Source: Candidatus Treponema merdequi (GTDB taxonomy: Bacteria > Spirochaetota > Spirochaetia > Treponematales > Treponemataceae). From it: DNA of 62,373 nucleotides. The notes under the pieces were generated by a model. That model did not search any database and was not told the DNA's origin. It saw only the letters and a list, made by a program, of their open reading frames with translations. The position numbers were made by a program, and so were the translations under genes. Below, in pieces: positions 1 through 62,373 of this stretch (the stretch's first letter is position 1; the number at the start of each line of letters is the position of its first letter). The DNA lies in the NCBI GenBank assembly GCA_018064525.1, contig JAGHVB010000003.1, positions 1 through 62,373 of the forward strand. Direction: 5' to 3'.

Positions 1-60
1 AATAATTGTTTTATAAAATTAATATTATTTGAAGAAAAATAATTAAAAAGGAAATAAGCA

Positions 61-90
61 AAAAAAAGACCTGGTAAAAAACCAGGTCTT
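61..90 (-). terminator. Rho-independent terminator of tRNA-Val
   Basis: A perfect 10-bp inverted repeat (66-75 with 81-90) encloses five bases. On the minus strand it is followed directly by a run of Ts, so it ends the tRNA-Val transcript. Confidence 0.85.
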
Positions 91-91
91 A

Positions 92-165
92 TGGACGATG
101 AGGGGATCGAACCCCCGACATTCTGGGTGTAAACCAGACGCTCGTACCAGCTGAGCTAATCGTCC
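92..165 (-). tRNA. tRNA-Val (anticodon TAC)
   Basis: Read on the minus strand, the sequence folds as a cloverleaf with a 7-bp acceptor stem (GGACGAT/ATCGTCC), a D-arm TAGCTCAGCTGG, anticodon loop TTTACAC (anticodon TAC, valine) and T-arm GGGTTCGATCCC. The discriminator base is A. CCA is not encoded. A strong terminator follows within two bases, so it is transcribed alone. Confidence 0.95.
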
Positions 166-251
166 GTTGATGTTGTTAATATATACTTTTGCTTAAAAAG
201 AGTCAATAGGTTTAAATAAAAAAATTAAAATATTTTTACTCTTTGAAGAAT

Positions 252-290
252 AAAAAAAAGCAGCTTTCCTGTTTAATAAGAAAGCTGCTT
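252..290 (-). terminator. Terminator after the ComFB-family gene
   Basis: A stem AAGCAGCTTTC pairs with GAAAGCTGCTT and, on the minus strand, is followed by a T run. It lies about 20 bases past the stop codon of the gene ending at 311. Confidence 0.8.
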
Positions 291-310
291 ATATAAGTTC
301 AATTTAAAAA

Positions 311-1030
311 TTATTCCATCGGGTTTTCAGAACCGACAGGGAACATAAAAAGATCCTGCAGTTTAAGTGAATAAAGTGAAAGACCTCGGTTTTCACGAAG
401 TATTTCGCTTGTTACAGGAGTTGAGAATGCATATTGAGTCGGTTCATAACCTTCTGCTTCAACCTGAATTGTAAACTGAAAATTTGTTACAAGTTTTTCT
501 TCTTTTGCTTCTTCTGGTTTTACACAGAAAGAATATGTTCCTTTTGTAGACTGATATGTTTTTGTAGGATTTGCCCATGTCTGATCAATCATTTCTACAG
601 GTTTGCCGTCACGGAGCAGTGTAATTGTTGCATTTGCAATCGGTTCAAAAGAAAGACCGTCCATGACTGTCCCTGTAAATGTCGGAAAGAAGAAAAATGG
701 TTTTGTTCCGCTGATGACAAGACTTTCTGCATTTGTCTTGATGTTATGTGTAGGACGCTTTGAAGTGCTTACAAGTCTGATTCCTTCAATTGCGAGAGTA
801 TCGATATCAGCTTTGATCTGTGTTAAGTTTGCATCTGCTGCGGTATGTGTAATGCCACGCGATGAAATAATATATTTTGGAGGAATTCTGTTTAAAACGA
901 AAGCCATTGTATCAAGACGGCAATTCTGACAGTCGCAGGATAACCATACTGTATTTGCAGCTTTTAAGTCGTCGTAAAGCTTGTTGACTTTTTTTTCAAC
1001 AAGTTCTTCCATTAAGTTATAAATTTTCAT
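311..1030 (-). CDS. ComFB-family protein with a C-terminal carboxypeptidase-regulatory-like domain
   Basis: The first 90 or so residues match the late-competence ComFB family: NLMEELVEKKVNKLYDDL, then a Cys pair (CDCQNC), then RLDTMAFVLNRIPPKY. The family is widespread but its role is poorly defined; it need not mean competence. From about residue 118 the protein changes character: GTVMDGLSFEPIANATITLL followed by a YSF turn resembles a carboxypeptidase-regulatory (Ig/transthyretin-like) beta domain. There is no signal peptide, so the fused protein is probably cytoplasmic. A GGAGACGAA ribosome site precedes the ATG. The gene is monocistronic, with its own terminator, and is divergent from the lipoprotein gene at 1123. 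The ComFB call is firm; the second domain is by pattern only. Confidence 0.8.
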   Translation of the reverse strand: MKIYNLMEELVEKKVNKLYDDLKAANTVWLSCDCQNCRLDTMAFVLNRIPPKYIISSRGITHTAADANLTQIKADIDTLAIEGIRLVSTSKRPTHNIKTNAESLVISGTKPFFFFPTFTGTVMDGLSFEPIANATITLLRDGKPVEMIDQTWANPTKTYQSTKGTYSFCVKPEEAKEEKLVTNFQFTIQVEAEGYEPTQYAFSTPVTSEILRENRGLSLYSLKLQDLFMFPVGSENPME

Positions 1031-1083
1031 TTCGTCTCCGTTATTAAAAAAGTTAATATAATTATAAGCCTAAATCCTGTATT

Positions 1084-1112
1084 TTGCAATAAAATCATTT
1101 TTATGGTAAAAT
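1084..1112 (+). promoter_or_regulatory. Promoter of the lipoprotein gene at 1123
   Basis: TTGCAA and TAAAAT are separated by 17 bp. The predicted transcription start is about 1119, only some four bases before the ATG at 1123, and no ribosome binding site is visible, so the mRNA is probably leaderless or nearly so. Confidence 0.6.
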
Positions 1113-1122
1113 ATAGAATTAT

Positions 1123-1788
1123 ATGAAATTATATTCTGGTGGAATTTTCGTATTATCAGTTTCTCTTTTTTTAATTTTGAGCTGTTCAAATGCCTCTCAA
1201 AACCAGAATTTCTCTGAAGATAACGAAAACTTAAAAAGCGTAGTTTTAAGAATGTCTCAGGAACTTCAGTGGACAAAAGAACTTGAAAAATCAAGACTTT
1301 CACAGAAAATAAATCCGGATGAATTTGAAAGTACTAAAGTTTTGCTTTCACAGTCTTCGATTATTGCGCAGGAGGGTGGAATCCCGTCAAGCGCAGTCTA
1401 TCCTGTAATCGAAGGTTTTACGAGTCTTGATATCTCAGATACAGATCCTGCCATTATAAGCATAATAAATAAGTTTTTTATTGCCTTTTCAAAAAGTGAA
1501 GAATGTGACAGCTTTATGGACAAAAATTCCATCTATTCACTTTCACTTTTTCTGTTTGATGTAAAAGAATCAGGCTTTTCTGTAAAAGGCCTTGACTGGA
1601 TAATTGGCAGACCGTTTGCATCGGATAATGCAATTGAAGTTCCCGTCAGAATGCAGAACAGAAAATCATTTATTGATGTTAATTTTTTTATGAAACCAGA
1701 AGAAAAAAGTTACAAAATATTGGATCTCGAAATTTGTAAAACCGGTGAATTAAAACGACCGGACGGGGAGGGCTCTGATGGAAAGTAA
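1123..1788 (+). CDS. Hypothetical lipoprotein
   Basis: 221 residues. The N-terminus has a hydrophobic stretch ending in ILSCSNAS, a spirochaete-type lipobox with the lipidated Cys near residue 21, so it should be an exported, membrane-anchored lipoprotein. The rest is soluble and shows no family I recognise. Its last 11 bases overlap the start of the next gene (1778), and the two probably form an operon. Translation appears to start without a Shine-Dalgarno sequence because the -10 box lies only 10 bases upstream of the ATG. Function unknown. Confidence 0.7.
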   Translation: MKLYSGGIFVLSVSLFLILSCSNASQNQNFSEDNENLKSVVLRMSQELQWTKELEKSRLSQKINPDEFESTKVLLSQSSIIAQEGGIPSSAVYPVIEGFTSLDISDTDPAIISIINKFFIAFSKSEECDSFMDKNSIYSLSLFLFDVKESGFSVKGLDWIIGRPFASDNAIEVPVRMQNRKSFIDVNFFMKPEEKSYKILDLEICKTGELKRPDGEGSDGK

Positions 1789-2755
1789 TAATTTAACAGG
1801 AATTGAACGCGAACTTGTTTTACAGTATCTGATTGATGGAAATGTTCCGCTTACTGTAACGCCTCTTGAAGAAGATAATTCAGTCGAAGAAAAAGATACA
1901 GAAGATAAAAAAAATTTTTCTAATGAAAAAACAGAAAATGAAAAAATAAGACCCGCAATTTCGACAATTTTTCCTGTTGCATTAAAAGGTGAACAGATAA
2001 AAGTTTTAGAACAGGGAATTATTCTTTTGACAAATCCTCCAAAGGCTGTACAGAATTTTCAGACAAAGAAAGTTCGTGTTGAATTTTATTTTAACAGACT
2101 TGGACTTTATTTTAATACAGAGTTAAAGGAAGTAAAAGCAGGCCTCGCTTTAGTAATTCCATCTGAAATATGCAGAATTACAGAACTTGAAAAAGAAAGA
2201 CCGTTAGACTTTTCTGTAAGACTTTTTTATTCATGTAATGATAAAGAAAATGTGCATATAGAATGTTATTCGCTTGAAGGTTATAAATTGTTTACAAAAC
2301 CGATCTGGAGTGATGTTCCTGAAGAGATTCAGAAAAAAACAAAAGATTATCTTGAAGAATTTATTTCTCACGCAAGAAAACAGGGGACAGCAGGAAACGG
2401 TCTTCAGTTGATTCCAGTATGCCGATATCTCGCTGAAGCAAAACCAAAAATGCAGGCTGTTGAAGGAAGATCAAATCCACTTGATATTATTTATGCAGAT
2501 TATGAACGAATTGTTTTTGCTTCAGATTCTGATTCTATGCATCTTGAAAGCGGTGCAGAATATGCTTTGGAAATGTCTTTCCCTCTTGAACTTGCAGCAA
2601 TTAAAGAAAGAAAAATGTTTTTGACTTGTAAAGTAGAAGCATTGTATAATAATGACGAAAAAAGTTTTAATGCTGCAGTCTGCAGATATACTTCTGTAAA
2701 AGAAGAAGATGTTCGTTTTTTATATGAGAAAACAACGAATAAATTATTTTATTGA
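1778..2755 (+). CDS. Hypothetical cytoplasmic protein, possibly PilZ-like
   Basis: 325 residues with no signal peptide. After an acidic, low-complexity stretch (about 28-60) come two beta-rich blocks: about 65-135 (containing VEFYFNRLGLYFNTELKEV) and about 225-325 (NPLDIIYADYERIVFASDS onward). The layout, a beta domain followed by a second block with IIYADYERIV, recalls the two-domain PilZ/YcgR-type c-di-GMP proteins of spirochaetes. The canonical RxxxR and (D/N)xSxxG residues are not clearly present, so this is a tentative call. It overlaps the preceding lipoprotein gene by 11 bases, and a GGAG site lies ahead of its ATG. Confidence 0.5.
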   Translation: MESNNLTGIERELVLQYLIDGNVPLTVTPLEEDNSVEEKDTEDKKNFSNEKTENEKIRPAISTIFPVALKGEQIKVLEQGIILLTNPPKAVQNFQTKKVRVEFYFNRLGLYFNTELKEVKAGLALVIPSEICRITELEKERPLDFSVRLFYSCNDKENVHIECYSLEGYKLFTKPIWSDVPEEIQKKTKDYLEEFISHARKQGTAGNGLQLIPVCRYLAEAKPKMQAVEGRSNPLDIIYADYERIVFASDSDSMHLESGAEYALEMSFPLELAAIKERKMFLTCKVEALYNNDEKSFNAAVCRYTSVKEEDVRFLYEKTTNKLFY

Positions 2756-2773
2756 TTAACAGGAAGGATGTTA

Positions 2774-3814
2774 ATGAAAATTAAAGCTATTAATTGTTAT
2801 TTTATTTTGTCTGCATTGATTTTACTGTTTGTTACAGGTTGTAATTATGCTTCAAATGAACCTTCGAAGCCGCCGGTATTTATTGATGAATCTATCTTAA
2901 ATACAAAAGCAGGTGTGAGACCTAAAAACGTTATTGGAACAGAAGCTCTCCCTGAGTTTTTGTCAGAGATTACAGATCATATTTATGTTCATGAAAGTGG
3001 TGCAGGTGAGGAAATTTTTCTTACATCTTTATTAAAAGAAGATAATACTTATACCTGTAACTGGTATACAGGAACAACAGGAAAATGGATTCCTGTTACA
3101 GAGGATGAACATGAGGATAATTTAAAAATTACCATTGCAAAGGATACTACATATTTTATTCTTGAATTAGTAAGCCCTGATGGAAAATCTAAAGCATACA
3201 GCAATGTCTGTACTGTTATCTGCGGTTCTGATAAAACTGAAAAAGTTGGAATGATTCTGTATAGAAAAAATCAGGATTTCCTTTTAAAATCAGATTACAG
3301 TTCAGAATATGGTACTCCGATAGGAATTGTATGTGAAGTAAAAGATGATGGAACTCCTAAAAATGTTGTAACGATTAACAAAAATTTACAGAAATATTCA
3401 TGGTGTTCATCTGATGCAGAAGGATTTAATAAAAAAATTCAGACAAGTACAAAAGATGGTAAAGATAACTGGAATATAATAAAAGCTGATGTTTCTGATT
3501 TTGAATTTCCTGGAAAATATCCTGTTTTTGAAGACGCTATTAAACTCACTGACGGAGGAAAGACATGGTTTGTTCCTGCAAGAGATGAACTTATTGCAAT
3601 TAAAATGAACCGTAATGCAATTAATGAAGCAATGGCTAAACTTCCTTCTGAATATAGGATTATTGGATTTTTAGACAGTGGTTATTATATATCAAGTTCT
3701 CAATCTGAAAAATATGATAACAAAATATGGATAGTTTCTTTTGGAAAGTCTGAAGTAGTGCAGGAGACAAAGTCAACAATATCTTGTTATAACATTTTTG
3801 TAGCAGCATATTAA
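2774..3814 (+). CDS. Lipoprotein with C-terminal DUF1566/Lcl-like domain
   Basis: The start is set at the ATG of 2774, not the one at 2768, because AGGAAGG (2761-2767) abuts 2768 but is six bases from 2774. The protein begins with a signal peptide and lipobox FVTGCNYAS. An N-terminal segment KAGVRPKNVIGTEALPEF and a middle beta region (CNWYTGTTGKW) lead to a C-terminal DUF1566-type block with WFVPARDEL and YYISSSQ. It is a clear paralogue of the lipoprotein at 13565 over its whole length (shared KAGVxP, HESGAG/SESGAG, WYTGTTG/WYSGTTG, PARDEL). It probably sits on the cell surface; ligand unknown. It lies 18 bases after the preceding gene. Confidence 0.75.
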   Translation: MKIKAINCYFILSALILLFVTGCNYASNEPSKPPVFIDESILNTKAGVRPKNVIGTEALPEFLSEITDHIYVHESGAGEEIFLTSLLKEDNTYTCNWYTGTTGKWIPVTEDEHEDNLKITIAKDTTYFILELVSPDGKSKAYSNVCTVICGSDKTEKVGMILYRKNQDFLLKSDYSSEYGTPIGIVCEVKDDGTPKNVVTINKNLQKYSWCSSDAEGFNKKIQTSTKDGKDNWNIIKADVSDFEFPGKYPVFEDAIKLTDGGKTWFVPARDELIAIKMNRNAINEAMAKLPSEYRIIGFLDSGYYISSSQSEKYDNKIWIVSFGKSEVVQETKSTISCYNIFVAAY

Positions 3815-3850
3815 TTGATAATAAGTTAAAAGACTAATAAAAAAACGTAC

Positions 3851-4019
3851 GATTGTTAAATATTTCTAAAACTTACGCGAGGGAAGAAAGCAGGGATCAG
3901 CAGGACTTGAAAGGCGGAAAGATAGTTTCCTTGCCGACTTTCATGTCCAGCGACGCCAGCTAGCGGTGCCGGGTTCTGCTTTCTGACCGGAAGTAAGTTT
4001 TTGGAATTGTAATTTAATC
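3851..4019. repeat. Palindromic dispersed repeat, copy 1 (MITE-like or structured RNA)
   Basis: A 169-bp element with imperfect terminal inverted repeats (3851-3876 and 3993-4019), bordered on both sides by CGTACG. The interior can fold into nested stems, such as AGAAAGCAG with CTGCTTTCT and GGAC.TGAAAG with CTTTCATGTCC. A second copy, about 90 percent identical in the 127-bp core, lies at 42412-42581 in the opposite orientation. It fills the gap between the convergent lipoprotein gene (2774) and serS. No credible protein is encoded. I cannot tell whether it is a non-autonomous mobile element, a bidirectional terminator or a small RNA. Confidence 0.8.
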
Positions 4020-4121
4020 GTACGTTTTTTTTAACCACTTTAACAGAAATCTGTGTTAATACGTGTTTAATCTGTGAAATCTGTGGCTAATTTTTTTTCA
4101 TTAACCACCGGGTTTCACTAA

Positions 4122-5396
4122 TTATTTCTTTTCAATCTTATCAAATCCACAGAGAGGTCTTAAAACTTCTGGAACTGTGATAGAACCGTCTTCGTTCTGG
4201 TAGTTTTCGATGATTGCAAGCATTGCTCGTCCTACAGCGATTGCAGTACCGTTGAGCATGTGAACGTATTTGTTCTTTCCATCATCATCCTTAAAGCGAA
4301 CGTTAAGGCGGCGGCTCTGGTAGTCTGTACAGTTAGAAGTAGAAGTTACTTCACCGTATTCACCACCGTTGCGGCCAGGCATCCATGCTTCGAGGTCCCA
4401 TTTTCTGTATGCAGGTGCTCCGAGGTCTCCGGTACATGTATCTACAACATGGAATGGAAGTCCGAGTCCTGTAAAGATTTCTTCTTCGATTAAGCGGAGT
4501 TTTTCGTGAATCTTGTCTGAGTCTTCAGGGAGACAGTAAACAAACATTTCTACTTTATCAAACTGGTGAACTCGGTACAATCCTTTTGAGAACTGACCTG
4601 CAGCTCCTGCTTCGCGGCGGAAACAGTGTGAAAGTCCGCAGTAGAAGAGCGGGAGTTTTGATTTGTCTAAGATTTCGTTTGAGTGGTAACCGCCGAGTGT
4701 GATTTCTGCAGTTGCTACAAGACAAGTTCCTTCTTCTTCGATTGAATATACGTTTGATTCGTTTCCACGCGGATTGAATCCGATTCCTTTGAGAACTTCT
4801 TCTTTTGCAACGTCCGGTGTGATGAACGGAGTAAAGCCGTGTTTTCTCAATGTGTTGAGCGCATACTGGATGAGTGCCTGTTCAAGGAATACAGCATCGT
4901 TTTTAAGATAATAGAACTTAGGTCCTGAAACTTTTGTTCCGCGTTCAAAGTCGATGAGATCGAGCGCTTCCATAAGTTCAACATGATCTTTTGGTTTAAA
5001 TTCAAACTTGCGTGGAGTTCCGACTTTTTTTACTTCGAGGTTTTCTGTGTCGAGTTTTCCAATTGGTGCATCAGGATGCGCCATGTTTGGAATCTGGCGT
5101 GCAGCTTCTTCGAGTTTTTCTTCTACTTCTGCAAGTTCTTTTTCTACGGCAGCAAGTTCATCTTTGATTTTCTTTCCATCTTCGATGTACTTTTTGCGTG
5201 TATCGTCATCGAGCTTCTGTTTCATTGAAGAAGCGTTTGCATTGCGTTTTTCCTGCAATGCCTGACGGTCTGTTACGAGCTTTGTTCTTTTGTCATAAAG
5301 TTCAACAACAATGTCGGCATCTGCTTTCATGTTTCTGTTTTCGATGTTCTTTTTTACTGCATCAAGATTGTCTTTAATAAATTTATAATCTAACAT
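4122..5396 (-). CDS. serS: Seryl-tRNA synthetase
   Basis: 424 residues, the usual bacterial length. It charges tRNA-Ser (and tRNA-Sec precursors) with serine. The N-terminal 110 residues form the long antiparallel coiled-coil arm that grips the tRNA (MLDYKFIKDNLDAVKKNIEN onward). The class II catalytic core follows, with motif 2 (CFRREAGAAG) and motif 3 near the C-terminus (NGTAIAVGRAMLAIIENYQ). A GAGG ribosome site precedes the ATG. It is separated from the downstream lipoprotein gene by 55 bases and from the convergent lipoprotein gene by the palindromic repeat. Confidence 0.98.
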   Translation of the reverse strand: MLDYKFIKDNLDAVKKNIENRNMKADADIVVELYDKRTKLVTDRQALQEKRNANASSMKQKLDDDTRKKYIEDGKKIKDELAAVEKELAEVEEKLEEAARQIPNMAHPDAPIGKLDTENLEVKKVGTPRKFEFKPKDHVELMEALDLIDFERGTKVSGPKFYYLKNDAVFLEQALIQYALNTLRKHGFTPFITPDVAKEEVLKGIGFNPRGNESNVYSIEEEGTCLVATAEITLGGYHSNEILDKSKLPLFYCGLSHCFRREAGAAGQFSKGLYRVHQFDKVEMFVYCLPEDSDKIHEKLRLIEEEIFTGLGLPFHVVDTCTGDLGAPAYRKWDLEAWMPGRNGGEYGEVTSTSNCTDYQSRRLNVRFKDDDGKNKYVHMLNGTAIAVGRAMLAIIENYQNEDGSITVPEVLRPLCGFDKIEKK

Positions 5397-5451
5397 ATTT
5401 TCCTCTTATGTTTTTTATATTTTAAAGTATTTACAAACTGTAATACTATTT

Positions 5452-6912
5452 TTAACGAATATCAATATAGAAGCGTTTTAGATAAATGCTTCTTTCATTT
5501 GCCTTTTTCCAGAATTTGGAAGCAGGCCATTTGTTTACAATTGTGTCATAATCTGCAATTGAATCTTTTATATTCTGAACAGGCGATTTTGCTTCAAGTA
5601 TCTGCGCTTCAAGAAAAAGACCTTCATCTATTCTTGATGAAGCACCAAGAAAGAAATCTCTGACAAGAGAAAGTGCTTCTGAATATTTTTTTTCATCGTA
5701 TGCTTTCTGTGCAGCAGTCAGTAAGTCTGAAGATGATCTGTTAGTCTGTTCTGAAACAGATTTTTCTGACTGTACTTCATTTTTCTGATTTGAAGTAAAG
5801 TCCGGAACTGTTTCAACGCTGCTGTTGTCTTTGGAAATTCTAGTCTGAATATTCTGTGGATCTTCTTTTTGTGTATCTGATTTTGAAATTTCAGATGTTT
5901 CTGTCTGAGTAATTTTATCTGTTTCTGTTGAATTTTTTGAAACATCATTCTGTCCTGCGGCTGCGTCAAATGGCTGTACTTTTTTTTCTGGTTTTGGCGG
6001 AACAATACTTGCATAGCGCGGAGCTTTTTCATGAATTGTATCGGTTGCTGATTCTGAAGAAACTGATACTGTCATAAAGTCATCTATATATTTTTGAGAA
6101 AGCGGATCATTTTTATAAAAGTGAAGTGTAGCATCACCTGATTTTTTTGGCTGCAAAGTAAAAACTGTTTCTCCATTTTCAATTTTTCGTCCAAAGAAAA
6201 CAAAGAGATTCTGTTTTTCTACTTCACCAAGATAAATCCATCCGGTTCCAGGATATGCTACATCAATAAACTGATGATTTTTTATCTGCATTGATCGCGA
6301 TGGAACTGGAACAGCTTCTTCTTTTATCTGATCAGAAGCTTCTGAAAGTTCCTGCTGTAAAGTTTTAGATTGCGGAATTTCATCTGAAGTTTCAGGTTTT
6401 ATGTCTGCGGTTTCTGAATTTTCAGTTTTTTGAATTTTGTTATCCTGTATTTTCTGTTCAGGATTTTTTGTACCGGAAATTTGTGTTTTTGGAATTTCCG
6501 GATTGTTTTTTGTTTCTAGAAGTTTTATTGGTGAATTTTCTTTTGTATTTTGCTGTTCCTGTTTTTTTTCTGCAAGATCGTTCTCGATTTCTTCTGAAGA
6601 AATAAGTTCTTCACTGATTTCTTTTTGAGAAATATCTTCTGCGGAAATATTTTCTGATTCGTCTTCTGATTGAGATTCTGATTCTGGGTCTGACTCTGTT
6701 ATTTCTTCTGAATCTGGAGATTGAATTTCTTCTGCATCATCCGACTGCTCTTCCTGATTTTCTGGTTGAGTCTGTGAATCGTTATTTTCGAGTGATTCTG
6801 TATTTGAAAGTTCCACTTGAGAAGTATCTGAAATTATGTTTTCCTGTTTTGAAGTTTCGCAGGAAAAAAATAAAAGGCATGTAATGATTGAAATAGAAAT
6901 AACTTTTTTCAT
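5452..6912 (-). CDS. Acidic low-complexity lipoprotein with C-terminal TPR-like region
   Basis: 486 residues. A short signal peptide ends in LLFFSCETS, a lipobox with Cys18. Residues 20-200 are highly acidic and rich in Ser, Glu and Gln (many SEEIE/SESE runs), likely an unstructured spacer. A compact beta segment follows (about 208-285, with GTGWIYLGEVEKQNLFVFFG), then another disordered stretch, then a helical C-terminus (about 398-486) with TPR-like units (AAQKAYDEKKYSEALSLV). It overlaps the preceding membrane-protein gene by four bases (ATGA), so it is the last gene of the smc operon. It is probably an envelope scaffold; no known function. Confidence 0.7.
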   Translation of the reverse strand: MKKVISISIITCLLFFSCETSKQENIISDTSQVELSNTESLENNDSQTQPENQEEQSDDAEEIQSPDSEEITESDPESESQSEDESENISAEDISQKEISEELISSEEIENDLAEKKQEQQNTKENSPIKLLETKNNPEIPKTQISGTKNPEQKIQDNKIQKTENSETADIKPETSDEIPQSKTLQQELSEASDQIKEEAVPVPSRSMQIKNHQFIDVAYPGTGWIYLGEVEKQNLFVFFGRKIENGETVFTLQPKKSGDATLHFYKNDPLSQKYIDDFMTVSVSSESATDTIHEKAPRYASIVPPKPEKKVQPFDAAAGQNDVSKNSTETDKITQTETSEISKSDTQKEDPQNIQTRISKDNSSVETVPDFTSNQKNEVQSEKSVSEQTNRSSSDLLTAAQKAYDEKKYSEALSLVRDFFLGASSRIDEGLFLEAQILEAKSPVQNIKDSIADYDTIVNKWPASKFWKKANERSIYLKRFYIDIR

Positions 6913-7280
6913 GGAGTTGCTCCTAAGATTTCATTTACTAATTTATCATTGTCACTTTCAAGTTTTTCAAGCTGTTTTGAATCCGGCATTGTAAAATATT
7001 CTTCTGATTCTTCTTCTGTCCAGCGTTCCTGAGGTTCGCGTGTAAGAGCATATCCGTCGGGAATTGACGGTCCGTCAGGATATAAAATTTTCTGGTCAGG
7101 ATTTAAAGGTATTTCTACAGGCGACGCTTGTTCTGTTTTTTGCGGCTTTGAAGATTGAATCATGAATGCGATTAATGCGAGAAAAAAAAGTACAATAAGT
7201 GTTGTGATAATAATTGCGAGAACTTTTTTTTCTCTGTAAAAATCTTTGACATCATCTAAAATGTCATTTACATCAATCAT
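6909..7280 (-). CDS. Small single-pass membrane protein
   Basis: 123 residues. A short cytoplasmic N-terminus is followed by one membrane segment (about residues 20-42, LAIIITTLIVLFFLALIAFM) and an outward, proline- and glutamate-rich tail ending in an amphipathic helix. I recognise no family. Its ATG shares one base with the smc stop codon and its own stop overlaps the next lipoprotein gene by four bases, so smc, this gene and the lipoprotein are translationally coupled. That suggests a link between chromosome organisation and the envelope, but this is inference. Confidence 0.65.
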   Translation of the reverse strand: MIDVNDILDDVKDFYREKKVLAIIITTLIVLFFLALIAFMIQSSKPQKTEQASPVEIPLNPDQKILYPDGPSIPDGYALTREPQERWTEEESEEYFTMPDSKQLEKLESDNDKLVNEILGATP

Positions 7281-10200
7281 CAGCCGTTAACCTCTGGTTG
7301 TGAGTTGTCAGTTGATTCTGAATTTTCTGCTTTATCAGAAGAAGCTGCTGTTTCTGAACTGTCATTTGAAACAGCTGAATCCGGAGTGTTTTCAGAGTTT
7401 TCTGTCTGCTTACTGTCCGCGGCTTGAGAAGTTCCACTTATATCAAAATTCTGTTCTGAGGCAGGTTTTGAAAGATCTGGACGAGGCGGAAGTTTTACAC
7501 CCTGTTCTGGTTCTACATCTTCTTCTACAAAGTCATCGTTTTCGTGAATGACTTCTTTTCTGATTGTTTCGATGTCATCATCAAGACGGAGTGCGATGAT
7601 TTTTGAAACGCCTGACTCTTCCATTGTAACACCGAGCATAGAGCCTGCACCCATTACAGTTTTCTTGTTATGTGTAATTACGATGTACTGGCTTATGTTT
7701 GCAAATGATGTCAAAGCAGTTACAAAGCTTGAAACGTTCTTGTCATCAAGTGCGGCGTCAATTTCGTCGAGGAGACAGAATGGACTTGGTCTTACCTGAT
7801 AAGTTGCAAAGAGGAGTGCGATAGCAGTCATTGTTTTTTCACCACCGGAAAGGAGAGCGATGTTTTCGAGTTTTTTTCCTGGTGGCTGTGCAAGAATATC
7901 GATACCGGTTGTAAGGATATTTTCAGGATCTTCAAGCCTGAGTTCTGCGTGACCTCCGTTAAAGAGACGGCGGAACATATTGTGAAAGTTCTTTTTGATT
8001 TTATTGTATGTATCAAGGAACATGTCACTTGATTTTGCTTTGATTTCCTGAGAAACAAGAATAAGGTCGTCAAGCGATTTTTTAGTATCGTTGTAGTTTG
8101 CTTCCTGTCTTTCGTAACGGTCTTTTACTTCTGTAAACTCTTCTGGAGCCATGAGGTTGATGTTGTGACCGAGATCTTCGAGTTTCTGTTTTTCTTTTGA
8201 AAGATTTTCTTTTAATTGGGCAACAGGAGTGATGATCTTATACATCTGCTCTTCGTAGTCCATAAGGTCGCGTGAATACTGATCAAGAAAGTTCTGCTTG
8301 ACGTTTCTGATTTCTGTATCGAGTGATCCCATTGAAACAGAAAGCTGTTCGTACTGGCTCTGATATTTGTTCTGCAGATCCTGTTTTTTCTTGAGGTCGT
8401 TTTCTTTACCGGCATTTTTGTTGTTAAAGTCATCAATCTGTTTGTAAAGACTGTTCTGTTTATCAACTGTTTCAGCACCGCGTCTTTCAATTTCTGCAAG
8501 TTCTTCGTCGATAGATTCAATCTGTTCCTGAGTGTCTTCGAGGCGTTTTGTTTCGCCGTAGATTTCATCTTCGTTTGTCTGAAGGTTTGCTTTTTCAGAA
8601 GTGATGTTGCGCTGAATCATTGTGATTTTTTCTTCAGTTGATTTAAGCTGTTCGGCCATTGCAACTTCATTCTGTTTGAGTTTATAAAGTGTGTCTTTGT
8701 ATTCATCGATCTTCATTGAGAGTGTTACATTTGTTGCATTGAGATCTCTGATTGTCTGATTGTATTCTGAAACTAAGCGGAGGTTTTCTGCAATTCTGGA
8801 ATCGATTTCGCGTTTTTTTGTAATGATTCCTTCTGGTGCAAGAAATTCACTGATAAATGCAGGAGAAGCATTGATGTAAGAAGTGAGTGATTTATCGAGT
8901 GAGAGAATCATATTGTTTGCTTCTTCAAAAGCATCAGCTGCTTCTTTTACAAGTTTTGATCCTTCATCAATAGAGCGGCAGCCGCTTCTTGCAGCATCAC
9001 CGAATACATTCTTTCTTCCTTCTGTGAATACACGGAGTTTTCCGAGAATTTCCTCGAGCTGTGATTTTGCTGTATTCATAGCGGCTTCAGAGTAGCCTGC
9101 GTCTTTTAATTTTGAATCGAGTTTTGTAACGATGTCTTCTGTGATTGCAGTTAAATCTTTCTGAAGCTGTTCACGCTGAATGTCGAGTTCTTCAATCTGA
9201 CGGCGTTTTTCTGCAGCTCGCTGGTCGTTTTCTGTAATCTGAGTTCCTGCTGTGTCGATGTTTGCCTGGAATGATTCGATATTTTTTTTGATGTCGGCAA
9301 GGTATTTTGTTTTTTCGTGAAGGCTTGCATGAGCTTCATCGATTTCTTCTTCTGCTTCGTCAATTCTTTCCTGAATTAATTTCTGCTTTGATTCGAGCTG
9401 TGAAATTTTTTCTTTGATTTCTGCAAGTCTTGAGTTCTGCTGTTTCTGAAGTTCAAGTTTTCCATTTTTCATGCTTTGAATTTCTGTGAGTTCATTCTGG
9501 CATGTGTAAACCTGTTCCTGAAGATTTTTTACAAAGTCGCGGTTTTCCGTGAGAGAGTTTTGAATTTCTTCGATTTCTTTTCGAACACTGTCACGTTTTT
9601 CTTCGATTTCTTTGATGGAATTTTCATTGCGCGATTTTGTTTCGATAAAGCCTTTTAGGCGTAAAAGCTGAATCTCAAGCTGAATGTTAAAGATTTCTTC
9701 TTTTATTTTTCGAAACTTTGTAGTTTTGTCAGCCTGAATTTTTAATGTATCATAACTTCTTTTTATTTCTGCAAGTGAAACTTCAATCTGAGTTAAGTTT
9801 TGTCTTGTCTTTTCAAGTTCACGTTCAGCTTCTGCACATTCAGCTTTTGAACGGCTGATACCTGCGGCTTCTTCAAAAAGATAGCGGCGGTCTTCCGGTT
9901 TGCTCGAAAGAATCTGGTCGATTTTTCCCTGTTCCATTACAGAGTAAGCAGCTTTACCGACACCGGTGTCCATAAAAAGTTTTCTGATTTCTGAAGGACC
10001 AACCTGACGGCCGTTTATAAAATACTGAGCTTCACCGCTTCTGTAGAGACGGCGTTTAATTTCGATTTCAGGATCTTCAAGGGGAAGAAGACCGTTTTCA
10101 TTCATGATTGTGAGCGCAACTTCTGCAACGTTAAGGGCAGGGCGGTTAGCAGTTCCCGCAAAGATAACGTCTTCCATTTTGTCTGCACGAAGGTTCTTGC

Positions 10201-10357
10201 TTTTATTTTCTGCAAGTACCCACTTCATTGCATCAACTACGTTACTCTTACCGCATCCGTTTGGACCGAGCAGCGCTGTAATTCCACTTGAAAAATCTAT
10301 ATGAGTTCTGTCAGCAAATGACTTAAATCCAAAAATATCTAGACTTTTTAAAAACAC
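7280..10357 (-). CDS. smc: Chromosome partition protein SMC
   Basis: ATPase that organises and condenses the chromosome as a dimer with ScpA/ScpB. The N-terminal head has Walker A (GPNGCGKSN); two long coiled-coil arms follow; the C-terminal head has the ABC signature (LLSGGEK) and Walker B (FCLLDEIDAALDDKN). The start is placed at the GTG of 10357 because AAGG (10367-10370) is nine bases from it but touches the alternative GTG at 10366. At about 1025 residues it is shorter than the usual 1150-1200, and the middle (about 400-530) lacks an obvious glycine-rich hinge. The last 90 residues or so are a disordered Ser/Glu/Asn tail. First gene of a three-gene coupled operon. Confidence 0.93.
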   Translation of the reverse strand: MFLKSLDIFGFKSFADRTHIDFSSGITALLGPNGCGKSNVVDAMKWVLAENKSKNLRADKMEDVIFAGTANRPALNVAEVALTIMNENGLLPLEDPEIEIKRRLYRSGEAQYFINGRQVGPSEIRKLFMDTGVGKAAYSVMEQGKIDQILSSKPEDRRYLFEEAAGISRSKAECAEAERELEKTRQNLTQIEVSLAEIKRSYDTLKIQADKTTKFRKIKEEIFNIQLEIQLLRLKGFIETKSRNENSIKEIEEKRDSVRKEIEEIQNSLTENRDFVKNLQEQVYTCQNELTEIQSMKNGKLELQKQQNSRLAEIKEKISQLESKQKLIQERIDEAEEEIDEAHASLHEKTKYLADIKKNIESFQANIDTAGTQITENDQRAAEKRRQIEELDIQREQLQKDLTAITEDIVTKLDSKLKDAGYSEAAMNTAKSQLEEILGKLRVFTEGRKNVFGDAARSGCRSIDEGSKLVKEAADAFEEANNMILSLDKSLTSYINASPAFISEFLAPEGIITKKREIDSRIAENLRLVSEYNQTIRDLNATNVTLSMKIDEYKDTLYKLKQNEVAMAEQLKSTEEKITMIQRNITSEKANLQTNEDEIYGETKRLEDTQEQIESIDEELAEIERRGAETVDKQNSLYKQIDDFNNKNAGKENDLKKKQDLQNKYQSQYEQLSVSMGSLDTEIRNVKQNFLDQYSRDLMDYEEQMYKIITPVAQLKENLSKEKQKLEDLGHNINLMAPEEFTEVKDRYERQEANYNDTKKSLDDLILVSQEIKAKSSDMFLDTYNKIKKNFHNMFRRLFNGGHAELRLEDPENILTTGIDILAQPPGKKLENIALLSGGEKTMTAIALLFATYQVRPSPFCLLDEIDAALDDKNVSSFVTALTSFANISQYIVITHNKKTVMGAGSMLGVTMEESGVSKIIALRLDDDIETIRKEVIHENDDFVEEDVEPEQGVKLPPRPDLSKPASEQNFDISGTSQAADSKQTENSENTPDSAVSNDSSETAASSDKAENSESTDNSQPEVNG

Positions 10358-10435
10358 TGTAAACACCCTTGATGTTTATTAAGAATATTGTACTATAATA
10401 GCACTTTTTGGGCAGAAATTCAATTGTGAGTTGCG

Positions 10436-10474
10436 CAGGGGGACAGTCCTGGTGGTGCAGGGGGACAGTCCCTG
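10436..10474. repeat. Tandem REP-like palindromic units
   Basis: Two near-identical units, CAGGGGGACAGTCCTG (10436-10451) and CAGGGGGACAGTCCCTG (10458-10474), lie side by side between the helicase stop and the smc start. Each is itself roughly palindromic (CAGGG with CCCTG). The local base composition is much more GC-rich than its surroundings. It resembles REP-type intergenic repeats; no transposase is nearby. Confidence 0.5.
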
Positions 10475-10493
10475 TTACTATCAATAGTTGTTT

Positions 10494-11660
10494 TTACTCG
10501 TCATATTCAATGTCGGCGGGGTTTACGACCTTACCTTTATAGAGGACTTTCGGGTAGACTGTGAGACCGAATTTTTTTTCGAGGGCAGCGTATTTCCGCA
10601 TTTCGTATTCGTCACCGATTACGACATTTATGCCTGTAAGACCTGCGCGGGCGGTACGGCCTGAACGGTGGATGAAAAAGTCTTCGTTTGACGGAAGATC
10701 CATCTGAATGATGTGGGTTATTCCCTGAATGTCGAGTCCGCGGGAAGCAAGGTCAGAAGTGATAAGAATGCGGCATTTTCCGTTTCTGAAGCGGTCGATG
10801 GCTGCTTTTCGTTCTTTTTTGTCTGTTTTGGCGTGAAGTGCCATACAGTCTACTTTTTTGTATAGTAGTTTTGAAGCGATGTTTTCGACCTGGTCGGCGC
10901 GGCTTGTAAATACGAGTGCCTTTTCAGGGTTTTCGGCGAGAATAAAGCTTTTGAGGGCTGCGATTTTATCACGGTTTTCGGCAAAGATTGCCCAATGAGT
11001 GATTTTCTTTGATAAAATGTCTTCTTTGGGCATTATAATCTGGCTCGGGTTTGAGAAAATTCCACCTAAAACCTTTTTAGTATTTTCGTTGATTGTAGCA
11101 GAGCAGGCGATGAACTGTGCGTCACATGGAATCGAGGCGAGGAGTTTTTTTGTTTCGTCTGCAATTTCGACAGAGACAAGGCGGTCTGCTTCGTCGAGGA
11201 CGACTGCCTTTACATTTGAAGTCTTGAGCTTTTTAAGGTGAATGAGTTCGAGGATGCGGCTCGGATTTCCGATTATGATCTGAGGTTTTTCCTTGAGGGC
11301 TTCAATCTGGCGTTTGAGCGGAGTTCCGCCGATAAAGAGACTTGTTTTCAGGCTTGTGATTTTTGCGGCTGTTGATTTTATCTGGGACGCAAGTTCGTAT
11401 GTCGGAGCGATGATGATTATTCTGTCTTCTTTTGATGGAACTTCTTCGAGCGCCTGCACTAATGGAAGCAGAAAGGCGAAAGTTTTACCTGTTCCGGTTT
11501 CAGATTCGAAAATTACATTTTTTTTCTGTAAGATTTCTGGAATTACGGCAGCCTGAATTGAAGATGGCGATGTAATTGAAAGTTCTTCGAGTTTTTTTGA
11601 AAGTTCTTCTTTAATGTTGAGGCTGGTAAATGTTTTTGATTCGTTAGTATTCTGTTCCAT
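10494..11660 (-). CDS. DEAD-box ATP-dependent RNA helicase
   Basis: 388 residues covering both RecA-like domains with little extra tail. Visible motifs: Q-region (SIQAAVIPEIL), I (SETGTGKT), Ia (PTYELASQ), Ib (GTPLKRQ), II (DEAD), III (SAT), IV (ALVFTSR), V (SRGLDI) and VI (HRSGRTARAG). It would unwind short RNA duplexes in ribosome assembly, mRNA decay or cold adaptation. It cannot be assigned to a named subfamily (RhlE, CshA, DeaD) from motifs alone. It is divergent from the glycosyltransferase at 11708. Its -10 box ends only six bases before the ATG, so its mRNA is likely leaderless. Confidence 0.93.
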   Translation of the reverse strand: MEQNTNESKTFTSLNIKEELSKKLEELSITSPSSIQAAVIPEILQKKNVIFESETGTGKTFAFLLPLVQALEEVPSKEDRIIIIAPTYELASQIKSTAAKITSLKTSLFIGGTPLKRQIEALKEKPQIIIGNPSRILELIHLKKLKTSNVKAVVLDEADRLVSVEIADETKKLLASIPCDAQFIACSATINENTKKVLGGIFSNPSQIIMPKEDILSKKITHWAIFAENRDKIAALKSFILAENPEKALVFTSRADQVENIASKLLYKKVDCMALHAKTDKKERKAAIDRFRNGKCRILITSDLASRGLDIQGITHIIQMDLPSNEDFFIHRSGRTARAGLTGINVVIGDEYEMRKYAALEKKFGLTVYPKVLYKGKVVNPADIEYDE

Positions 11661-11666
11661 ATTTAC

Positions 11667-11699
11667 AGTATAGCAAATAGGGGCAATCTATGCTATAAT
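11667..11699. promoter_or_regulatory. Divergent extended -10 promoters
   Basis: Minus strand: TGC-TATACT (-10 at 11667-11672), six bases before the helicase ATG. Plus strand: TGC-TATAAT (-10 at 11694-11699), eight bases before the ATG at 11708. The two boxes lie in an inverted repeat (TATAGCA 11669-11675, TGCTATA 11691-11697). There is no good -35 and no ribosome binding site for either gene. Confidence 0.6.
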
Positions 11700-11707
11700 C
11701 GGTCATT

Positions 11708-12814
11708 ATGAAAGTTGGAATAGATACTTTCGGACTTGATCACGGGCAGTCTGGACTTGGTTCTTATTTATATTATCTTATGCAGAACCTTGAAGAAGAC
11801 AAGGATATTGAATACGAACTTTTTGGTCAGGAAGCCGATCGTTATACATATAAAGCAAAATTCGACGTTGAATATACAGCTGTGAATGTTTCTGACAATG
11901 TAAGAAAACAAAGGGCCTGGCATTTTTTTAAGGCAGACAGATTTGCAGCCCAGAGAAAATACGATGTCGTAATTTACAGCGCCGCAAACAGAATGATTCC
12001 GTCGAGTTTTTCGGTACGTTCAATTGCAATTGTAAATGACATTGTTTCAAATCAGTATAATGACAAAAAAGACAAATATTTTCGTAATGTTGTAATTCCA
12101 TCTTTCAAAAAAATAGATACTATAGTTGCTCCGAGTGAATATGTAAAAAATGATCTTACGGCACTTGGCATTACTCCTGAAAAAATTGCCGTCATTCCAA
12201 ACGGAATCGATCATTCGATTTTTTACCAGCAAGGTTTGACGGATGTAGAATATGTAGACATAAAACCTTACGCAATTAAAAGACCATATATAATTTATCC
12301 GACAAAAATTTCTGGCCCTGATAAAAATTATGAACAGCTTATCAAGGCTTTTAATATTTTCAAAGAAAAAACAAAACTTGAACATCGCCTTGTTCTTGCC
12401 GGAAGTCAGACGGATTATGCAGAAGAAGTAATGAGGTTTGTTCTCGATTCTCCTTTTGCAACTGATATTTTCATGACTGGATTTTTTCCGCATAAAGAAC
12501 TCGGAACTCTTTATGCAAATGCCGATGCATGTATTTTCCCGTCGAGCCAGGAAGGTGTCGGTCTTCCGATTCTTGAAACGATGGCAAGTGGAATTCCTGC
12601 CGCGTGCGCTGATAAGGGTGCGCTTTCTGAAATATCTGGCGGAAATGCGGTGCTGTTTGATCCTGATGATGTTGATGGAATGGCAGCTGCAATTGAAAAA
12701 GTCGTGTGTGATAATGATGTGCGGGGCAGTTTAGTGGAACGCGGTTTAAAGTGGTCCGGGGAATTTACCTGGAAGAAAACTGCGGAGAAGATTGTGGAGT
12801 TGATTAAAAAATAG
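11708..12814 (+). CDS. Glycosyltransferase, GT4-like family
   Basis: 368 residues with the GT-B fold of glycosyltransferase family 1/4. It has an N-terminal acceptor domain with the Gly-rich start (FGLDHGQSGLGSYLYYL), the linker motif IPNGIDHSIF and the C-terminal donor-site motif EGVGLPILETMASGIP, which carries the E-x7-E pair that holds the nucleotide sugar. It probably retains configuration when adding a sugar to a glycolipid or polysaccharide; substrate unknown. Cytoplasmic, no membrane segment. It stands alone, with a promoter shared back to back with the helicase gene and no evident leader. Confidence 0.88.
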   Translation: MKVGIDTFGLDHGQSGLGSYLYYLMQNLEEDKDIEYELFGQEADRYTYKAKFDVEYTAVNVSDNVRKQRAWHFFKADRFAAQRKYDVVIYSAANRMIPSSFSVRSIAIVNDIVSNQYNDKKDKYFRNVVIPSFKKIDTIVAPSEYVKNDLTALGITPEKIAVIPNGIDHSIFYQQGLTDVEYVDIKPYAIKRPYIIYPTKISGPDKNYEQLIKAFNIFKEKTKLEHRLVLAGSQTDYAEEVMRFVLDSPFATDIFMTGFFPHKELGTLYANADACIFPSSQEGVGLPILETMASGIPAACADKGALSEISGGNAVLFDPDDVDGMAAAIEKVVCDNDVRGSLVERGLKWSGEFTWKKTAEKIVELIKK

Positions 12815-12864
12815 ATACAAAGATGTAAAGGATTTTTTTTGTGATACTTAAGAGGTGAGATTAA

Positions 12865-13385
12865 TTAGTTGCCGGGGCAATCACAACGTCTTTGACAATC
12901 TCTTTTATTTTTCTCGATTCCTTGTTCAATTTCATCTTCGAGGCCGTCGTTATACCAGGCTCTGTGAATTGATTCTTCATCGTATGCTGTCAAACTCATA
13001 GCTAAGATCTCCTCTTTCTGCAATTTGAAAAAGCCGTCAAAAAGATTTTCTTTAATTGCCCAGTCCACGGCTTCATTGACCGCCTCTTTTGCAGTCAGTC
13101 TCTTTTTCTTGTTGTCTGAAATTCTTGAAACGTAACTTGTATAATTATATAACGGCTGACAGATTTTTTGAAGAGTCTCATTGTGTCCCGGGTTGATGTT
13201 TATCATCTCTGCAGTCCATTCAAAAGCAGTGGCATATTCGGATTATACGTACTCTGCTGTTCATAGAGATTCATCTGTGAATCGATGAGGAACGACACGT
13301 CATTTTTCATCGTGATGTAAATTACATTTTCGATCGTGTTGAGTTTGATTTGCGATGTCTGAAAATTGTCAATCGGCGGAACCAA
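12865..13385 (-). pseudogene. Decayed Rpn/PD-(D/E)XK nuclease family transposase
   Basis: Two fragments on the minus strand. The first (13203-13385) carries LNTIENVIYITMKNDVSFLI and NLYEQQSTYNPNMPL, the typical N-terminal region of Rpn-type recombination-promoting nucleases. The second (12865-13206) begins at INPGHNETLQKICQPLYNY and carries the C-terminal half (TAKEAVNEAVDWAIKENL) in another frame. The central part with the PD-(D/E)XK catalytic residues is missing between them, and the extreme N-terminus is also lost. An internal deletion has joined the two halves. Non-functional as a nuclease. Confidence 0.75.
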
Positions 13386-13464
13386 TTGAGTCGTTCATCT
13401 TTTTGCCTCCACACTTATAATACGCGCGTTTACAAAAAATATATCCAATTTTTAAATTTTTTAA

Positions 13465-13495
13465 TTGACATCAAAACGTCCCCCCCCCCTATACT
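13465..13495 (+). promoter_or_regulatory. Consensus promoter with a C10 tract in the spacer
   Basis: TTGACA (13465-13470) is a perfect -35 and TATACT (13490-13495) a near-perfect -10. The 19-bp spacer ends in ten consecutive Cs (13480-13489). A spacer of 17 bp is optimal, so loss or gain of a C or two by slipped-strand mispairing should switch promoter strength. It drives the lipoprotein at 13565. Confidence 0.8.
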
Positions 13496-13564
13496 ATGTT
13501 TAGAAACGATGTTTTTGTCTTCGGGCATTTTTTCGAGAGAGATTTTTTATTGTTGAGGAAAATT

Positions 13565-14641
13565 ATGAAAAAGTTTTTAAATGGAATTGCACTCATATTG
13601 TGCGTGATGTCTTTCTGCGTGTTTGCAGGATGTTCTTATGCGAATAATTCGCCAGCGCCTGCTCCAGGTCCAATACCAGGACAGACCGGAATTCTAGAAA
13701 TAAAAGCAGGTGTCAAACCGGATGATGTTTTTGGAGAACAGACTATGCCAATATTTTCTTCGCCTTCAGTAGATCATATATTTATTTCAGAAAGTGGTGC
13801 AGGTTTAAAAGGGTATCTTATTGCATCAGATGATGAAGATGCGTCAACATGTGAAGGATATTCTGGTTCAACTGATATAGTAAAATATCAATGGTATTCT
13901 GGTACAACAGGAAACTGGCAGTTATTAACCGGAGAAACTTCTGGAAGAATACAAATTACAATTGTACCTGGGACAACTTATTATATCTGTGAAGCATTAA
14001 GTGAAGATGGTAACAGTAAAACTTACAGCAATGTATGTACAATACAATGTGGTATAGAAGGGGTTACTGATAATATCGGTAAGATTGCGTATTCAGATGG
14101 AACATACAGCTCGGAATATAATTCAGAAAAAACACCAATAGGAGTAATTTATGATGTATATCCAAATGGAAACCCAAAGCTTATTTTAAACTTTAATTAT
14201 GCTAGTTCAGAATCTTGGAGTCATTCTGAACTAGCTTATGATAAAAACTTTATAAAAGATGTAACAACTCCAATAAGTTATATTGATGGCAGTAAAACCT
14301 GGCAGGTAATATGTGACAATATTGATGCAAAAGAATTAGACTTATTTTATGCTTTTGTTTTTTGCAATAATCTGACAGATGGTAATAAAAACTGGTATTT
14401 ACCTGCAAGGGATGAACTTGTGACATTGTATTACAATAAACCTGCTGTTGAAGCAGCATTTAGAACATTAAAAGACGGTGGTTTTTTGGACAGGCTGTTA
14501 GAAATGGAAGGCTGGTATTGTTCAAGTTCTCAATATTCAACCTTAAATTATTGTTCATGGGGTGTTGATTTTACTGATGGTGATTATTTTTTACTTAATA
14601 AAAAGAAAAGGGCGGGTGTTTTTGCCATATCACATTTTTAA
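13565..14641 (+). CDS. Lipoprotein with DUF1566/Lcl-like domain, candidate phase-variable
   Basis: The start is set at 13565 because GAGGAA lies just upstream and the protein then opens with a proper signal peptide and lipobox (FCVFAGCSYAN); upstream in-frame starts lie over the promoter. 358 residues. After a Pro-rich linker comes the segment KAGVKPDDVFGEQTMPIF, a beta region with WYSGTTGNWQ, and a C-terminal DUF1566-like block (WYLPARDEL, WYCSSSQYS, SWGVDF). It is paralogous to the lipoprotein at 2774. Probably surface-exposed; ligand unknown. Its promoter contains a poly-C tract. An imperfect hairpin with a T run follows at about 14720. Confidence 0.8.
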   Translation: MKKFLNGIALILCVMSFCVFAGCSYANNSPAPAPGPIPGQTGILEIKAGVKPDDVFGEQTMPIFSSPSVDHIFISESGAGLKGYLIASDDEDASTCEGYSGSTDIVKYQWYSGTTGNWQLLTGETSGRIQITIVPGTTYYICEALSEDGNSKTYSNVCTIQCGIEGVTDNIGKIAYSDGTYSSEYNSEKTPIGVIYDVYPNGNPKLILNFNYASSESWSHSELAYDKNFIKDVTTPISYIDGSKTWQVICDNIDAKELDLFYAFVFCNNLTDGNKNWYLPARDELVTLYYNKPAVEAAFRTLKDGGFLDRLLEMEGWYCSSSQYSTLNYCSWGVDFTDGDYFLLNKKKRAGVFAISHF

Positions 14642-14718
14642 TTTTCATATTTTTTTTGTGCATTCAATAAGATAAAGATTAAAATTAAAATCATGGATAT
14701 AATAATTTTATAATATAA

Positions 14719-14766
14719 AAAAAACAGAAACCTCCGAATTTAATTCTGAAGTTCCTGTTTTTTTTA
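14719..14766. terminator. Bidirectional terminator between lipoprotein gene and clpX
   Basis: An imperfect stem-loop (AACAGAAAC-CT..GAATT with AATTC..GTTCCTGTT) has As before it and Ts after it, so it can stop transcripts from both the lipoprotein gene (+) and clpX (-). Confidence 0.65.
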
Positions 14767-14831
14767 TTAGTGCTTAATCCGTGAAATAAGTTTTTATTAT
14801 TTTTTCACAAACCGTATATTATCAGTTTAAC

Positions 14832-16094
14832 TTATGCAGTCTTTTCAACAAGAAGTGATTTTGCGTCTGGTAACTTTCCACTTGTTACAAAGTCTTTTGT
14901 AATTTCGAGTTTCTTTTTTCCTTTGACACTTGGAATTTCGTACATGATGTCGAGAAGCATTTTTTCAACGATTGAACGGAGTCCTCGTGCACCTGTTTTC
15001 TGTTTGATTGCAATGTCGGCAATTTCTGCAATTGCATCTTCTGTGAAAGTTAAATCAACATCGTCCATTGCAAAACTTGCCTGGAACTGTTTTGTGATTG
15101 CGTTCTTTGGCTGAGTCAAAATCGAGATGAGGTCATCGCGTGTCAATTCTTTGAGTGCTACAGAAATCGGCATACGACCGATTAATTCTGGAATGAGACC
15201 GAATTTTACAAGGTCATCTGAAGTAACCTTGTTTAAAAGTTCCATCTTTTCTTCGTCTGTCATAGTTCCTGCTTTTGAGCCAAAGCCCATCGCGTGATCA
15301 TTTGTACGCTGTTCGATGATTTTATCAAGTCCGACAAATGCACCGCCAAGAATAAAGAGGATGTTAGTTGTATCGATTTCAAGCATTTCCTGGTTCGGAT
15401 GTTTTCTTCCGCCCTGAGGTGGAACTGAGGCTTTTGTTCCTTCGATGATTTTGAGGAGTGCCTGCTGAACGCCTTCTCCAGAAACGTCTCGTGTGATTGA
15501 AGTGTTTTCGCTTTTGCGTGCAATCTTATCGATTTCGTCGATAAAGATGATTCCTTTTTCGGCGGCGGCAATGTTTCCGTCTGCTGCATTTATCAATTTG
15601 AGAAGAACGTTTTCTACATCTTCTCCAACATATCCGGCTTCTGTCAAAGTTGTTGCATCTGCAATTGCAAATGGAACTTTAAGTTTTTGTGCAAGTGTTT
15701 TTGCGAGCAGTGTTTTTCCGCTTCCTGTAGGTCCGATTAAAAGGATGTTTGATTTTTCAATTTTGACATCTGATTTTTCAAAGTTTTTAAGGGAAGCCAT
15801 TCTCTTGTAGTGATTGTAAACTGCAACAGAAAGTGCTTTTTTTGCATAGTCCTGACCGATAACATACTGGTCGAGGTAAGCTTTAAATTCTTTTGGAGAT
15901 GGAACTTCTGTTAAATCGATAGAAAGATCTTCGCCGGGTTCTGAATCGAAAATTCCCTGACAGATTTCTACACATTCATTACAGATGTAAACCGGTGCAA
16001 TGCGTGATCCGATTAATCTGCGTATGTCATCTTTTTTATTTCCAGCCGGAAGTCCGCAGAACGCGCAGAATTCCTGATTACCAATTTTTTTCAA
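14832..16094 (-). CDS. clpX: ATP-dependent protease ATP-binding subunit ClpX
   Basis: 420 residues. AAA+ unfoldase that feeds substrates to ClpP. The N-terminal zinc-binding domain has its four Cys (FCAFCGLP and [10 protein letters not shown]); the AAA+ module has Walker A ([12 protein letters not shown]), Walker B ([11 protein letters not shown]), and the C-terminal sensor-2 region ([10 protein letters not shown]). Translation starts at a TTG two bases after the clpP stop, with AAGGGAG inside the end of clpP as ribosome site. The clpP-clpX order and tight spacing show co-transcription. Confidence 0.98.
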
Positions 16095-16096
16095 AA

Positions 16097-16696
16097 TTAT
16101 TTTCTCCCTTCCATAACAAAGTCAACAATACCGTATTCCTTTGCTTCTTTTGCACTCATGAAAAAGTCTCGTTCGATATCAGAAGCGATTTCTTTTTCTG
16201 TTTTTCCTGTGTCATGTGCAAGATATTCAATCGAAAGTTTTTTAAGTCTCTGAATTTCTTTTGCCTGTATTGCGATGTCTGTTTCCTGACCTTCAGTTCC
16301 GCCGGAAGGCTGGTGAATGAGGACTCTTGAAGACGGAAGAATGAAGCGTTTGCCTTTTGTTCCACCTGCAAGAAGAATTGCACCCATGCTTGCAGCCTGT
16401 CCAAGACAAATTGTCTGAATCGGGCATTTTACGTAGTGCATTGTATCGTAAATGGCAAGACCTGCGGTTACAGAACCGCCTGGTGAGTTGATGTACATGC
16501 TGATGTCTTTGTCAGGATTTTCTGACTCAAGGAACAGAAGCTGTGCAATGATGATATCTGCACTTTCATCATTTATCTGACCGTCTACGAAAATAATTCT
16601 GTCTTCGAGAAGACGGGAGTAGATATCGTATGCACGTTCACCGTTTCCGCTTTTTTTGATTACTGTTGGAATCTGATAAAACATCTGTTCGTTCAT
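16097..16696 (-). CDS. clpP: ATP-dependent Clp protease proteolytic subunit
   Basis: 199 residues, the usual length. Serine peptidase that forms a double heptamer with ClpX. The catalytic Ser is in GQAASMGA, the His in IHQPSGG, and the Asp further on ([10 protein letters not shown]). The N-terminal DUF opens with [20 protein letters not shown]. It is first in the clpP-clpX operon. tig lies upstream on the same strand but is separated by its own terminator, so clpP has its own promoter. Confidence 0.98.
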
Positions 16697-16744
16697 TTTA
16701 TGTCCCTGTATTAATTCGATTTCTTTTTTTGTCGTATAGTATTC

Positions 16745-16753
16745 AGTATAGCA
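16745..16753 (-). promoter_or_regulatory. Extended -10 promoter of clpPX
   Basis: On the minus strand TGC-TATACT, the same extended -10 sequence as in front of the helicase gene. It gives a leader of about 40 bases before the clpP start at 16696. No convincing -35. Confidence 0.45.
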
Positions 16754-16801
16754 AAAATAATTAAAATCGTCATTATTTTTTAGTTTCCCTTCAATTTTAA
16801 T

Positions 16802-16843
16802 AAAAAAAAAGCTGTCTGTAAGTAAACTGGTACTTTAGACAGC
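16802..16843 (-). terminator. Terminator after tig
   Basis: The stem GCTGTCTGTAAGTA with TACTTTAGACAGC (one mismatch region) is followed on the minus strand by a T run. Confidence 0.8.
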
Positions 16844-16864
16844 CTTTGTGTGTAAAAGCTTTAA

Positions 16865-18226
16865 TTACTGTCGCTTAAAGAGGTCAGCAAAAGACATTTT
16901 GTCGCCTTTTGTAACTTTAACTTCTTTGTAGATTTCATCGTAGAGCTTTGATTCTTTTGCGTCATCGATGAGATATTCTTTTGAGCGTGGATCTTCGTAG
17001 TGTTTTTTAACTTCTTCTACTGTCATTCCGCCTTCTTCTGCGATTTTAGCATACTGAGCGTCAATTTCTTCTGGTGTAACAGAGATGTTTTTAGTTTTAA
17101 GAAGGTTTTCAACGATGATTCTTGATTTGAGCATTTTTGCAGCGTCATCTTTCCATGCTGCCTGCATTCCTTCTTTTGTCTGTCCAGAAGTTACGATCAT
17201 TCTTTCAAGCTGTTCTGTTGTTGTCTGGAACTGCTGAGCCATCATTCTCCATCTTCCGTCGAGTTCTGCCTGGAGCATTGATTCAGGAAGTTCGAACTGA
17301 TTCTTTTCTACGAGCTGAGAAAGGAGGTCGTTGTTCTTGAGTTCTGCGATGCGGCGTTTTGCAGCTGTTTCCATCTGGCGTTTGAGATCTGCCTTGAGGT
17401 CGTCGAGAGTCTTGTACTTGTCGTTAACGTCCTGTGCAAGTTCATCATCGAGAGCAGGAAGATTTCTTACTTTGCATGCTGTTACTGTTACGCTGATTTT
17501 CTTTGTTTTGCCTGCAAGGTCTTTGTCTGCATCGTCTTTTTTGTATGTTTTTGTGATTTCTTTTGTTTCGTTCTTTTTCATGCCGATGATTTCGTCATCG
17601 ATTTTGTAGATGTTTTCGCCTGAACCAACTGTGAATACAAATCCTTCGCGTTTTGAACCTTCAACAACAGCTCCGTTGTCATCAAGTTCTGAATAGTTGA
17701 TTGTTACGATATCATCTTTTGCAACAGCTTCAGAATCTTTCTTGTCTGTTACAGTTGCATTTCTTTCCTGAATGCCTTTAAGTTCTTCTGCAATTTCTGC
17801 GTCCCCTACAGTTACCTGTGGTTCTTTTACAGTGATTCCACTAAAGCTCTTAACTTCTACAACAGGGAATACATCATAAGTTACAGTGTATGTAAGGTCT
17901 TTTCCAAGTTCAAATTCTGGAACTTTGTCCATCTGTGGCTGTGCATATGGAAGAGGGCGGTTTTCTTTTTCGTTTTCATCAGAAAAGATTTCGTTTAATG
18001 AAGCGTCGATTGCTTCGCTCATTGTGTCTGCCTTCAATGCATCGCCATATTTTGTTTCGAGTACTTTAGCAGGAACATGTCCCTTTCTGAAACCAGGAAT
18101 CTGTGCGTTTTTTGTGTAGTTTGCAGTTACTTTTTTATAAGTGGCTTCGATGTCGGCCTTGTCAATTGTTACTGTAAGTTTTACTGCTGATTTTTCGAGT
18201 TTTTCGTAATTCTTAGTTAATTTCAC
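16865..18226 (-). CDS. tig: Trigger factor
   Basis: 453 residues. Ribosome-bound chaperone and peptidyl-prolyl isomerase. The N-terminal ribosome-binding domain contains the signature region (PGFRKGHVPAKVLETKYG); the FKBP-like isomerase domain spans about residues 165-250 (DDIVTINYSELDDNGAVVEG); the C-terminal helical arm follows. Translation starts at a GTG preceded by GAGG. The association with clpP-clpX is a common bacterial order (tig-clpP-clpX). A hairpin with a T run separates it from clpP. Confidence 0.97.
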   Translation of the reverse strand: MKLTKNYEKLEKSAVKLTVTIDKADIEATYKKVTANYTKNAQIPGFRKGHVPAKVLETKYGDALKADTMSEAIDASLNEIFSDENEKENRPLPYAQPQMDKVPEFELGKDLTYTVTYDVFPVVEVKSFSGITVKEPQVTVGDAEIAEELKGIQERNATVTDKKDSEAVAKDDIVTINYSELDDNGAVVEGSKREGFVFTVGSGENIYKIDDEIIGMKKNETKEITKTYKKDDADKDLAGKTKKISVTVTACKVRNLPALDDELAQDVNDKYKTLDDLKADLKRQMETAAKRRIAELKNNDLLSQLVEKNQFELPESMLQAELDGRWRMMAQQFQTTTEQLERMIVTSGQTKEGMQAAWKDDAAKMLKSRIIVENLLKTKNISVTPEEIDAQYAKIAEEGGMTVEEVKKHYEDPRSKEYLIDDAKESKLYDEIYKEVKVTKGDKMSFADLFKRQ

Positions 18227-18254
18227 GATATTTTCCTCTTTGAAAAAAAATAAA

Positions 18255-18289
18255 TAAAAAAAGCGATTCAGATTGCTCTAAATCGCTTT
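18255..18289 (-). terminator. Terminator of the tRNA cluster
   Basis: AAAGCGATT pairs with AATCGCTTT across a 12-base loop and is followed on the minus strand by a long T/A run. It ends the Leu-Gly-Gly tRNA transcript before tig. Confidence 0.75.
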
Positions 18290-18296
18290 AATTTAG

Positions 18297-18368
18297 AGCG
18301 GGAAACGGGAGTTGGACCCGCGACATCCACCTTGGCAAGGTGGCGCTCTACCACTGAGCTATTCCCGC
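18297..18368 (-). tRNA. tRNA-Gly (anticodon GCC), copy 1
   Basis: On the minus strand: acceptor GCGGGAA/TTCCCGC, D-arm TAGCTCAGTGGTAGAGC, anticodon stem CCACC with loop TTGCCAA (anticodon GCC), T-arm GGGTCCAACTCCC. CCA is not encoded. The mature sequence is identical to the copy at 18422. Confidence 0.95.
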
Positions 18369-18421
18369 AAAATATTGAGTTTCTGCGCTCTGAATGTATT
18401 GCAGACCAGAAAGTCTGCTAG

Positions 18422-18493
18422 AGCGGGAAACGGGAGTTGGACCCGCGACATCCACCTTGGCAAGGTGGCGCTCTACCACTGAGCTATTCCCGC
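18422..18493 (-). tRNA. tRNA-Gly (anticodon GCC), copy 2
   Basis: Identical 72-base tRNA to the one at 18297-18368, separated from it by 53 bases. A tandem gene duplication that raises dosage of this isoacceptor. Confidence 0.95.
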
Positions 18494-18528
18494 AAAAATA
18501 TCTTGCTTTCGTTCTCTGTTAAAAGAAC

Positions 18529-18608
18529 TGCGAGAGGAGGGACTTGAACCCTCAAGCCGAAGCACTAGATCCTAAGTCTAGCGTGTATGCCAGTTTCACC
18601 ACTCTCGC
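18529..18608 (-). tRNA. tRNA-Leu (anticodon TAG)
   Basis: 80 bases on the minus strand: acceptor GCGAGAG/CTCTCGC with discriminator A, anticodon stem CTAGA with loop CTTAGGA (anticodon TAG), a short class II variable arm (TGCTTCGGC) and T-arm GGGTTCAAGTCCC. First of three tRNAs probably transcribed together. Confidence 0.93.
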
Positions 18609-18677
18609 TTAATGAAACCATGTGAAGTTAATATATCAAAATCATCCCTGTGTGTCTAGTAGTTTAAGTTTTTTTAT

Positions 18678-18706
18678 TTGCGAAACCTGTATTTGTGTGA
18701 TACGAT
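18678..18706 (+). promoter_or_regulatory. Probable promoter of the GH5 gene
   Basis: TTGCGA and TACGAT (with an upstream TGA giving a TGn extension) are 17 bp apart. The -10 region overlaps a small inverted repeat GTAT...ATAC. The leader before the ATG at 18743 is about 30 bases and includes AAGGAAA. Confidence 0.45.
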
Positions 18707-18742
18707 TTTCTATATTAATAAACTAAAAAAAAAGGAAAACAT

Positions 18743-19819
18743 ATGAAAAAGATAAATGTACTGTTCAAAAGTGCTGCCTGTCTGGCATTGATGGCTCTTG
18801 TAATGTCATCTTTTGCCGGTTGTCAGAAGGAAGATAAATATAAAGATGATACTCATCTTGCAATCGAAGATGGTAAAACTGTAGTTGAACGGTATGGACA
18901 GCTTCAGGTTATTGATGCTGATCTGTGTGATCAGAACGGAAATCCTGTTCAGCTTCGTGGAATGAGTTCGCACGGACTTCAGTGGTATGGAAAGTTTGCC
19001 AATAAAGATGTAATTACATGGCTTCGCGATGACTGGAACTGCCAGATCTGGAGACCGGCACTTTATGTTCAGGCGTATATCGGAAATCCCGTATTAAAAG
19101 AAAAAGTAATTGATTCAATCGAAGCATGCATCGAAGACGGAATGTATATTCTTGTCGACTGGCATGTTCTTGGAGATAAAGATCCTCTTTTATACGCCGT
19201 AGATGCAGAAGCTTTCTTTGAAGAAATCGCTTCAACATACGGTGACAAGGCAAACATCATTTACGAAATCTGTAATGAACCGAACGGTCAGAATGTAACA
19301 TGGAAGGATAACATCAAGCCTTATGCAGAACGAATCATCAAGGCAATCAGAAAATATGATCCTGACAACGTAATCGTAGTCGGAACTCCAAAGTGGAGCG
19401 GTGACGTAATGTCTCCTGCCCGTGATCCGATTGTAGGACAGAAAAACATTATGTATACAGTTCACTTTTACACAGGAAGTCAGGGAAAAGAACGCAGAAA
19501 GGAAGTTAAATCTGCAAAAGACATGGGACTTCCGATTTTTGCAACAGAATGGGGTTGTACAAAAGACAGCGGTGACGGCGGCGTATTTGAAAAAGAAACG
19601 CTTGAGTGGATTGAATTCCTTGAGAATAACAATATTTCATGGGTAAACTGGTCTGTAAACAACAAAGGTGAAGATTCAGGAATTCTTAATTTTAATGCAG
19701 ACCGTGACGCAAAAGGCAACTGGAAAGACAAGGATCTTTCAAAAGCCGGAAAATTTGTCAGAAGAATCATGCGTAATGAACTCGATTTGAAAACCTGGAA
19801 GTTGGAAAAAAAGAAATAA
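18743..19819 (+). CDS. Secreted glycoside hydrolase family 5 endoglucanase (lipoprotein)
   Basis: 358 residues. A signal peptide with lipobox SSFAGC (Cys27) anchors the enzyme outside the cytoplasm. The (beta/alpha)8 domain follows: LRGMSSHGLQWYG at its start, ILVDWHVLG, the acid/base Glu179 in YEICNEPNG and the nucleophile Glu269 in IFATEWGC. These match GH5 subfamily 2-type cellulases acting on beta-1,4-glucans. No carbohydrate-binding module is seen. It stands alone between the tRNA cluster and a DUF2974 gene, with its own promoter and a good ribosome site. It indicates a plant-fibre niche. Exact substrate (cellulose, lichenan, xyloglucan) cannot be decided here. Confidence 0.92.
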   Translation: MKKINVLFKSAACLALMALVMSSFAGCQKEDKYKDDTHLAIEDGKTVVERYGQLQVIDADLCDQNGNPVQLRGMSSHGLQWYGKFANKDVITWLRDDWNCQIWRPALYVQAYIGNPVLKEKVIDSIEACIEDGMYILVDWHVLGDKDPLLYAVDAEAFFEEIASTYGDKANIIYEICNEPNGQNVTWKDNIKPYAERIIKAIRKYDPDNVIVVGTPKWSGDVMSPARDPIVGQKNIMYTVHFYTGSQGKERRKEVKSAKDMGLPIFATEWGCTKDSGDGGVFEKETLEWIEFLENNNISWVNWSVNNKGEDSGILNFNADRDAKGNWKDKDLSKAGKFVRRIMRNELDLKTWKLEKKK

Positions 19820-19825
19820 ATTTGA

Positions 19826-19831
19826 TATATT
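19826..19831 (+). promoter_or_regulatory. Extended -10 of a leaderless gene
   Basis: TGA-TATATT ends six bases before the ATG at 19838, the spacing expected when transcription starts on the ATG itself. No ribosome binding site is present. Confidence 0.5.
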
Positions 19832-19837
19832 CATTAT

Positions 19838-20941
19838 ATGTCAAATAATCTTGTTAATTACATTCAATGGCGCGGCGATTTAAGTTTCCGCGAAAAAACT
19901 TTTAATGAAGTCGACGCGCTTGTTCTCTGCCAGATTTCATATCTGAATTTTGATGGAATTTTACAGTCCGGTTTTCAATCTGATTACACAATTTCTACTC
20001 TGTGGCAGGCTTTTAAAAGTGACCGGGATTTTGAAAAACGTTCAGATCTTGGTGTTTTAATTAATAAAGATACTTTTCATGTTCTCGAAGCGGCGGCTTT
20101 ATCTGAACGATTTGGAGAAATCCGAGTTTCGTCGTATGTAAATAAAATTGACCTTGAATCAGAGGAACAGTTTTCTGCCGTGACCTTTTTTTTAACAAAA
20201 AAGAACAGGAATCCGTTTGTTATTTTCCGCGGTACGGATGATACGATTGTAGGCTGGAAAGAAGACTTTAATATGTCTTTTTCAGAGTCTGTTCCGGCTC
20301 AGAAAGATGCTGCTTTTTATCTTGAGAGTATCGCTGCTTTGACCCGCGGAAATGTAACTGTTGCGGGGCATTCAAAAGGCGGAAATCTTGCAGTTTATTC
20401 AGCGGTTTCTGCAAATTCCAGATTAAAGAGAAGAATAAAGACTGTTTATAATTTTGACGGGCCTGGTTTTCCGGAAAAGTTTTTTAAGGAAAAGGAATTT
20501 AAAGCTGTAAGTTCCAGAATAAAAACTTTTTATCCTGAATCTTCTGTTGTCGGAATGCTCTTTTCACATGCAGAAAAATATACTGTCGTCAAAAGTGAAA
20601 ATTCCGGGGCATGGCAGCATGATGCAGTTTCGTGGATTATCGAAAGACAGAATTTTGTTACCGAAAAAGAACTTTCTGCATCAAGTATTTACTTTAATAA
20701 AACTTTTAACAGCTGGATTGATAAGGTTGAACCGGAAAAACTGGAACTTTTTACAGAAACAGTTTTCGATGCTCTTGAAACGACAGGTGCAAGTACAAAT
20801 TCACAGTTTGGAGAAAATCTTTTTGATAATTTTAAGCGTGTTCTCAAGGCCCTTACCGGAATCAGTAAAGATACTCGTGATGAGTTCATTCAAATGGGGA
20901 TGCTTTTGTTTCAAAGTGTCAGAAATAATTTTAAGAACTGA
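19838..20941 (+). CDS. DUF2974 (Mbeg1-like) alpha/beta hydrolase
   Basis: 367 residues. The family is an alpha/beta-hydrolase fold; the nucleophile elbow is AGHSKGGNLAVYSA (Ser near residue 180), and NPFVIFRGTDDTIVGWKEDF is the preceding conserved block. No signal peptide, so it acts in the cytoplasm. Lipase or esterase activity is plausible but the substrate is unknown. It starts 18 bases after the GH5 stop but appears to have its own -10 box inside that gap and no ribosome site, so it may be transcribed separately as a leaderless message. Confidence 0.8.
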   Translation: MSNNLVNYIQWRGDLSFREKTFNEVDALVLCQISYLNFDGILQSGFQSDYTISTLWQAFKSDRDFEKRSDLGVLINKDTFHVLEAAALSERFGEIRVSSYVNKIDLESEEQFSAVTFFLTKKNRNPFVIFRGTDDTIVGWKEDFNMSFSESVPAQKDAAFYLESIAALTRGNVTVAGHSKGGNLAVYSAVSANSRLKRRIKTVYNFDGPGFPEKFFKEKEFKAVSSRIKTFYPESSVVGMLFSHAEKYTVVKSENSGAWQHDAVSWIIERQNFVTEKELSASSIYFNKTFNSWIDKVEPEKLELFTETVFDALETTGASTNSQFGENLFDNFKRVLKALTGISKDTRDEFIQMGMLLFQSVRNNFKN

Positions 20942-21058
20942 AAACTGTCGGTTTTTACCTGTTTTGAATATTGACTAAGACTTGCGTTATAGATTATTAT
21001 TATTAAAATTTCGAAAAATATTTAAGACACGGTTTTTTCCGGTCTTTGGAGTGTTATT

Positions 21059-21436
21059 ATGGAAGCATTGAAAGTTGCTCTTATTGTTATTTTTGTTATC
21101 ATCAGTTTCTTGACTATTCTTCTTGTTCTTATTCAGAATGATGAAGGCGGCGGACTTGGTGGTTTGCTTTCTGGATCTGGTTCAGCAGCATTTGGTTCTC
21201 ATTCAGCAAGCGTTATTAACAAGACAACTTTTGTATTTGTCGGTCTTTTCTTTGTAGTTGCTTTTTCTATTGCTCTTTTGACAAAAGCTCCTGCAAAAGA
21301 AAGAGTTGAAGCAGCAGATCAGGCTATAGAAGAACAGTTGAATTCAAATAATGGAGATTTCGACTGGGTTGACAGCCTCGAAGAAAATCCAGTTGAAGTT
21401 CCAGCTGATACTTTGTCTGCAGACAACGTTCAGTAA
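21059..21436 (+). CDS. secG: Preprotein translocase subunit SecG
   Basis: 125 residues. Two membrane segments (about 5-25 and 58-78) with the conserved linking loop LIQNDEGGGLGGLLSGSGSA identify SecG, an accessory of the SecYE channel. The C-terminal 40 residues are an acidic tail beyond the usual 75-80 residue core, as often seen in spirochaetes. GGAG precedes the ATG. The V-ATPase operon starts 48 bases later on the same strand with no terminator between, so the two may be co-transcribed. Confidence 0.95.
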   Translation: MEALKVALIVIFVIISFLTILLVLIQNDEGGGLGGLLSGSGSAAFGSHSASVINKTTFVFVGLFFVVAFSIALLTKAPAKERVEAADQAIEEQLNSNNGDFDWVDSLEENPVEVPADTLSADNVQ

Positions 21437-21484
21437 TTAATAATCAGATACAGCAGATTTGTGCAATCATAACAGGAGTTTATA

Positions 21485-21793
21485 ATGGGTAAAAACGAAG
21501 TTGATGTAATTAAGCATTTACTGCAGGTTGAAGCTCAGGCTGCAGCTCTTGTTAATGATGCACAGTCAGAAAGCAGTTCAAAAATTTCACAGGCTAAAGT
21601 AAAAGCCGATGAAATGTTTAAAAGCAGATTTTCAGAAATCGTAAAAAGTCTTGATTCTGACTGTCAGAGTAAAATCAGGACTTTTGACGAAAATCATTCT
21701 GCTTCAATTCAGAATTTTAAAAATCAGATTACACAATCAAAAAAAGATACTCTCTCATTTAATTCTTTTTTGGACAAGGCATTGTTCAAATAG
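21485..21793 (+). CDS. V-type ATP synthase peripheral-stalk subunit (G/H-like)
   Basis: 102 residues, almost entirely alpha-helical and coiled-coil, rich in Ala, Lys, Glu and Ser (LLQVEAQAAALVNDAQSESS). This fits the small stalk partner of subunit E (called G or H in V/A-type enzymes), and it is first in the ATPase operon, 12 bases before subunit C. The sequence itself is weakly conserved, so the name rests partly on position. CAGGAG precedes the ATG. Confidence 0.75.
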   Translation: MGKNEVDVIKHLLQVEAQAAALVNDAQSESSSKISQAKVKADEMFKSRFSEIVKSLDSDCQSKIRTFDENHSASIQNFKNQITQSKKDTLSFNSFLDKALFK

Positions 21794-21805
21794 AAGGTGA
21801 GCGGA

Positions 21806-22621
21806 ATGGATAAAACAGCTGCATCTTGTTATGTTTTCTCAAAAGCAAGCGGTATGCTTGCATCTTCATATACCGGCAAGCGTGTTTCTATTTTAAAAAG
21901 CGTAAAATCTCTTGAAGAACTCTGGTCATTGCTGTTTACAGAAGATATTCCGTCAGTATCTCAGACAGAACTTGTTAAATTAATAGAAAAAAAAGCAGCA
22001 GAAAAATTTGTAAAAGAATATAAGACACTTCTTTATTCATATTCAAAACCGGCTCAGGTCTGTGTTGAACTTTTAGATTCTTTTGAAAAATTAAATTTCG
22101 AAAATAATTTTGATACAGATTGTGTCAGAAAACTTTATAAAGCTGCAGAAAAACTTCCGCTTGCAGAAAGAGAAGAAGTAAAAAAGATAATTGCAGAAAA
22201 ATATTCCATCCAGAATATACTCTGGGTTCTGCGTTTAAAAGTTTATTATAAATTGAGTGCAGAAGAAATTAAAAAGCAGATTTTTTATTTTGACGAATCA
22301 AAAGGTGCAGACGATGTTCTGGCTCAGGAAGCGTTAAAGATTGTAAACTGGAATGTTGATGATTCAGCTTTGTGGTCAAACTGGAAGTATGCAAAACTTT
22401 TTTCACAGAATAGTTCATCAGGCTTTAAGCTTGATTTGATATCTGCAGAACAGAAAGCTGCGGAAGATTTCAATATAAAAATGAGGCGTGCGTTTCATAA
22501 AGAGCCGTTTACATCACTTGTTCTGGTTTCATGGTTCTTTATCAAACAGAGCGAGTTTGATTTAATCAGGTCTGTCAGTGAAGCCTGCAGACTTAATGTT
22601 AAACTTGAGCAGGCAATATAA
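21806..22621 (+). CDS. atpC: V-type ATP synthase subunit C
   Basis: 271 residues. Matches the V/A-type subunit C (AC39/d family): N-terminal ASCYVFSKASGMLASSYTGK and SLEELWSLLFTEDIP. It is the funnel that couples the central shaft to the membrane rotor. The start is placed at the ATG of 21806 because AAGGTGA lies at the right distance and overlaps the alternative GTG at 21797. The protein is all-helical, with three repeats expected of the family. Between the small stalk subunit and subunit I. Confidence 0.85.
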   Translation: MDKTAASCYVFSKASGMLASSYTGKRVSILKSVKSLEELWSLLFTEDIPSVSQTELVKLIEKKAAEKFVKEYKTLLYSYSKPAQVCVELLDSFEKLNFENNFDTDCVRKLYKAAEKLPLAEREEVKKIIAEKYSIQNILWVLRLKVYYKLSAEEIKKQIFYFDESKGADDVLAQEALKIVNWNVDDSALWSNWKYAKLFSQNSSSGFKLDLISAEQKAAEDFNIKMRRAFHKEPFTSLVLVSWFFIKQSEFDLIRSVSEACRLNVKLEQAI

Positions 22622-22642
22622 TTTTTTTGTAAAGAGGAAAAG

Positions 22643-24634
22643 ATGGCAAGAACAACTCCTATGCATCTTGTAGAACTTCTTGTTTTAAAAGATGACATTT
22701 CAAAAGTACTTTCTTATTTCGGACGCAATGCCTGTTTCCAGTTTCAGAATTCATTGTATGAAGCTGAAAAGAAAAATATCGACAAAGTAAATGAACCGTT
22801 TGAATTATATAAGCAGCTTGAACAGGTGTGCTCATATCTGAATATTTCATTTAATTCAGAAGATGAAATTAAATACGATCTTCCTTCTGAAAATGATTTT
22901 GAAGAAATTAAGCAGATTATTGAAAAAGTAAAAGCTTTTCAGAAATCAGAAACAGAAGAAACAGAAAATAACAGAAGATTAAAAGAATCTTATGAAGAAG
23001 CTTTGTCTCTCGTAAATCTTGCAGCATCTTCAGAAGAACTCGAAAACGCTTCTTTCTTAACTCTAAAAGTTGGAAAAATCAATCCCAAAGATTTTGATAA
23101 AATTTCTGCAGCACTTCCGGAAAATGCTGTCATCATTCCGCTTGGAGAAGACAAGACCCGTGTTCTTGCTGCCTGTCCGAAAGACAGTTCAGATAAGTTT
23201 GATGAAATTTTATCAGAAAATAATTTTTCAGAAATTCAGCTTCCAGAGAATTTTAAAGGATTTTCAAAAGAAACTGTTGAAGCAATGAAAAAACAGTCAG
23301 AAGATTCTGATGCAAAACTTTCTGAGCTTGCAGGAAAGAAAAATAATTTTGCAGCTTCTGATTCTGAAAAGATAAAAGTTCTGCTTGATAAACTTTCGGT
23401 TGCAAGTCAGATTGGTGACATCGAATGTAAGCTTGAAGGAACAGAATATGTTTACCGTCTTACAGGCTGGGTTGTTTCTGCAGAGTTTGAAAAGATTTTT
23501 AAAGACCTTGATGAACTTACAGAAAAAAGAATTGCAGTAAGAAAATATTCACCATATGAAGTTCCTTCTGTTCTTGAAAAAAAAGAAAAAGTTCCTTCAG
23601 AAATCAGACACGGAAAATTCATTTCTTCTTTCAAGAGAATGGTTTTCAGTTACGGTTCTCCGGTTTACGGAACAATTGATCCGACTCCGTTTGTTGCAGT
23701 TTTCTTTACACTTCTTTTTGGAATTATGTTCGGTGATGCAGGTCAGGGACTTGTATTTTTAATTCTTGGAATTTTAATGGCCACAAAAACAATTAAGTTT
23801 GGCGGATGGAATAAGTTTGCTCCGATTTTTATGGCAATCGGATGTACAAGTATGATAATGGGAATTTTAACAGGAGAGTTCTTTGCAAATGAAACTCTTC
23901 TTGTTCCTGTTGCAAGATTTTTGACAGGACTCTTTGGAGAACCGAGAGATCATATTCTTCATATGATGCCTTCAAGTGATCCTCATTCAATTCTGAATAT
24001 GTTCAAGTTCTTTGGATTTTCTGTTGCTGTCGGATTTATCATCAATTCAACCGGACTTGTTCTCAATCTTATCAATAACTTTAAACAGAAAAAATACGGC
24101 AAGACTTTCTTTGGTAAAAACGGTCTGAGCGGCGTTCTGTTTTTCTGGTATGTAATTGTTTTTGTACTTCGTGTATTCCTGTTCAAGCAGACTCCGCAGA
24201 TGTATGACTGGATTGTAATTGGTGTAACACTTTTCTTTGCAGCTTTTGGAGAACCGTTTGAACGTCTATGTGACGGTGAGCGTCCTGTTTTAGAAAACGG
24301 ATTTGGTTCTGCAGTCATCGGTGGTGTAGTTGAACTGATTGAAGTTGTTTCGGGCTATATGTCAAATACAGTAAGCTTTCTGCGTGTAGGAGCATTTGCT
24401 CTTGCTCACGCAGTTTTAGGTTATATTATTTCAACAATGAGCGCACTTGCTCCGTTTATCGGTGAGATAGCAATTCTGATTATCGGAAACGCAATTGTTG
24501 TTGTACTCGAAGGAATGATTGTTGCAATTCAGGTTATCCGATTGCAGTATTATGAATTCTTTTCAAAGTTCTTTAATGAAACAGGTGATGAGTTTAAGCC
24601 TTTCGCTTTTACAAAAGTACCTGCATTCAAATAG
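22643..24634 (+). CDS. atpI: V-type ATP synthase subunit I
   Basis: 663 residues. The N-terminal 320 residues are a hydrophilic, coiled-coil domain that holds the peripheral stalks; the C-terminal half has seven or eight membrane segments (from FVAVFFTLLFGIMFGDAGQG onward). The conserved ion-path Arg region is in the last helices (GYMSNTVSFLRVGAFALAHA). This is the membrane stator of the rotary ATPase, equivalent to eukaryotic subunit a. AGAGG precedes the ATG. A small hairpin lies between this gene and atpK. Confidence 0.95.
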   Translation: MARTTPMHLVELLVLKDDISKVLSYFGRNACFQFQNSLYEAEKKNIDKVNEPFELYKQLEQVCSYLNISFNSEDEIKYDLPSENDFEEIKQIIEKVKAFQKSETEETENNRRLKESYEEALSLVNLAASSEELENASFLTLKVGKINPKDFDKISAALPENAVIIPLGEDKTRVLAACPKDSSDKFDEILSENNFSEIQLPENFKGFSKETVEAMKKQSEDSDAKLSELAGKKNNFAASDSEKIKVLLDKLSVASQIGDIECKLEGTEYVYRLTGWVVSAEFEKIFKDLDELTEKRIAVRKYSPYEVPSVLEKKEKVPSEIRHGKFISSFKRMVFSYGSPVYGTIDPTPFVAVFFTLLFGIMFGDAGQGLVFLILGILMATKTIKFGGWNKFAPIFMAIGCTSMIMGILTGEFFANETLLVPVARFLTGLFGEPRDHILHMMPSSDPHSILNMFKFFGFSVAVGFIINSTGLVLNLINNFKQKKYGKTFFGKNGLSGVLFFWYVIVFVLRVFLFKQTPQMYDWIVIGVTLFFAAFGEPFERLCDGERPVLENGFGSAVIGGVVELIEVVSGYMSNTVSFLRVGAFALAHAVLGYIISTMSALAPFIGEIAILIIGNAIVVVLEGMIVAIQVIRLQYYEFFSKFFNETGDEFKPFAFTKVPAFK

Positions 24635-24645
24635 TATAGATATGA

Positions 24646-24663
24646 GTCGGACTTGAGTCTGAC
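24646..24663 (+). other. Hairpin in the atpI-atpK spacer
   Basis: GTCGGAC-TTGA-GTCTGAC forms a 7-bp stem (one mismatch) just upstream of the atpK ribosome site. It is followed by As rather than Ts, so it is not a terminator on this strand. It may protect or expose the atpK start. Confidence 0.5.
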
Positions 24664-24686
24664 AAAAAAAATAAGGAGCGTTCAAT

Positions 24687-25016
24687 ATGAACAAGAAAAT
24701 TTTTATCGTAATGTCATTATTAGCAGTCTTTGGTCTTACAGGATTGTTTGCACAGGATGAAGCTGCAGTACCAGCTGATGAACCTGCTGTAGAAAGAGTT
24801 GATAACTCTCAGTCTGTAAAATATATCGCAGCCGGACTTGCTGTTGGTCTTGCATGTATCGCTGGTGGTATGGCAGTAGGAAAAATCGGTGCTGCTGCAA
24901 TGGGTGCTATGAGTGAAAATGCAGAACTTTCCGGTAAAGCACTTCCTTTCGTAGGACTTGCTGAAGGTATCTGTCTCTGGGGATTCCTTGTTGCTCTTTT
25001 GATTATTATTCTTTAA
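24687..25016 (+). CDS. atpK: V-type ATP synthase subunit K (proteolipid)
   Basis: 109 residues. An N-terminal signal-like segment and short acidic linker (EAAVPADEPAVE) precede one two-helix hairpin (about 48-70 and 85-108). The ion-carrying Glu lies in the second helix (FVGLAEGICLWGF). The rotor ring is built of many copies. The N-terminal extension is a common spirochaete feature. AAGGAGC precedes the ATG. Whether H+ or Na+ is translocated cannot be decided by eye; the residues around the Glu would need modelling. Confidence 0.92.
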   Translation: MNKKIFIVMSLLAVFGLTGLFAQDEAAVPADEPAVERVDNSQSVKYIAAGLAVGLACIAGGMAVGKIGAAAMGAMSENAELSGKALPFVGLAEGICLWGFLVALLIIIL

Positions 25017-25045
25017 GTGGAATTTACAGAAGTACAGGCAGTATT

Positions 25046-25381
25046 TTGGATTATTTTATAATTGGCGAACGTGAGCTTGTTCTTGCTTTTGGTCTTGTCG
25101 GCGTAAAAGGTGTTTCAGTTTCTGATAGAACAGAAGCACTTGATGCGTTTAATAAAGTGACAGGCCAGAGCGAAGAGCTTTCGTCCGTGGTAAGTAAAGA
25201 CATTCCCAGAGTTCTCATTTTAACAGAAGACGTTTCTGTAATGCTTGAAGAAGAAATTACAGCATGGCAGTTAAAGGGAAAGTTGCCGCTTATCGTTGAG
25301 GTTCCGCCTCTTGAAGGTAAAATCAAGGGAAAGAAATCTCTTTCAGATTCCATCAGGGAAGCTGTTGGAATCAGTGTATAG
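25046..25381 (+). CDS. atpF: V-type ATP synthase subunit F
   Basis: 111 residues, the family size. The Rossmann-like start DYFIIGERELVLAFGLVGVK and RVLILTEDVSVMLEEEI fit subunit F, a central-shaft component. The only workable start is the TTG at 25046, with a weak AGG upstream. It lies 29 bases after atpK. Confidence 0.88.
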   Translation: MDYFIIGERELVLAFGLVGVKGVSVSDRTEALDAFNKVTGQSEELSSVVSKDIPRVLILTEDVSVMLEEEITAWQLKGKLPLIVEVPPLEGKIKGKKSLSDSIREAVGISV

Positions 25382-25434
25382 ATTGTTTGCTGCAGAAAAA
25401 ATGTGGCAGTCAGTGTGTTTAAGGAAAATTAATT

Positions 25435-26070
25435 ATGGAAGAACTTAGATCTACCGAGGTCCTTGAAAAGCAGATTCTGGACGTCGCAGGTAAGAAGGCA
25501 GAAAAAATTAAGCTCGATGCTGAAAAAGTTTGCGAACAGATTTTGAACGAAGTTGATTCGCGCCTTGAAAATGCAAAAAAAGAAAAACAGGTTTTCTTTG
25601 ATGAAAAAATTTCGCATCATAAAAAAGATTTGGATGCGAGTCTTTCTCTTGAAAAATCCCGATTCGTCGTTTCATTTGTAAGTTCTTCTGTTACATCAGC
25701 AATTAATGATTACTTAAAACAGATTTCAGCTGAAAAAAGAATGTCTGCTGTTCTTTCAATGCTGAAAAACTTTTCTGGATTGACTTCAGAAAAAACTTTT
25801 GATGCAAGCGTGTACGGCTTTGACGTAAATTCCACTAAAGCACAGCTTGAAAAAGCCGGACTTAAAATTACTTCGTGCACAAACATCGCTTTCGAAAAAT
25901 CAGGCGAAGCTGCAATTGAAGGAATCGATCTTCACGAAGGAATTATTCTTGCATCAGATGATAAATCAGTAAAAATCAGATTAACTCTCGAAGAATTAGT
26001 TTCAGAATTAATCGACAAATATAGAAATGAATTAGCCGTTACTTTGTTTGGCGGGAGGATTCCTGAATGA
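25435..26070 (+). CDS. atpE: V-type ATP synthase subunit E
   Basis: 211 residues. The N-terminal half is a long Lys/Glu/Ala coiled coil; the C-terminal third is a small globular domain with [20 protein letters not shown], typical of subunit E. It pairs with the small subunit at 21485 to form the peripheral stalk. AAGGAAAATTAATT precedes the ATG. Its stop overlaps the atpA start (ATGA). Confidence 0.9.
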
Positions 26071-27842
26071 TTCAAGGTAAAATTACTCGCATCGCAGGTC
26101 CTATTATTTTTGCAGACGGACTTGAAGGCTGCGGTCTTTATGATGTTGTTAACGTTGGAAAAAATAAACTCATCGGAGAAATCATCCGTCAGAATCAGGG
26201 TAAAGCTGTAATTCAGGTTTACGAAGATGACACCGGAATGAAAATCGGAGAAACTGTTGAATGTACTCAGGCTCCGCTTTCTCTTAAACTCGGTCCTGGA
26301 CTTGTCGGAACTATTTACGACGGTATTCAGCGTCCGTTAAAAGAAATGTTTGAAGACAAAGGTGCATTCCTTTTGCCTGGTCAGAGAACTACTCCGATTG
26401 ATGATAAGAAAAAATGGAAGTTTGATGCTGCGTCTGGTGTTGAAGCCGGATGTAAAATCGAAATCGGAATGGTACTTGGAACTGTAAAAGAAACAGAATC
26501 GATTACACATTCAATTATGGTTCCACCATATATCAAAGGAAAAACTTTAAAAACTTTTACAGCAGACGGTGAATATACAGTTGATGATGTAATCGGTATT
26601 ACAGACCTTGATGAAGAAATCAAACTTTCTCAATACTGGCCTGTTCGTAAACCGAGACCTTATGCTGCAAAGCTTTCTGTATCAGAACCTCTTTTGACAG
26701 GACAGCGCGTCATCGACGTTTTCTTTCCTCTTTCAAAAGGAGGAACAGCTGCAATTCCTGGCGGTTTCGGAACTGGAAAAACTATGACTCAGCATGCCAT
26801 TGCAAAATGGTGTGATGCAGATTTGATTATTTATATCGGATGCGGTGAACGCGGAAACGAAATGACCGATGTTCTTACAGAATTCCCTGAACTGATTGAC
26901 CCTCGTACAGGCCGCTCTCTCATGGAAAGAACTATCCTCATCGCAAATACTTCAAACATGCCTGTTGCAGCGCGCGAAGTTTCACTTTACTCAGGAATTA
27001 CTCTTGCAGAATATTACCGCGATATGGGAATGGCTGTCGCAATTATGGCTGACTCTACATCGCGCTGGGCAGAAGCTTTGCGTGAACTTTCTGGACGTAT
27101 GGAAGAGATGCCTGCAGAAGAAGGATTCCCTGCATATTTACCGACCCGTCTTGCAGAGTTTTATGAAAGAGCCGGACGCATTACGACATTTGCTCAGAAA
27201 GAAGGAAGTGTTTCTGTAATCGGAGCAGTTTCTCCTCCGGGCGGTGACTTTTCAGAACCAGTTACTCAGCATACAAAACGATTCATCCGCTGCTTCTGGG
27301 CACTCGACCGTGAACTTGCAAATGCCCGTCATTATCCTGCCATCAGCTGGATTGATTCATATTCTGAATATGCAGAAGAAGTTAAAGAATGGTGGGAAAA
27401 TACAAATGAAAAGTGGGACAGCGTAAGACTTTCTGCGCTTGATCTTTTGAAGCAGGAACAGAAACTTGAACAGATTGTTCGTCTTATTGGACCGGATGCT
27501 CTTCCTGAAACAGAACGACTTGTTCTCGTTGTCAGCGAAATGATCAAGAACGGATTTTTACAGCAGAACGCATTTGATAAAATCGATGCATACTGCGGAG
27601 TAGAAAAACAGATAGGTATTCTTTCTCTGATCATGAAGTTCTATGACAGAGCACTTAACTGCGTAAAGAACGGATGTCCTATTGCAAAAGTTTCTGCTCT
27701 TTCAAGCCGTGAAAAAATCGTCAGAATCAAACTCACAGTAGAGAATGATGATATGAATGCAATCAAAGAAATTGAAAAGCTTTGTGAAAAAGAATTTGAT
27801 GAGCTTGATAATATTTATAAAGGTTCGGAGGCAAATGTATGA
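26067..27842 (+). CDS. atpA: V-type ATP synthase subunit A
   Basis: 591 residues, full length. Catalytic subunit: N-terminal beta barrel, the non-homologous bulge region (about 110-185), Walker A GGFGTGKT, Walker B followed by [20 protein letters not shown], and the C-terminal helical domain. Overlaps atpE and atpB by four bases each, giving tight coupling. It hydrolyses or makes ATP in the cytoplasmic V1 head. In a fermentative treponeme the complex may run as an ion pump; direction is inference. Confidence 0.98.
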
Positions 27843-29218
27843 AAGGCGTAGAATACTGCGGTGTAAAATCTGTTGACGGACCTATCGTTGTAGTTAAGCG
27901 TTCAGAAGATGTTTCATTTAACGAAACTGTTTATGTTCGAGATCGTTTTGGTGAAAAGAGAACTGGCCGTGTAATCGATTTGTCAGAAGATGTTGCTATC
28001 GTTCAGATTTTCGGTTCAACAACTGGAATTGACCTTCAGGATACGACAGTGGAATTTCTTGAAGAGCCTCTCGAATTGAGAGTCGGACCTGATCTGCTTG
28101 GCCGTATCTTTAACGGACTTGGAGAACCAGTAGACGGTCTTTCTCCGATTGTCTCATCACAGAAAATCAACGTAAACGGAAACCCGATTAACCCGTATGC
28201 CCGCGTTTATCCGAGGGACTTTATCCAGACAGGAATCTCTTCTATCGACGGAATGAATACTTTGATCCGTGGTCAGAAACTTCCGATTTTCTCTGGTAAC
28301 GGTCTTGCTCACAACAGACTTGCAGCTCAGATTATCCGTCAGGCAAAACTCCGCTCGAGCGATGATCAGTTCGTAATGGTATTTGCCGGAATGGGAATTA
28401 AATATGACGTTGCTCAGTTTTTCAGAAATACATTTGAAGAGTCTGGTGTACTTTCAAAAGTAGTTATGTTCCAGTCGCTTGCTGATGCTCCTTCAATTGA
28501 ACGAATCATCACTCCGCGCTGTGCATTGACTGCTGCAGAATATCTTGCTTACGAAAAAGGAATGCACGTACTTGTCGTATTGACTGATATGACAAACTAC
28601 TGCGAAGCCCTCCGTGAAATTTCTACAACTCGTGGTGAAGTTCCTGGCCGTAAAGGATATCCTGGATACCTCTATTCTGACCTTGCAGAGATTTACGAAA
28701 GAGCCGGAAAGATAAAGGGCAGTGAAGGTTCAATCACACAGATTCCGATTCTGACAATGCCTAACGATGATATTTCTCATCCTATTCCAGACTTGACAGG
28801 ATACATCACAGAAGGACAGATTACTCTTAACCGTGAACTTTCACAGAAAGGAATGTATCCACCTGTTGCAGTTCTTCCGTCACTCAGCCGTTTGATGAAA
28901 GACGGAATCGGTGAAGGAATGACACGTGATGACCATGCCGCAGTTTCGAGCCAGCTTTTTGCATGCTACTCAAAAGTGAAATCAATCAGAAACCTCGCTG
29001 CAATCATCGGTGAAGAAGAACTTTCAGAACTTGATAAACTGTATCTTCACTTTGGTGACAGATTCGAAAATGAATTTCTTACTCAGGGTGAGTACGAAGA
29101 CAGAACAATCGATCAGACACTTGATATCGGCTGGAGTCTTTTAAAGATTCTTCCGACAGAAGAACTTACACGTATCAAACCTGAGTTGATTGAAAAATAT
29201 ATTGGAAGAAATAATTAA
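27839..29218 (+). CDS. atpB: V-type ATP synthase subunit B
   Basis: 459 residues. Non-catalytic head subunit. It shares the A-subunit fold but lacks the canonical P-loop (the position reads [16 protein letters not shown], as in V-type B subunits). Conserved [14 protein letters not shown] and [15 protein letters not shown] are present. GGAGG lies inside the end of atpA, four-base overlap. Confidence 0.98.
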
Positions 29219-29838
29219 TGGCAAAACTTAATGTTGCTCCGACAAAATCAAATCTTCTCGCACAGAAAGAACAGCTTTCCATTTCGAAAAACGGTTACGA
29301 ACTTCTCGAACAAAAACGCGAAATTCTTGTAATGGAACTCATGAAGATGGTAGAAAAAGTTAAGGTTTTGGAAGAGAACATTGATGCGCTTGTTGCAAAA
29401 GCTTATCCGTCACTCAAAAAAACTTTGATGCATTCTGGCGGTGACAGACTTGAACAGATTGCAAAAAATGTTAAATACGATTTTGAATTTACAGAAGGTT
29501 CTGCAATAATCGGCGGAATGAATTTTCCGACAATCGATGTTAAGCTTCCTGAAATGAAACTTTTTTACTCTTTCATGGGAACATCTGCAGACATCGATGA
29601 AACTGTCGTAAACTTTTTTGAACTTTTAAAACTTTTAACAGAAATGGCTTCTGTAAGAACAATTGTCTGGAGACTTGCCGGCGAAGTTAAAAAAACACAG
29701 CGTCGTGTAAATGCACTTGATAAACTCGTAATTCCACAGACAGAAGAAACTGTCCGTTATATTCAGGAAGTTCTCGAAGAACGAGACCGTGAAAATGTCT
29801 TTGTTCTCAAATCGTTGAAAAACCGCAAAGAAAAATAA
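29218..29838 (+). CDS. atpD: V-type ATP synthase subunit D
   Basis: 206 residues, largely two long helices that form the central shaft turning inside the A3B3 head. The conserved start LNVAPTKSNLLAQKEQLS and C-terminal RRVNALDKLVIPQTEETVRY identify it. Its ATG shares a base with the atpB stop. It is the last subunit gene of the operon; the order is G/H-C-I-K-F-E-A-B-D. Confidence 0.96.
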   Translation: MAKLNVAPTKSNLLAQKEQLSISKNGYELLEQKREILVMELMKMVEKVKVLEENIDALVAKAYPSLKKTLMHSGGDRLEQIAKNVKYDFEFTEGSAIIGGMNFPTIDVKLPEMKLFYSFMGTSADIDETVVNFFELLKLLTEMASVRTIVWRLAGEVKKTQRRVNALDKLVIPQTEETVRYIQEVLEERDRENVFVLKSLKNRKEK

Positions 29839-29853
29839 AGAGGCGTTTACAAA

Positions 29854-30609
29854 ATGGAAGACTACTACAAGATTCTTGGAGTAAAGCAGGACGCCACCTT
29901 ATCAGAAATCAGACGGGCATACAGACAGAAAGTTAAAAAACTTCATCCGGATAAAAGCGGAACACAGACAACTTCAGAAGAATTTACAAAAGTTGTAAAC
30001 GCATACAGAGTCTTATCGGATTTAAAAAGCAGATCGATTTTTGATTCTTCAATTTTTGCGCATGTAAAATTTCACAGAAATAAAAAAGCAGAATTTGATT
30101 ATCGTTCATGGCTTTTGGAACGCGAAGATCAGGAGTCCCGTGCAAAATTAATTTTCTTTGATCTGATGCATGATCGCGAAGACGATGCAGTAAAAGAATT
30201 TAAAAAGATGAATATGAATCATGCGGATTTCAGTCTTAAGCGCTGGTTTACCCGTGAAAATTTTATGGACTATGGTTACATTCTTGCAGAGGAACTTGTA
30301 TTACGCGGTGAATATTATGATGCGTTTTTACTTCTGGAGCAGATAATCAGAATGGAATACAGCTATAATTATTTCAGACTTTTCTTTCCTGAAGTTATTG
30401 CATTTACAAAAAATATTCTGCGTACTAAACTTGAAGGAATAATAAATGATGAACTTGCTCTTGATGCATTTGAGCGAGCTCTTGATCTTGAACTTGGTAA
30501 AAAAGAAGATGCATTTATTCTTCAGAGAATGTCAGCACTTTATTTAAAGCTTGGAGATGAAGCGACTTCGAGAATCTGTCTTGAAGAAGCGAGGAAAATA
30601 AATGATTAG
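29854..30609 (+). CDS. J-domain protein (DnaJ-like co-chaperone)
   Basis: 251 residues. Residues 1-65 form a J-domain (DYYKILGVKQDATLSEIRRA) with the HPD motif in KKLHPDKSG, which stimulates DnaK ATPase. It lacks the Gly/Phe region and zinc fingers of true DnaJ. The remainder is helical and TPR-like (LRGEYYDAFLLLEQII, ALYLKLGDEATSRICLEEA). It starts 15 bases after atpD and overlaps map by eight bases, so it belongs to the downstream end of the ATPase operon. A role in folding or assembly is inferred only. Confidence 0.88.
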   Translation: MEDYYKILGVKQDATLSEIRRAYRQKVKKLHPDKSGTQTTSEEFTKVVNAYRVLSDLKSRSIFDSSIFAHVKFHRNKKAEFDYRSWLLEREDQESRAKLIFFDLMHDREDDAVKEFKKMNMNHADFSLKRWFTRENFMDYGYILAEELVLRGEYYDAFLLLEQIIRMEYSYNYFRLFFPEVIAFTKNILRTKLEGIINDELALDAFERALDLELGKKEDAFILQRMSALYLKLGDEATSRICLEEARKIND

Positions 30610-31351
30610 ATTAAAGAACGAAGATGAAATTAATGGAATCAGAAAAAGCTGCAGACTTTTAGCAGAGATGTTTAAATTCGTAATTCCACAGGTTAAAGTC
30701 GGAATGTCGACAAAAGACGTTGATGACCTTTGCGTAAAATTCATCAAGTCTCATGGCGGAACTCCTGCATGGTACAGAGAAGATTTTCCTGGTGCTGCCT
30801 GCATCAGCATTAATAATGAAGTCATTCACGGAATTCCTTCCAAGAAAAGAATCATTAAAGATGGTGATATCGTTTCACTCGATGTCGGAATTGATCTTGA
30901 CGGTTATATCAGTGATTCAACTCATTCTGTTCTTGTCGGAAATGTTCCGGCAGAAGTACGCAAACTTGATGAAGTTACTCTGGAATGTTTAAGAGCTGGA
31001 ATTGCTGCGTGTAAAGTTGGAAACAGAATTAAAGATATCAGCCGTGCAGTTGAAGAAATTGCATTGAAGCATGGCTACGGAATAGTTTCTGATTACTGTG
31101 GTCACGGTGTCGGTCTTGATGTTCACGAAGATCCGAATGTTCCGAATGTGACAGACTGGGCAGGCGGAAATCCGAGAATCCAGGCGGGAATGGTACTTGC
31201 AATTGAACCGATGATCAATCTCGGAACTGGAGATGTCATACTTGCTGATGACGGATGGACAGTTTTGACTCGTGACGGAAAACCTTCTGCCCATGAAGAA
31301 CATACTGTAGCCGTTTTTGAAGACCATACAGAAGTTCTCTCCGAACTCTGA
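30602..31351 (+). CDS. map: Methionine aminopeptidase, type I
   Basis: 249 residues, the size of a type Ia enzyme without a zinc-finger extension. It removes the initiator Met from nascent proteins. The metal-binding residues are seen in order: Asp in SLDVGIDLDGYISDSTH, His in CGHGVGLDVHEDP, Glu in AIEPMINLG and the final Glu in SAHEEHTVAVFE. The ribosome site GAGGAAAA lies within the J-domain gene, which it overlaps by eight bases. Confidence 0.97.
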   Translation: MIRLKNEDEINGIRKSCRLLAEMFKFVIPQVKVGMSTKDVDDLCVKFIKSHGGTPAWYREDFPGAACISINNEVIHGIPSKKRIIKDGDIVSLDVGIDLDGYISDSTHSVLVGNVPAEVRKLDEVTLECLRAGIAACKVGNRIKDISRAVEEIALKHGYGIVSDYCGHGVGLDVHEDPNVPNVTDWAGGNPRIQAGMVLAIEPMINLGTGDVILADDGWTVLTRDGKPSAHEEHTVAVFEDHTEVLSEL

Positions 31352-31405
31352 AAATTCCTCATTTTTGATGGAATGACTTATAAAAAAATACTTTTTTATG
31401 CTTTT

Positions 31406-31435
31406 TTGTAACACTTTCGGGTGTTTTGTTATTAT
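31406..31435 (+). promoter_or_regulatory. Probable promoter of htrA
   Basis: TTGTAA (31406-31411) and TATTAT (31430-31435) are 18 bp apart. The leader is about 16 bases and contains GGAGG (31446-31450). The spacer includes the small palindrome CAC-TTTCGG-GTG. Confidence 0.5.
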
Positions 31436-31457
31436 CTTTATATATGGAGGCATCAAG

Positions 31458-32954
31458 TTGAAAAAGAACTTAAAATACATTATCGGATGTGCAGCGGTTG
31501 CAGTTGTGGCTTTTGCACTTATTTCATTTTCATGCACAGGTTTTAAAGATAGAGGAAGTGCAAACACAGCTTTTGCCCAGACAAACGGTATGAGCGATAA
31601 AGCAGCGGTAGCTATTCCGCAGAGCTCACTTAATCTCGTAGAAGCATTGCAGGAAGTTAATCGTTCCGTAAGCCGCGGTGTATTGCCGTCAGTTGTAGAA
31701 GTTGACGTTACAGAAACAAAAAAAAGAGCAAAAAATCCTTTCAGCGACATTCCGTTTTTCTTTTTCGGAACACCACAGGATAACAGTGATGAAGGCCGCG
31801 AATATAAAGAACAGGGACTTGGTTCTGGTGTAATCATCCGCCGTAACGGAAACACACTTTATGTTCTGACAAATAATCACGTTGCAGGAACTGCAACAGA
31901 AATTACAGTAAAATTAAATGACGGCCGCAAGTTTGATGCAAAACTTGTAGGAGCTGATAAAAGAATGGACATTGCACTTGTTTCATTTGAATCGTCTGAT
32001 AAAGAAATTCCACTTGCCGTACTTGGAGATTCTGACAAAGTTGAAGCAGGTGACATCTGTTATGCAATGGGTGCACCGCTTGGCTATGCGCAGTCTGTAA
32101 CACAGGGAATCGTTTCGGCAACAGGACGTTCTGGCGGCGATATCGGAAACATCAATGATTTCATTCAGACAGATACAGCAATCAATCAGGGAAACTCCGG
32201 TGGACCTCTTATCAATATTTACGGTGAAGTAATCGGAATCAATACATGGATTGCAAGTGGAACTGGCGGAAACGTTGGTCTTGGTTTTGCAATTCCAATC
32301 AATAATGTTAAACGCGCAATCGATGAATTTATTGCAGATGGAAAAATTACTTACGGCTGGATGGGTGTAAGCCTTACAGAAGTTAAAGCTGATTACAAAG
32401 AGTCACTTGGAATCAAAGATACAGAAGGTGCTTTTGCATCTCAGGTTTTTGTCGGAAGCCCTGCTCAGAAAGGCGGCATTCAGGCTGGTGACTACATCGT
32501 AGAACTTAACGGAAATAAAGTAAAATCTGTTGATCAGCTTGTACGCGATGTTGCAGTTTTACGCGTTGGTGAAAAATCTAAATTTAAAGTAATTCGTGGT
32601 GGCAAAACTTACGAAGTTGATGTTATAATTGAAGAAAGAAAAGATGAGATTTCATCTGATGATTCAAAACTCTGGCCTGGCTTTATTGCTGTTCCTTTGA
32701 CAGAAGATGTTAAAAAAGAACTTAAAGTCGAGGACAAAGCTAAAGGTGTTGCAGTTACAAATGTAATTCCAAAATCACCGGCTGCGGCTTTAAGACTTCA
32801 GAACGGCGATGTAATTACTGCTGTAAATGGAACTAAAGTAACAAACCTTGCAGAATTCTATGCCGCAATGGATCTGACAAAAACAAAGTCAATTCAGTTT
32901 GATGTATGGAATGAAGCAGGAACTATTACAACAGGAACCTGGAAATTAAAATAA
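31458..32954 (+). CDS. htrA: HtrA/DegP-family serine protease
   Basis: The start is set at the TTG of 31458, seven bases after GGAGG; an in-frame upstream start would overlap the promoter. 498 residues. A hydrophobic signal segment ends in ISFSC, possibly a lipobox, so the protein is in the periplasm, perhaps membrane-anchored. The trypsin-like domain has the catalytic triad His141 (LTNNHVAG), Asp171 (RMDIALVSF) and Ser247 (NQGNSGGP). Two PDZ domains follow (about 300-390 and 400-495). It degrades or refolds damaged exported proteins. The cyclo-ligase gene follows at once, overlapping at the stop codon. Confidence 0.93.
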   Translation: MKKNLKYIIGCAAVAVVAFALISFSCTGFKDRGSANTAFAQTNGMSDKAAVAIPQSSLNLVEALQEVNRSVSRGVLPSVVEVDVTETKKRAKNPFSDIPFFFFGTPQDNSDEGREYKEQGLGSGVIIRRNGNTLYVLTNNHVAGTATEITVKLNDGRKFDAKLVGADKRMDIALVSFESSDKEIPLAVLGDSDKVEAGDICYAMGAPLGYAQSVTQGIVSATGRSGGDIGNINDFIQTDTAINQGNSGGPLINIYGEVIGINTWIASGTGGNVGLGFAIPINNVKRAIDEFIADGKITYGWMGVSLTEVKADYKESLGIKDTEGAFASQVFVGSPAQKGGIQAGDYIVELNGNKVKSVDQLVRDVAVLRVGEKSKFKVIRGGKTYEVDVIIEERKDEISSDDSKLWPGFIAVPLTEDVKKELKVEDKAKGVAVTNVIPKSPAAALRLQNGDVITAVNGTKVTNLAEFYAAMDLTKTKSIQFDVWNEAGTITTGTWKLK

Positions 32955-33589
32955 TCAATTCTGAAGAAATTCAAAAAGCAAAGGCCGCATTCCGAAAGTT
33001 TATAAAACAGAAACTTGCGGCCTTTGTATTTACAGAACAGAAAATCAAGGAAGCAGAAACTGCAGCTTCTTCTGCATTTTTAACAAGTGAATTTTATAAA
33101 AATGCATCTTTGATTTTCTGTTTCATATCCTGCAAAAACGAAATCAGTACAGACCGTATACTTGTAAAATCAATTCTTGATAAAAAGCAGATTGCTGTTC
33201 CGCGTGTAATTCCGGGAACAAACAGAATGGATTTTTACATTCTTGAAAATCTTCCGGTTAATTCTCAGACAGAGCCTGGGGCTTTTGGAATTCCAGAACC
33301 TAAAACAAATCTTAAAAAAGTTAATATCAGATTCCTTCCAAAAAATTCTGTAATGCTCATGCCGGGGACTGCCTTTTGTAAAGATGGAACAAGAATAGGA
33401 AAGGGCAAAGGTTTTTACGATGTCTATCTTGAAGAAGTTTATAAAAAGAGCCGTGCGTTCAGAAAATCAGGAATTAAAATCGGTTACTGTTATGATATGC
33501 AGATCGAAGAAAAAATTCCGAATGCAGAAAATGATGTAAAGGTTGATTATATTATTTCTGAAAACGGAATGATCAAGTGCGGACAGTAA
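32951..33589 (+). CDS. 5-formyltetrahydrofolate cyclo-ligase with unclear start codon
   Basis: Converts 5-formyl-THF to 5,10-methenyl-THF using ATP. The core is intact: GIPEP, and PGTAFCKDGTRIGKGKGFYD, the family signature. The first ATG/GTG/TTG in this frame is a TTG at 33110, which would remove the first 50 or so residues, including the conserved helix KAAFRKFIKQKL that begins near 32981. The frame is open upstream to 32915, with no ATG, GTG or TTG there; candidates are CTG 32939, ATA 32951, ATC 32954 and ATT 32969. ATA overlaps the htrA stop as ATAA, six bases after GGAA. I place the start at 32951 (212 residues) with low confidence; the identity of the protein is firm. Confidence 0.8.
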   Translation: MINSEEIQKAKAAFRKFIKQKLAAFVFTEQKIKEAETAASSAFLTSEFYKNASLIFCFISCKNEISTDRILVKSILDKKQIAVPRVIPGTNRMDFYILENLPVNSQTEPGAFGIPEPKTNLKKVNIRFLPKNSVMLMPGTAFCKDGTRIGKGKGFYDVYLEEVYKKSRAFRKSGIKIGYCYDMQIEEKIPNAENDVKVDYIISENGMIKCGQ

Positions 33590-33638
33590 AAATCATATTT
33601 TCGTAAACTATTATTTATAATATCTCAAAATTATTTTG

Positions 33639-33666
33639 TTGCATTTAATACAATTCTGCTTATAAT
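33639..33666 (+). promoter_or_regulatory. Promoter of the DUF6273 lipoprotein gene
   Basis: TTGCAT (33639-33644) and a perfect TATAAT (33661-33666) are 16 bp apart. An AAGGAGA ribosome site follows before the ATG at 33686. Confidence 0.65.
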
Positions 33667-33685
33667 TTAAAATAAGGAGACAGTT

Positions 33686-34942
33686 ATGAAAAGAATTATT
33701 AACTTATTTTCAACTTTAACATTATCTGCAGTCGTATTAGCATCCTGCTATCAGCCAGCAAGTTCTAATAACCCGCCGCCAGTTCCACCGGTTCCACCAG
33801 AACCGCAAAAGACTGAAGTTGATTTTTCTGTAAATTATAATCAGGATAAACTTACAGAAGAATCTGCTGAGTATACTAAAAATGATATTACTGTTACAGC
33901 AATTTATGATGATGACTCAAAAGCAACTGTAACTGACTGGACAGTTGAGCCTGCTTTGCCTTACACATTAAACAGCGGTAAGAATGTTTTTACTTTTACA
34001 AGAAAAGGTAAAACACAAACACTTGTAGTTTATAAAGCAAGTCAGACAACAACAGACAATATCACTGATAATGGTGATGGTACCATTACTTTTGGTGATT
34101 ATGCACAGACTGCTTATGTTCCATATCCAAATCAGGAATTTTCTGATAAACCTGCTAAAAACGGCTGGTACATTGGAAGTGATGGAAATTATTACGGTAA
34201 AGCCGGAAGTGATTACTATTCAGTTAAACCTCTTGTGTGGGATGTTTATACAGAAAATTATAATGGCAATAAACTGTTAGTTACTCATAATGTTATTTAT
34301 GGTGGTATTCTTTATAGTGAGGCAACAAAGAATAGAACAATTAACGAAAAAACTGTATATCCAAATAACTATGAATTCAGCAATTTACGTGCATTCCTGA
34401 ATGGAAAAACTCTTTACCTTGATGATGGAACTACTTCTGATAAATACAAAAACAGTAATTTCTTGAATATGGCATTTACAGAAGCCGCACAGAACAAGAT
34501 TTTAACAACTGCAATCAAAAATGATGGTAATTCTTCTAATGACCCTACAAATCCAAACTGGAGTAGAATAGACGGTACAAAAGGTAATGATGACGACGGA
34601 AATCCAAAAACAGATCCAACTGGAAAAACTATTTATACAAGTTCAGATACAGAGGATAAAGTTTTTGCTCTGTCAATTTATGACTGTACTAATAAGCAGT
34701 ATGGTGTTGCCAGCGGATGTGATGGTAATTCAACTAACTTAAACAGAAAAGTGAACGACTTTAGTACTGCTTTGGGTGTTACTAAAGATACGGATAATAA
34801 TGGTAACTATATGATCAGGACGCCTTATTATAAACAGGATGATATGATTCGTTATGTTCAGGTAGGACATTGTTATCAGAGTGAGACTATTGCTAACTCT
34901 GTATCTATGGGTATCGTTCCAGCAATTGTAATTTCTAAATAA
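33686..34942 (+). CDS. Lipoprotein with Ig-like and DUF6273 domains
   Basis: 418 residues. Signal peptide with lipobox VLASCYQPAS, then a Pro-rich linker, an Ig-like domain (about 48-115, TEVDFSVNYNQDKL to GKTQTLVV), and a C-terminal DUF6273 module (about 130-418) with KPLVWDVYTENYNGNKLLV and FSNLRAFLN. DUF6273 proteins are usually surface or secreted; function unknown. It has its own promoter and ends at a strong bidirectional terminator. Several treponeme lipoproteins in this window share the same plan: lipobox, Pro-rich linker, beta modules. Confidence 0.8.
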   Translation: MKRIINLFSTLTLSAVVLASCYQPASSNNPPPVPPVPPEPQKTEVDFSVNYNQDKLTEESAEYTKNDITVTAIYDDDSKATVTDWTVEPALPYTLNSGKNVFTFTRKGKTQTLVVYKASQTTTDNITDNGDGTITFGDYAQTAYVPYPNQEFSDKPAKNGWYIGSDGNYYGKAGSDYYSVKPLVWDVYTENYNGNKLLVTHNVIYGGILYSEATKNRTINEKTVYPNNYEFSNLRAFLNGKTLYLDDGTTSDKYKNSNFLNMAFTEAAQNKILTTAIKNDGNSSNDPTNPNWSRIDGTKGNDDDGNPKTDPTGKTIYTSSDTEDKVFALSIYDCTNKQYGVASGCDGNSTNLNRKVNDFSTALGVTKDTDNNGNYMIRTPYYKQDDMIRYVQVGHCYQSETIANSVSMGIVPAIVISK

Positions 34943-34947
34943 ATCAT

Positions 34948-34985
34948 TTTGAGGGAGATTAAACTTTAATCTCCCTCAAAATTTT
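34948..34985. terminator. Bidirectional terminator overlapping the cobB end
   Basis: GAGGGAGATTAAA and TTTAATCTCCCTC form a near-perfect stem over a three-base loop, with As before and Ts after. The right arm encodes the last residues and stop of the Sir2 gene, so the terminator overlaps coding sequence. Confidence 0.85.
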
Positions 34986-35711
34986 TCCAATCGAATCGTG
35001 AATTACGAGGGTTGCAGCGGAGTCCATCTGCGTTTCAGATTTGTTTAAGAGGACGAGATTTTTTCCTCTGAAGTATCTTACAAAAGAAGCTGCGGGGTAG
35101 ACTACGAGTGATGTGCCTCCGATTATGAGTGTGTCGCATGATGCGATTGCACGGATTGATCTGTCTGTTAAATTGTCGTCGAGGCTTTCTTCGTAAAGCA
35201 CGACATCTGGTTTTACAAGTCCGCCGCATTTTGTGCAGTGTGGAATTTTGTCAGGTGCATTTTCACTTTGTGCGATGAATGTGTCATCGTAAAATTCATT
35301 ACAGTTTAAGCAGTAATTTCTGAGTGTGCTTCCGTGAATTTCGTAAACTTCTTTACTTCCGGCTTTCTGGTGAAGTCCGTCGATGTTTTGAGTTACGATT
35401 GCTTTTAGTTTTCCGGCTTTTTCTAATTCTGCAAGTTTATAATGTGCGTCATTCGGTTTGATGCCTGTTGATAAAAGTTTTGCACGGTAAAATCTGTAAA
35501 ACTCTTTCGTGTTTTCATAAAAGAAAGTATGACTGATTATTTCTTCGGGAGGGTAATTCCATTCCTGATTATAAAGACCTGATGTGCTTCTAAAGTCCGG
35601 AATACCGGATTCTGTTGAAACTCCGGCACCTCCAAAAAATACGATGTTTTCTGATTCATCGATTATTTTTTGGAGCTCCTTAATTTTTGATTCAAGATTT
35701 TCGTCTTTCAT
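34959..35711 (-). CDS. cobB: NAD-dependent protein deacylase, Sir2 family
   Basis: 250 residues. NAD-binding GAGVSTESGIPDFRS, the TQNIDGLHQKAG block, catalytic His in YEIHGS, and a zinc knuckle of two Cys pairs (CLNC and CTKC). It removes acetyl or other acyl groups from lysines in cytoplasmic proteins. The class-specific residues in the acyl pocket (the family's Tyr/Arg for succinyl-lysine) cannot be confidently placed by eye. Transcribed alone on the minus strand. Confidence 0.93.
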   Translation of the reverse strand: MKDENLESKIKELQKIIDESENIVFFGGAGVSTESGIPDFRSTSGLYNQEWNYPPEEIISHTFFYENTKEFYRFYRAKLLSTGIKPNDAHYKLAELEKAGKLKAIVTQNIDGLHQKAGSKEVYEIHGSTLRNYCLNCNEFYDDTFIAQSENAPDKIPHCTKCGGLVKPDVVLYEESLDDNLTDRSIRAIASCDTLIIGGTSLVVYPAASFVRYFRGKNLVLLNKSETQMDSAATLVIHDSIGKILREIKV

Positions 35712-35768
35712 AAATTCCTTCTGAAATCAAATGCTTGCGGTAAATTAATTAAAAATTTTTTATGGTTT

Positions 35769-36350
35769 TTACAGCTGGTTTACAACAACATTTTCAAAAC
35801 CGAGTGCTGAAAGCAGATTTGAAATGTATGAAACCGCGCGTTTGTCTGCATCGTCAAGAAAACCTTCTGCAAGGATTTCTTTTGCCGCATCGTCTTTTGC
35901 AGTTTCAATTTCATCAAAAATTTCCTGAGTTGAAATCGGTACAAAAATGTTCTTGTGTTCATCAAAGACAGTCTGACTTACGATATCGTTTCCAAGTAAT
36001 TCTGAAGGCGGAACGGTAAGTGTGATTTTATTATGGTCGTCGGAAATTTCAAAATTGATGTCATCTATGTTTCTGATTCCGGCGCGGATTATTCCAGAAT
36101 ATTTTACTATTGAATAACTTTTTGCAAGTCCCATGGCTGTTGATTTTTTTACAATGATGATGTCTGTGTAGTTCATTTTATAAAGGCAGAGTTCTGCAGC
36201 CTGGGTAATTGTTTTTGAAACTGTGGCATAAAGTTTTTCTGTTTTTACTTCTTTAAATTTTTTTATTCCAAAGAATGTACCAAAAGAAATTCCGCTTAAT
36301 ATTATAAGAAAAAATAAAATTTTAAAAAGGATTTTTGTAATCTGTTTCAT
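35769..36350 (-). CDS. DUF4230-family protein with N-terminal membrane anchor
   Basis: 193 residues from the ATG at 36350, chosen because a perfect extended -10 box sits just upstream of it; an in-frame ATG at 36374 would overlap that box. One N-terminal membrane segment (ILFKILFFLIILSGISFGTF) leads to an extracytoplasmic domain of the DUF4230 type (LCLYKMNYTDIIIVKK, AGIRNIDDINFEISDD, ITLTVPPSELLG). Function of the family is unknown. It stands alone; the neighbours are cobB (same strand) and a divergent TPR gene. Confidence 0.75.
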   Translation of the reverse strand: MKQITKILFKILFFLIILSGISFGTFFGIKKFKEVKTEKLYATVSKTITQAAELCLYKMNYTDIIIVKKSTAMGLAKSYSIVKYSGIIRAGIRNIDDINFEISDDHNKITLTVPPSELLGNDIVSQTVFDEHKNIFVPISTQEIFDEIETAKDDAAKEILAEGFLDDADKRAVSYISNLLSALGFENVVVNQL

Positions 36351-36356
36351 AAAATA

Positions 36357-36365
36357 ATTATAACA
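36357..36365 (-). promoter_or_regulatory. Extended -10 of a leaderless gene
   Basis: On the minus strand TGT-TATAAT ends six bases before the ATG at 36350. No ribosome binding site. Same layout as several other genes in the window. Confidence 0.55.
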
Positions 36366-36449
36366 TTTAATCATTATTTTTGTTATTTTTTTTTGAAATA
36401 AAGTTTTAAAAATGATATACTTAACGCAATATTTATTCAGAGGTAATTT

Positions 36450-37304
36450 ATGTATTATTTAAAAAGAATTTTTTGTGCAGTTTTAATTTCACTTTCTTTT
36501 GCAGCTTTCTCGCAGGTAGCAGAACGTGATGTTGTTTATACAAAAGCACTGTACAAACTTATAGAAGGATATTTTAACAATTCACTTGAAACAAAAGAAA
36601 TTGCAGAACAGGTTTACAATAATGCCGTTGAATCTGTAAATGAATTTGCAGAAGATGATGAATACAGACGCGAAACTCATCTTTGCCGCTGTGATTACTA
36701 TTTTGGAATGTATGTAATGGCAACTTATGATTTAACCCGACTTGAACATGCTCTTGATGATACTACAAAGGAATTTGAAGACCCTGTAGAAAAAAACAGA
36801 AGAATCAGAGAAGAAGCAAAGTTATGGTTTGATAAGGCAATTGAGCATTCAAAAAAAGCAATGAAAGTAAAAGATGGTGCTGACGCGATGTCAATTTATG
36901 CTCAGGCTGTTTCTGCAAACTGTACTGTTCGTCCAATCGGATATGTTCTTGCAAACGGATTAAAAATCAGTCAGTATGCAAAAAAAGCTGTAAAAATTGA
37001 TCCTGCAAATGGAACAGCATGGTTTTCTGTAAATGCCCAGGATGTATATGCTCCGGGAATTTTTGGCAATGCAAATCGTGGTAGAAAAACTATGACACAG
37101 TATCTTAATGATGAAAATCTTATAAAAGAAAAATTTGATTACTTTAATTTTACATGTGCAATTGCATATACATATTACCGTCAGAATAATTTTTCAGACG
37201 CAATTATATATTACAAAAAATGTCAGGATATTTTTCCAAATAATTATGCAATCATAGATCTTGTTGAAAAATGTGAAACAAAAATCAACGCTTCAAAGAA
37301 ATGA
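36450..37304 (+). CDS. Periplasmic TPR-like protein, paralogue A
   Basis: 284 residues with a cleavable signal peptide (ISLSFAAFSQ). The mature part is helical and has TPR-like units (AKLWFDKAIEHSKKAMKV, ISQYAKKAVKIDPANGTAWF, FSDAIIYYKKCQDIFPNNYA). It is a paralogue of the protein at 42594 across its full length (shared RDVVYTKALY/RDVEYTEALY, SANCTVRPIGYV/SSNCTVKPTSYV, ALDPKNGTA). A conserved SxNCTVxP motif with a single Cys is unusual. Good AGAGG site before the ATG. It lies 27 bases upstream of the M16-like gene and probably shares its operon. Function unknown. Confidence 0.75.
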   Translation: MYYLKRIFCAVLISLSFAAFSQVAERDVVYTKALYKLIEGYFNNSLETKEIAEQVYNNAVESVNEFAEDDEYRRETHLCRCDYYFGMYVMATYDLTRLEHALDDTTKEFEDPVEKNRRIREEAKLWFDKAIEHSKKAMKVKDGADAMSIYAQAVSANCTVRPIGYVLANGLKISQYAKKAVKIDPANGTAWFSVNAQDVYAPGIFGNANRGRKTMTQYLNDENLIKEKFDYFNFTCAIAYTYYRQNNFSDAIIYYKKCQDIFPNNYAIIDLVEKCETKINASKK

Positions 37305-37331
37305 TTTTCCTTTGAAATAAAAATATAGATT

Positions 37332-40127
37332 ATGAAGAAATCTTTTGCTTTTGTTCTGTTTTTTTTATTTTCTCTTTTGTCTGTATCTGCAAATCCGGAT
37401 GTTCAGGAATATGTGCTTGAAAACGGAATGGAGGTTTTTGTTCTGGAAGATTTTTCTTCGGCTTTAATCCGCGTGGAATATACTGCAAAAGCAGGTTTTT
37501 CAAAACAAAGCGTTAATAATACAGGTTTCTTTCCGTTGTATACTTCACTTTTTAAATATGCGTCTCCAGTAAATACAGAACTGCTTTCTTCTTTTGAATG
37601 TGAATGCAATGCAGATTCTGCACGCTATTATTCAGCGGTAACTTCAGGTGAAATTTATGAAACGCTGGTTGCGTTATGTAATGCGGCTTTTAATCCTGTT
37701 TTTTCAGATAAGGATTTGAATCGTGAACTTGCAGAAAGTAAAAAAGCAGTTTCACAAAGAACTCACGACATTGAAGGTTTTATTAATTCTGCAATTGACA
37801 GCCGTGTTTTTTCTGAAACTCCGTGGAAACATGACAGTGGAATTTATCCGAAACTTTTTTCAAATATTTCAAATGAAAAAGCTCGTGTAATTTTAAAAGG
37901 AATATCAGAAAAATATTATACTCCTGATAATTCTGCGCTTTTTATTTCGGGTCCTGTTACAAAAGAAGATGCATATAAGATGATTTTAAATACTTTTGCA
38001 AAAGTAGAAATTCCAAAAAAAAATATTATCACTTCAGAAGTAACAATGGATTTTACCGATCAAAAAAAACTTTTTGTATTATCTCACCCGGATTTTTCTC
38101 CGGAAATGACTCAGATTGTCGTTCAATATACAGATTTAAAACTTGAATATTGTGATTATCTTGCATCAATTATGAATAATAATTCTTCCAGCACAAAACA
38201 GAATCTTTTAAAACAGTCATCTCTTGGAATAAGGGCTCCTCAATATATTGATTTTTCAAGCGCACATAAAAATTCAAGCTCGAGATTAATTGTTCAGTCA
38301 CTTCTGGAAAATCAAAAAACTTCTCCATGTAAAAAGGCTGAAGAGTTTATAAAAACGGTAAAATCTTCTGCTTCTCAGATTTCAGATGGTGAATTTTCTT
38401 ATTCATATCTGGATTTAAGTAATTCTTTTAATAAACAGATTGATAATTCTTATTCATTCATGAATCTTCTGTCTCAATTCTGGGCTGTTAAAGATTATGT
38501 TACAAAAGATTTTGATACAGAAAGTTGTTCATTAAGTGATTCTCTTTTTTCAAGAATGCAGATGCTGCAGAGCGTTCAGAAAGATAAAATGATTTCTGAT
38601 TTTGAAAAAACTGAACCTTTTGTATTTGTGTTTGTAAATTCAAAACTTCTTGAACAGTATAAAAAAGAATTTTCAAAAGCCGGTTATCAGATAATTGATT
38701 CGAAAAATTCTTCGTGGTATTTACAGGAACTGTATAAAGAAATTGAAAAACAAGTTTATTCCGGACAGCCTGAATCAATTGATGACAGCTTTACACCGGC
38801 AGATGTTTTTTTTGAAAAACAGTTTTCACTTATAGACAGTTTTACTCTTGATAACGGAATTGAAGTTATTACTCAAAAGCGTCCGTCAACAAATAATGTC
38901 TGCTTTTCAATCGTAATTGACGGTGGAGAAAAAATTAACAGCAGAGAAGAGTATGGTCTGGAAAATGTAATGATAGAATTTTTATGGTATAAATTCAGCC
39001 AATACTGTAATCAGAAAATCTATTATAATCAGATTAAATCAGAACCTCTCATAAAATTTAATACCGGATTAAACAGTTCCATAATTACAGCGGAATGTCT
39101 TGCAGAAGATTTACCTTCTGTAATTGATGCATTTTCGGAAGCTTTGATTTTTAGTCCGGTAGAACCTGCTGTAATTGATGGATTTGTTCTTGATACAAAG
39201 TCAAATCAAATTGCAAAAGTTTCTTCATCTTCGTTTCAGATTTTTTCAAATGCAGTTAATTATCTTTTTGAATCTAAAGACTATCAGAATGTTTATTCAT
39301 TGAATAAAGAGATTCTTCCAAAAAATAAAATTACTTATACAAAAGTTCTTGAAAATTATTCGGAATTTTTAAATTCCGACAGATATAAAATAATTATTGC
39401 CGGTAATATTTTTGAAGATTACGAAAATCCTTCTGAATCATTAAAAAAACAGCTTAACAGTTCATTTGGAATTTTAACACCAAAAGGAAAGATTAAGCCT
39501 TCAGATTTTTCCATTACTTTAAATTCCAGAAAAACAAAAAAAATAAATCTTGTTCATCTTTTTATGACTGATGTTCCAAAAGAAAAAGCAGGTCCGCGAC
39601 CTCAGGTTTTAATTCCGACAACGGAATTTCTCGATCCTGCTCAATACTGGATTTATAACGCCGAACTTGATGATACTGTTTTTAATGCAGTTCTTTTTGA
39701 TTTTGCAGATTTCTTTGAGAAAAAATGTCAGCAGATTGAACAGAGTAAAAAAGTTGCTGTCCGTGTCCAGGGAGCGGAATCTGAAATGCCTTTTGGTATT
39801 TTGACAATATATAATGTAAAAAATGTTTCGGTTATTGAACAATATTATAAAGAGGCTCTGGAAGAATACATAAATGACGGTGAAGCAAATTCAATAAAAA
39901 GAGCAAAAAACAACTGGATTAAAAAAAGTCTTGACGGAACACTTTCCAACTACGGAAGCTGTATGCTTTTATACGATTATTGCCGCCAAAAAACTTCAGA
40001 CTGGATTCGGATTGCAGAGGACTATACAAAAATTTCAAATATGAATTCAGATACCTTAAAAATAATTGCTCCTCTTTTTTCTCCTGATTCAGTTTATAAG
40101 TTCTATTCAGCTGATACAAAAAAGTAA
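37332..40127 (+). CDS. Exported M16 (insulinase-type) peptidase homologue lacking the zinc site
   Basis: 931 residues with a signal peptide (FSLLSVSA). Two M16-like halves: the first from YVLENGMEVFVLEDF, the second from FTLDNGIEVITQKRP. M16 enzymes bind zinc through HxxEH in the first half; here the site reads GFFPLYTSLF, with none of the His or Glu residues. The corresponding position of the second half (YGLENVMIEFLW) also lacks it, so the protein is probably inactive as a peptidase and may act as a partner or scaffold. It is 27 bases after the TPR gene. No ribosome site is evident. Confidence 0.75.
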   Translation: MKKSFAFVLFFLFSLLSVSANPDVQEYVLENGMEVFVLEDFSSALIRVEYTAKAGFSKQSVNNTGFFPLYTSLFKYASPVNTELLSSFECECNADSARYYSAVTSGEIYETLVALCNAAFNPVFSDKDLNRELAESKKAVSQRTHDIEGFINSAIDSRVFSETPWKHDSGIYPKLFSNISNEKARVILKGISEKYYTPDNSALFISGPVTKEDAYKMILNTFAKVEIPKKNIITSEVTMDFTDQKKLFVLSHPDFSPEMTQIVVQYTDLKLEYCDYLASIMNNNSSSTKQNLLKQSSLGIRAPQYIDFSSAHKNSSSRLIVQSLLENQKTSPCKKAEEFIKTVKSSASQISDGEFSYSYLDLSNSFNKQIDNSYSFMNLLSQFWAVKDYVTKDFDTESCSLSDSLFSRMQMLQSVQKDKMISDFEKTEPFVFVFVNSKLLEQYKKEFSKAGYQIIDSKNSSWYLQELYKEIEKQVYSGQPESIDDSFTPADVFFEKQFSLIDSFTLDNGIEVITQKRPSTNNVCFSIVIDGGEKINSREEYGLENVMIEFLWYKFSQYCNQKIYYNQIKSEPLIKFNTGLNSSIITAECLAEDLPSVIDAFSEALIFSPVEPAVIDGFVLDTKSNQIAKVSSSSFQIFSNAVNYLFESKDYQNVYSLNKEILPKNKITYTKVLENYSEFLNSDRYKIIIAGNIFEDYENPSESLKKQLNSSFGILTPKGKIKPSDFSITLNSRKTKKINLVHLFMTDVPKEKAGPRPQVLIPTTEFLDPAQYWIYNAELDDTVFNAVLFDFADFFEKKCQQIEQSKKVAVRVQGAESEMPFGILTIYNVKNVSVIEQYYKEALEEYINDGEANSIKRAKNNWIKKSLDGTLSNYGSCMLLYDYCRQKTSDWIRIAEDYTKISNMNSDTLKIIAPLFSPDSVYKFYSADTKK

Positions 40128-40141
40128 AAAAGCTCATCGGA

Positions 40142-40170
40142 TTGCATTAATTTCGTATAAACGTTAAAAT
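40142..40170 (+). promoter_or_regulatory. Promoter of the GT2-acyltransferase operon
   Basis: TTGCAT (40142-40147) and TAAAAT (40165-40170) are exactly 17 bp apart. The -10 ends six bases before the ATG at 40177 and there is no ribosome binding site, so the mRNA is predicted leaderless. Confidence 0.65.
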
Positions 40171-40176
40171 GTTCCT

Positions 40177-41577
40177 ATGATTATGTCTTTAGAAACAGCT
40201 GAAATTATTTATAAAATCTTTCTTTACAGCTGCCTTGTTTCATTTATTATTTACATTCCTCGTATAGCATATTATTTTGAAGGTTTTAGAAATCCAAAGC
40301 AGCTTGAAAATCCTGAAAAAAATAAACTTGCAGTTCTTGTTCCTGCAAGAAATGAAAAAGGTGTTGTTCATCTGCTTGATAGTCTTGCCAGACAGACTTA
40401 CGATCCCAAATATTTTGATACTTACGTAATTGTTGCTGATAAGAATGATCCGACTATAGAACTTTGTAAAAATTATAAAAATACAGTCTGTAAACTTGTT
40501 GAAAATCAGACTTGCAAAGGTGATGCGCTTGATGGTGTATTACAGGATATTTTAAAGTCAAAGAAAAAATATGCAGGTTATATTATTGTTGATGCAGACA
40601 ATATCGTTGATAAGGATTTTGTTCTTGAATTTAATAATTCACTTGTTACAGGCCGTGATATCATTCTTGGAAAAAGATGTATTAAAAACTTTTTGTTTGA
40701 CAGAAAATACCGCAACTGGGTTGTTAACTGCAATGGTTTGATTTATACACAGCTTGATAAACTTGGAAATGCATTCCGTTCCAAAAATATGATGCATGCT
40801 TCAATCTGCGGAACCGGTATTATGATTACAGCTAAAGTAATTGATGAACTTCATGGATGGCCGTTCAGATTTATTACAGAAGATTTTGAACTTGCAATTT
40901 CTTCATTGATTGCAGAAAGAACTTTTTATTATTACGAAAAGGCGATTACTTATACAGAAGAAAGTATGACTCATAAGACAGCAAATGACAGAAGAAGAAG
41001 ATGGCTTTTAGGTTATGCACAGGTTACTTCCAAATACAGAAAAGCTGTTGCTGAAAAGTATCGTGAAGATAAAATCCGTCTTAATGACAGTAAGAATCTT
41101 TCACCTGAAGAATATGCAAAACTCCGTGGAAATTTCTGGGGTTGCTTTGACTTTTTATATTCATTTATTCCTCTTGGAATATTTTTTGCACCGGCTGCAA
41201 TATGCTGCCTTATCTTTTTAATTGCCGGTTTTATTTCATACAGAAATGTCGGTGCATTTGATGCAAATGTAATGAATCTTATTTACAAAGGAATCAATTG
41301 TGCATTTTCTATGTATCTTGTTCTTGATGCATACACACTGTTCTCTCTTATTGCAGATAGAAAAACTTATAAAATTACATTTCTTGAAAAACTTTGGGTT
41401 ATGATTATTAATCCATTTTATATTTCTGAATATGTAGGATTTTTCTTCTGGTCATTTTATAAACTTGCAAAAGGAACTCAGGATACAACATGGGTTTCAA
41501 TTGACAGAATTGATGATCAGGAAAACAATTCCAAAAAAAGTGCGGTTAGAATTTCGCACAGAAAAACAAGAAAATAA
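40177..41577 (+). CDS. Membrane glycosyltransferase, GT2 family
   Basis: 466 residues. One N-terminal membrane segment (about 10-27), a GT-A catalytic domain (LAVLVPARNEKG; metal-binding DADN in YIIVDADNIVD; TEDFELAISSL; and the RRRRW motif in ANDRRRRWLLGYAQ, the Q/RxxRW signature of processive GT2 enzymes), then three or four membrane helices (about 325-440). It adds or polymerises sugars at the membrane, as in glycolipid or exopolysaccharide synthesis. The acyltransferase gene follows with no gap (TAA-ATG), so the pair probably makes one glycolipid. Product unknown. Confidence 0.9.
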   Translation: MIMSLETAEIIYKIFLYSCLVSFIIYIPRIAYYFEGFRNPKQLENPEKNKLAVLVPARNEKGVVHLLDSLARQTYDPKYFDTYVIVADKNDPTIELCKNYKNTVCKLVENQTCKGDALDGVLQDILKSKKKYAGYIIVDADNIVDKDFVLEFNNSLVTGRDIILGKRCIKNFLFDRKYRNWVVNCNGLIYTQLDKLGNAFRSKNMMHASICGTGIMITAKVIDELHGWPFRFITEDFELAISSLIAERTFYYYEKAITYTEESMTHKTANDRRRRWLLGYAQVTSKYRKAVAEKYREDKIRLNDSKNLSPEEYAKLRGNFWGCFDFLYSFIPLGIFFAPAAICCLIFLIAGFISYRNVGAFDANVMNLIYKGINCAFSMYLVLDAYTLFSLIADRKTYKITFLEKLWVMIINPFYISEYVGFFFWSFYKLAKGTQDTTWVSIDRIDDQENNSKKSAVRISHRKTRK

Positions 41578-42378
41578 ATGAAAGATATTGCAGGCGCTTC
41601 AAAAAAAGTAAAAGAAATGGTCCGCGAAAACATCCGTCTTGCAGAAGAAGAGGGACGTTTTAATGATGACGTCCAGCCTGTTGATTGGGAAGGTATGCAG
41701 AAAGTTACTGCGGATTTTGTTTATCTTCCGAAAAATCCTGTTAAAGTAATCTGGTCATGGATTGCGCGCGGGCTTGCATTTGTACTTGCAAAGCCGCTTT
41801 GTTTTTTTGGACTGGGTTCTGCAAAAATCAAAGGTCGTAAAAATTTTAAAGGCATTAAGGCTGCAGTTGTAACCTGTAATCATGTTCATATTTTTGATAC
41901 TTTCTTTGTAAGGGCGGCAGCTGCCGGACATAAGCTCTATATTACAGTTGCAGAATTTAACAATATGAAAGGTCCTCTTGGTGCATTATTGAGGGGCGCC
42001 GGATGTATTCCGTTTTCTGATAATTTTGGTGCAATGAAAAACCTTACAAAAACAGTTTCTTATCTTCTTAAAAAAAAGAAATTCGTTTTATTTTATCCTG
42101 AAAAAGCAATGTGGCCACGTTATGAAAAGCCAAGACCTTTCATTGAAGGTGCTTTCCACGCAGCTGTTACAAATAATGTTCCTGTTGTTCCGACTTTTAT
42201 TATGTTTAAGAATCCGACAGGTGTTAAAAAAATATTCCGCAGAAAAAAAATCGGCGTACTACATGTATTGCCACCGGTTTATCCGCGTGAAGATCTTTCA
42301 AAAAAAGAAAATATTGAATACATGAAAAATACAGTTTATGAAATGCTTAAAAAACTGTACGCAGAAAATAAAGATTAA
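41578..42378 (+). CDS. 1-acyl-sn-glycerol-3-phosphate acyltransferase family protein
   Basis: 266 residues. PlsC-type acyltransferase: the HX4D catalytic motif is CNHVHIFDTF, the substrate motif is FYPEKAMWPRYEKPRPF (in place of EGTRS), and VPVVPTFIMFKNP is the fourth block. A hydrophobic segment near 60-75 tethers it to the membrane. The gene begins on the base after the GT2 stop, so it is translationally coupled. It may acylate the product of the neighbouring glycosyltransferase instead of making phosphatidic acid; this is inference from context. Confidence 0.87.
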   Translation: MKDIAGASKKVKEMVRENIRLAEEEGRFNDDVQPVDWEGMQKVTADFVYLPKNPVKVIWSWIARGLAFVLAKPLCFFGLGSAKIKGRKNFKGIKAAVVTCNHVHIFDTFFVRAAAAGHKLYITVAEFNNMKGPLGALLRGAGCIPFSDNFGAMKNLTKTVSYLLKKKKFVLFYPEKAMWPRYEKPRPFIEGAFHAAVTNNVPVVPTFIMFKNPTGVKKIFRRKKIGVLHVLPPVYPREDLSKKENIEYMKNTVYEMLKKLYAENKD

Positions 42379-42411
42379 TCTGCAGCTTTGATGTAAATTA
42401 AAAAATAGAAC

Positions 42412-42581
42412 GATTAAGTTACAATCCCCAAAATTTACTTCCGGTCAGAAAGCAGAGACCGGCACCGCTAGCTAGCGTCGCTGGACATGAAAGTCGGTAA
42501 GGAAACTTTCTTTCCGTCTTTCAAGTCCTGCCGGTCTCTGCTTTCTTCCCTCTCGTAAATTTTGGGGATTATAATTTAATT
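42412..42581. repeat. Palindromic dispersed repeat, copy 2 (inverted relative to copy 1)
   Basis: 170 bp with 27-base terminal inverted repeats (42412-42438 and 42555-42581) that match at 24 positions. The core, read on the other strand, is about 90 percent identical to 3851-4019. The long stem AGACCGGC/GCCGGTCT is perfectly paired here. It again fills a gap between convergent genes (the acyltransferase and the TPR paralogue). No protein is encoded. Confidence 0.8.
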
Positions 42582-42593
42582 TAATCTTATATT

Positions 42594-43424
42594 TTAATAA
42601 TTTTTGTCGTAGATCTTTTTAAGAGTGCGGTTGTTTGGATAGTATGCTTTTGCTTTGTCATACCATATTTTTGCCGAATCGTTATCATGTCTTTTTAAGA
42701 ATGAATCTCCGATTGCAATTAAAAAATTAAAGCGGTCAAATTTTTCAAAATGCAGATTTTCATCATTATAATTTGAATACATTTTATTATAGCCGCGTTT
42801 GTAGTTTGCAAAAAATTCAGGAGCATACAAATCCTGAGCCCACTGGTAAAAATATGCAGTTCCGTTTTTAGGATCGAGGGCAATTGCTTTTTTTGCATTT
42901 GACTGAACTTTAAGTCCGTTTCCGATGACGTATGAAGTTGGTTTTACGGTACAGTTTGAAGAGAGGCACATAACATAAATCAGAACGGCGTCAGAACGGT
43001 TTTCAAGTTTGATTGCTTTTTGTGCATGTTCTATTCCGCTGTCAAAATATGATGCGGCTTTTGCTTTTTTCTGTTTTATTGTTTCTGATGCATTTTCATT
43101 TTTATCTTTTGTATCATTGATGTTTTTTATTTTCTGGATACTTTCGAGGTCATATTCACCCATTGAATACATTCCATATAAATAATCACATCGCGCAAAC
43201 TGGACTTCTTTCTCGTATTCAGATGCATCTTCTGAAATTGATGAAACTGCATCTGAATAGAGTCTGTCTGCTTCTTCTTCAGATGCAATTGAATTGTTGT
43301 AATATGCTTCAATAAAATTGTAAAGCGCTTCAGTATATTCAACATCACGTTTGTATTCCTGTGCAAAGAGAACAGTGGAAAAAACAGAAAGTAATAATAC
43401 CGAAAGACACTTTAACTTTTTCAT
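42594..43424 (-). CDS. Periplasmic TPR-like protein, paralogue B
   Basis: 276 residues, signal peptide (LLLSVFSTVLFAQ). Paralogous to the protein at 36450: YKRDVEYTEALYNFIEAYYN, the SSNCTVKP motif, and NAKKAIALDPKNGTAYF. Helical, TPR-like; exported. Its ATG follows the thrH stop directly (TAA-ATG), so it is translated from the thrH transcript. Function unknown. Together with its paralogue it brackets the M16/GT2/acyltransferase block in inverted orientation. Confidence 0.75.
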   Translation of the reverse strand: MKKLKCLSVLLLSVFSTVLFAQEYKRDVEYTEALYNFIEAYYNNSIASEEEADRLYSDAVSSISEDASEYEKEVQFARCDYLYGMYSMGEYDLESIQKIKNINDTKDKNENASETIKQKKAKAASYFDSGIEHAQKAIKLENRSDAVLIYVMCLSSNCTVKPTSYVIGNGLKVQSNAKKAIALDPKNGTAYFYQWAQDLYAPEFFANYKRGYNKMYSNYNDENLHFEKFDRFNFLIAIGDSFLKRHDNDSAKIWYDKAKAYYPNNRTLKKIYDKNY

Positions 43425-44030
43425 TTAGCCGTTGATTACCTTTTTGATTGCAGAAAGAAGATCTTTGTATTCTGTGAAAGCTTCGAGGTCAGGGTTGTCT
43501 TTGATAATCTGTTCTGTTGAACGGAACAGGAAACCTTTTTTTGAAGCTTTGATCATTCCGAGGTCGTTGAAAGAGTCGCCGGAAGCAATTGTTTCGTATC
43601 CGATTGACTGAAGTGCTTTTACTGTTGTGAGTTTGCTTTTTTCACATCTCATTTTGTAACCTGTGATTTCTCCATCTGGAGCAACAACAAGTTCGTTGCA
43701 GAAAATTGTCGGAAGACCGAGCTTTTTCATGAGAGGACCTGCAAACTGTTCAAAAGTATCGCTTAAGATGATTGTCTGACAGCATGAACGAAGTTCATCA
43801 AGAAATTCCTTTGCACCAGGCATAGGATCGATTTTTGCGATTGTATCCTGAATTTCTTTAAGGCCGAGCCCGTTTTCTTTGAGAATGTTGATTCGGTATT
43901 TCATGAGTTTATCGTAATCAGGTTCATCACGGGTTGTTCTTCTTAATTCCGGAATTCCAACAGCGTCTGCAAAAGCAATCCAGATTTCCGGTACGAGTAC
44001 ACCTTCGAGGTCAAGACAAGTAATATACAT
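43425..44030 (-). CDS. thrH: ThrH: phosphoserine phosphatase/homoserine phosphotransferase
   Basis: 201 residues. HAD-superfamily enzyme closely matching ThrH: the opening CLDLEGVLVPEIWIAFAD, with Glu where other phosphatases have the second Asp of DxD, is characteristic. Motif II is LSDTFEQF and motif III SGDSFNDLGMI. It dephosphorylates phosphoserine and can transfer the phosphate to homoserine, linking serine and threonine synthesis. Cytoplasmic. AAGGAAAA precedes the ATG. It is coupled to the downstream TPR-protein gene and divergent from valS. Confidence 0.93.
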   Translation of the reverse strand: MYITCLDLEGVLVPEIWIAFADAVGIPELRRTTRDEPDYDKLMKYRINILKENGLGLKEIQDTIAKIDPMPGAKEFLDELRSCCQTIILSDTFEQFAGPLMKKLGLPTIFCNELVVAPDGEITGYKMRCEKSKLTTVKALQSIGYETIASGDSFNDLGMIKASKKGFLFRSTEQIIKDNPDLEAFTEYKDLLSAIKKVING

Positions 44031-44063
44031 AGTAATTTTCCTTTATTTTTTAAGATATATTGA

Positions 44064-44072
44064 ATAATAGCA
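44064..44072 (-). promoter_or_regulatory. Extended -10 promoter of thrH
   Basis: On the minus strand TGC-TATTAT, about 34 bases before the thrH ATG. No clear -35. Confidence 0.4.
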
Positions 44073-44105
44073 CATTAGTTTAAACAATTCCACTAATATA
44101 TTCCA

Positions 44106-44134
44106 TTGAAAGAGATAATCAAAAGCATTATAAT
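44106..44134 (+). promoter_or_regulatory. Promoter of valS
   Basis: TTGAAA (44106-44111) and a perfect TATAAT (44129-44134) are 17 bp apart. The leader of about 50 bases holds a small hairpin (CCAGC...GCTGG near 44163-44178) and a GAGGAA ribosome site. Confidence 0.75.
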
Positions 44135-44192
44135 ATTTTTCAATATTTTACTATTTAAAATACCAGCTTGGTGGCTGGCAAAGAGGAATGAA

Positions 44193-46904
44193 ATGAAAGC
44201 TATCGAATTAGAAAAAGCTTACGACCCGAAATCTTTCGAGGACCGTATTTACAACGAATGGGAAAGTAAAGGTTATTTTAAACCTGCAAGCGATGAATCT
44301 TCTCCGGTTCACTGCCAGTGTGAAAAATGCAAAGATACTTATACCGTCGTCATTCCACCACCAAACGTAACAGGTGTCCTTCACATGGGACATGGTCTTA
44401 ACAATACTCTTCAGGATATCGTTGTACGCTACCACCGTATGCGCGGTGACAATACACTCTGGGTTACTGGAACAGACCACGCCGGAATCGCAACTCAGAA
44501 CGTAGTTGAACGCCAGCTTAAAAAAGAAGGTCTTTCGAGAAACGATCTCGGCCGCGAAAAATTTCTTGAACGCACATGGAAAGTAAAAGAAGATCATCAC
44601 AATATCATCGTTAAACAGCAGAGAAAACTCGGAAACTCAACAGACTGGGAACGCGAACGCTTTACTTATGACGAAGGTCTTTCTAAAGCCGTACGCGAAG
44701 TTTTCGTTACATTGTATGAACGCGGACTTATGTACAAAGGAAACCGTCTTGTAAACTGGTGTCCACGCTGCGGAACTGCTCTTGCCGATGACGAAGTTGA
44801 CCACGAAGATACAAATGGTGCAATGTACCACATTTACTACGAATACGCAGATGGAAGTGGAAGAATCGAAGTTGCTACAACACGTCCAGAAACTTTCTTT
44901 GGTGATACAGCAGTTGCAGTTAACCCGAACGACGAACGCTACAAGACAATCGTAGGAAAAAAATTAAAGCTTCCTTTGACAGGAAAAGAAATTCCAATCA
45001 TCGCTGATGAATACGTTGATATGGCATTCGGAACCGGTATGGTAAAAATTACTCCGGCTCATGACCCTAACGACTGGGAAGTTGGAAAAAGACATGATCT
45101 TGAAGTAATCAATCTTTTAAATCCTGATGGAACTTTAAACGAAAATGTTCCAGAAAAATACCGCGGAATGAAATGCGAACAGGCAAGAAAGCTTGTAATT
45201 GAAGATCTGACAGAAGCTGGTCTTTTTAAGGAAGAAGAAAAAATCGTTCATTCAGTTGGAAAATGTTACCGCTGTAAAACAGTCGTTGAACCATACTTGT
45301 CAGCACAGTGGTTTGTAAAAATGAAGCCGATGGCAGACAAAGCGCTTGATGCATGGAGAAAAGGAGAAATCCAGTTCTTCCCGCAGAAATGGGAAAACAC
45401 TTACCGAAACTGGCTTGAAAATATCCGTGACTGGTGTGTATCGCGCCAGATCTGGTGGGGACACAGAATTCCTGCATGGTACTGCGAATGTGGTGAAACA
45501 ATTGTAAGCCGCGAAGATCCATCATGCTGTCCAAAGTGCGGATCCAAAAATCTCAGACAGGATCCTGATGTTCTTGATACATGGTTCTCATCATGGCTCT
45601 GGCCGTTCTCAACACTCGGCTGGCCAGAAAAAACTCCTGACCTTGAAAAATTCTATCCGACAACAGCACTTGTTACAGCATACGATATCATCTTCTTCTG
45701 GGTAAGCCGAATGATTATGGCCGGTCTTGAATTTACAGGAAAAGCGCCGTTCCATGATATTTACATTCACGGTCTTGTTCGCGACAAGCAGGGAAGAAAA
45801 ATGTCAAAGTCTTTAGGAAACGGAATTGACCCGCTTGAAATCATCGACATGTACGGTTCTGATGCGCTCAAGTTTACACTTTCATTTATGTGCGCACAGG
45901 GACAGGACATTCTTGTAGATAAAGATTCATTCAAACTCGGTTCACGATTCTGTAACAAAGTCTGGAATGCTTCACGCTATCTTTTGGGAAATCTCGAAGG
46001 CCGCAATCTTGTTACAGTTAAAGACAGCGATCTTACAGAACTTGATAAATGGATTTATGCAAGACTTAATTACGCTGCAAAGACTGCACGCGAAGCACTT
46101 GAAACATACCGCTACAATGATGCCGCTTCTGCAATGATGGAATTCTTCTGGAATGAATTCTGTGACTGGTATGTAGAAGCTACAAAGATTAACTTTAAGA
46201 ACGGTGATGATAAAGAAAAAGACAGACAGGCAACTGTTCTCATGAACATCCTCGAAGAATCTTTGAGACTCCTTCATCCGTACATTCCGTTTGTTACAGA
46301 AGAAATCTATTCTAAGCTTCCGCTTGCTGACCTTGTTTCTGCAAGAAGCAAAGACAATAAGATTGTTACAGTAAGCACATACAACGGAATGCTTATGAAT
46401 GCACCTTATCCGGAATTTTCAAAAGACCGCGAGAATGCAGAAATCGAAGCGCGCTTTGATGTACTCAAAGATTTGATTGCAAAAGTTCGTGCTTCCAAAG
46501 TTGACTGTGGAATTGATCCTGCAGTAAAAATCAATATTGCGCTTTTAATCGAAAAGGGGAGTCCTGCAGAAGTCGCACGCGAAAAGATCGAAATGATCTG
46601 TCTTCTTTCCGGTGTTGCTAAAATTGAATTTGTTGAATCGAAACCTTCAAGTTCAATCGGAACTGTAGGAAAAGGCTTTGAAGCATTTATTCTCGTTGAT
46701 GAAAACATCAATAAAGAACAGCTTCTTGCAAGATTCAAGAAGTCACTCGAAAAAGAACAGGGCTATGCAAAAATGAGCGAAAACAAACTCAACGGAAATT
46801 TTGCACAGCATGCTCCGGAAGAACTTGTAAAAGCAGAACGCGAGCGTCTTGCAGAAAGCCAGAGAAAGATTAAAACTCTTGAAGGATATATTGCAAGTCT
46901 TTAA
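44193..46904 (+). CDS. valS: Valyl-tRNA synthetase
   Basis: 903 residues from the ATG at 44193, which follows GAGGAA; a possible upstream start at 44106 is rejected because it lies in the -35 box. Class I synthetase with HIGH-type motif PPPNVTGVLHMGHG, the editing domain (CP1, about 190-350, with TTRPETFFGDTAVAV), zinc-binding Cys pairs (CGECGETI/CPKCGS region), KMSKS motif (RKMSKSLGNG), anticodon domain and a C-terminal coiled coil. Full length and intact. Confidence 0.98.
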   Translation: MKAIELEKAYDPKSFEDRIYNEWESKGYFKPASDESSPVHCQCEKCKDTYTVVIPPPNVTGVLHMGHGLNNTLQDIVVRYHRMRGDNTLWVTGTDHAGIATQNVVERQLKKEGLSRNDLGREKFLERTWKVKEDHHNIIVKQQRKLGNSTDWERERFTYDEGLSKAVREVFVTLYERGLMYKGNRLVNWCPRCGTALADDEVDHEDTNGAMYHIYYEYADGSGRIEVATTRPETFFGDTAVAVNPNDERYKTIVGKKLKLPLTGKEIPIIADEYVDMAFGTGMVKITPAHDPNDWEVGKRHDLEVINLLNPDGTLNENVPEKYRGMKCEQARKLVIEDLTEAGLFKEEEKIVHSVGKCYRCKTVVEPYLSAQWFVKMKPMADKALDAWRKGEIQFFPQKWENTYRNWLENIRDWCVSRQIWWGHRIPAWYCECGETIVSREDPSCCPKCGSKNLRQDPDVLDTWFSSWLWPFSTLGWPEKTPDLEKFYPTTALVTAYDIIFFWVSRMIMAGLEFTGKAPFHDIYIHGLVRDKQGRKMSKSLGNGIDPLEIIDMYGSDALKFTLSFMCAQGQDILVDKDSFKLGSRFCNKVWNASRYLLGNLEGRNLVTVKDSDLTELDKWIYARLNYAAKTAREALETYRYNDAASAMMEFFWNEFCDWYVEATKINFKNGDDKEKDRQATVLMNILEESLRLLHPYIPFVTEEIYSKLPLADLVSARSKDNKIVTVSTYNGMLMNAPYPEFSKDRENAEIEARFDVLKDLIAKVRASKVDCGIDPAVKINIALLIEKGSPAEVAREKIEMICLLSGVAKIEFVESKPSSSIGTVGKGFEAFILVDENINKEQLLARFKKSLEKEQGYAKMSENKLNGNFAQHAPEELVKAERERLAESQRKIKTLEGYIASL

Positions 46905-46931
46905 TTGAACAGGACAAGGCGGGAGCAGGGT

Positions 46932-47555
46932 ATGAAAAAACCACAGTATGAGATGAAAACAGAACGTTCTCAGATAATGGCAAACGAACAGATGTATGAA
47001 CTTCGTGACATAAGCCTTGCTCCTTACATGCAGCTTGCTACCGGCCTGATTGGAAAAGCCCGTCATGCCGGCGGCAATATGTTCCGTCACCAGATGGACA
47101 CACTTGCAATTCTTATCGATTACGGATACATCGATTCTGTATTGTTAAAGGCAAGTGTCGTTCATGATACAGTCGAAGATATTCCTGATTTTGACAGAAA
47201 TCTTATTATCAACGCTGATTCTGAAGGACAGGAAGTTCTTGACCTTGTGCTCGAAGTAACACGCCGTGCTGAAGAATCAAAACCTGATTTTTTAAAACGC
47301 ATTCTTGATACCGGAACACAGAGGGCAAAAGTCCTTAAGTGTGCCGACAGAATTTCTAACATGATTTCACTCGGTTATGTAACTGACCCGAAATTTATCG
47401 AGCGTTACTGCGATGAAACAGAATTTTTTATTCTTCCGATGGCAATCGAAGTTGACTTTAATATGTATCAGGAACTTATAAACCTCATCATCACCCGCCG
47501 AAAGTATCTCGAAGACAGCGGTTATATCGAAAAGAAAAAAGCCGGGTTAGTGTAA
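46932..47555 (+). CDS. HD-domain protein related to the RelA/SpoT hydrolase domain
   Basis: The start is set at 46932 (GGAG six bases upstream). 207 residues. The HD-type metal site is visible: HQMDTLAIL and ASVVHDTVEDI (His-Asp pair), in an arrangement like the hydrolase half of Rel/SpoT proteins. No synthetase, TGS or ACT domain is present. It may hydrolyse (p)ppGpp or another nucleotide; this is a possibility, not a finding. It lies 27 bases after valS, so it is probably co-transcribed with it. Confidence 0.75.
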   Translation: MKKPQYEMKTERSQIMANEQMYELRDISLAPYMQLATGLIGKARHAGGNMFRHQMDTLAILIDYGYIDSVLLKASVVHDTVEDIPDFDRNLIINADSEGQEVLDLVLEVTRRAEESKPDFLKRILDTGTQRAKVLKCADRISNMISLGYVTDPKFIERYCDETEFFILPMAIEVDFNMYQELINLIITRRKYLEDSGYIEKKKAGLV

Positions 47556-47682
47556 AATCATAAAAAAAATATTCAGCATACGTGGAATAAAACAAAAGAT
47601 GTTTTTCGTTTGTAAAAATTTTAATTTGCAAAAGTTTCTATCAAAAAAATTTTTAATGTGGGTTCAAAATAAAAGTGGTATA

Positions 47683-47733
47683 TTGGAAAGTATTGAAAGC
47701 GTAGAAGTAGATACTGATTTATTGATTCAATAA
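47683..47733 (+). pseudogene. Remnant of the 3' end of a FecR-protein gene
   Basis: This 17-codon stretch encodes LESIESVEVDTDLLIQ and a stop. The gene at 53765-55033 ends LESIESAVVDTDLLIQ and a stop, and the DNA is nearly identical. Upstream of the remnant the similarity ends. It is a fragment left by a partial duplication, lying between the HD gene and the YkvA gene. Confidence 0.65.
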
Positions 47734-47738
47734 ACAAA

Positions 47739-48692
47739 ATGAAAAGCAGATTTCAGAAAAAAATTCTTGATACACTCAAAAAAGATGCTGCCGTAAAACT
47801 TTCCAAAAAGCTCGGCGAAGAAGCAAATCAGAAAGACATCGAAAATGTTGAAAAAAATCTCGAAAAGATGAACAGAGGTCCGGTGACTCAAATCTGGGAT
47901 AAGGTTATCGCTCTCTGGAATGCATTTCTTGATCCAGAAGTTCCACTTTATAAAAAAACAATTATCATCGGTGGTCTTTTGTATCTTTTATTGCCGCTTG
48001 ATATTATCGCAGATTTTATTCCCGGGGCAGGTTTGATTGATGATGTTTTTGTAATTATTTTTGTTGCTCGTCAGGTTCTGGATCTTGCTGCAGAAAAAGT
48101 AATTGAAAAAGTGAAAGAGCCTGTTGATGAAAAGATAAAAAAAATCATAGATGAAAAAATGAAAGTTGCAATGAAAAATACTTTGATTGGAATGGCAGTT
48201 ACTTGTCTTATCATGACTGTTGGTCTTGTTTTTGTAATCTTCAAGCCGTTTGGTCAGGACATTTCGTTTGATGCTTCAGGTGGAATTTTCATAGCACTCA
48301 TGGTGTGGGGAACTTACAGATTCATAAAAAATGTGATTAATCTCTGGCCGTGGATTAAAAGTATTATCTCAGAGCGTGGAATTAAAAAAGGTTTGATTTC
48401 TAAAATTAAAAATGAATATAAAGCTGTAAGAATTTATGATACTGTAGTTGAAATCGGTTCAAAGATTTTTTCTTCTTTTAATGAAATACCAGATACTTCA
48501 GAAATCTATGACCATTATTTAAAGTATATCAGAAAGCGTGTTTTTATTTTCACAGCTGGAATTGCATTGTATTCAGTTCTTTTCTGCTGGGTTTTGAAGC
48601 CGTTTCTTATCGGACAGTTTGGAGGACTTAAAATGTGGCAGCTGTATTTTTATCCGGTTACTCATATTGTAAAAATTTTTTCAACTAAATAG
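47739..48692 (+). CDS. YkvA/DUF1232-family membrane protein
   Basis: 317 residues. Residues about 75-110 hold the DUF1232 signature (YLLLPLDIIADFIPGAGLID), found in YkvA proteins. Two further membrane pairs lie at about 145-190 and 265-285. Helical N-terminus, no signal peptide. Role unknown. There is no evident ribosome site; an extended -10 (TGG-TATATT, 47679-47684) lies some 55 bases upstream and overlaps the FecR remnant. Confidence 0.75.
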   Translation: MKSRFQKKILDTLKKDAAVKLSKKLGEEANQKDIENVEKNLEKMNRGPVTQIWDKVIALWNAFLDPEVPLYKKTIIIGGLLYLLLPLDIIADFIPGAGLIDDVFVIIFVARQVLDLAAEKVIEKVKEPVDEKIKKIIDEKMKVAMKNTLIGMAVTCLIMTVGLVFVIFKPFGQDISFDASGGIFIALMVWGTYRFIKNVINLWPWIKSIISERGIKKGLISKIKNEYKAVRIYDTVVEIGSKIFSSFNEIPDTSEIYDHYLKYIRKRVFIFTAGIALYSVLFCWVLKPFLIGQFGGLKMWQLYFYPVTHIVKIFSTK

Positions 48693-48759
48693 CTGATTGA
48701 TATAAGAATAATTGAGTTTTTAGAGTTTTTTTATTGTGACAAATAGTAATTAATGATAA

Positions 48760-48765
48760 TATATT
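48760..48765 (+). promoter_or_regulatory. -10 box directly before a gene start
   Basis: TATATT ends six bases (CAAGGT) before the ATG at 48772, again the spacing of a leaderless transcript, though AAGG partly resembles a ribosome site. Confidence 0.4.
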
Positions 48766-48771
48766 CAAGGT

Positions 48772-51252
48772 ATGGATAAAAGGTTATTTTTTATTTTTAT
48801 TGGAATCTTCCTTTGTCTGCATTTTTCTTTTTCAGAATCTCTCAAGCAGTATCAGACATTTTCATGGAAAAAAGTTTCTAAAGCAAAAAAATACGAAATC
48901 ATCATTGAGAAAGAAGTTTCAGAAGGAACTTACGAACAGCATATTTCAAAACAACTTAAAGAAAATACAGTTGAACTCCTTTTATATCCTGGAAATTACA
49001 GAGTTGCAGTTAGTGTTTTTAATGCACTTGGAAAAAAAGCTTCTACAACTGACTGGACCAATTTTATTATTTTAAACGAAACCGAACCTTATCTTTATCC
49101 AAATTTCTTTGTACAGTCAGCACGATGGAAATCTCCTGTCATTAAAGTTCATGGCGAAGGAACTCAGACCGTCGAGGAAGAAGATGATGAGGGTGTAATT
49201 TCTGCTCGTTCTGGAGATCCGACAAATTCTTTTCCAGTTAAGGGAAAAAATATCTTTTTTGAAAAAACATCGTTTCGTCTTGTTCCTAAAATAGAAACAG
49301 AAAGCGGTGTGGAATTTGTTTCATTTTTTGACAATAAACCGGAAGTTCCGCTTACGATTGTACGTCGTGATACCGAAAAAGGTGAAGTTATAGTTAAATA
49401 CAATGAAAAAAATCTTTTTTCTGGATATTATGATCTTGTAGTAGAAAATCCGGGTGAACATAAAACTTCAATGGAAATACTTGTTCTTTCAAATGAAAGT
49501 CCAAAGATTGACAGTTCGATTTATGAATATGATAAAAATTATAAAGTGAATGTTCTTACTGTTCAGAAAGGGCAGCCGTTTAATCTTTGTGTTCGTGGAA
49601 CAGGATTTGACGGAAGTACAGTTTATTCATTCACTCCGGACAAAGGAATAATTCCATATCCATTTGCTTCAGAATTTGATCTTGAAAGTGTTCCTGTTTC
49701 TCTTGATTCTTATAAAACCTTAAACACAAATGGAACTCTGGAACTAAATCTTATTCTTGAGACAGATAAACTTCAGACTGGATATTATAAACTTGAAGCA
49801 CAAAATGGTTTTTTAGGGACTGACAGTCAGCTGTTTCTTGTAAAAACAATTTCTGCACCGGATAAAAAACCTGAACTTTCAAAATTTAAAACAAAAGCTT
49901 CTGATACAGAAATCACTTATAGAATAAGCGGAAAGAAAATCGAAAAAGGAGCAAAGTTTACGCTTATTGCTCCGTATTCAGAAGAGAACGATGGAAATAA
50001 ACGAATAAAATTAAGTTACATTGAATCCAAAATGATTAGAACGCTTCACATTCTGCAGAGTGACAGACAGTCAATTGTACCAGGACGATATGCGGTTTAT
50101 GTCGAGTCGAAAATGGGTTCGTCAATTGTGTATGTTGATGTCGATGAAAATTATTTAATTACCAAAGCAGAAACTAACGAAGAAGAAATGGCTTCTTTAT
50201 TTTTGCGACCAGAGAATAAACCTGTAGTTGTTGAAGTAAAAGATAAAGTAATTGAATCTCATTTTTTGACCGGCGCAGAAAAGAAAAAATACATTGGAAG
50301 CATGCGTTGGATTTTACCTTCGATGAGAGTGGGACCTGTGTTTCAGTTGTTTAATTATAACGTAGGTTCGAATGGGACTAAAAATGGAAGTAATCGGTTT
50401 GTATGTGGAGTTGAAGCAAGACTTGATTTATTATATTTAAAATTTCTCCGTCTTGATGTGGGATTTAATTACAAGAGCAATCCTCAAACTTTAACAATCT
50501 TTCCACAATTTGGCGGAGATTTGTATTTTGAAATTCCATGGAATAATTTTAAGCCTTTTACTGGTGCAGGATTGTACTATATTCCGTCGATGTACAATGA
50601 ATTTACCGATACAAAAGGGGCGTTTTCGATTCCTATTGAGATCGGATTTTTTATCACTGATTATTTCAGGTTTTCTTATTCAGTTTGTCTTGAAGGAATT
50701 AATACAGCTAAACCATTTGCAACCGATGAATTTCATGTTGGGATACAAATTCCTCTTGGACAAAAAACTTATAAGTCTACTGTAAAAGAAACTTATGCTG
50801 ATATTGCTCATAATGTGGTAATCAATGGTACTGAGTATGAGCTTGATAATACAATGACCTCGCTTATTCTTGACTCGCGTGAAATTCTTGGATTTGAAGG
50901 ACTTGAAACAATTAAGTCTGTAAGACTTTCTGAAAATGTAAGAACGATAGGCTCCGCTGCTTTTGCAAATATGAAAAATCTTTCTTCTATAAGTATTTAT
51001 GAAGGATTAAATTCAATTAAAAATAATGCTTTTGTTAATGATACTAAAATTGCACAGATAAATATTCCACGAAGTGTTTTATTAATAGAAGAAGGTGCGT
51101 TTGATGGCTGGACTTCGAAACAGGCTATTAAACTTATGTGGAATTCTGATGATGAAACACCAAGAGATTTGTCTGGATTAAAAACTACTGGAGCAAAAGT
51201 TCTATTCCTTGACGGAATAGAAAGAAAAGTACTTGAAGGAGAAAACGAATGA
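48772..51252 (+). CDS. Exported outer-membrane-type protein with Ig-like repeats, beta-barrel and BspA-like repeats
   Basis: 826 residues with signal peptide (FLCLHFSFSES). Order: a fibronectin-III-like domain (FSWKKVSKAKKYEIIIEKEV), several Ig-like (IPT-type) repeats up to about 470, a segment predicted as beta-barrel (about 510-680; alternating hydrophobic strands such as RLDVGFNYKSNPQTL and FTGAGLYYIPSMYNE), and a C-terminal leucine-rich region of the BspA type (about 690-826, ENVRTIGSAAFANMKNLSSI). It probably sits in the outer membrane and binds host or environmental ligands. Its last four bases overlap the next lipoprotein gene (ATGA). Confidence 0.7.
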   Translation: MDKRLFFIFIGIFLCLHFSFSESLKQYQTFSWKKVSKAKKYEIIIEKEVSEGTYEQHISKQLKENTVELLLYPGNYRVAVSVFNALGKKASTTDWTNFIILNETEPYLYPNFFVQSARWKSPVIKVHGEGTQTVEEEDDEGVISARSGDPTNSFPVKGKNIFFEKTSFRLVPKIETESGVEFVSFFDNKPEVPLTIVRRDTEKGEVIVKYNEKNLFSGYYDLVVENPGEHKTSMEILVLSNESPKIDSSIYEYDKNYKVNVLTVQKGQPFNLCVRGTGFDGSTVYSFTPDKGIIPYPFASEFDLESVPVSLDSYKTLNTNGTLELNLILETDKLQTGYYKLEAQNGFLGTDSQLFLVKTISAPDKKPELSKFKTKASDTEITYRISGKKIEKGAKFTLIAPYSEENDGNKRIKLSYIESKMIRTLHILQSDRQSIVPGRYAVYVESKMGSSIVYVDVDENYLITKAETNEEEMASLFLRPENKPVVVEVKDKVIESHFLTGAEKKKYIGSMRWILPSMRVGPVFQLFNYNVGSNGTKNGSNRFVCGVEARLDLLYLKFLRLDVGFNYKSNPQTLTIFPQFGGDLYFEIPWNNFKPFTGAGLYYIPSMYNEFTDTKGAFSIPIEIGFFITDYFRFSYSVCLEGINTAKPFATDEFHVGIQIPLGQKTYKSTVKETYADIAHNVVINGTEYELDNTMTSLILDSREILGFEGLETIKSVRLSENVRTIGSAAFANMKNLSSISIYEGLNSIKNNAFVNDTKIAQINIPRSVLLIEEGAFDGWTSKQAIKLMWNSDDETPRDLSGLKTTGAKVLFLDGIERKVLEGENE

Positions 51253-51920
51253 TTAAGAATAGTGGAAAAATAAAAGCCATAGTGTTTACAGTATTTTCAT
51301 TTTTTGCTGTGTTTAGTTTTAATTCTTGTTTTAGTTCTGTTATGAATGAAAATATGGGATGGCGGCTTGGTAATCCCCTAAAAAATTTTGAAAATGATTC
51401 CGGAGAACCGCAAAATCAAGACGACAGTATAAATGACGATAGTTCAAATCTATACACTTATTCAAATGGTGTATTAACGATTTTAAGTCAGTCTGCATTT
51501 GATGGAATGGGAAATGGTTTTGGTGAGTTCGATGGTATCTGGCAAAAATTTCCTGAATTAAATGGAAAATCGATATCTTCTATCGTAATTTCAGAAGGAA
51601 TAGATTCTATTCCTGACAGTGCTTTTCATGACGTTGATACGTCCAGTATAACACTTCCTTCAACTTTAACTCATATCGGATATAATGCTTTTTTGAGAAA
51701 TAATTGTACACAAATAATAATTCCTTCAAGTGTAGTACATATTGATCAGTCTGCATTTGCGCCAAGATCAAATAATACTCTTTCGGTTATTTTAGACTGG
51801 TATAAGGAAGATGATATCGGTAAAAGTATAGCTGTTAATGCCTTTTCTCATTTTATGGATGGTCCGGAAATAAAAGCAAAATCCGTAAACTACAAAAATG
51901 GAGTATTATGGAATTATTAA
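51249..51920 (+). CDS. BspA-like leucine-rich repeat lipoprotein
   Basis: 223 residues. Signal peptide and lipobox (FSFNSCFSSV). The mature part has LRR_5-type repeats (ISSIVISEGIDSIPDSAFHD, STLTHIGYNAFLRNN, IIIPSSVVHIDQSAFAPR), the same repeat class as the C-terminus of the upstream protein. Probably surface-exposed; its co-translation with the outer-membrane protein suggests that the two act together. The cyclase gene follows after 34 bases. Confidence 0.75.
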   Translation: MIKNSGKIKAIVFTVFSFFAVFSFNSCFSSVMNENMGWRLGNPLKNFENDSGEPQNQDDSINDDSSNLYTYSNGVLTILSQSAFDGMGNGFGEFDGIWQKFPELNGKSISSIVISEGIDSIPDSAFHDVDTSSITLPSTLTHIGYNAFLRNNCTQIIIPSSVVHIDQSAFAPRSNNTLSVILDWYKEDDIGKSIAVNAFSHFMDGPEIKAKSVNYKNGVLWNY

Positions 51921-51954
51921 TAAATTTGTATATTAATGCAGGTGAAAAATAAAA

Positions 51955-53799
51955 ATGTCAAAACAAAGAGTAAAAGTTCCAATTAGTTTTAAACTGGTAA
52001 TGATTTTTTCGATTCTTGTAATTGTTGTTCTTGGAGTAACAACTTACATGGTTTCTACGCTTGTTCGAAATGATGAACAGCAGAAAGCAGAAGAAAATAA
52101 TCTGACGATAAATTCTCGTACTGCAGAAACTATTCAGACTTTAATTTTAAATGAACAGGCGGATTCGACAGGGTATTTAAACTCACTTCAGATGATTAAG
52201 TCGGACAGCTTTTTTGATTCAAAGCGTGATGCTGTTTTTAATGATTACTGCGTCCGTAATTCAGATACAATTTTTATTTATTCGGATCAGTTTGGACTTC
52301 AGTTTAATAAAGATTTTGAAAAACTTAATGAACAGGCAAAAGAAAAAGCTGAAAACTGGTTAAAGGAAAATGCAGAAGCAAAAGAACAGGCACTTTCAGG
52401 TGTAGTAAAGATATTAAATCTTTCACAGGTTTTTAATAAACCATCCCTTTGTATTCTTTATCCGTATACATCAACAGACGGAAATACACTTGCTGCAATT
52501 TCTTTTGAAACAACAAAGTTTTCAGATATTATGAGCACTGGTGCGAACAATACAACTTTTCTAATTAATAAAAACGGCGATATTCTTATTCATTCTGATT
52601 TTGAACTTGTGCTTAAAAACGAAAATCTTTCGAATCTGAAAGCGGTAAAAGAAATTTTCCAGAATCCAAGTGATAATAGCCAGAATCTTTATCCGGATGA
52701 TAAAGGAGAAAACTGGTTTTACGCACATCATAAAATTGTTGGTGATATGTATGTAATTACGGCAATTTCAGAAAAAAATGTATTTGAAGTAATCAATAAA
52801 ACGACATACAGAATAATTCTTCTTTCTCTTGCAGTTCTTTTCATTGCAATTTTCATAATCAGGCTTTTCAGCCAGTCGCTTACTTCTCCTATTGGAGATC
52901 TTGTAGAAGCGTCAAAGCAGATTGAAAGCGGTAATTTTAATCTTGAACTTGAATCACGCACTAAGGATGAAATCGGTCTTTTGACTCAGAGTTTTAATGA
53001 AATGGCTAGAGGACTTACTGAAAGAGAAAATTTAAAATCTTCTTTCAGTAAATTTACAAATAGTGCAATCGCAGAAAAAGCGGCGCGGGGTGAGCTTAAA
53101 CTTGGCGGTGAAACAAGAAACGCGACGATTTTCTTTTCTGATATCCGTTCGTTTACTGCAATGTCAGAAAAACTTTCACCTCAAGAAGTCGTTGAATTTC
53201 TTAATCAGTACATGACAAGAATGGTTGAGTGCGTAAATACAACTCATGGCGTTGTTGATAAATTTATCGGAGATGCAATCATGGCTGTCTGGGGGGCACC
53301 AGAAACTTCTGGCTCAATAGAAGAAGACGCCTGGAATTGTGTAAAAGCTGCACTTCTTATGCGCATAGCACTTGATAATTATAACAAAGAAAGAATTTCT
53401 CAGGGAAAAATTCCAATGAGAATCGGCTGTGGAATTAATACTGGTTCAGTTGTTGCCGGTCAGATTGGTTCTAATGACAGAATGGAATATACTGTTATCG
53501 GTGATGCTGTAAACTTTGCAAGCCGAACAGAATCGTTGAACAAGCCATTTGCAACAGATATCCTTATTACAGAAAATACATGGAATCTTGTAAAAAACAA
53601 AGTTGTTGTAGAAGAAATGCCTTCTGTTCATGTTAAAGGAAAAGAAGGAAATGTCAGAATGTTTGCCGTAATTAATGCAGTTGGTGCAAAAGGTCCGTCT
53701 GACATAAATCAGCTTAGAAAATTTCTTGGTGTTGAAACTCCTGATTTAACAAAGGTAAATACAGATGAAGAAGAAAAAAAATACCAGATTAACAAATAA
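51955..53799 (+). CDS. Membrane-bound class III adenylate/guanylate cyclase
   Basis: 614 residues. One membrane helix at about 12-33, an extracytoplasmic sensor domain of Cache type (about 35-280), a second helix (about 282-303), a HAMP domain (SPIGDLVEASKQIESGNFNL), and a C-terminal class III cyclase domain. Metal-binding Asp residues are in FFSDIRSF and IGDAIMAVWG, followed by the TGSVVAGQIGS and DAVNFASRTESLN blocks. It should make cAMP in response to an outside signal; the base-selecting residues are not assigned, so cGMP is possible. Its last 35 bases overlap the FecR gene, so expression of the two is linked. Confidence 0.9.
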   Translation: MSKQRVKVPISFKLVMIFSILVIVVLGVTTYMVSTLVRNDEQQKAEENNLTINSRTAETIQTLILNEQADSTGYLNSLQMIKSDSFFDSKRDAVFNDYCVRNSDTIFIYSDQFGLQFNKDFEKLNEQAKEKAENWLKENAEAKEQALSGVVKILNLSQVFNKPSLCILYPYTSTDGNTLAAISFETTKFSDIMSTGANNTTFLINKNGDILIHSDFELVLKNENLSNLKAVKEIFQNPSDNSQNLYPDDKGENWFYAHHKIVGDMYVITAISEKNVFEVINKTTYRIILLSLAVLFIAIFIIRLFSQSLTSPIGDLVEASKQIESGNFNLELESRTKDEIGLLTQSFNEMARGLTERENLKSSFSKFTNSAIAEKAARGELKLGGETRNATIFFSDIRSFTAMSEKLSPQEVVEFLNQYMTRMVECVNTTHGVVDKFIGDAIMAVWGAPETSGSIEEDAWNCVKAALLMRIALDNYNKERISQGKIPMRIGCGINTGSVVAGQIGSNDRMEYTVIGDAVNFASRTESLNKPFATDILITENTWNLVKNKVVVEEMPSVHVKGKEGNVRMFAVINAVGAKGPSDINQLRKFLGVETPDLTKVNTDEEEKKYQINK

Positions 53800-55033
53800 T
53801 GTTCTTAATATTATAATTGGTATAATCTGTTTTGCTGGAGTAGCTGTTTGTCTTTCATTATTCTGGGCAGATATAAATTTCAGTTATTTGCGTGCAAATG
53901 AAAAACCGATTGCTGTCATTTATTTTAAGAAAAATACTGCGCAGAGAAAATTTCTTGACAGTAATATCTGGGAACGTTTAAAAACTGCAAGCAATATTTA
54001 TAACGGTGACATTATTCGTACTGGTGATATTTCCGAAGCTCAGGCTGTGTTTAATGATTCATCGCGGATTGACCTTCATGCAAATACATTGATTCAAGTT
54101 TTTGATAAAAAAAATAAAGGACGGATTGAATTTGTCAAAGGCTCGATTACTGTTCTTTCATCAAAAAATGAATCGTTTAAAATTAATGCCGGAAATAAAG
54201 TGCTTTCATTTCCAGAAGAGACATCTGCAATTATTTCGATTTCTTCTAAAAATGATAATCAGGCTTTAATCACAGTTACATCCGGTTCAGTTGAAATTCA
54301 GGAAATTATTACTGAAGAAAAAACTGTGATTGAAAAACTTGCAGAAAAAATCGGAATACAGACTTTAGAAAAAGAAATTAAAACAAATCCTGTAACAACT
54401 ATTGTTCAGGGAAATACAATTGAATTTGATACTGAAGTTTATGAAACTGTAACAAAAACTTTTCTGGAAAATAATTCAAAAGGACATAGTGGAAAAGAAA
54501 ATAAAACGAAAAATATTACTGAAGCTGAAAATAGTTTTGATTATTCTATTGATTCTGAAAATGAAAATAATTTAAATAATCCTGATACAGCAGAAATTAC
54601 AAAAATTGAAACTTTAGAAAACGGTTTACAGAAATCCGAAAATCTTTCTGAAGCTGTTCAATTATTTGAAAATTTTACACCGGTTATTTTGTCGCCAAAA
54701 CCGAATAAGATTTTTACAGAAAATGATTTTCTTGATGATAATGCAAAAATGTTTTTTTCATGGGAAAAAATCGAAAAAGCAGAAAATTATGTTTTTTCTC
54801 TTTATGACGAAGTCGGAAATACTGTAATAAACCGAAAATCTTCAAAAGAATCATATTCAATTAAAGACGAAGAACTGGGGCTTCTTGATAATGGAAAATA
54901 CACATGGGAAGTTTACGGCTCGACTTCGATGGGTGGCGATGTGTATTCCACAAAGAAAACTTTTGGCTCTTTTGAAATTAAACTTGAAAGTATTGAAAGT
55001 GCTGTAGTTGATACTGATTTATTAATTCAGTAG
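53765..55033 (+). CDS. FecR-domain protein with C-terminal Fn3-like domain
   Basis: 422 residues. One membrane helix (about 12-32) and a FecR domain (about 70-160: IYNGDIIRTGDISEAQAVFN, RIDLHANTLIQVF, KGSITVLSS), outside the cytoplasm. After an Asn/Glu-rich stretch a fibronectin-III-like domain follows (about 305-400: MFFSWEKIEKAENYVFSLYD). In other bacteria FecR relays a signal to an ECF sigma factor; none is near, and the partner here is more likely the cyclase upstream, whose reading frame it overlaps by 35 bases. The 3' 50 bases are duplicated at 47683. A clear terminator follows. Confidence 0.82.
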   Translation: MKKKKNTRLTNNVLNIIIGIICFAGVAVCLSLFWADINFSYLRANEKPIAVIYFKKNTAQRKFLDSNIWERLKTASNIYNGDIIRTGDISEAQAVFNDSSRIDLHANTLIQVFDKKNKGRIEFVKGSITVLSSKNESFKINAGNKVLSFPEETSAIISISSKNDNQALITVTSGSVEIQEIITEEKTVIEKLAEKIGIQTLEKEIKTNPVTTIVQGNTIEFDTEVYETVTKTFLENNSKGHSGKENKTKNITEAENSFDYSIDSENENNLNNPDTAEITKIETLENGLQKSENLSEAVQLFENFTPVILSPKPNKIFTENDFLDDNAKMFFSWEKIEKAENYVFSLYDEVGNTVINRKSSKESYSIKDEELGLLDNGKYTWEVYGSTSMGGDVYSTKKTFGSFEIKLESIESAVVDTDLLIQ

Positions 55034-55056
55034 AAACGAAAAAAAGGAATAAAATG

Positions 55057-55098
55057 TAGGCTTTTTATCGTGAATAATTTCACAATAAAAAGCCTTTT
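55057..55098 (+). terminator. Terminator of the cyclase-FecR operon
   Basis: AGGCTTTTTAT-CGTG and CAC-AATAAAAAGCCT pair over a short loop and are followed by Ts. Confidence 0.8.
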
Positions 55099-55155
55099 TA
55101 AGTTTTAAATTCCACAAAACTCAATACTGACGCAGGTTTTATTAAGTTCCACTTA

Positions 55156-55184
55156 TTGACTATTTCTTTCTTAAATTCTAAAAT
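55156..55184 (+). promoter_or_regulatory. Promoter of gap
   Basis: TTGACT (55156-55161) and TAAAAT (55179-55184) are exactly 17 bp apart. An AGGAGA ribosome site precedes the ATG at 55218. Confidence 0.75.
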
Positions 55185-55217
55185 ATCTGTAAATTCCAAT
55201 TTTTAGGAGATATTATC

Positions 55218-56258
55218 ATGGCAGATGTAAAAGTTGCTATTAATGGTTTCGGCCGTATCGGTCGTTTGGCTTTCCGTCAGATGTTTGGCGCTAAAGGATA
55301 TGAAGTAGTTGCTATCAACGATTTGACAAAGCCTTCAATGCTCGCTCACCTTCTTAAATATGATACAGCACAGGGTGGATACTGTGGAAAAATCGGTGAC
55401 AACCTCCACACAGTTTCAGCTGATGATGATGCTGGAACAATCACTGTAGATGGAAAAGTTCTTAAAATCTACGCTGAAAAAGAAGCTAAAAACTGTCCAT
55501 GGGGAGAACTCAAAGTTGACGTTGTTCTCGAATGTACAGGTTTCTACTGCAAAAAAGAACTCGCTCAGCAGCACATTGATGCTGGTGCAAGAAAAGTTGT
55601 AATTTCAGCTCCTGCTGGAAACGACCTTCCTACAATCGTTTACAATGTAAACCACAAAACTCTTACAAAGAACGACAACATCATTTCTGCAGCTTCTTGT
55701 ACAACAAACTGTCTCGCTCCAATGGCTAAAGCTCTCAATGATGCATTCCCTATTCAGTCAGGAATCATGTCTACAATCCACGCTTACACAGGTGACCAGA
55801 TGATCCTCGACGGCCCACACCGCAAAGGCGATCTCCGCCGTGCACGTGCAGGTGCTGCTAACATCGTTCCAAACTCAACAGGTGCTGCAAAGGCTATCGG
55901 TCTTGTAATTCCTGAATTGAACGGAAAACTCATCGGATCAGCTCAGCGTGTTCCAACTCCTACAGGATCAACAACATTGTTGTTCGCAGTAGTAAAAGGA
56001 AAAGACGTTACAGTTGACGCTGTAAACGCAGCTATGAAAAAACAGGCTACAGAATCTTTCGGATATAACGAAGATCAGATCGTATCTTCAGACATCGTTG
56101 GTATGAAGTTTGGTTCATTGTTCGATGCAACACAGACTATGGTATCAAAAGTTGATGACGATACATATCAGGTAGAAGTAGTATCATGGTACGATAACGA
56201 AAACTCATATACATCACAGATGGTAAGAACTATCAAATACTTCTCTGAAAATTGCTAA
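55218..56258 (+). CDS. gap: Glyceraldehyde-3-phosphate dehydrogenase, type I
   Basis: 346 residues. Central glycolytic enzyme. The NAD-binding fold opens with [16 protein letters not shown]; the catalytic Cys is in [12 protein letters not shown]; the conserved His and the phosphate-binding Arg lie further on ([28 protein letters not shown]). Codon use is more GC-rich at third positions than its neighbours, as expected for a highly expressed gene. It has its own promoter and terminator. Confidence 0.98.
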
Positions 56259-56272
56259 TAACCGTTTTCAAG

Positions 56273-56305
56273 GTTAAGTAAGAAAGACTGGTAGAAATAC
56301 CAGTC
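56273..56305 (+). repeat. gap 3' segment, copy 1 of a 33-base duplication
   Basis: These 33 bases include the gap terminator stem. They recur without change at 56520-56552. Weaker similarity extends about 20 bases upstream, through the end of gap (TGCTAAT...TTCAA). Confidence 0.8.
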
Positions 56306-56312
56306 TTTTTTT
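56284..56312 (+). terminator. Terminator of gap
   Basis: GACTGGTA-GAAA-TACCAGTC followed by seven Ts. Confidence 0.9.
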
Positions 56313-56519
56313 GTTTAAAGAGAAGTATTTGTTGGATGTTAATGTTAGATATCAGTAGAAATGTCAGTATCAATTCTTTTATGTGATGTGTAAGAGTTTT
56401 CATTATCATTCGATTCGACTGTCGCAATTCGATCGTGCACGTGAGTGCACATGTTAATAATTTCCTTGAAGATCCCGGCACCGAAGGTGACGGATAACTG
56501 CTAATTAACAGGATTCAAT
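56313..56519. other. Intergenic region with no gene found
   Basis: About 200 bases between the gap terminator and its duplicate. There is one small hairpin (GTGCAC-GTGA-GTGCAC at 56435-56450). I see no ORF with a ribosome site and no recognisable RNA. Confidence 0.6.
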
Positions 56520-56552
56520 GTTAAGTAAGAAAGACTGGTAGAAATACCAGTC
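56520..56552. repeat. gap 3' segment, copy 2
   Basis: Exact copy of 56273-56305. It places the same terminator stem at the 3' end of the peptide cluster, where it can stop minus-strand transcripts (T-rich sequence follows on that strand) as well as plus-strand ones. The last codons and stop of the small ORF at 56521-56712 lie inside it. Confidence 0.8.
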
Positions 56553-56712
56553 GTTTTTTTGCTCTGAGGGCAGAATTGTTGTCTTGAGGTAGCAGGATTA
56601 ATTCATCCTGTTTATTATCCTGATTGCCTTTATCGGAGGAATCAGATTTAGGTCTGGTTTTCTGCTTCTTTTTAATTAAGAAATCTATATCCAGTTTATA
56701 AAAGTTCATCAA
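56521..56712 (-). CDS. Possible peptide fragment related to the SPKK-tailed peptide
   Basis: 63 codons with a weak start (TTG or ATG at 56709-56712) and no leader. Its middle (DELILLPQDNNSALRAKKR) resembles the two tail repeats of the upstream peptide (NIRPDNDRSLSPKKKKR and EILINPGKDSSLSPKRK), and the DNA matches in the same frame (CTCAGA-GCAAAAAAA against CTCAGC-CCAAAAAAG). The C-terminal RLVFLPVFLT is encoded by the duplicated gap terminator, so this is probably a truncated remnant, not a working gene. Confidence 0.35.
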   Translation of the reverse strand: MMNFYKLDIDFLIKKKQKTRPKSDSSDKGNQDNKQDELILLPQDNNSALRAKKRLVFLPVFLT

Positions 56713-56722
56713 GTTTGCTAAG

Positions 56723-57025
56723 TTATTTTCTTTTTGGGCTGAGCGATGAATCTTTGCCCGGGTTAATGAGGATTTCGCCTTCCTGGCCTTTACCCCAGAT
56801 GTTTTCTGCTTCAGATCTCTTTTTCTTTTTTGGGCTGAGCGAACGATCGTTATCTGGTCTTATATTATCCCAGTTGTAGCCTGCTGCATTTACCATATCA
56901 AGATCTGAATCATTGAGCTGGTTTTCAACAGATTTTAAAGTGGAATTGATTACGCCTTCAAGTTTTTCGCTTTTTGAAAAGCCCTGAAAGTCAAAAAGTG
57001 TTTTAAGTTTATCTCTTGTATTCAT
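56723..57025 (-). CDS. Putative double-glycine-leader peptide with SPKK-like tail repeats
   Basis: 100 residues, starting at the ATG of 57025: GGAGG lies five bases before it, while the ATG at 57037 would itself contain the ribosome site. Residues 1-20 (NTRDKLKTLFDFQGFSKSEK) are identical to those of the peptide at 57477, and the leader ends in LDMVNAAG, like the (E)LDxVxGG cleavage motif of Nif11/NHLP-type precursors. The predicted core is hydrophilic and contains a repeated unit (NIRPDNDRSLSPKKKKR, then EILINPGKDSSLSPKRK). No Cys. It looks like an exported peptide or RiPP precursor. No modifying enzyme or transporter is adjacent. Promoter: TTGTAC, 18 bp, TATAAA at 57066-57095. Confidence 0.7.
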   Translation of the reverse strand: MNTRDKLKTLFDFQGFSKSEKLEGVINSTLKSVENQLNDSDLDMVNAAGYNWDNIRPDNDRSLSPKKKKRSEAENIWGKGQEGEILINPGKDSSLSPKRK

Positions 57026-57096
57026 ATTTTCCTCCATACTTGTAGTTTTATCCGCAAGTCACATATTTATACGAATGGTGACAGAAAAAGTACAAA
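56959..57096 (-). repeat. Duplicated promoter-leader unit, copy 1
   Basis: 138 bp covering the promoter, ribosome site and first 20 or so codons of the SPKK-tailed peptide gene. It matches 57701-57838 with only two differences, both in the untranslated leader. It marks a recent duplication in which only the core has changed. Confidence 0.9.
57066..57095 (-). promoter_or_regulatory. Promoter of the peptide gene at 57025
   Basis: On the minus strand TTGTAC (57090-57095) and TATAAA (57066-57071), 18 bp apart, give a leader of about 35 bases. The same promoter is repeated 742 bases away. Confidence 0.5.
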
Positions 57097-57136
57097 GTAA
57101 ATTAAGAATGTAAATTATTTTACGGATTAAAAATAA

Positions 57137-57157
57137 AGGACTGTTATTCGAAGTCCT
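57137..57157 (-). terminator. Terminator between the two peptide transcription units
   Basis: AGGACT and AGTCCT pair over nine bases, followed on the minus strand by TTATTTTT. It ends the unit carrying the peptides at 57477 and 57222. Confidence 0.65.
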
Positions 57158-57221
57158 CGAAATTGTCTCGAATCCATTTGAATCATGGTAAATACTTTTT
57201 TCGTGTGTATTCCCCTGTACC

Positions 57222-57431
57222 TCAATCATTATATCTGATTTGAACACGCATTCTTTCTGAAATTTGATATCCGTTTGGATCATCAGATTGTGATGTTATT
57301 TTTTGGTTCTTAAAAGCATCTATTTTTTTTAAGAATGCATCGTTATTTTGTGCAGTTCCACCAGAAATCTGTTCCAGATCTTCATCTTTAAGTCCATAAT
57401 TTTCGTTTGAATGATTAATATCTTTGTTCAT
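57222..57431 (-). CDS. Putative bacteriocin-type peptide with ISGG leader
   Basis: 69 residues. Good ribosome site (GAGGAGAC) ahead of the ATG. The leader NYGLKDEDLEQISGG has the classical double-glycine form (L..xDLEQISGG) cleaved by C39-peptidase ABC transporters. The predicted core (44 residues from TAQNNDAFLKKIDAFKNQ) is hydrophilic, without Cys, and ends in basic ERMRVQIRYND. It is 45 bases after the peptide at 57477 in the same unit. A bacteriocin or signalling peptide are both possible; no immunity gene is seen. Confidence 0.65.
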   Translation of the reverse strand: MNKDINHSNENYGLKDEDLEQISGGTAQNNDAFLKKIDAFKNQKITSQSDDPNGYQISERMRVQIRYND

Positions 57432-57476
57432 AAGCGTCTCCTCGAATAAGTTCTTCCAGGATTAGAAAGATTTATT

Positions 57477-57767
57477 TCATGCTTTCATATCAATGGTATC
57501 TTTCAGCTTTGGAATGTTAAGGTCACTACAATGAATTGAATCCCGGTTCATATCAATGATTTTTTTCATCTTTTCAATGTCTACCATCATTGTCGGGATG
57601 TTTTTTTCGGCATCAGGTGTTCCTGCTGCGTTTACCATGTCGAGTTCTTCTTCTGTCATCTGGCTGTCAATTGAGCTCAATGTATTTTTGATGACTTGGT
57701 CAAGTTTTTCGCTTTTTGAAAAGCCCTGAAAGTCAAAAAGTGTTTTAAGTTTATCTCTTGTATTCAT
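57477..57767 (-). CDS. Putative double-glycine-leader peptide, second core
   Basis: 96 residues from the ATG at 57767 (GGAGG five bases upstream). The first 20 residues are identical to the peptide at 56723, and the leader ends in ELDMVNAAG. The core is different: two weakly similar units (DIEKMKKIIDMN and IPKLKDTIDMK), one Cys in IHCSDLN. The identical leader with a new core is the pattern of a precursor family using one shared processing and export system. Promoter at 57808-57837, a copy of that at 57066-57095. Confidence 0.7.
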   Translation of the reverse strand: MNTRDKLKTLFDFQGFSKSEKLDQVIKNTLSSIDSQMTEEELDMVNAAGTPDAEKNIPTMMVDIEKMKKIIDMNRDSIHCSDLNIPKLKDTIDMKA

Positions 57768-57838
57768 ATTTTCCTCCATACTTGTGGTTTTATCCTCAAG
57801 TCACATATTTATACGAATGGTGACAGAAAAAGTACAAA
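57701..57838 (-). repeat. Duplicated promoter-leader unit, copy 2
   Basis: Direct copy of 56959-57096, offset by 742 bases, with two mismatches over 138 bp. Confidence 0.9.
57808..57837 (-). promoter_or_regulatory. Promoter of the peptide gene at 57767
   Basis: TTGTAC (57832-57837) and TATAAA (57808-57813) on the minus strand, identical in layout to the other copy. Confidence 0.5.
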
Positions 57839-57950
57839 AAAATCTTTAAAAATTTAATGTTTTTTATGGAATTTTCCAGGATTTTATAAATATTATAGCA
57901 AAAAAAAATCGAAAAGTGAAATTTTAGAAGTAAAAAATTAAAAGAACATA

Positions 57951-58002
57951 TTGACAATCATCTATATGTCTTGTATATTACATATAGATATACGTCTATA
58001 TG
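57951..58002 (+). promoter_or_regulatory. Promoter and ArsR-type operator
   Basis: TTGACA (57951-57956) and TATATT (57974-57979) are 17 bp apart. Just downstream lies a 22-bp palindrome CATATAGA-n6-TCTATATG (57981-58002), over the expected transcription start. A further half-site TCTATATG sits in the spacer (57961-57968). The pattern fits autorepression by the ArsR protein encoded directly after. Confidence 0.8.
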
Positions 58003-58015
58003 TCAGGAGTAAAAC

Positions 58016-58309
58016 ATGACAGAAAATGAGATTGCATTGATATGCAGGGCACTCGGAGATGAAAACCGTATTAAAATAATTCAGCTTTTAAAAAATGGTG
58101 AACTTTGTGCTTGCCATATTCTTGAAGCGTTTAATATTACGCAGCCGACGCTTTCGCATCACATGAAGATTCTTTCTGACTCAGGACTTGTTTTGGGACG
58201 CAAAGACGGAAAATGGATGCATTATTCAATCAATTCAAAAATTTTTGAAGAAGTAAAAAAATATATCGATGTTTTCTGTGGCATTAAGAAAAAGGAGCAG
58301 TCATGTTAA
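58016..58309 (+). CDS. ArsR-family metal/metalloid-responsive repressor
   Basis: 97 residues, a winged-helix protein of ArsR/SmtB type. The alpha-3 metal-binding site reads ELCACHIL, like the ELCVCDL of arsenic sensors, with both Cys. The recognition helix is TQPTLSHHMKILSDSGLV. Binding of arsenite (or another thiophilic metal) is expected to release it from the palindrome upstream. GGAG precedes the ATG. It overlaps the permease gene by seven bases, so the two are coupled. Confidence 0.92.
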   Translation: MTENEIALICRALGDENRIKIIQLLKNGELCACHILEAFNITQPTLSHHMKILSDSGLVLGRKDGKWMHYSINSKIFEEVKKYIDVFCGIKKKEQSC

Positions 58310-59298
58310 GTTTTTTGTTTTCAGTACTAAAGATTTCTTTAATACTTATCGTACTTGTTTTTATTATATCGTTTATTCAAAGTTTTTTTCCGCCTGAAAG
58401 AGTCCGAAAGATTTTACAGAATTTTCACGGACCGGTTGCAAATCTTGTTGCGGCACTTTTGGGAACTGTTACGCCGTTTTGTTCGTGTTCTTCGATTCCG
58501 ATTTTTATGGGCTTTACAAAAGCGGGATTACCAATTGGAGTTACATTCAGCTTTTTGATTTCGTCACCGATGGTAGATTTAAGTTCACTGATTTTGTTGA
58601 TGAGCATTTTCGGCTGGAAAGTTTCGGTTATTTATGTTGTGCTTGGACTTTGCGTTGCAGTTACCGGCGGAACGATAATCGAAAAACTGAAGATGCAGAA
58701 TCAGCTTGAAGATTTAAATAAACCGGAAGAAAAAAAGGTTGTATTTAAACCGGTTGTAAAAGAAAATGAAAGTGTTAATTTGTTAAATGGAAAAGCGGTT
58801 TTAAAAAAATCAACTCAAGAAAAAAAATGCTGCTGTGGAAATTCTACAAACGATGAAAACGGAAAAATGGAATTTAAAGAGCGGATTATTTTGTCGTTAA
58901 AAAGCGTGTGGCAGACTTACAGAAAAGTTGTGCTATATATTGTAATCGGTTGTGCAATAGGAGCTGTGATTCACGATTGGGTTCCGAAAGAATGGATTGT
59001 TTCTGTTCTTGGAAAATCAAATCCGTTTGGAGTTGTGATTGCATCGGTTCTGGGGGCGCCGCTTTATGCAGATATTTTTGGAGTAATTCCTGTTGTCGAA
59101 AGTCTTCTGAAAAAAGGCGCGCTTCTGGGGGTTGTAATAAGTTTTATGATGGGAGTAATTACGCTCAGCGTTCCTTCCCTTGTAATGTTAAGTAAAGCAG
59201 TTAAGCCAAAACTTTTAGCACTGTTTGTCGGAATCTGCATGGCTGGAATTATTATAACAGGTTATGTTTTTAATTTTATTCAGCCTGTAATATTATAA
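58303..59298 (+). CDS. Permease of the DUF318/ArsP family
   Basis: 331 residues, about eight membrane helices in two halves. The first half carries TPFCSCSSIPIFMGFTKAG, a hallmark of the DUF318 (ArsP-like) permeases; the second half repeats the motif as GAPLYADIFGVIPVVESLL. The central cytoplasmic loop has a CCCGNS cluster that could bind a metal. ArsP of Campylobacter exports organoarsenicals. With the ArsR gene upstream, efflux of an arsenical or a thiol-reactive metal is the likely role; the substrate is not determined. Confidence 0.87.
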   Translation: MLSFLFSVLKISLILIVLVFIISFIQSFFPPERVRKILQNFHGPVANLVAALLGTVTPFCSCSSIPIFMGFTKAGLPIGVTFSFLISSPMVDLSSLILLMSIFGWKVSVIYVVLGLCVAVTGGTIIEKLKMQNQLEDLNKPEEKKVVFKPVVKENESVNLLNGKAVLKKSTQEKKCCCGNSTNDENGKMEFKERIILSLKSVWQTYRKVVLYIVIGCAIGAVIHDWVPKEWIVSVLGKSNPFGVVIASVLGAPLYADIFGVIPVVESLLKKGALLGVVISFMMGVITLSVPSLVMLSKAVKPKLLALFVGICMAGIIITGYVFNFIQPVIL

Positions 59299-59373
59299 AT
59301 TAAAATTTATGGAAGCATATAAAATTGCTTTCATGCGCTGCCGCAATCGCGGTAGTTTATAAGGAGAATTGAT

Positions 59374-59814
59374 ATGACTAAATCAGAAAAGGCAGTTGAA
59401 TTATTCAAAAAAGGACTTTTGTGTTCGCAGGCAGTGTTTGCTTCTTACGCAGAAGAATTCGGACTTTCGGAAAAACAGGCAGCAAAAATTGCGGCATCGT
59501 TTGGAAGTGGAATGTGTAAGGCAGAAGTGTGCGGTGCATGTACCGGCGCCCTCATGGTAATCGGAAGCAAGTTTGGTCAGGAAGTTCCGGAAGATCTTTC
59601 GCCGAGAGCAAAGAACAATGCACTTACAGTAAAGTTTCTCGAAGAGTTTGCAAAAGAAAACGGCTCTTACATGTGCAGAGGTTTACTTGGCTGTGACATT
59701 TCTACTTCAGAAGGCCTTGCTAGAGCAAAAGAGAAAAATCTATTTACAGACTTCTGTCCTAAGATGGTAGAAAGCGCAGTTAAGGTTTTAGAAAAAGTGA
59801 TTGAAGAAAAGTAA
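59374..59814 (+). CDS. C_GCAxxG_C_C family protein (probable redox protein)
   Basis: 146 residues. The family's ordered cysteines are visible: Cys in KGLLCSQAVF, then GSGMCKAEVCGACTGALMVIG (the C-GCAxxG core), then YMCRGLLGCD, and DFCPKM. Such proteins are found with redox enzymes and metal stress genes; their activity is unknown. It follows the permease gene by 75 bases, which contain two small hairpins (about 59309-59334 and 59337-59354), and has AAGGAGA. It may be the third gene of the ArsR operon. Confidence 0.85.
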   Translation: MTKSEKAVELFKKGLLCSQAVFASYAEEFGLSEKQAAKIAASFGSGMCKAEVCGACTGALMVIGSKFGQEVPEDLSPRAKNNALTVKFLEEFAKENGSYMCRGLLGCDISTSEGLARAKEKNLFTDFCPKMVESAVKVLEKVIEEK

Positions 59815-59890
59815 TACATATCTTCGCATTGCGTGTGGCTGGCTTGCTTCTGCACGGCCATGGAAAAGATAAAGAAAACCAGAAAGTGCA

Positions 59891-59922
59891 GGGCAGTCTT
59901 GTAATGAGACTGCCTTTTTTTT
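59891..59922 (+). terminator. Terminator of the ArsR operon
   Basis: GGCAGTCT and AGACTGCC pair over seven bases, followed by eight Ts. Confidence 0.85.
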
Positions 59923-59938
59923 ATTGAAAATAGATTTA

Positions 59939-60589
59939 TTATTTGTTTTTTACAATCGCCTTTGTAATAAAATAAAGTGCAATGCTTAAAAGTGCGCTGA
60001 TCATTTTGTCAACAAGATTTTCAAGAAAGCCGCCGAAGTTATTTGCAAGCGCAAGATTCTGGTATGCGACATAAATTCCCTGAAAAACAATATTTGCAGA
60101 AGGCCGGCCAGGATTTGCCGCAAAAACAAGTTCGGCAATGGCATTTCCAATTATTCCATTTATTATGGATGACCAGAAACCTGCCCACAAAAAGCTGTCG
60201 ATTGAATATAAATGCGGTTTGCTGTCTGGTTTTGATTCGCTTTCTTTTGTAAAAATATAGTCGTCAATAAAAAATACAATCCACGCGGTAATTGCCGTAC
60301 AGATGTGGCAGATAGAAAAAAGCAGTGTGGAATGTGTTGTAATAGATAGAACTACATTAGAAAGAAATGCGCATACAATTCCCGGAATAAGGCCGCACAA
60401 AGCAACAACGCCGATTGTTAAAAGTGAATCAAGGTAAAGCGGAAAACTGATGTGTTCTGCAACTTTTGAACCAAGATAATTTACACCAATTGCAATTGCA
60501 AGAATTAAAACGGTGTACAGTACGGTTTTAAAAGTAAATTTTTCGTTGTCATCAAGTCCGAACAACACTTTATTCATATTTACGGTCAT
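59939..60589 (-). CDS. Integral membrane protein, possibly ECF-transporter S-component-like
   Basis: 216 residues with about six membrane segments (for example TVLYTVLILAIAIGVNYLG, FPLYLDSLLTIGVVALCGL, LFSICHICTAITAWIVFF). Size, topology and the GLIPGIVCAFLSNVV helix recall substrate-binding S components of energy-coupling-factor transporters, but I cannot assign a substrate. Its ATG overlaps the stop of the response regulator gene by four bases, so it belongs to the two-component operon and may be its target or an accessory sensor. Moderate confidence that it is a transporter. Confidence 0.55.
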   Translation of the reverse strand: MTVNMNKVLFGLDDNEKFTFKTVLYTVLILAIAIGVNYLGSKVAEHISFPLYLDSLLTIGVVALCGLIPGIVCAFLSNVVLSITTHSTLLFSICHICTAITAWIVFFIDDYIFTKESESKPDSKPHLYSIDSFLWAGFWSSIINGIIGNAIAELVFAANPGRPSANIVFQGIYVAYQNLALANNFGGFLENLVDKMISALLSIALYFITKAIVKNK

Positions 60590-61269
60590 AGAATTACTCC
60601 AAGTTTTTTTGCCATGCGGATAACATCAAGACGGTCGGCAATATTCATTTTCTGGTAAATTAATGATTTCTGGTTTGCAACAGTTTTGTCAGATTTACCA
60701 AGGATTTTTGAAATTTCATAAATGTCTTTTTCCTGAGCAAGATACATAAAAACTTCCTGCTCTTTCTGGGTAAGAGTTTTGTAGCGGTTAAAAAGTTCTG
60801 TCATATCCTGTTCTTCGGAATTTTGAAAAGCAGAAGTATCTTTGTGAATGATTGAATGCATCATTTCTGTAGCGACTTTGTTGTAAAATAATTTTCCTTC
60901 TGAAACAAGACTGATTGCTTCTTCGAGTTCGTCGATTGTAGCATCTTTTGTAACATAGCCCTGAATATTTTTTTTGAGCGCATCTTCTACATGAAGAAGG
61001 TCGTCAAACATTGTAAAGACAATGATTTTTAAATCCGGAATAATTTTTCGGAAGTCCTGAATCATTTCTAAGCCGTTTTCGCCTGCAAGATTTATGTCTA
61101 CTACAGCAACGCCAATGTCTTTGTTGTTAGACAAAATCTCGAGTGCGTCTGCTTTTTTGTCGGTGTTGAAAAAATTATAATTTGAATTCCGCTTTGACAA
61201 AATCATGCTGATTCCGTCGCGCAAACCGGAATGGTCATCAATGAAGAGGATTTTTAAGAGTGATTGCAA
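60586..61269 (-). CDS. NarL/LuxR-family response regulator
   Basis: 227 residues. Receiver domain with acidic pocket FIDDHSG, phospho-acceptor Asp in VAVVDINLAGENG, and the conserved Thr and Lys further on; a LuxR-type helix-turn-helix follows (about 155-220, LTQKEQEVFMYLAQEKDIYE). Starts at a TTG eight bases after AAGGAGG; both lie in the last 32 bases of the kinase gene. It is the output of the kinase at 61238. Target genes are unknown; the membrane-protein gene is coupled to it. Confidence 0.9.
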   Translation of the reverse strand: MQSLLKILFIDDHSGLRDGISMILSKRNSNYNFFNTDKKADALEILSNNKDIGVAVVDINLAGENGLEMIQDFRKIIPDLKIIVFTMFDDLLHVEDALKKNIQGYVTKDATIDELEEAISLVSEGKLFYNKVATEMMHSIIHKDTSAFQNSEEQDMTELFNRYKTLTQKEQEVFMYLAQEKDIYEISKILGKSDKTVANQKSLIYQKMNIADRLDVIRMAKKLGVIL

Positions 61270-62308
61270 TTGTTGTTCCTCCTTCGTTAATAAATTCTAC
61301 AGAACCGTTTATTGCATCAATTCTGTCTTTTATATTTTTTAATCCATAGTGATTCTGAGAATTTTCTTTTGGAAGTTCTTCGTTAATTCCTTTTCCGTTG
61401 TCGCTTATTGTAAAGCGGATTAAATTTGCAACATCGGTAATTCTGACTGTGATTAATGTTGCACCAGAGTGTCGTGCGGAATTGCTTAATGCTTCCTGCA
61501 AAATGCGTAAAAGTTCAATTTGAATATCGCCTGAAAGTTTTTTTACTCCCACAGAAGCACAGAAATATTCTGTATTTATTGAAAAGTTTTTTTCAAAGGA
61601 AGCTAAAGTTTCTTTTACTATATCTTCAAAACCGGCAGTTAAATCAAGATGAGTTGAATCTATAAGATAGCGGACTTCTTTAAATGCATGCTCTGCATAG
61701 AAAACGGCTTTTTCTTTTTCATCATTTTGAAGATAAAGTTTTAATGCGGCCAAATCCTGAGCCGCTCCGTCATGCAAATCTCTGGAAAATTTTTTCTGCG
61801 CAGTTTCCATAGACTGAAGTTTTACAAATTCGTTTTTCTGAAGCAGCGCTTTATATAAAATTATGGCAATTGCAATGAAAAGCAAAAAGAGAGACGAAAT
61901 CAAAAGCGATTCGTAGCCAAACTGGAGTTCGCTCTGATTAATGCGGATTAATTTCTGAAGTTCAACACATTCACCTAAAAAAACTTCTGCCGAAACATTA
62001 CTGGTTGAAAAATTTTTAATGCGCGAAATTATTATTGAAAGCTGATTTTCAATTGCTTCGTTATAATAAGTGAGCGGCAAAAATCTGTGCCAGACTGTAT
62101 CGCAGTAATTTTGAGTGTCAGTTAAGAAAGACGGATTATTGGAATCGTTTGAAAAGTCAACTTCGAGTTCCGAAATCATAAAATCAAGTTCGTAAAGATT
62201 TTTAGTTCCCGCATTTTTAAAAATGAGCGTACTTGTAAATGCAAAAACAGAAATCAGGATAAGAATATATTCAATTCGAAAAATAGTTTTTAATTTTTTT
62301 AACAGCAT
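61238..62308 (-). CDS. Sensor histidine kinase of the HisKA_3 (NarX-like) family
   Basis: 356 residues. Two membrane helices (about 12-30 and 130-152) enclose an extracytoplasmic sensor of about 100 residues with no recognised family. The dimerisation domain has the phospho-acceptor His in FSRDLHDGAAQDLAAL; the ATPase domain has EALSNSARHSGAT (N box) and ISDNGKGI (G1) plus GLKNIKDRIDAI. The NarX-type kinases pair with NarL-type regulators, as seen directly downstream. The -10 box lies seven bases before its ATG, so the operon is predicted leaderless. The signal is unknown. Confidence 0.9.
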   Translation of the reverse strand: MLLKKLKTIFRIEYILILISVFAFTSTLIFKNAGTKNLYELDFMISELEVDFSNDSNNPSFLTDTQNYCDTVWHRFLPLTYYNEAIENQLSIIISRIKNFSTSNVSAEVFLGECVELQKLIRINQSELQFGYESLLISSLFLLFIAIAIILYKALLQKNEFVKLQSMETAQKKFSRDLHDGAAQDLAALKLYLQNDEKEKAVFYAEHAFKEVRYLIDSTHLDLTAGFEDIVKETLASFEKNFSINTEYFCASVGVKKLSGDIQIELLRILQEALSNSARHSGATLITVRITDVANLIRFTISDNGKGINEELPKENSQNHYGLKNIKDRIDAINGSVEFINEGGTTIAITLKNPLH

Positions 62309-62315
62309 AAAAGAA

Positions 62316-62345
62316 ATTATACCACATAATCTCTTTACAATTCAA
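62316..62345 (-). promoter_or_regulatory. Promoter of the two-component operon
   Basis: On the minus strand TTGAAT (62340-62345), 18 bp, then TGG-TATAAT (-10 at 62316-62321), ending seven bases before the ATG at 62308. No ribosome binding site. Confidence 0.65.
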
Positions 62346-62353
62346 AGAAACAA

Positions 62354-62372
62354 CTCGGGAAAAAATCCCGAG
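62354..62372. terminator. Hairpin at the window edge, probable terminator
   Basis: CTCGGGA and TCCCGAG pair over a five-A loop. The window ends here, so the tail cannot be seen. It probably serves a gene to the right. Confidence 0.5.
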
Positions 62373-62373
62373 G

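Follow-up and report, generated by a model that had tools for sequence, protein, structure and literature searches.

Gut and rumen treponemes carry a probable family of non-autonomous inverted-repeat transposons whose conserved fold apparently acts as DNA

The window, by which we mean the whole 62,373-nt stretch of Candidatus Treponema merdequi contig JAGHVB010000003.1 analysed here, holds two copies of a palindromic element in mutually inverted orientation that are 89% identical over 167 nt by nucleotide search; a 32-base diagnostic stretch occurs in it twice, compared to 0 occurrences expected from shuffles. Copy 1 lies between two convergent genes, a lipoprotein-like ORF (ending at 3814, forward strand) and a serS-like ORF (ending at 4122, reverse strand), and copy 2 likewise between an acyltransferase-like ORF (ending at 42378, forward) and an ORF ending at 42594 (reverse), the gene names at both sites being assigned by eye. 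Each copy forms one long imperfect hairpin, with fold z scores against shuffles of −7.6 (RNA) and −8.6 (DNA) for copy 1 and of −13.7 (RNA) and −13.4 (DNA) for copy 2. A previous sequence-only reading had described two similar elements in opposite orientation here, which our search bears out; the 170 bp that it gave for them falls short of the full palindromes, which measure ∼193 bp each. The paired arm differences on which it drew (ACTTAC/GTAAGT compared to ATTTAC/GTAAAT, and CCCC/GGGG in copy 2) are present in the sequence. The two copies comprise the following features:

∼3840..4032, reverse strand: copy 1, whole palindrome including outer arms, with TIR-like cgtacgatt/aatcgtacg (sequence and folds)
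3868..4001, reverse strand: copy 1, conserved core (covariance model, 143.4 bits, E 8e-41, a score owed partly to construction, as the model was built from own-genome copies)
3877..3880, reverse strand: copy 1, right side (TCGC) of the basal 4x4 internal loop (alignments A2, A6 and A7)
3922..3928, reverse strand: copy 1, conserved AAACTAT apical loop (alignments A2, A6 and A7)
3949..3966, reverse strand: copy 1, conserved asymmetric bulge CCGCTAGCTGGCGTCGCT with a small self-complementary hairpin (alignments A2, A6 and A7)
3989..3992, reverse strand: copy 1, left side (TTCC) of the basal 4x4 internal loop (alignments A2, A6 and A7)
∼42402..42595, forward strand: copy 2, whole palindrome including outer arms (sequence and folds)
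42430..42563, forward strand: copy 2, conserved core (covariance model, 157.7 bits, E 2.5e-45, with the same caveat on the score)
42465..42482, forward strand: copy 2, conserved bulge CCGCTAGCTAGCGTCGCT (diagnostic-stretch count and alignment A2)

Element copies range from 150 to 230 nt in length and share one architecture. From the outside inward, the outer arms are followed by a basal internal loop (e.g. TCCC opposite TCGC), two AG/CT or GG/CC base pairs, a 2x2 loop (TC/TC) and a variable stem, and then by the 18-nt bulge, which has the copy 2 sequence or variants that surround a self-complementary centre (GCTAGC, GATATC, or GGTACC). Inward of the bulge comes a second variable stem with an A·A mismatch, leading to the AAACTAT loop, which in a long type of the element precedes a small GCCGC–GCGGC hairpin. 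The bulge, the internal loops, and the AAACTAT loop are kept across species, while stems and terminal inverted repeats (TIRs) vary. Thinning at ∼80% identity reduced 112 copies to 45, which supplied alignment A6 (18 short copies) and alignment A7 (26 long copies, leaving out one of 27). Conservation in A6 is higher in unpaired than in paired columns (mean frequency of the commonest base 0.84 compared to 0.71), and in A7 the two are about equal (0.75 and 0.74).

Seven close copies of the element turn up by nucleotide search in the genome that the window comes from (2.70 Mb in 87 contigs), along with two short matches on contig C68; the latter are diverged copies, with most of the stem sequence rewritten and the unpaired parts unchanged. 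A covariance model (R1) built from these nine copies finds a tenth, on contig C85, and matches 48 of 98 congeneric genomes (E ≤ 0.01); a second model (R2), for which 26 long copies from other genomes served as input, matches 54 of the 98 (E ≤ 0.001). Such a search had been proposed in the sequence-only reading, which named a lack of further copies and of covariation as grounds for abandoning its interpretation; both are decisively present. Across the phylum, R2 has matches in 27 of 392 Spirochaetota genomes, belonging to 3 of 167 genera, all in one family. Five genomes searched more fully carry 61, 59, 41, 27, and 13 copies, and two sets of 20 regions each were fetched from the longer R1 match list. 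Carriers among the pattern-scan matches listed are rumen and gut Treponema, including T. bryantii, Treponema sp. JC4, and C6A8; model search covered 80 of these 120 loci (L059–L138), and we take a match in an Armatimonadetes record to be due to chance, as the model finds nothing there. No match was found in viral contigs, plasmids, or phages. In a single-contig genome with 27 copies (G044), 12 lie at 29000–52000 and 2686000–2728000, within ∼52 kb either side of the contig start. As to orientation relative to the direction of replication, by our own count the strand order of the 27 copies listed for another genome (G261) shows no clustering. Several contigs terminate inside element copies. On own-genome contig C14 (L012:10799–15871), two copies in the same orientation flank 5 kb of DNA in which a transporter and two small genes resembling leader peptides are encoded; the corresponding site of a sister-species genome, G007, lacks this DNA.

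Young copies of the element have a length of 212–215 bp, TIRs of ∼20 bp (CAGGGCnnnCGCATTATAAA) and a 10-bp target-site duplication (TSD). Across all loci scanned, 61 distinct elements are bounded by CAGGGCnnnCGCATTATA. Perfect 10-bp TSDs flank 22 of these and TSDs with at most two mismatches flank 36, compared to 5 of 3660 control pairings of left and right flanks taken from different elements; the 10-bp flanks of 22 of the 61 have at least five mismatches. All 61 contain the core motif, in part through ascertainment, since most loci were fetched for their core. One genome (G093) has many copies with identical model scores, and the 20 fetched from the copies listed there by R2 have in common the ends of a 215-bp unit running from CAGGGCTTCCGCATTATAAAA to its inverted copy, with both ends recognised by script in 18 and a 10-bp TSD with at most two mismatches in 10. 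TSDs do not exceed the control in the window's genome or in G046, G056, G050, and G035. Transposition with a 10-bp TSD is thus demonstrated solely for the sub-lineage ending in CAGGGC, a TIR type found in many species. G044 and G046 carry different shared arms, and copies in the window's genome have paired outer arms of other sequence and no exact common end.

For the window copies, the search for empty sites and target duplications suggested in the sequence-only reading has a divided outcome: both sites are empty in the sister-species genome G007, and a TSD is found at neither copy. Classing these two copies as non-autonomous inverted-repeat transposons draws on the homology of their cores, on outer arms that pair, on dispersal, and on the empty sister-species sites. 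In our best explanation they would be relatively old representatives of a sub-lineage that has other outer arms, and their TSDs would have faded beyond recognition.

Outer arms score higher in pairing with their own partner than across copies in each of the five genomes compared (16.5 compared to 9.9 in the window's genome). A clean empty site is available for one G050 copy (L242) by comparison with G035: both arms lie within the inserted DNA, with a 1-bp junction overlap and no TSD. Inverted target duplication as the origin of copy-specific arms, and insertion into pre-existing palindromes, are both rejected at this site because the arms are inside the insert. At another site, two relatives lack the element and a third carries it with both arms changed in concert, from AACAAATGC/GCATTTGTT to AAATAAACGC/GCGTTTATTT.

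We also observed several less regular arrangements. Between the same genes of two closely related species, the element is inverted in L281 (G064, contig C21) relative to L235 (G050), through either arm-to-arm inversion or independent insertion. In L354, a young copy sits directly behind an apparent truncated left half of another that is broken at the bulge hairpin. Where G007 carries the element, own-genome contig C17 (L015:2836–3075) instead holds another palindromic insert whose base is similar, either a diverged relative or a sign of a hotspot behind a stop codon. A second hairpin type lies beside the element in inverted orientation in G050 (L234:2186–2356, L236:2200–2370, and L238:1793–1963); it has a similar base and an AAGATGyrCAT loop replacing the bulge and AAACTAT loop, and is dispersed in G035 and G075 too.

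We conclude that the element is very probably a non-autonomous inverted-repeat transposon (MITE) of gut and rumen treponemes with a folded interior that would be read as DNA. Among the options raised by the sequence-only reading, the MITE gains support from the TIRs and 10-bp TSDs of young copies. Exact-end TIRs, TSDs, and insertion polymorphism between close genomes are all found; copies are intergenic, dispersed, and present or absent between close species; the 212–215 bp leave no space for a transposase gene; and the interior holds one hairpin architecture while its paired sequence swaps in complementary pairs. A DDE-type transposase encoded elsewhere would cut at the TIRs and duplicate 10 bp of target. 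ISAs1-type insertion sequences have CAGGG-like ends and TSDs of 8–10 bp, and an ISAs1-like DDE enzyme is our guess for the parent transposase; a literature search on ISAs1 gave nothing usable. No longer TIR-bounded unit was found, as no locus scanned has a TIR pair 400–6000 bp apart. Neither a transposase with element ends in 18 small G093 contigs (two of which read as masked) nor a transposase-like shared gene family among 2307 ORFs from 145 loci was found; the commonest ORF cluster, in 25 loci, looks by eye like ABC transporters, and one transposase candidate is an M23 peptidase.

Similar elements include RUP, ERIC, and Correia/NEMIS, which are bacterial MITEs or non-autonomous derivatives of insertion sequences. 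MITEAba12 is a further element of this kind. As in such elements, the copies described here are short, gene-less, palindromic, intergenic, and numerous, with TIRs and, when young, a TSD. Unlike them, the element retains its interior architecture and unpaired motifs in many species despite changing stems and TIRs, and its TIR types differ between genomes that share one core. It is conceivable, if rather unlikely, that the folded core is a stand-alone DNA-structure signal, read by some protein as single strand or cruciform and combined with different TIRs in different species (CAGGGC in many of them, other arms in G044, G046, and the window's genome), the core and not the TIR being what selection preserves. 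In that case a protein would recognise this mobile element by its shape and not its sequence, in a system distinct from HUH/REP and from integrons.

Covariation across copies supports the claim of the sequence-only reading that the folded form matters. Both sides change in 42 of 45 pairs in A7 and in 39 of 45 in A6, each a MAFFT sequence alignment not fitted to structure and judged by the RNAalifold consensus of the identical rows; in the alignment of nine own-genome copies, the count is 26 of 50. In A7, 93.0% of cells are paired, compared to 71.9% when shuffled, and the covariation score is 0.561, compared to 0.095–0.127 with slid partners. RNA helices evolve through G–U pairs, whose mirror on the opposite strand is A–C. 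An RNA made from one strand or the other would thus be expected to show a clear excess of one of the two types. The 1947 pair cells of A6 and A7, counted over pairs that are at least 60% Watson–Crick, comprise 1796 Watson–Crick, 30 G–T, 47 A–C, and 74 other cells, with a bootstrap 95% interval for GT/(GT+AC) of 0.30–0.48; acceptor and T stems of tRNAs encoded in these loci gave 25 G–T and 7 A–C, in a rough control where 49 of 240 cells were neither standard nor G–T or A–C. As G–T is not commoner than A–C, we read the fold as a hairpin or cruciform that apparently matters as DNA rather than as RNA. The folded interior would be kept because a protein, either the transposase or a host factor, reads the single strand or cruciform as DNA, a role suggested by the lack of an RNA-type G–U surplus on either strand.

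One alternative, though an improbable one, is a structural RNA (a small RNA, bidirectional terminator, or mRNA-stability element) spread by insertion and kept for its RNA fold. Covariation alone cannot separate RNA from DNA, and the strong RNA folds and the A-tract and T-tract at the outer ends would suit such an RNA. Structured DNA motifs among RNA candidates are already a recognised source of confusion, according to PMC8632094. The pair-type balance argues against this alternative, as does gene context. We placed 86 copies relative to genes: 36 lie in divergent gaps, 30 in codirectional gaps, and 18 in convergent gaps, the other 2 overlapping an ORF of ≥150 aa. The convergent setting that the sequence-only reading had reported is therefore true of both window copies and not general. 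Element-free gaps of 150–1500 bp in the same loci are divergent in 15 cases, codirectional in 35, and convergent in 13. Copies thus favour divergent gaps (36/84 compared to 15/63, Fisher p 0.02), which speaks against a terminator role. An intrinsic terminator is also rejected at copy 1, where a terminator scan gives no match, and with it the bidirectional terminator entertained earlier. A small RNA, another of the earlier suggestions, fares no better: no family in Rfam 15 matches the element by covariance-model search, no conserved promoter is seen by eye around the copies, and G–U pairs are not enriched. The Rfam motifs TD-1 and TD-2 (RF03155 and RF03162; TD for their Treponema denticola origin) resemble the element in being structured treponeme motifs, and differ from it in that neither matches the element itself. 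A sub-threshold TD-1 match (44.2 bits, cut-off 64.5) in L026:672–771, with TD-2 on the other strand, falls on a separate hairpin, ∼220 bp away from a copy of the element.

Single-strand movement of a REP/BIME-like element by a RAYT-kind Y1 (HUH) transposase would explain structure recognition, the absence of TSDs in some lineages, and the inverted pairs ∼40 bp apart. We nevertheless judge this very improbable. REP movement is not expected to make TSDs, yet young copies of the element have them at 10 bp. Y1_Tnp genes (PF01797) occur in 22 of 98 genomes, and none is found in the high-copy genomes G035, G050, G063, G074, G075, G045, and G064. The window's own genome has one such gene, IS200-like, at G000:C62:28688–29020, and no link between it and the element is seen. 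Together, the TSDs and the missing Y1 genes largely refute the REP/RAYT explanation. According to PMC8266576, REP systems consist of 20–50-nt palindromes with GTAG and a Y1 transposase. The element shares with REP/BIME/REPIN systems that have a RAYT (TnpAREP) its intergenic palindromes, conserved mismatches, and inverted pairs; it is, however, 150–230 nt long and has no GTAG foot.

It is likewise highly unlikely that the element is a decaying palindrome whose fold is free of selection and whose arms are kept alike solely by quasi-palindrome correction, through template switching during replication. The outer flanks, being copy-specific inverted repeats that pair best with themselves, fit such a process, as do the few G–T intermediates. 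Correction would, however, also erase the bulge and internal loops, both of which are kept, and dispersal with TSDs requires transposition. At sites shared by two genomes, with both directions counted, 31 changes are both-sided, 8 give G–T, 18 give A–C, and 25 are broken, which puts one-sided changes roughly level with two-sided ones. Quasi-palindrome correction is therefore insufficient alone, and may act additionally on the outer arms.

The idea that an integron integrase uses the element as an attC-like site can practically be dismissed, as the sequence-only reading had correctly done: attC sites are also hairpins with conserved unpaired extrahelical bases and variable stems whose fold acts as DNA, but the element has no RYYYAAC/GTTRRRY boxes, its copies are not in cassette arrays, and integrases above the curated cut-off, present in 28 of 98 congeneric genomes, show no positive association with it (by our comparison, they occur in 11 of the 48 genomes that have the element and in 17 of the 50 that lack it). 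Part of the box definition is given in PMC8632094. One such integrase lies at G042:C1:681914–682861, with others in 27 further genomes, and attC-like sites are seen in L302. Those of G042 are ∼60–70 nt long with a TAACA..TGTTAGGC motif that is absent from the element, and R2 finds nothing convincing in the integron regions fetched (best score 16.6 bits).

We met no description of the element in Rfam or in the titles and abstract beginnings of the open-access literature, and three search words are absent from PMC2267715. In partial agreement with the sequence-only reading, our verdict is that the copies form a new family of MITEs in which an unusual DNA fold is conserved. The repeat is abundant in gut and rumen treponemes, reaching 61 copies in ∼3 Mb, and it breaks metagenome assemblies. 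Its clear covariation with no G–U surplus offers a simple test for separating conserved DNA folds from RNAs. The copies are also ready substrates for finding the protein that would read the fold.

Follow-up and report, generated by a model that had tools for sequence, protein, structure and literature searches.

In Neisseria, homopolymers located between the -35 and -10 boxes of porA and opc result in graded or on/off expression of the surface proteins. In Treponema, switching by poly-G tracts in promoter spacers is known from a few genes of T. pallidum, which is difficult to culture and to manipulate.

For TP0126 of T. pallidum, coding for a homologue of OmpW, a poly-G tract was identified between the -35 and -10 boxes (Giacani 2015, as related in PMC7864442), and according to the same source transcription was best at a -35/-10 distance of 17 nt. 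G tracts were also described for the promoters of tprE/G/J and tprL, where their length affects transcription (PMC7864442). G/C tracts were counted in a comparison of cultivable treponemes (PMC8049484); when the text of that study was searched for "promoter", the word turned up in the reference list only. In the open-licence papers on phase variation or homopolymers in commensal treponemes, this class of promoter was not reported. Within the searchable literature, its prevalence in treponemes other than T. pallidum appears to be unreported.

The window analysed here is the whole stretch of 62,373 nt from Candidatus Treponema merdequi. The original prediction had proposed a candidate phase-variable lipoprotein promoter at 13465-13495, with a C10 tract between its -35 and -10 boxes. 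The reading that we strongly favour is that of a sigma70-type promoter with a slippage-prone C tract in its spacer, which would serve as the phase-variable contingency promoter of a surface lipoprotein. The prediction is upheld as a probable case of the TP0126 type, as suggested by the duplication of the module, the divergence of its spacer, its recurrence in the genus and the TP0126 precedent.

The C10 Promoter

The following features are present at the locus:

12865 to 13398, minus strand: decayed divergent gene, a relic of a PDDEXK_2-like nuclease/transposase (sub-threshold match; deletion and stops)
13465 to 13470, plus strand: -35 box TTGACA, kept in the paralogue on contig C9 and in three copies of Ca. 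T. scatequi
13471 to 13479, plus strand: part of the spacer outside the repeat, TCAAAACGT, 9 nt (8 nt in relatives)
13480 to 13489, plus strand: C10 homopolymer, the proposed slippage site (C8TC, C9 or C4 at the equivalent place in homologous promoters)
13490 to 13495, plus strand: -10 box TATACT, abutting the tract and identical in the paralogue
13496 to 13564, plus strand: 5' leader, kept in the copies, with a GAGGA ribosome-binding site at 13555-13559
13565 to 14641, plus strand: lipoprotein gene, 358 aa, with an Ig-like/Lcl_C-type body, a signal peptide and a lipobox-like FAGC (Cys23)

The order read at the locus is TTTTTTAA - TTGACA - TCAAAACGT - CCCCCCCCCC - TATACT - ATGTTTAG. Direct reading reproduced exactly the layout predicted before, namely TTGACA, nine bases, ten Cs and TATACT with a spacer of 19 bp, and the accompanying statement that C8 would give a spacer of 17 bp is correct by count. 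As in loci of the TP0126 type, a homopolymer of at least 8 nt lies between the two boxes, and a spacer near 17 bp can be reached by a change in tract length, here from C10 to C8.

In dinucleotide shuffles, the expectation for runs of eight or more Cs was 0.03 per window. The second-longest C run in the 62 kb has a length of 5, and the window, which is AT-rich, is otherwise devoid of G/C runs of 8-15 nt. Pairs of TTGACA with a -10 box (at least 5/6 matches, spacer of 14-21) number only four on both strands of the window, the C10 promoter among them. A chance coincidence of the C10 tract with the -35 and -10 boxes is not plausible. In a standard promoter scan with spacers of 16-18 bp the C10 promoter was not called, its spacer being 19 bp.

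The Lipoprotein and the Divergent Gene

The best start of the lipoprotein gene is 13565, 69 nt past the -10 box, and the N terminus of the protein, MKKFLNGIALILCVMSFCVFAGC, is a signal of the lipoprotein type. Signal peptide and lipobox-like FAGC mark by sequence an exported lipoprotein, as had been predicted; its exposure on the cell surface is putative. The C-terminal part resembles Pfam Lcl_C with a sub-threshold score of 31.2 bits (cut-off 34.9), and matches to Lcl_C were found in four of the five scanned members of the family. An AF2 model of moderate confidence (pLDDT 60) consists of a beta-sandwich and an alpha/beta C-terminal part, which suggests that the middle of the protein may be an Ig-like sandwich.

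The tract might alternatively serve the divergent PDDEXK_2-like nuclease gene on the minus strand and not the lipoprotein. Such a gene or its relic stands beside the promoter in both copies in this genome and in Ca. T. scatequi; an intact relative adjoins the paralogous promoter (L032 480-1421, minus strand), and the gene is also present in Ca. T. scatequi, as if gene and module had been copied together. This alternative is nevertheless highly improbable, since the gene in the window is a relic, the tract lies about 80 nt upstream of its start with no boxes around it facing the minus strand, and TTGACA and TATACT flank the tract on the plus strand.

Duplication of the Promoter in the Same Genome

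Pattern searches of the 2.70-Mb genome identified runs of at least eight Cs at seven places. Three of these lie where contig C14 ends in G-rich sequence of low quality and one is in a repeat-rich region of contig C18, while two are promoters, the C10 promoter of the window and one with C8TC on contig C9. These two are also the only TTGACA-N2-12-C6+ sites of the genome, which is poor in tract promoters compared to relatives with dozens of tracts.

The remaining place, at contig C64:4210 (L143), is a G11 tract within a coding sequence adjoining an acyltransferase-like gene. Its frame is open at every third tract length only, making it a candidate for translational phase variation. A G10 tract in another genome (L148, G042 C1:2167923-2167954) lies within a gene for a hexapeptide-type acetyltransferase, the frame of which depends on tract length.

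The promoter on contig C9 (96839-96868) reads TTGACA TTTAAATA C8 TC TATACT with a spacer of 18 bp. Leader, ribosome-binding site and signal peptide are as in the window, and the body of the lipoprotein is different. Over 238 aligned nucleotides, the two copies differ at 6 of 19 positions in the spacer and at 8 of 219 elsewhere (Fisher p = 2e-4). The promoter is duplicated together with the UTR and the signal peptide, and divergence between the copies is highest in the spacer. A T interrupts the tract on contig C9, so that slippage would be lower there. The other signal-peptide paralogues of the genome are without this promoter. Among them, the paralogue at 2774 lacks the tract, as originally noted; it starts 19 nt past the end of the upstream gene, in an operon-like position, and the closer promoter copy, on contig C9, does have a C tract.

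Copies in Candidatus Treponema scatequi

A search for relatives returned one locus among genome contigs and none among viral contigs. In Ca. Treponema scatequi, the copies of the module are TCAAAACGCCCCTCAC (16 bp, C4), TTCAAACGCCCCTCGT (16 bp, C4) and TCCAAATG-C9-AT (19 bp). With spacers of C4/16 bp and C9/19 bp, the core promoter and the UTR are conserved and the tract varies; the homologous modules carry C10, C8TC, C9 or C4. On the simplest reading of these sequences, some copies would have acquired their long tracts by expansion of an ancestral C4. To judge by the 16-bp versions, the promoter does not seem to need a long tract in order to function.

In the C9-tract copy, the -10 box is directly followed by a sequence whose end is found again in inverted orientation where contigs C63 and C118 end (L136 end; contig ends of L144 and L147), there preceding leaders of the module. 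The sequence resembles an IS element that may have inserted at the -10 box of the C9-tract module.

Recurrence in the Genus

A search for TTGACA-N0-12-C8 identified 37 distinct sites in 18 of 159 genomes, the raw count being 57 compared to 17 for the reversed pattern. For poly-G, the pattern TTGACA-N2-12-G8+-TANNNT was found at 134 sites in 43 of the 89 genomes that were at least 90% complete, and its reverse at 0 sites. Up to 20 poly-G spacer promoters are present per genome (G145, G199, G085, G021, G061 and G040). In these six genomes, nearly all of them stand before genes for lipoproteins or secreted proteins.

When 89 C/G tracts were sampled without regard to promoters, 15 were spanned by a promoter compared to 1.0 expected from control flanks taken 25-110 nt away (maximum of 6 in 400 draws); the sample comes from six genomes picked for having TTGACA-C tracts, and the ratio is therefore not a genus-wide rate.

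Looser patterns were discarded. A scan for TTGA..C8..TANNNT gave no clear excess over the reversed control, and its raw count was set aside. Of only two further matches to TTGAN{6,18}C7TATA, the first lies inside an acetyltransferase gene and the second is a G tract upstream of a lipoprotein and not a C-strand promoter. In one genome (G088), the sequence CCTAGG..GTTATA-C9-ATAC... recurs on many contigs around C9 tracts without TTGACA and represents a repeat family.

Homopolymers are error-prone, and low-quality poly-G occurs at the end of contig C14 in the same assembly, so the tract length could in principle be an artefact of sequencing or assembly. We give this explanation very little credence, because the same arrangement is present in independent assemblies of many species and the paralogue within the same assembly has a different, interrupted tract.

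Variation of Tract and Spacer Length

When orthologous promoters are aligned, it is chiefly the length of the tract that differs. Upstream of the same lipoprotein, TTGACAAAACTC-G10/G8/G9-TAAAAT was found in G085/G021/G199; further examples are TTGACAAAAT-G13/G9-TAATAT in G101/G103 and TTGACAATA-C8/C9-ACTATATAAT in G087/G150. Three paralogues in G199 have C12, C10 and C9, with one extra T before the C12 copy. These comparisons are between species and between paralogues, with lengths taken from the assemblies.

By spacer, 55 of the 134 poly-G sites are at 15-16 bp and 56 at 18-19 bp, with only 11 at 17 bp. Genomes with multiple sites have mainly spacers of 15-16 bp, the other genomes mainly of 18-19 bp. 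This dip at 17 bp could arise because the majority of the sequenced alleles represent a low state, or it may reflect a lineage-specific promoter geometry.

It might be argued that the promoter is real and the C tract a fixed spacer, tuned or neutral, without switching at a useful frequency. One strain was seen, the tract of the paralogue on contig C9 is interrupted, and in relatives this promoter has C4 and 16 bp. We consider this unlikely, given that orthologous promoters elsewhere in the genus vary mainly in the length of the tract, that the C10 run has no counterpart of 8-15 nt in the AT-rich window, and that promoters in tract-rich relatives span tracts about 15 times as often as when control flanks are used.

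Genes Downstream of Poly-G Promoters

From 72 poly-G promoters read in detail, a non-random draw with about 20 from G145, 64 have a ribosome-binding site and a start within 120 nt (median 33 nt). By simple rules, a signal peptide was identified in 60 of the 64 downstream proteins compared to 18 of 65 in the background (p = 1e-15), and a lipobox in 44 of 64 compared to 7 of 65 (p = 6e-12), the background being other genes of the same and neighbouring sampled loci.

At L241 (1-924, minus strand), a promoter-like TTGACATTTTTAT-G9-TGT-TATAAT with a spacer of 19 bp was found. The start of a Cas12a gene (REC1 domain, E = 3e-67) lies about 113 nt behind this G9 tract.

Proposed Mechanism and Comparison with Known Systems

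Replication slippage would gain or lose Cs in the tract, and each step would alter the distance between the -35 and -10 boxes and rotate them against each other. From the 17-nt rule of TP0126, transcription would be expected to peak near 17 bp, with C8 as the best state and the sequenced C10, at 19 bp, weaker. Slippage in living populations and an ON/OFF effect of the tract on expression are both predictions of this reading.

Roughly half of the relatives with good assemblies have the arrangement before genes for lipoproteins, which suggests an old property of the genus and not an adaptation to syphilis. For treponemes beyond T. pallidum, we lean slightly towards a bank of promoter-spacer contingency loci spread over the genus, of up to about 20 per genome, which would control the lipoprotein coat stochastically, most alleles as sequenced departing from the 17-bp optimum by 1-2 bp, and which may extend past the surface, for example to Cas12a. 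The relatives with tract promoters are species in which switching could be tested directly.

Compared to porA and opc of Neisseria, lineage and genes are unrelated. The likeness to TP0126, as described in PMC7864442, lies in a homopolymer in the -35/-10 spacer before the gene of an exported outer-membrane protein, with the tract length setting the spacer. The TP0126 tract is poly-G, whereas the promoter in the window has poly-C on the coding strand; the products are an OmpW homologue and a lipoprotein, respectively. The TP0126 case is experimental, and the present one is made by comparison alone, the loci being compared by description. With tprE/G/J and tprL, the locus shares a tract in the promoter of surface-protein genes; for tprE/G/J, however, eight or fewer Gs were reported as the permissive state, without a stated spacer optimum (PMC7864442). 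In the light of this literature, the promoter in the window joins a known kind, and what is newer is how widely this kind occurs in the genus.

What the first reader, a model, noticed from the sequence alone, without database searches (positions are those of the whole stretch)
56521..57838. Cluster of small peptides with double-glycine-like leaders and no processing genes
Seen: four consecutive small ORFs on the minus strand. Two (57025 and 57767 starts) share an identical 20-residue N-terminus and a leader ending in LDMVNAAG but carry different cores. The third has a classical leader ending in DLEQISGG. Known: such leaders mark exported bacteriocins and RiPP precursors cleaved by C39-peptidase ABC transporters. 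Inference: this is a peptide secretion or RiPP system of a treponeme whose processing machinery is encoded elsewhere. I know of no described counterpart with these sequences.
Basis: partly seen in the sequence, partly recalled or inferred. Interest (0 to 1): 0.85.

Follow-up and report, generated by a model that had tools for sequence, protein, structure and literature searches.

The report
Sigma-factor-controlled exported peptides in Treponema
The window holds one of at least seven scattered peptide-gene islands that appear to share a single promoter type, one regulator (an ECF sigma factor) and one peptide-cutting exporter encoded elsewhere in the genome, and two of its peptides belong to an unnamed family that sits next to that regulator's gene in two bacterial phyla and may control it.

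Summary
Three of the four ORFs look real; the fourth overlaps a terminator. The missing machinery is in the same genome, on another contig: ECF sigma, NHLM-type HlyD, C39 peptidase-transporter, second ABC transporter, binding protein and TolC. It carries the only C39 transporter found.

Both AAG peptides are preceded by an ECF-like promoter, TTGTMCTTTTT-N9-KTCGTATAAATA. A genome scan found seven more sites. Six precede small ORFs with textbook double-glycine leaders and one precedes an ABC exporter. The motif occurs in 13 of 14 related genomes that have the exporter and in none of 13 that lack it. LanC and YcaO are absent, so RiPP modification is unsupported, though radical SAM was not excluded.

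The shared leader is a new family, absent from Pfam and NCBIfam. It keeps the C39 recognition residues but has Ala-Ala where Gly-Gly belongs, and its tail is short and variable. In 31 of 37 loci, Treponema and gut Firmicutes, its gene lies within 150 nt of the sigma gene. In four it heads a membrane-anchored protein. AlphaFold confidence in it rises when sigma is attached. I therefore favour, unproven, a sigma-regulating role for the AAG peptides rather than a bacteriocin role.

The parts
57477..57767 (-). AAG-leader peptide copy 1 (96 aa; MNTRDKLKTLFDFQ...EELDMVNAAG + 47-aa tail)
   Evidence: ORF with ribosome site; leader profile E=1.4e-21 in own genome; family aligned
56723..57025 (-). AAG-leader peptide copy 2 (100 aa; same first 22 residues, different 51-aa tail with two SLSPK motifs)
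   Evidence: leader profile E=1.5e-20; duplicated DNA D1
57222..57431 (-). Double-glycine peptide (69 aa; leader MNKDINHSNENYGLKDEDLEQISGG), 45 nt downstream of copy 1, so probably in its transcript
   Evidence: matches the C39 consensus L-12, acidic -8, L-7, I-4, GG by inspection; no NCBIfam family over cut-off
57806..57837 (-). ECF-type promoter-like motif before copy 1: TTGTACTTTTT-N9-TTCGTATAAATA
   Evidence: exact pattern match; model R1 E=8.6e-5
57064..57095 (-). Same promoter-like motif before copy 2
   Evidence: exact pattern match; model R1 E=1.9e-5
57622..57838 (-). Duplicated block, promoter plus leader, copy 1
   Evidence: direct repeat D1, 86% identity
56880..57096 (-). Duplicated block, promoter plus leader, copy 2
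   Evidence: direct repeat D1
56533..56552 (-). Terminator-like hairpin closing the island, 8-bp stem
56521..56712 (-).
   Evidence: TTG start, no clear ribosome site, overlaps the terminator

Best explanation
The island belongs to a dispersed regulon of exported peptides in a Treponema genome. An ECF sigma factor encoded as the first gene of the NHLM export operon (G000:C43) most likely drives promoters of the type TTGTMCTTTTT-N9-KTCGTATAAATA at scattered islands, each encoding one to three small peptides with double-glycine leaders. One exporter (C39 peptidase-ABC1, ABC2, HlyD, TolC) would cut the leaders and secrete the cores. The island in the window adds one such substrate (57222-57431) and two copies of a special AAG peptide. 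That peptide keeps the C39 recognition helix but has Ala-Ala for Gly-Gly. My preferred role for it, at about 0.5, is control of the sigma factor: its N-terminal helices bind sigma and it is withdrawn through recognition by, or export through, the C39 transporter, so that precursor synthesis follows export capacity. SHOWN by sequence: exporter, motif distribution, leaders, linkage to sigma. INFERRED: that this sigma reads the motif, that the peptides are secreted, and the AAG peptide's regulatory role.
For: Exporter: one C39 gene over cut-off in the genome; operon over the cut-offs of TIGR03794, TIGR03796 and TIGR03797, with an ECF sigma. Motif: seven own-genome sites with two mismatches or fewer outside the window; six have a double-glycine ORF just downstream, one an ABC exporter; chance about 2e-14. 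Model R1: 59 sites with E<=0.01 in 13 of 14 exporter-bearing genomes, none in 13 without; six genomes that supplied no training site hold 26 of them. In relatives the sites precede leader-sigma genes, Nif11/double-glycine precursors and some Sec or lipoproteins. Linkage: leader gene within 150 nt of sigma in 31 of 37 distinct loci, often overlapping, in Treponema and Firmicutes. Four treponeme loci carry the leader domain on a ~480-aa protein with a membrane segment at residue ~68, three of them divergent from a sigma gene. AlphaFold pLDDT of leader residues 1-20 is 64/63 alone and 83/92 with sigma attached.
Against: No expression, secretion or binding data. In G000 itself the sigma operon has no clear motif in front of it and the AAG genes lie on another contig, so the link to this sigma rests on relatives; other ECF sigmas in G000 were not listed. 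The two window copies have longer tails (47 and 51 aa) than the 26 relatives aligned (10-22), which could be real cores. The AlphaFold gain has no control fusion, pTM is only 0.51 and no interface was seen. Ala-Ala is not a known double-glycine variant (GG, GA, GS; PMC6363468), so cleavage there is uncertain. In relatives about a third of motif sites precede Sec-type or lipoproteins, so the regulon is wider than exported peptides.
Confidence: 0.75

Rival explanations
1. All three peptides, AAG ones included, are ordinary exported bacteriocin or microcin precursors of the NHLM exporter; the sigma factor is simply the pathway regulator and its gene happens to lie beside one precursor.
For: Duplicated leader with unrelated cores looks like precursor diversification. 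The C39 recognition residues are intact. Some family members have Gly-Gly (L200, L202, L203).
Against: Linkage is to sigma rather than the transporter. Tails in relatives are 10-22 aa, hydrophilic and poorly conserved, mean top-residue frequency 0.24 against 0.59 in the leader. In Firmicutes the tail end commonly overlaps the sigma start. A membrane-anchored version exists.
Confidence: 0.3
2. The AAG peptide is a secreted pheromone: cleaved and exported, then sensed through the operon's periplasmic binding protein, inducing the sigma regulon.
For: The operon contains a Peripla_BP_6-type lipoprotein beside the exporter, conserved in the treponeme loci. Motif before the leader-sigma genes suggests positive autoregulation.
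Against: Tails are not conserved even between related genomes. No transmembrane signal relay to sigma is visible. Binding proteins of this class usually take amino acids (general knowledge).
Confidence: 0.15
3. The promoter motif is read by another ECF sigma, and its link with the NHLM exporter is indirect.
For: The motif also precedes secreted proteins in relatives. G000's NHLM operon has no clear motif directly upstream.
Against: No motif in 13 genomes without NHLM. In relatives it sits directly upstream of the leader-sigma genes.
Confidence: 0.15
4. The ORFs are untranslated remnants or chance ORFs.
For: Small size. The island lies beside broken repeats of the GAPDH gene end.
Against: Ribosome sites, conserved leaders, conserved promoter, homologues in two phyla.
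Confidence: 0.03

Closest known systems
NHLM/NHLP and Nif11 peptide export (Haft, Basu and Mitchell 2010, PMC2887384)
   Same: Same three exporter genes (TIGR03794, TIGR03796, TIGR03797); double-glycine leaders; exporter rather than any maturase is the common factor.
   Different: The window's peptides match neither NHLP nor Nif11 leaders over cut-off. Precursors are scattered and share an ECF-type promoter. A sigma-linked leader family is present. The paper does not contain the terms sigma factor or Treponema.
Treponema denticola TepA/TepB exporters with bacteriocin-signal proteins (PMC4947327, PMC11879956)
   Same: C39 ABC transporter plus HlyD protein in a treponeme; substrates with double-glycine signals, detected in supernatant without bactericidal activity.
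   Different: Two-gene exporters with clustered substrates; no sigma regulon mentioned in the parts read. I did not compare the Tep sequences here.
FlgM / sigma-28
   Same: Hypothesis only: a small sigma-binding protein removed by an exporter so that expression follows export capacity.
   Different: Different sigma type and different exporter; no sequence relation shown.
ECF sigma / anti-sigma control of lantibiotic clusters, such as microbisporicin MibX/MibW (known to me from memory; several papers mention it)
   Same: An ECF sigma switches on a peptide pathway.
   Different: Actinomycete, single cluster, and an ordinary membrane anti-sigma.
Prochlorosins (Nif11 leaders, one ProcM; PMC10783134)
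   Same: Many precursors served by one central machine.
   Different: Modified by a LanM; no LanC-like gene here.

Membership tests
NHLM-type peptide exporter | HlyD, C39-ABC1 and ABC2 over the curated cut-offs of TIGR03794, TIGR03796 and TIGR03797 | tested here: met
   305 (cut-off 156), 1004 (853) and 788 (709) bits
NHLM-type peptide exporter | Peptides in the window carry an NHLP or Nif11 leader | tested here: not met
   No NCBIfam model over cut-off for the window peptides; TIGR03798 at E 0.13 only; no TIGR03798 match in the genome
C39 double-glycine substrate | Leu(-12), Glu(-8), Leu(-7), hydrophobic (-4) recognition residues (PMC6363468) | tested here: met
   By inspection in the third window peptide and the other island peptides (acidic residue replaced by M in one), and in both AAG peptides if AA is placed at -2/-1, with Met at -12 in copy 1 and Asp at -8 in copy 2
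C39 double-glycine substrate | GG, GA or GS at the scissile site | tested here: not met
   Holds for the third window peptide (GG) but not for the two AAG peptides, which have AA followed by G
RiPP pathway | A post-translational modification enzyme | tested here: inconclusive
   No LANC_like, no YcaO; 17 radical-SAM genes, mostly housekeeping by eye, one 256-aa gene (G000:C58) undecided
Class II bacteriocin | Antimicrobial activity of the processed core | not testable with these tools
   Needs peptide and bioassay
ECF sigma regulon | Sigma-70 regions 2 and 4 in the regulator | tested here: met
   PF04542 and PF04545 over cut-off
ECF sigma regulon | Shared promoter before the regulon genes, tied to presence of the pathway | tested here: met
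   59 sites in 13 of 14 exporter-bearing genomes, 0 in 13 without, E<=0.01
ECF sigma regulon | Sigma directs transcription from the motif | not testable with these tools
   Needs in vitro transcription or a deletion
Anti-sigma factor | Gene next to, or co-transcribed with, the sigma gene | tested here: met
   31 of 37 distinct loci within 150 nt; not so in the window's own genome
Anti-sigma factor | Match to a known anti-sigma domain | tested here: not met
   No Pfam or NCBIfam family for the leader; therefore not filed as a member
Anti-sigma factor | Binds sigma | tested here: inconclusive
   pLDDT of leader residues 1-20 rises from 64/63 to 83/92 with sigma attached; no control fusion, no interface data

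The most novel reading that the evidence does not exclude
The AAG peptide is a sigma-binding regulator built on an export leader. A decoy substrate with the C39 recognition helix but Ala-Ala for Gly-Gly is shared between an ECF sigma factor and the peptidase of an NHLM exporter, so that a scattered set of secreted peptides is transcribed only when the exporter can take them. It would be an ABC-exporter analogue of FlgM, present in spirochaetes and gut Firmicutes, with a membrane-anchored variant.
Probability: 0.33. Interest if true: 0.9.

Novelty: new variant of a known kind. Interest (0 to 1): 0.75.

Why it matters
NHLM exporters and orphan double-glycine peptides are common, but what switches them on and which orphan peptides belong to which exporter is usually unknown. 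A shared ECF-type promoter lets unlinked precursors be assigned to their exporter by sequence alone, and exposes a regulon of secreted peptides in treponemes. The sigma-linked AAG family makes a direct question testable: does an ABC peptide exporter report its state to a sigma factor through a decoy substrate?

Tried and rejected
Pfam and NCBIfam searches of the four ORFs gave only weak chance matches. Nif11 (TIGR03798), LANC_like and YcaO: none in the own genome. A strict pattern with the whole GTCAC...GTGAC repeat around the -10 matched only the two window sites, so that inverted repeat is not the shared element. A weak leader hit at G000:C43:118643 has internal stops and lies in an oxidoreductase gene. 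Sites with three mismatches have no leader ORF and look like chance. The fused model matched only sigma factors in the PDB, with the leader part essentially untested; no anti-sigma fold was seen for it, which shows nothing either way. Literature searches found no paper in the held library linking an ECF sigma with NHLP/Nif11 or C39 leaders.

Full report
OBSERVATION. The minus strand between 56.5 and 57.9 kb holds two AAG peptides (57477-57767 and 56723-57025), a double-glycine peptide (57222-57431) and a doubtful fourth ORF. The AAG genes are a 217-nt duplication at 86% identity that covers promoter and leader but stops before the core. The fourth ORF starts with TTG and runs through a terminator hairpin. 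The neighbours, GAPDH on one side and an ArsR-type regulator with a permease on the other, offer no processing genes.

WHERE THE MACHINERY IS. One gene in the 2.70-Mb genome passes the C39 cut-off. It lies in an operon on another contig (G000:C43, locus L006): ECF sigma 7775-8278, HlyD 8275-9561, C39-ABC1 9545-11752, ABC2 11773-14025, periplasmic binding protein 14038-15240, TolC family 15270-16769. The three central genes pass the cut-offs of the NHLM exporter families; the sigma has regions 2 and 4. The C39 domain keeps the Cys, His and Asp motifs by inspection.

THE LEADER FAMILY IS TIED TO THIS MODULE. A profile of the AAG leader found strong matches (E<=1e-10) in 20 of 196 same-genus genomes. 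The C39-ABC1 family is over cut-off in 26 of the same 196, and 19 genomes have both; the exception is 72% complete. In the relatives the leader gene sits beside an ECF sigma gene, often with the exporter genes nearby. A scan of named genomes identified the relatives as rumen and gut Treponema and also found the family in Lachnospiraceae, Ruminococcus, Mediterraneibacter, Oscillospiraceae and other Clostridia. There too it directly precedes, often overlaps, or follows a sigma gene. Counting distinct loci with usable flanks, 18 of 22 treponeme and 13 of 15 Firmicutes leader genes lie within 150 nt of a sigma gene (my count, duplicates removed). Several loci have no exporter in the DNA held. The window genome is an exception: its two copies are not beside the sigma gene.

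A PROMOTER AND A REGULON. Upstream of the leader genes the same element recurs: TTAGCCTTTTT or TTGTMCTTTTT, N9, TTCGTATAAATA. A pattern scan of the window's genome gave nine sites with two mismatches or fewer, two in the window. Of the seven others, six are followed within about 130 nt by small ORFs with double-glycine leaders: LSLICGG and LNLICGG (C14), LNNVVGG (C51), IKKVSGG (C70), LEQINGG (C2), LNTISGG (C18), LENICGG, LDTISGG and LEKVSAG (C86). The seventh precedes an MsbA-like ABC exporter 4.7 kb upstream of the NHLM operon. A random position has such an ORF downstream with probability 0.0037, which gives about 2e-14 for six of seven. One island peptide passes NCBIfam's bacteriocin-signal model TIGR01847.

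INDEPENDENT TEST. A sequence model of the motif (R1) was run on 14 genomes with the exporter and 13 without. At E<=0.01 it found 59 sites in 13 of the first group and none in the second. Six genomes that contributed no training site (G013, G024, G051, G166, G004, G059) hold 26 of them. Of about 31 relatives' sites inspected downstream, 13 precede Nif11-like or double-glycine precursors and about 10 precede Sec-type secreted proteins or lipoproteins. The regulon is therefore exported peptides plus some envelope proteins.

WHAT THE AAG PEPTIDE IS. It matches no Pfam or NCBIfam family over cut-off. Published C39 work places Leu-12, Glu-8, Leu-7 and Val-4 in the peptidase groove and allows GG, GA or GS at the cut (PMC6363468). 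With AA set at -2/-1, the leader ELSDDELEMVNAA-G of L061 fits the groove residues exactly, and the window copies fit with Met at -12 or Asp at -8, yet the scissile pair is Ala-Ala. Three Firmicutes members have Gly-Gly. The part after AAG is 10-22 residues in 26 relatives and poorly conserved (0.24 against 0.59 for the leader), so the conserved function lies in the leader. In four treponeme loci (L068, L074, L080, L120) the leader domain heads a ~470-495-aa protein with a membrane segment near residue 68; three of these are divergent from a sigma gene and the fourth lies at a contig edge. That is the architecture of membrane anti-sigma factors. In L061 leader and sigma are in one frame with a single stop between them, so a natural read-through could be modelled: leader residues 1-20 gain confidence (64/63 to 83/92) when sigma is present. 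This is suggestive only: pTM is 0.51 and no control fusion could be run.

VERDICT. The finding is real and larger than reported. The exported-peptide part is well supported by sequence. The RiPP part is not. That the AAG peptide regulates sigma through the exporter is my leading but unproven reading (about 0.5 for a regulatory role in general, 0.33 for the specific decoy/FlgM-like mechanism).

Noticed in passing
window 56259-56559: The GAPDH terminator is duplicated (54 nt, 91%), and on the minus strand near 56314-56440 lie short inverted fragments resembling the 3' end of the GAPDH gene: a small rearrangement scar beside the peptide island.
   Followed up: partly
L068:3812-5263, L074:3305-4792, L080:3537-4985, L120:155-1564: AAG leader domain fused in frame to a membrane segment with lipobox-like Cys and a large C-terminal domain without Pfam match, followed by two lipoprotein genes, near an NHLM exporter.
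   Followed up: partly
L154, L158, L160, L163, L165, L171, L173, L174, L176, L177, L178: Nif11-like precursors under the same promoter; the cores visible are mostly hydrophobic (GGG.GSWFK.NWK..A.GAAIVVGAAL), resembling class II bacteriocins or membrane-active peptides.
   Followed up: no
L076, L078, L079, L119: Radical-SAM genes lie beside AAG leader genes in some treponemes, so in those species the peptides may be modified.
   Followed up: no
G000:C43:146081 (L006:3082-5097): An MsbA-like ABC exporter gene carries the regulon promoter and lies just upstream of the NHLM operon; possible self-protection exporter.
   Followed up: no
L006:14038-15240: A Leu/Ile/Val-type periplasmic binding lipoprotein is part of the NHLM operon and conserved across the treponeme loci; its role in a peptide export operon is unexplained.
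   Followed up: no
L106/L118 (G000:C86): Three consecutive peptide genes with different cores under one promoter, including Cys-rich ones; the C14 island has two paralogues with a conserved CC pair.
   Followed up: no
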